From: Physocladia obscura
Lineage: Eukaryota; Chytridiomycota; Chytridiomycetes; Chytridiales; Chytriomycetaceae
Assembly: GCA_027596945.1 (NCBI GenBank)
Contig: JADGJH010000945.1
Location: forward strand, 1-12,970
DNA length: 12,970 nucleotides
Reading direction: 5' to 3'
A program made the translations under genes and the position numbers. Shown here in pieces: positions 1 to 12,970 of the stretch (within the stretch, counting starts at the first letter, position 1; every line of letters begins with the position of its first letter). Below the pieces are notes generated by a model. It ran no database searches. It was not told the origin of the DNA and worked only from the letters and a program-made list of their open reading frames with translations.

Positions 1-437
1 AAAGGATAGAAAGGGATAGAAATAAAGATAAAACAGAATAAAGAAGAGAAGAGGACACAAGTAGCAGAATTCAATCAATATCTTTGCAAAATATTACTCT
101 GAGTGTCTGAGATAGCTGGCATTAAAAATATGTGCAAAAATGGGGTATTATTGCCACTGGTTGTGATAAATTTATAATAGTTACTGATTGAACACATATT
201 CAAATTTCGCAACCAAAAATGGTTTTTGGAATGCATATATAAATAGAAAAGGATTTCCCTCTCTGGTATTCCAAGTCATTGCAGACAACACAGCCAACAC
301 CCGTTTTGTAAGTATTAAATTTATTTTAAAATCAAGTAAAACATCGATTTTTCAATTTTTTTTATCTGAAGTTGGTTGCGTTCAATAAAATCAAGAAATT
401 TTTTTCTCGATCAAATCAAATCAAGACAATTTCGAAT
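1..437. other. Upstream region of the NLR-like gene, no clear gene
   Basis: No convincing protein is encoded here. Bases 1-58 are almost pure purine (AAGG/GATA-like). A short open stretch at 188-307 ends at a good donor, GTAAGT (308-313). A plausible acceptor, ending ACATATACAG, lies at 444-453. Splicing 308-453 would remove the ATG at 438, so this may be an alternative 5' leader intron. The frame needed to join that upstream stretch to the TIR frame meets a stop at 244-246 and has no ATG after it, so I did not add it as coding. AT-rich blocks with repeated TCAAA lie at 390-425. Confidence 0.5.
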
Positions 438-3400
438 ATGTTGACATATACAGCAACACCACTGGCAAGCCGGAAGAAGTTTCACCTTATGATCTCGTAC
501 TGGTAATTCTGAGAGTCTGTCACCCAAGGATTGATTTCAAACTACTGACTGGCGCATCACTGTCCTTTTGTATTTATTTAGCTGGCAAAACCAAGACCGG
601 GTTATAAACATCCGAGATGCGATTCTCCGAGAGTTCCCCACGATCAAAATTTGGATGGATATTGACAATATAGGAGATGCATCAGCGGACATTTACGATG
701 AAATGAATTACGCTATTTTGAGCTCCGAAGCTGTTCTGGTTTGCCTGTCTCGTGATTATTTGGTGAGTCCATGCTTTCATTATATCCCTTTTCAACTTTC
801 GTGGCAGAAATCACCGAACTGCAAACGCGAGATATCGCATGCTGCCGACGAAAAACAAACATTCATAGTTGCACGATTTTTTGTTGAGCCAGAGGCAGAG
901 ATGCGCGAGTTGAAAGAAAAATATGGCTCATCATTTCTGATCACGGCTGGAAGATTGTACGCAAACTTCAAAGATCTTGATCACACCTCCAAAGAATGGA
1001 TGGATCAGTTTAGAATCGTCGCCAAGCATATTCGGACATATATTCCTGAATTTCGGAATTCCTATGACATTTTGGAAACTCATACTTGGATTTCTACTGA
1101 ATGGTTTTTTGCTTTTACTTCTTCTGTTTAGCCTTTTGTTCACGAACTTTTTAAATTCAGTTTAACCGAATCAGTACGATCAAGAAACCTTGTTAATTGG
1201 CCAAATCCCGACAATGACAATGATGATATTGATGAGATCATTTTAAATATTCCAGAAACATACATTGGTGTTAGTAAGAAAATCAAGTCAATTTATGGAT
1301 GGGATTATTTTGAGGTCAAAATCAAAACCTTATTGCAAGGCCGTCTTGGTGATTTCACAGAAGGCCGTCTGAATGAACTTCTCAAAAAACAACGGCAAGC
1401 AAAAAATGATAATCCAAATTCTCCCGTTTTGTTTGAACTCTGGGTTCGGGAGGTTGTTCATCGGTTCTTTATTTCTTCGTTTCAAAATTACTCACTCATT
1501 GCTGATAGATTCAACCAATTATCTCAATACAAGTTCCGTCACATGCTTTTCTGCATGTAATTGAACCAAATAACACAAAAAGTGTCTTGCGATTTGCTGA
1601 GCCGGTCCAAGAATTTAAAAAGTTTCAAACAATTGTATGGGATTATTTTGTCTTTGATTATTACTCAGTATTTCTATTTCCAAAAGGTTTCCGCACAGCT
1701 TGATTTTGAAATTGGAGTGTCTGCAGCCATGTTCCACAATGATCAACAAATTAATAGTGATGAAAATGTCATCAGTCTTTTTACATCTCCAACTGCAGCA
1801 AGTCATATTGGAGACGTTCCAGCTTATGAACATCACCATAAAAGTGCTATTGCAGTTCAATTACGGCTATACTCTGAAAATTCAGAAACTTCACGAGAAC
1901 CAATATATCCAACACCATCTGATGATCAGGTTGCATTTGATAGGTATGTAGCTTTTTAGTATAACTTAGCACAATTATATAACTATTTAAATGGAACTGA
2001 TTGATTTATAAAAGCGACAACACTAACTATGCAACAGTAGCCAAGTTATCTTCCACACCCACAGATAATTCTCTTCTCATTGAAATACTAATGTGGCTTT
2101 CACCAGTTAACTTTATGTCAGATTTAGAGAAATTTTCTCAAACATATGTTTCTGGAACTCGTGAAAAGGTCTTGCATGCAATTATTGATTGGATGAGAAA
2201 ATATCAGTCATCCACTCTGTGCCAGCTGGGTGGTGCTGGTGTTGGAAAAACAATGCTTGCTTGGCTATTATACTCTCAAGCGTCAAGATTTTCATATCAA
2301 GTTGGGGCCTACTTTTTCTGCAAGCACGATGATGAGCGCAAGAACAACCCAAGAAGTATTGTCAGCACTCTGGCAAGCCAGCTTGCAAGTCAATTTCCGG
2401 GTTTCTTGGAACATTTAGTAGCACTCAAGACTGATTATGATAAAAAACTGGCCGCTAATCCAGATTTGGTTTCCCTGCTTGATAATTCCGAGTCATTCAA
2501 GATGCTGATAGTTGACGGGCTTCACAAAATTGAGTTTTCAGCTGATAAGACACTTTTATTGATAATTGATGCATTGGATGAGTGTGGCAAGCAGGGAGAT
2601 CTCAATCGTCAGTATTTACTCACAACAATTGGAGAAGATTGTAAAGACTTGCCAGCAAATATCCGATTGTTTGTCACCTCTAGACCTGAATCTGATATTG
2701 TATCAATTCTTGAAAAAATTGATACCAAAGAACTGAGAACTAGTGATTACTTCAATTTACTGGATGTTCAAATTTTTGTTGCCGAAATGCTTCGTCGCAT
2801 TGATTTTGATTCAAGCAATCCAAGACATATCGGTTTTATAAACAAAATAGTTGATGCCAGCGAAGGAGTGTTTGTATTTGCGGCACTGGCTTGTAAAGAG
2901 ATTGCAGAAGTGTTTGTGCAAAAAGATTTGACTCCTGACCATGAGGAAGTGGATGGTTTGATTGACAGATTTGTGCAAGATGGAGGTGGATTGGATGGCA
3001 TATACCAGCCATTGTTCCAGCGTGTCTATGATGGCGCCACAGAACTTGAAACTAACATGTTCCGTTCAGTAATGGGAATTGTTGTGACAGCAAGAGTTGC
3101 TCTGCATCCAGATTTAATTGCATTTGTGTTGAAAGTTCAACACCAAAATATTGACGCTGTAATCAGAAAGGTATAGCTGAAGATTTTTTCATCATGTAAC
3201 ATTACTTAGTACAGATCTATGTTCGCTCTATTTTGAATATCATTCATGATATTACATTGCTAACCATGGTTTTAGGTTCGCTCAATTTTGATTTTGGAAC
3301 AGGAAAAAGTGACAGTTTTGCACAAAAGTGTGCGAGATTTTCTGGTCAGCAGTCTTCGTTGCACAGATAAACGTTTTTTGATTCAAACATCCATCTATCA

Positions 3401-5970
3401 CAACATACTTTGTGAGCGGTCTTTGGAATCACTTATTGCCGACACTGTCAGTGACAGTGTGGCTACTTTATTTTTAGAATCATATGGAGTCAAACATTGG
3501 GCATTCCATCTGGATTCAGGGAAGCTTGCAAGCCATACAAAACTACTATCCCAATTGACTGCTGGAAATCCGCCACCTTTATTCAAATGGATTCAAATGG
3601 CTCTCGCAAAAGAAAGCAAAATCCAGCTTGAGGAGAGCTTTGACTCAGTGCTGCAATTTGTGAAAAGCTTACCGCAAGTCTATAGTTCTCTGTCAAACCA
3701 ACTGCGTATTTTTGAGATTGCCAAAGATGTTTTTGATCAAGTCTCTGTATTGACAATAAAAGCTGCAGAACAGAAGTTCATTGTCCAATTGTCAGCCAAA
3801 ATAACTGTGGCCAATATTGAAAATTTTGACTTCTTTTTATCATTCGAGTATGTTCAATTTTTTCAGTTTTACATTTATTTTTTTTGACTCTTGTTTCTGT
3901 TTATTTCTTTTCGTATTAACTAATTAAACTTTAAACTTAAACCAGACTCTCTGAAGCAGCAAAAATAATGCCAACTGCCCAAATGTTGACAAGTCTTGGA
4001 TTTCGAGTTGCACACCACGCTGCTGAACAGGCCAATGATGTGACAAATATGCAGATTGCACACTCGCTACTTTTCCTCCCATTTCTGTCAGAAAAATATG
4101 AGGTTTTTTGTTCCTTTCTTTCAATATAACTTCATATTATTCTACTTAATTGCTCTTGTAATATGTGCTCCTGCATTACTTTGCAGTCGTCTATAAGTTG
4201 CTCAAAACAGTTAAAATATGCTGTTGATGAGAAGAAAAAAATTGTTCCTATTAAATTAGAAACTGCTGTCCGTGGCAGATTAACGACTATGGCATCATCA
4301 GGGTAAAATAAAACAGTTGATAGCAATGCTAATGATCTTTTTTATCTTGCTTTATCAGGGTACCACCCATTTTGATGACAGATTTCGTTCCACGAAGTCG
4401 TGGCTGGAATACTTCCCTCCAAAAATTGAAAAATCATCAAGCTGGAGTCTTTGATGATATTTTATTTCAACTATTTGCTAAAAATGCCAAAAAAGCCGGT
4501 ATTCAACAACACGACAAGAACGTATTTGCACGAAAAACTTGGTGGCAACGATTAGATCTGTCATTTGAATTTGATGAAAACAGATTTCCAACAAAAATGT
4601 CAGGGTTATTTATTGTTTTTCTTAGTCACCGCATTCCCAACCCTTCCAAAGTTGTTTCCAGCGTGTTTTGATATCGATTTGTTTTGTAAAAACAGATGGC
4701 TTAACAACAACAAACTTTCTGGACCGATTCCGCCAGAATTGGGGCAACTGGTGGATTTGACTCACCTGTGAGTTTTCTTCCTGTTGCTTATTCCCTCTTG
4801 TTGGAAGCACGTTTTTTTGCAATTTCAGTGTGTCGTAACACCAGTTGGTTATTCAAAAACAGAAACCTCTCTGAAAACCAACTTTCTGGATTAATTCCGC
4901 CACAATTAGGACAACTTTTGAATCTCACTTATCTGTGAGTTTTTTTGTTGCTCATGTCCACTCATTTCAAACTTGGAAACATTTTGTGGCAACTCCTTTT
5001 TTTTTATACTAATTGGTTTTTCAAACACAGAACGCTCTACAACAACAAACTTTCTGGACCGATTCCGCCAGAATTGGGACAATTGGTGAATTTGGCTTGG
5101 CTGTACGTTTTCTTTGTGTTACGCATTCCTGCCTATTTGAGCCTTCTTGGCAGCATGTTTTGTCACCAATTGGCTTTTCAAAAACAGAAATCTCTCTGAC
5201 AACCAACTTTCTGGATCAATTCCACCAGAATTGGGACAGCTGGGGAATTTGACTTATCTGTAAGTTTTCTTCTTGTTTTGCTTATTTTCCAAACTTGTTA
5301 GCAGCATATTTTGTTGCAACTGCAGTGTGTTTTGACAATATTTGGTTTTGCAAAAACAGATCACTTCGTGATAGCCAACTTTCTGGACCAATTCCGCCAC
5401 AATTGGGACAATTGGTGAATTTGACAGAACTGTGAGTTTTCTTTTTGTTTTTAATTCATGTCTATTTCCAATTTTTTGGTTGTATGTTTTGTCAAACTGT
5501 GGTATCTTTCAAAATTAATTATTTTTGCAAAAACAGATACCTCTATAACAACAAACTTTCTGGACCAATTCCGGCGGAATTGGGACACCTGGTTAAATTG
5601 ACTGGACTGTGAGTTTTCTTCTTCTTGTTCCTTCTCACTCATTCCAAACTTGCTGGCAGCATATTTGGTGGCAACTGGAGTGTGTTTTGGCACTAATTGG
5701 TTTTGCAAAAACAGGTGGCTTGACAACAACCAACTTTCTGGACCAATTCCGCCAGAATTGGGACAACTGGTTAAATTGACTGGACTGTAAGTTTTCTTCG
5801 TGTTGCTCATTTTTACCTATTTCAAACTTGTTGGGTGTATATTTTGTGGTGACTGCAGGGTGTTTTAACAGTAATTGGTTTTCAAAAACAGGCACCTTGA
5901 AAACAACCATTTTTCTGGGCCAATTCCTGAAAGATTGAAGAGACTGGTAAAATATAGGGATCAGGGATGA
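438..5970 (+). CDS. TIR-NACHT-TIR-LRR receptor (NLR-like), about 19 exons
   Basis: This is a predicted intracellular immune-type receptor with a STAND ATPase switch. Exons as I read them: 438-502, 582-762, 808-1103, 1161-1452, 1509-1634, 1699-1943, 2015-3170, 3276-3847, 3946-4102, 4187-4302, 4359-4604, seven 72-nt LRR exons from 4696 to 5786, and 5892-5970 with TGA. All phases agree and the product is about 1,344 residues. The order is TIR1 (15-163), unrecognised linker (about 164-430), NACHT with Walker A at 474-481 and Walker B at 582-591, HKSVRDFL at 803-810, helical region, degenerate TIR2 (about 970-1100), and LRRs from about 1150. I chose ATG 438 because it gives an intact first TIR strand (FHLMISYCW) and has A at -3. 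The weakest joins are the donor near 1453 (1444 also fits) and the 1635-1698 intron (donor 1650 also fits). There is no signal peptide or membrane segment, so it is probably cytosolic. Known fungal NACHT proteins usually end in WD40, ankyrin or TPR repeats; LRRs are unexpected. Its ligand is unknown. Confidence 0.85.
480..1050 (+). other. TIR1 domain, probable NAD+-cleaving signalling domain
   Basis: This spans residues 15-163 over three exons. Strand A reads FHLMISYCW, with the Cys codon split by the intron at 503-581. KIWMDIDNIG follows as strand B and BB loop, then a helix and SSEAVLVCLSRDYL. Intron 763-807 comes next, and then KSPNCKREISHAADEK. In TIR NADases (SARM1, plant TIRs, bacterial TIRs) the catalytic Glu lies in the helix after the CLS strand, and E90 of NCKRE fits that position. 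Activity is inferred from this residue and the family. The domain could instead act only as a homotypic adaptor. Confidence 0.88.
763..807 (+). other. 45-nt in-frame intron inside TIR1
   Basis: It begins GTGAGT and ends GGCAG. Its length is a multiple of three and it has no in-frame stop, so a retained copy would insert 15 residues without shifting the frame. Removing it joins RDYL to KSPNCKRE, the normal TIR spacing, so splicing is the likely state. A retained form would separate the CLS strand from the catalytic-glutamate helix. Confidence 0.8.
1051..2200 (+). other. Uncharacterised linker between TIR1 and NACHT
   Basis: About 265 residues encoded over parts of five exons. One part is acidic (PDNDNDDIDEII), then comes a charged helical part (RLNELLKKQRQAK), then a hydrophobic, aromatic-rich part (VPSHAFLHVIEPNNTKS to VWDYF), and a polar tail before NACHT. 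I recognise no named domain. The frame changes at 1104-1160, about 1453-1508, 1635-1698 and 1944-2014, each at a GT...AG pair. The reading through 1512-1634 is chosen because it gives a balanced protein sequence, whereas the other frame has a stop at 1558-1560. Boundaries near 1453 and 1635 are provisional. Confidence 0.55.
2080..3344 (+). other. NACHT STAND ATPase domain with trailing winged-helix motif
   Basis: The pre-NACHT stretch LSPVNFMSDLEKFSQ...YVSGTREKVL is typical of fungal NACHT proteins. Walker A is GGAGVGKT at 2229-2252. Walker B with the extended acidic motif is LLLIIDALDE at 2553-2582. The VTSRPE sensor-type motif is at about 2673-2690, and HKSVRDFL is at 3321-3344. All key nucleotide-binding residues look intact. 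In this family ATP/ADP exchange drives oligomerisation. It is one long exon (2015-3170) plus the start of the next, separated by intron 3171-3275. Confidence 0.92.
3171..3275 (+). other. Intron carrying a duplicated 3' exon edge
   Basis: The phase 0 intron begins GTATAG and ends TTTTAG. The exon opens with GTTCGCTCAATTTTGA at 3276-3291, and a near copy with one difference in 16 (GTTCGCTCTATTTTGA) lies 55 nt upstream at 3221-3236. Both encode VRSIL. An AG at 3213-3214 precedes the upstream copy, but its use would shift the frame, so the downstream acceptor is the one I used. Confidence 0.75.
3345..3821 (+). other. Helical region between NACHT and TIR2, unrecognised
   Basis: About 160 residues in one exon following HKSVRDFL. 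It is rich in Leu, Ser and Lys, with helical-looking stretches such as LLSQLTAGNPPPLFKWIQMA and SLPQVYSSLSNQLRIFEIAKD. I see no WD40, ankyrin or TPR signature. In fungal NACHT proteins this position often holds a helical bundle leading into the sensor repeats, so a superstructure-forming role is possible but inferred. Confidence 0.5.
3822..4460 (+). other. TIR2, degenerate second TIR domain (Gln in place of catalytic Glu)
   Basis: The pattern runs NFDFFLSFE as strand A, MLTSLGFRV as helix and strand B, LLFLPFLSEKYE as the CLS-like strand, then SSISCSKQLKYAVDEKKKIVPI. It aligns with TIR1, where LSRDYL-KSPNCKRE-ISHAADEK occupies the same places. The catalytic-position residue is Q1038 (CAG, 4208-4210) rather than Glu, and the strand B/BB-loop acidic residues are not evident. 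Introns at 3848-3945 (phase 2) and 4103-4186 (phase 0) fall at the same two points as in TIR1. It is probably non-catalytic. The C-terminal border, beyond about 4280, is unclear. Confidence 0.72.
4605..5970 (+). repeat. Tandem LRR exon-intron cassettes (7 x 72-nt exons plus a terminal partial repeat)
   Basis: Each cassette is one 24-residue plant-type LRR with core NxLSGPIPPELGQL. Exons are 4696-4767, 4863-4934, 5031-5102, 5188-5259, 5360-5431, 5537-5608 and 5715-5786, each exactly 72 nt and phase 2 at both ends. The last exon, 5892-5970, begins the same way but ends in KYRDQG and a stop. Start-to-start spacing is 157-178 nt. Introns (85-106 nt) begin GTRAGTTTT or similar, and most end in an A-rich AAAAACAG preceded by AATTGG, with a CTAAT-like branch site in several. 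Intron 4605-4695 belongs to the same family. Exons and introns are both similar, so whole units were duplicated. Confidence 0.95.
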
Positions 5971-6261
5971 TCAGTGTTTAGTGTGGGGGCTGAAAAAAAT
6001 AAATAATGGATGATGTTAAATTCTCTGGCAGTTTTTAAAAAAAATTGAGTGTGCAAATTTTGTGAACTCAGAATTAATCCAGTTCTTAACAGTCTTTTGT
6101 TGAAAACATCAATAGAGGTAATTTTGTTTTTTATGTGGGCATACAAGATCTATACAACCTCTTAGTATCTCAATAAATGCAACTTAAGTTCCAATTATGT
6201 TTTTTTGCATATTTTTGAAATATGAGCGGGAATTTCTGACAAACATCGAAAACAACAAATA
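5971..6261. other. Intergenic spacer
   Basis: This is 291 bases of AT-rich sequence between the stop of the receptor gene and the start of the PHD-finger gene. It must hold the 3' end of the first and the promoter of the second. Apart from the AATAAA candidates I see no open frame with coding character and no clear TATA box or CAAT element. Confidence 0.7.
5998..6177 (+). terminator. Candidate polyadenylation signals
   Basis: AATAAA occurs at 5998-6003, 28 nt after the TGA, and again at 6172-6177. T-rich stretches follow each. Either could set the 3' end of the receptor transcript. In AT-rich DNA such hexamers occur by chance, so this is a candidate only. Confidence 0.35.
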
Positions 6262-9200
6262 ATGATGGCGTCAACGCCAACTTCTAATGAATATCCATTA
6301 GAGTCTCAACCTTTGAGCCAACACCAAAATTGGTCAAATAGACTCCATGATAGTAAACAACAGCCAAACACACCCATCCCTCAAGTAGCTGTGCCAACAA
6401 CAACAACAACAACAACAAAAACAGCAACAACGCAATCCCAATCGCTCGCAAACGCGATACCGCCATCTTTTTTGTCTCTGAATTTTCCGTTATCGATGGC
6501 GCAGGTATTTTTATTCGAACATTCAAGATGCCCTGGGTTTTGACTTTCTTGATTACAGATCTCGGACCTAGTCAAACCACATCAACAGCAACAAACACAG
6601 CACCCAGCGGCAGCAAGTACTAAAGAATCCGAATCTGGAACTTGCTGCACAGCGCCTATATCATCAACAGTAATATCGACATTAGCATCTACATCGCCGA
6701 CCACGAAGAATCGAACTGGTACTAATACTTCAGCTTCAACAGTCAACTCAAATCTGCGCTATTCATTTCCATTCCCGCATTCAACTCCATCGACATCGTA
6801 TCCATATCCGTATACGTATTGGCCGTATTCAGCGTATCCAAACACGGCCACGAACTTTGAATCTATGTCTGTGTCATCGTGTTTGATGCCGCAATCAGGC
6901 GCTGCCCTTTTGCGCACCAACAATGATAGCGTTAGTATTAATATTAATACCAGCAGCAGCAACAGCCACAATAATTATAATAACAATGGGCAAAGCATCG
7001 GTGAGTTGGCAGAAATCCAAAAAGTCAATTTCTTTCTCATTCCACAAACAGTTGTCACAAAGCCCAGCAGCGTACAGCCGCCGCCCGGAGCTCCCATTCC
7101 AGTTTCTGCATCCGTTCCAACAATTTCGAACATCGCAAATATTCCGAGCATTCGAACCCGGAACAGCCCGAATCTGAACCTTAACTGCGCAACTATTAAT
7201 AGTGATTATCTAAACATTAGCGGTAATAGCGGCAACGGCAACTATAATAACAGTAGCAATTTAAGCCACATACGCACACCTACATATCAAGTACCCATTA
7301 ACCAGCATCAAGTGCGTACACTCAACAGTATTATGGATCAACATCATATGCAAAGTCTGCATCCGTATTCAGCAGGCCAGCAACCGCAACCACAACTTCA
7401 ACCGATACAGTATCCATCAGGGCAAATTCAGTCGGCTGCAACGACAATGGCAACTCCTGATCCTCTCTTCTTTTTTGGCCAACCCTTGCCTCCGCTTGCC
7501 AATGATCCCCTGATAGGCTTAGGAATGGGCGATTTCAGCATGGATCTCAATTTAGGCGGCCTCTTTGGTGCAGATCCGTTGTTTCCAATGTCTCAATCCT
7601 CGGTGATAGAAGCCGATCCGCTCCTGACATGTTCTTCTGCGTCATTTTCAATTCCGATGAAGAACTCTTCTCGCAAAAAGGTTCATTTGCCAACAACTTC
7701 TTTGTTTTTCTTATTAAACCAAGCACCTCCCTTTAATTGCTGTCGTCGTATCTAATGCTTTGCCATACCCATGACAGAAACAGCATTCTCATAATCACCA
7801 GTTATCTCAGCAACAACCACATACTTCAAAGCAAAGAGCATCTGAGATCAAACGACCTTCAATCGAAGTCAAATCGTCCTTGTCAGTTGAAGACCAAAGT
7901 ATTCTGAGTGATGACAACAGCAGGCGAATTTTTGACGCCACTAAGATAAATAATTCTGTCGCTTCTGCAATGTCAGATTCCACCATATCCATATCCGCAT
8001 CTTACAAGATTGAGCATGCTCCCGAGTCTGTCGTTACAGTCGTCTCATCCTCAGTTGTGGAGGACGGATTTAAGTCGCATATCAATTTTGAATCAAAAGG
8101 CAACTCTGCATTGAAAATACCTGTTTCTGATTATGCAAAGGAAATATATGCATCTGATCGATTTCTATCGTCTTTAATTGAAACAGATGGCCCATCTGTT
8201 AATACAGTAGTTGAAAATGTTTCTCTTGATGCACAAAGTCCCACACCTAATCTTCAAGATGAATCGGTTGTGGATACAAGGATAGAATTTCTTGCCTTTG
8301 ACGTAATTGACTCCGAAAACCAGAATCAAGAAGTTAATTTGGATTGTGAAGCTAAAAAACCGATACATGAGGATATTGACGAATTTGAGAGAATATCTGA
8401 CGTCGATTCTGTTGAAGAATTCTCGAGCATTCTAATGGAAAATGATTTAATAAGGATTTCTATTAATCCGGAGTTTGAACCGGAACTTCCTGCAAAAGTT
8501 TGCCCATCTCCAACAATCGCTTCCAAATTAATTGAAAAACTGCCCGAGATTCAATCATCAGCCGATTCAAAAGAAATATGTGAAGAAATTAACCAACCTT
8601 TGGCAGCTTCAAATATCAACATATCAACTAAGTTGAGCGAATCGCACCAGCAAAATACACAAGCAACAACTATTATTCCATCCGGGGAAAATTCGTCACT
8701 ATTCCTGGCGAACACTGCTATAGTTTGCCCAGTCGAATCTTTCAAAACGATCATTGAGTCCATGGTAGCGTTAGTTACGACTCCAAATTCCTCACCTATT
8801 GATGAACCAGCTGTAGAGATACCGTTTTTAACGGTAGAGTCAAAATTAGATGATAAGCAAGATTCGGTAATTTCAATTATGATAGCATTCTCTGACCCTT
8901 AATAAAATTTTCCAAGCAGATTTCAAATGAAGTTCTTGAATCATCCATAATAACTGAATCAATAAACTCCGAAATAAAAGATGACGGAATTCCTGCCCTA
9001 CTTAAACCGATACCAACTCTATCAGACGCAAAAGTATCGGAAGAAATGCACGGTTATTTACGTTTAACGAATCTTTCAATGGAATTAGTGAATCCTTCAA
9101 AATCAGAAATAATAAAACTGCCATCTTCCTCAGTTTCGATACCCTCTGTGTTGATAAACCGCCAATGTGACTCGGAAGAACTTGATACACATTCTTTGCT

Positions 9201-12200
9201 ACTTGAAGAAACCGAAAAACCTTTGTCATTATTGGCAACATCAATAACAACTATGAAACTGAATGATGACCTTGATTTTTTAAATGACCCGAATGATTTT
9301 TGCCGAAGTGATAGTAACAGAGAGAGTCTAGAAACAGAAATTGTTTCAAAATCGAAAGCAGCAGTAGTCGCGGCAACACTGACAATGCTCATCGATTCTT
9401 GCCAAGTTAATCGAAAGGATGGCCCCGTATCACAATATCCTGTACAGCCAGATACTGTGCCTGAAAATGACGCATCTGAACACGACGAAAGAAAAGATGA
9501 CAATTTAAGATCTCAAACTGTGGTCATCGATGTAATTAAAATTGGAAAATCAAGCTCCTCTCAAGATAAAGTATTGGATATTCCGGATGTTGATTCGACG
9601 AATGCAAAACAAGGGTTAAATATTTTAGCTGATTTCAATCAAACCGAAGTGGTGGGCACATCGCATCAATTTTGTGAAATTGCAGATGATTTTTCGGATG
9701 CTTCTGTTGACAACACTGAAGAGACGTGTAATAACAGTAAAAATATCTCACCAGGGATTCAAGAAGCCACTACACGTATTGACTGCATATATCGGGATAA
9801 TTCTCTAAGTTTGCGTAGCGTACCGCATTCTGCCATATCTCATTCGGGAGGCGGAGCGTTCGAATCAGTTTTAAGCATAGAATCTGTTGACAAGTTTCTT
9901 ATTAATGATGCCCTGAATTCTACTTTGGAAAATAGGGTGTCTGAATTTGCTAAAAGCGCGGTATCTGTGGAAACTGTTCTCAGCCATAATACTCAGCTAG
10001 CTAAGTTACCAGAAACTGTCAATGGTGCTGAGTCGTCAGTCACGAGTGAATTTCCTCATAATGGTTCGAGAAAGAACGCCTCTGGAAATGCTAAGGACAT
10101 AAAATCTGCCCAGCGGTTTCGTTTACATGATATGGAAGCTAAAGTGTCTGAAACGGTTAAAATTTTAGTATCAGCGAAGCCATTTGTTGACTTGGAAAAT
10201 GAAGTATCTGAATCTGTTAAAAACATAGTATCGGTGGAGCTGTTACATAATAATAATACTCAGTTCCCTGATTTGGAACACAAGGTTGCAGAAACTGTTA
10301 CAGACATGGTGTTTGCCGATCAATTTCTGGGCAATAATATTCGGTTAACTGATTTTAAAGATGAAATGCGTGAAACTCCTGAATCTTTGAAGCGGTCATT
10401 TGATCGCAAATCCCAGTATGTCGATTTGGAAATGAAAGCGCGTAAAGCTGTTGCCAACGTGGAATCTGTTCAGCCTTTTCTTTGTAATGATATTCAATCA
10501 GCTGATCTGGTAGATGAAACCGTTGAATTTGTTGCGCAGCCGTTCAATAGTAAATCCCCATATGATGCTTTGAAATATAACGTGCGAGAAACTGTTAAGT
10601 CTGCTGTGTATTCTCTCAGTAATGATTCTCCTTCAGCCGATATAAACGATAAAGGCCTCGAATATATTAAATCTACTCACCAGTCACTCAATAGCGACGG
10701 TTTGCATGCTGGCACGTCAAAAACTGCGACGAACATGGTATTTGTCAAACCTTTTCTAAACCACGATCCTCGATTAGTTTTGGAAGATAAATCAACAGAA
10801 ACTGTAGCAGCTGTTGAGCAGCCATTCAATAGTGGATTTCCCCATACTGATTTTGCGTACTTGGAAAAAAATGCGTCTGACACCGTCAGGAATGTGCAAT
10901 CAGCCAAACAGTTTCTTAATAATGATATTTTGTTAGTTGATTTGGGCGATAGAGTGTCTAAACCTGTTAGTGCAGTATCTGCTGAGTCGCTTGCTGATTC
11001 GGAAAAAAAAGTGTCTGAAACTATTATGAACACAGTTTTGGGCAAGCCTTTTCTGGGTGATGATCCTCGCATAGACTTGGATGATAAAGTGTGTCAACGT
11101 GTTAAAAGCTTGGTATTTGCGGAACTGTTGAGCAAATCAGATCCAACTTCGGAAAAATTAAATCGTGGGTTACAAGTTCAAGGAGAAGCAACTATAATTG
11201 GGATAAGTGAAGAGACAGAAATTCAAGAACAAAATATGGCCAACCAAGATTTCTTTCTTGATCAATCAAATGTTGCTACTTCTGGTGAATTATCTAGCCC
11301 CAAGTTGAAAATTTTGTGTTCTGAGTCAAAAATTCCTGATGAAATGGCGCAAAGTCAGACAATCTGGGTGAATGAGAGCCATCCACAAGTTACTGCAGAA
11401 GAAAATGCAACAATTTCAACTCAAAGCATTTGGTTACAAGATCAAAAAGATGATTTTCTCTTACAAGAACAGCAAGTATTGCAATCACCCCGTCGGCCTG
11501 AAGAAATTGCAAAATCAACTTCAATAGTCGCACAGGAATCTGAAAAAACCATACGAAAGCCAATCAAAATTCGGCTTAAAACTCTTGGGCAACACCAGCA
11601 TTCTCGTGCTACCAGTGGTGGTAGCAGCTGTGCAGTTTCCGAATACGGTGGTGAAACAATTCCAGTTGTTAGCAACATACCAGACTCTGCTGGAAAGCGA
11701 ATTAAAACTATAAATTTCAGCGACGCACGGCAGCTTGATAACAATGAAGAAGCTGAATTACCTGGGAACAAGATGAAAAAGCTCTCAAAAAAACGGTCCC
11801 GGCAAAGCAGCATCTCTGGTGTATCAGATTACTTGAAATCCAAAAGCTCTTCGCGTTCAAGTTCGCCTGGACAAATCCGTATTCCACTGCGTTTGCCATC
11901 ATCTTCTGTCGCTCAAACATCAACCGCAGTTAGCACCAGCAAAAGTAAACGAATCAAAACAGAAGCACAAAAAATTACTTTATTAGAAAAAGCGGGGCTG
12001 ATATCTGGACAGCAAGGTTTATTAATGCGTGTGCGGAAAGCGGTGGAACGTATTGAAAGAAAAATTGTTAGTGGATCATGTGGCGCTTGTGGTGATAAAA
12101 TTGGTGAAGGCAGAGGTTTAAAGTGCGGAACATGCAGCATTGAATTTCATTCTGTATGTTTGGATTTTAATGATAGTGGAAACGTACAAAACTACCTGTG

Positions 12201-12970
12201 TAATATGTGCAAGGTTGGGAATTTTTTTTTTGAACCTATTTTAACCCTAAATTTTTATATATTTTCTGTGTTAGGTTCATGAAAGTGTTTCATTGAGTAC
12301 CTCTAATAATAGAGAACCATCATCAGCTTTCACAAGTGGATTAACATCAATAGCAGAACAACTTGTCGGCACGAATCCGCGCGAATTTATTCTTTCCAAA
12401 AGCACCAAAAAAATTGCGAGTGCGAGGATAAAAAGGCGAGCAAATGAGCTTGCTCAAACTCCCACAACTATGATAACGAAACAAGAGATATCTATTGAAG
12501 CGCGAAGTATTTCAAACCAGGCTGTTAAAGCAGGAGCAGTTGACGACATGGACACAGAAAAATACGGTTCAAACGAAATCAAAAATGGCTCGTCAAAAAA
12601 TTCGATACAAATCGGAACTATGATAACAGCAGGGCAACGGCAGGTCACTCAGATGAATATTATTGGTGACAATGTTGCAATGGAAGAATTGCGCCAAGCA
12701 AACAAGAATTTCAGATTTCCAAAATTTAGCGAAGTTTTGTCAGTTCCAGCAGTGAAAAAACGGCGAATGTCGGTTGCTTCAGTTTTTTCGCTGCCTCAAG
12801 ATTCTTCACCGGCAGATTCAGAAACAGGAGCGACTATGTCAATGTTGCAGCATCAGCCATACTTGAATCAGCTCCCACAATTAACTCCGGCAAATACAAT
12901 ATATCGGATCAGCGAAGCCAAGATTATGACTGATTTTTTCACGCGCATCAAATCTTATAAAATTGTATAA
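6262..12970 (+). CDS. Large disordered PHD-finger protein, probable chromatin/transcription regulator
   Basis: Exons as I read them: 6262-6504, 6559-7000, 7052-7680, 7778-8866, 8920-12213 and 12275-12970. The introns are 54, 51, 97, 53 and 61 nt, and all frames join to give about 2,130 residues. ATG occurs at 6262 and again at 6265. The N-terminus is rich in Thr, Gln, Asn, Ser, Tyr and Pro, and a DPL-rich acidic/hydrophobic patch lies at about 365-420. The body is Ser/Glu/Asp-rich and disordered, with degenerate repeats at about 1137-1546. Basic clusters (KKLSKKRSR, SKRIKTEAQK, KKRRMSV) look like nuclear localisation signals. A C4HC3 PHD finger lies at 1855-1898, preceded by a charged helix (VRKAVERIERK) and followed by a basic Ser/Thr-rich tail. 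PHD fingers usually read histone H3 tails; the exact family is not recognised. The TAA is the last codon of the window, but GTATAA there could also be an intron donor. Confidence 0.82.
6395..6418 (+). repeat. (CAA)8 microsatellite encoding poly-Thr
   Basis: Eight perfect CAA units are read in the ACA frame and give seven consecutive Thr residues near the N-terminus of the PHD-finger protein. A trinucleotide tract can change length without breaking the frame, so this run is likely to vary between strains. Shorter CAA/CAG-type runs occur nearby at 6577-6597. Confidence 0.9.
7001..7051 (+). other. 51-nt in-frame intron in the PHD-finger gene
   Basis: The donor is GTGAGT and the acceptor region is pyrimidine-rich, ending CACAAACAG. 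Length is a multiple of three with no in-frame stop, so the frame stays open whether or not it is spliced. The 17 residues it would encode (GELAEIQKVNFFLIPQT) are less Asn/Ser/Pro-rich than the flanks, which favours splicing. Confidence 0.72.
7459..7626 (+). other. DPL-rich acidic/hydrophobic patch, activation-domain-like
   Basis: About 56 residues contain four DPL motifs plus FFFGQPLPPL, GMGDFSMDLNLGGLF and FPMSQSS. Alternating acidic, Phe, Leu and Met residues in an otherwise polar disordered region are typical of transcriptional activation domains, but no single motif defines this class. Role inferred from composition. Confidence 0.45.
9925..11160 (+). repeat. Degenerate protein repeats, about 15 units of 20-27 residues
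   Basis: Residues about 1137-1546 are built from repeats with the loose form [D/L]LExKVSETVKxxVSAxPFLxNDxxxA. Clear copies include LENRVSEFAKSAVSVE, DMEAKVSETVKILVSAKPF, DLENEVSESVKNIVSVE, DLEHKVAETVTDMVFADQF, LEKNASDTVRNVQSAKQF, DSEKKVSETIMNTVLGKPF and DLDDKVCQRVKSLVFAE. The ETVKN part looks helical and the NNDxxxADL part looks like a turn. No known repeat family comes to mind. The DNA copies have diverged more than recent tandem repeats would. Confidence 0.8.
12079..12210 (+). other. PHD finger (C4HC3 zinc-binding domain)
   Basis: The spacing runs CGAC, then after ten residues CGTC, then SIEFHSVC and, after a loop of 13 residues, CNMC. This supplies the Cys4-His-Cys3 ligands of a PHD finger. 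The usual Trp two residues before the last Cys pair is replaced by Tyr (NYLCNMC). The intron at 12214-12274 starts just after the last zinc ligand. Aromatic-cage residues for trimethyl-lysine cannot be assigned with confidence, so the histone mark it might bind is unknown. Confidence 0.88.
12275..12970 (+). other. C-terminal basic tail exon of the PHD-finger gene
   Basis: 231 residues follow the PHD finger in one exon. It is Ser/Thr/Lys-rich and mostly disordered, with basic clusters ARIKRRANE and KKRRMSV that could direct nuclear import. I recognise no domain. The frame closes with TAA at 12968-12970, the final bases supplied, so I cannot check the 3' end. Confidence 0.7.

Follow-up and report, generated by a model that had tools for sequence, protein, structure and literature searches.

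Here we describe a gene of the chytrid Physocladia obscura (Chytridiales, Chytriomycetaceae) that, judged from its sequence, is a real and unusual NLR-type gene, as a sequence-only reading of the same DNA had proposed. We consider it likely that the gene encodes an intracellular receptor with a first TIR (TIR1) that keeps a catalytic-type Glu, a NACHT switch, a second TIR (TIR2) and a C-terminal LRR array, all predicted in one open spliced frame. The unusual part is the LRR array; the TIR–NACHT–TIR arrangement is not unique. By its predicted parts the gene is an NLR, and the tree places it in a chytrid TIR–NACHT clade; it is not a plant TNL. The window (the whole stretch of DNA analysed, 12,970 nucleotides) is contig C870 of an assembly of 21,758,710 bases in 1,222 contigs. 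The contig record is from P. obscura, so that what had been taken for a probable fungus is a true one. A downstream gene at 6262-12970 has a low-complexity N-terminal part and a PHD-finger match below the cut-off (21.9 bits versus 24).

The predicted splice model has 19 exons and 1,346 amino acids with no internal stop, and it runs, as first proposed, from an ATG at 438 to a stop codon ending at 5970 (Table 1). Exons were placed by hand from reading frames and splice sites; the first model had 1,344 amino acids, and two junctions were later altered. The exon 6 acceptor was set to 1686, which by eye gives a gap-free fit to Entophlyctis P0124, while acceptors at 1668 and 1698 were dropped because the resulting length misfits that protein, again by eye. 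The exon 11 donor was set to 4599, where a decayed paralog on contig C666 has a GT at the aligned place. This donor is weak (GTCAGG; the alternative GTTATT is in the same phase), and reading through it would put the end of the protein at 4671, behind TIR2, as in the Siphonaria protein P0003. All 19 exons would lie in one mRNA. The deposited protein HK100_012697 (744 aa; 98% identity to our query over 65% of the query) starts within TIR1 and ends at a stop codon inside intron 3171-3275, without TIR2 and the LRRs. We rejected a split into two genes at 3171, as deposited, since P0002, P0003, P0122 and P0124 align across the junction; P0121 spans it with 11 residues fewer. AATAAA or ATTAAA is present at 11 places before 6300, which makes the candidate poly(A) signal weak.

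Table 1. Predicted features of the TIR–NACHT–TIR–LRR gene, in window positions.
Feature	Position	Strand	Basis
Exon 1: start codon, first TIR beta strand (FHLMISY)	438..502	+	splice model
Exon 2: TIR1	582..762	+	splice model; Pfam TIR_2 57.5 bits (TIR1 alone)
Exon 3: TIR1 end, catalytic-type Glu90 in SPNCKRE	808..1103	+	weak RPS4 alignment; Glu column
Exon 4: linker	1161..1452	+	conserved in P0002
Exon 5: linker	1509..1634	+	conserved in P0002
Exon 6: linker	1687..1943	+	acceptor by fit to P0124, by eye
Exon 7: NACHT, Walker A GGAGVGKT (residue 478), Walker B LIIDALDE (588)	2015..3170	+	Pfam, predicted fold
Intron where deposited HK100_012697 ends	3171..3275	+	relatives continue across
Exon 8: winged-helix-like region (LHKSVRDFL), TIR2 box 1 (FDFFLSF)	3276..3847	+	splice model
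Exon 9: TIR2	3946..4102	+	similarity to relatives' C-terminal TIRs
Exon 10: TIR2, CSKQL with Gln1042 in Glu column	4187..4302	+	Glu column
Exon 11: TIR2 end and linker to LRRs, ends in phase 2	4359..4598	+	splice model, C666
LRR1 exon, 72 nt, phase 2-2	4696..4767	+	splice model
LRR2 exon, 72 nt, phase 2-2	4863..4934	+	splice model
LRR3 exon, 72 nt, phase 2-2	5031..5102	+	splice model
LRR4 exon, 72 nt, phase 2-2	5188..5259	+	splice model
LRR5 exon, 72 nt, phase 2-2	5360..5431	+	splice model
LRR6 exon, 72 nt, phase 2-2	5537..5608	+	splice model
LRR7 exon, 72 nt, phase 2-2	5715..5786	+	splice model
LRR8, terminal exon with stop codon	5892..5970	+	splice model
AATAAA, candidate poly(A) signal just past the stop	5998..6003	+	weak

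A profile search of the spliced protein, run on the near-identical 1,344-aa first model, finds the TIR, NACHT and LRR families all above their Pfam cut-offs, so the proposed domain order holds as sequence: TIR_2 at 74.7 bits over two stretches (cut-off 28), TIR at 22.4 (21.3), NPHP3_N at 86.7 (24.8), NACHT at 34.2 (26.7), LRR_1 at 87.0 (20.6), LRR_4 at 54.2 (27) and LRR_8 at 43.3 (27). These three LRR families are the repeat families above cut-off, with WD40, ANK and TPR not among them, and NB-ARC is not among the matches listed at E up to 0.1. TIR1, which scores with TIR_2 on its own, forms the N-terminal signalling domain. The core is a STAND NTPase by its Walker A and B motifs, its NACHT and NPHP3_N matches and its predicted fold, which matches STAND and other AAA+ ATPases in a structure list filled by the NACHT. 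Structure prediction of P0001 is confident for the NACHT only, with pLDDT below 50 at residues 1–57, 68–79, 105–194 and 211–374. Between TIR1 and the NACHT, the linker (1161-1943) gives no Pfam match above cut-off, is conserved in P0002 and resembles P0124 and P0122; by eye, one might guess at a ubiquitin-like pattern.

The NACHT is indeed of fungal type. Of 8,000 candidates scored in a profile search, 98 proteins were listed, and chytrid proteins are the closest among them. For a tree, 37 rows were chosen from 236 NACHT hits, one animal row among them. The window falls in a clade of eight rows with Siphonaria, Obelidium, Entophlyctis and four other Physocladia proteins (100/100, and still 100/100 in a smaller tree), nested in a clade of 23 rows (98/97). 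By labels taken from Pfam lists and names, 9 of the 15 remaining rows of this larger clade carry WD40; the Nowakowskiella TIR–NACHT–WD40 rows P0137 and P0140 lie outside it. A C-terminal TIR is seen in three of the eight clade members (the window, P0003 and P0122), its first strand is discernible by eye in P0121 and P0124, and the other three models stop before the region. With its NACHT in this clade and a TIR on the C-terminal side, the gene belongs to a chytrid TIR–NACHT–TIR group. The novelty claimed for the layout in the sequence-only reading thus holds for the LRRs, which are unusual, but not for the two TIRs, since a C-terminal TIR or the first strand of one is also present in proteins of Siphonaria, Entophlyctis and Physocladia. 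No database protein among the matches listed has the full TIR–NACHT–TIR–LRR layout, though some gene models may be fragmented. Querying with residues 780–1152 returned nothing at E 0.1 and missed even P0003, and the exon 11 tail does not match the Siphonaria end significantly (116 of 500 shuffles as good). A search of the P. obscura assembly gave no near-full-identity match to HK100_008173, and an HK100_004766-like match is absent among the matches listed; the assembly therefore seems incomplete.

Scanned alone, TIR2 falls below the Pfam cut-off (25.5 bits, E 2e-5). It matches residues 1142-1241 of P0003 in a single BLASTP comparison (E 4e-7), and none of 500 shuffles was as good when it was compared with either the TIR2 of P0003 or P0122. 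Our TIR model was built from five seeds that include the window and P0003 TIRs, so these four score by construction and P0122 is independent. In TIR1, a weak match to RPS4 (E 0.02) aligns Glu90 with WCVRE, whose Glu is the catalytic residue of RPS4. The same column holds Gln1042 in TIR2. Glu occupies it in 47 of the 51 TIR rows scored, some of which are the same gene repeated; the other four are the window TIR2, the Siphonaria TIR2 (Asp1213), TIR1 of a gene on contig C790 (Asp) and P0139 (Asp, a weak match). Glu is kept in the window TIR1, in the Siphonaria TIR1 (Glu511) and in TIR2 of C790, and all three two-TIR NACHT proteins in which both Glu columns can be read have exactly one TIR with Glu (window E/Q, Siphonaria E/D, C790 D/E). 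Polychytrium P0152, which has two TIRs and no NACHT match, carries Glu in both. The TIR2 of P0122 and that of the decayed C666 keep Glu, so loss of the TIR2 Glu is not universal. In plant TNLs, according to the available part of PMC12856790, the DE surface of a TIR holds the BB loop of the TIR next to it. Because of this packing, the Gln in place of Glu suggests that TIR2 may be a non-catalytic partner TIR. The C790 gene (L013, minus strand 6469-3526) is a further two-TIR gene, in the order TIR-NACHT-SAM-TIR; its SAM match is below cut-off (21.3 bits versus 23), and in the smaller tree it falls outside the window's two-TIR clade.

The LRR array comprises eight 24-aa repeats. They are carried by seven exons, each exactly 72 nt long, and by the terminal exon, and all are entered in phase 2. 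With its open frame and intact splice sites in the predicted transcript, the array would be a C-terminal repeat sensor of the same protein. Mean identity is 77% among the seven LRR exons and 72% among the seven LRR introns; whole exon–intron units were therefore multiplied recently or homogenised. The residue at the junction of exon 11 with LRR1 is Ile; in LRR2–7 this place is taken by Leu. The array varies chiefly at repeat positions 24, 2, 4, 5 and 7 (pN 0.483 versus 0.105), and only 1 of 2000 random position sets is as high in pN. Positive selection is nevertheless not proven, with pN/pS at 0.63 at the variable positions and a similar concentration in other arrays.

Similar arrays occur elsewhere in P. 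obscura, with one repeat per exon on C666, C1143, C394 and C102, and C1143 and C394 also carry F-box matches. The relatives of the window's LRR DNA in this genome are the paralog C666 and two F-box–LRR genes. C666, which carries a linker fragment, TIR2 and then LRRs, contains stops and is decayed, with the TIR2–LRR linkage kept. Several single-exon LRR loci start, by eye, with F-box-like N-termini, and P. obscura seems to have a large F-box–LRR family. On C102 (L057 2314-3549), a TIR part leads directly into one-repeat-per-exon LRRs with no NACHT listed, a second joining of TIR and LRR. The matches listed place NACHT on at least 21 contigs (E up to 0.001), TIR_2 on at least 30 (E up to 1; 22 of 34 places above cut-off) and LRRs on at least 46 (87 places, E up to 0.1); these counts are lower bounds because the TIR list misses C666. 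By the same lower-bound lists, NACHT and LRR occur together on the window contig only (1 of the 21 NACHT contigs), and TIR and LRR on the window contig and C102.

Do the LRR exons belong to the gene? The functional gene could instead be a TIR–NACHT–TIR gene ending at 4671, with the LRR exons a downstream relic or part of another transcript. This would fit the weak exon 11 donor and Siphonaria P0003, which ends soon after TIR2 without LRRs. It would also fit the substitution pattern: against C666, the LRR exons (pN/pS 0.67) score no lower than introns treated as if they were coding (0.64, 0.66, 0.95), and identity is alike for LRR exons and introns, so these comparisons do not show the LRRs to be constrained as coding sequence. 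Across TIR2 and exon 11, pN/pS against C666 is 0.41 in the true frame versus 0.91 and 0.85 in the others, and dN/dS indicates clear constraint in exons 9-10 (0.17) and weaker constraint in exon 11 (0.57) and the LRRs (0.59). However, the LRR exons fit exon 11 in phase and frame, the junction residue is Ile where the other repeats have Leu, the LRR part contains no Met, and the array keeps its frame and every one of its 16 splice dinucleotides. Of 1000 runs of simulated drift, 54 leave the array intact at 0.05 per site, at most 8 at 0.08 or above and 2 at 0.10, figures that rest on a guess of the share of divergence falling on the window branch. Paralog C666 shows the same TIR2–LRR linkage, and its array is little damaged (a stop in LRR1, a change at a single aligned splice site, LRR7 shortened, LRR8 ending earlier); either this array persisted until recently or the damage in the simulation is exaggerated. 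Altogether, we regard a gene ending at 4671 as unlikely.

It is very unlikely that the gene is a pseudogene, decaying or not expressed, of a receptor that used to be active. Neither of its close copies, C897 and C666, is still intact, which indicates that the family decays readily, and exon 6 shows little constraint (dN/dS 0.88 versus C897), but the frame is intact across 1,346 codons, and against C897 the NACHT and exon 8 are clearly constrained (0.20 each), as exons 9-10 are against C666. A further reading, that the contig is a non-fungal contaminant or the gene a plant-type TNL gained by horizontal transfer, could appeal to the solved structures that match TIR1 best, which are TIRs of plant TNLs but match weakly (E 0.02 and above), and to the LRR motif, which resembles that of plant LRRs. 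This reading is largely refuted and highly improbable: the tree puts the NACHT in chytrid clades (100/100 and 98/97), NACHT is above cut-off with NB-ARC not listed, the deposited record is from P. obscura and the LRR DNA has relatives in the same genome. A non-fungal source of the contig, for which the sequence-only reading had allowed, was not found.

As a single-chain receptor, the protein might work as follows. The LRR solenoid would bind a ligand or monitor a self protein, and sensing would free the NACHT for nucleotide exchange and oligomerisation; clustered TIR1 domains would then cleave NAD+, a predicted activity, leading to death or signalling of the infected cell. TIR2, with Gln for Glu, would not cleave NAD+ and could be a built-in partner, for instance a surface for the catalytic TIR's loop, or alternatively a brake. 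As to origin, a chytrid TIR–NACHT–WD40 ancestor may have lost WD40 and gained a C-terminal TIR, after which phase-2/2 LRR exons, probably from an F-box–LRR gene, would have joined behind TIR2 in Physocladia. The earlier suggestion of a shuffled receptor fits, because the LRR exons are phase-symmetric and resemble F-box gene arrays of the same genome in their DNA. We are evenly divided over the broader proposal of a third independent origin of the nucleotide-switch and LRR plan, in fungi and by F-box–LRR exon shuffling, together with a built-in catalytic/non-catalytic TIR pair among two-TIR NACHT proteins. A TIR–NACHT–TIR–LRR gene in a chytrid would mean that fungi are able to build the receptor plan used by plants and animals; the assembly of the receptor could then be traced through close relatives with WD40 or without LRRs, and nature would offer a test of one catalytic and one silent TIR cooperating in one chain.

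According to the available parts of a 2025 review (PMC12881547), and likewise of PMC4986451, the fungal genomes that had been analysed seemed to lack NLRs of the LRR type. Taken as a set, the accessible portions of these and of PMC9815663, PMC10197012, PMC2939053 and PMC12258605 give no LRR NLR in fungal genomes analysed by Dyrka and co-workers or Soanes and Talbot, and they mention TIR in chytrid NLRs. The survey in PMC12258605 covers, by its accessible text, 122 proteomes, 10 of Chytridiomycota, and its tables may list an LRR NLR. A 2026 preprint (PMC13142454), as excerpted, has fungal TIRs in the EukProt set from one species only. We found no fungal TIR–NACHT–LRR protein described in the available text of the openly licensed literature.

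The chytrid TIR–NACHT–WD40 proteins (Polychytrium P0126, Blyttiomyces P0128, P0130 and P0131, Quaeritorhiza P0132, Nowakowskiella P0134 and Physocladia P0133) share with the window an N-terminal TIR with Glu and a NACHT of the same larger clade, but by the same labels they end in WD40-type families where the window has TIR2 and LRRs. Siphonaria sp. JEL0065 HDU68_011064 (P0003) shares the TIR–NACHT–TIR order, the clade and a TIR2 without Glu, but has a long N-terminal extension and no LRR. Plant TNLs such as RPS4 and RPP1 have the order TIR, nucleotide switch, LRR, and the Glu of RPS4 aligns weakly with Glu90; in contrast, the window has NACHT rather than NB-ARC, a second TIR between switch and LRRs, and one-repeat-per-exon LRRs that are common to local F-box genes. 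HET-E/D/R of Podospora (HET-NACHT-WD40) share the tripartite NLR plan and internally similar repeats, according to the available parts of PMC4986451 and PMC12881547, whereas in the window TIR replaces HET and LRR replaces WD40. Animal NLRs share NACHT and C-terminal LRRs (PMC4986451, in part), with TIR replacing CARD/PYD in the window. Because the NACHT groups with chytrids, in a tree with one animal row, the association with LRRs looks independent of that in animals.
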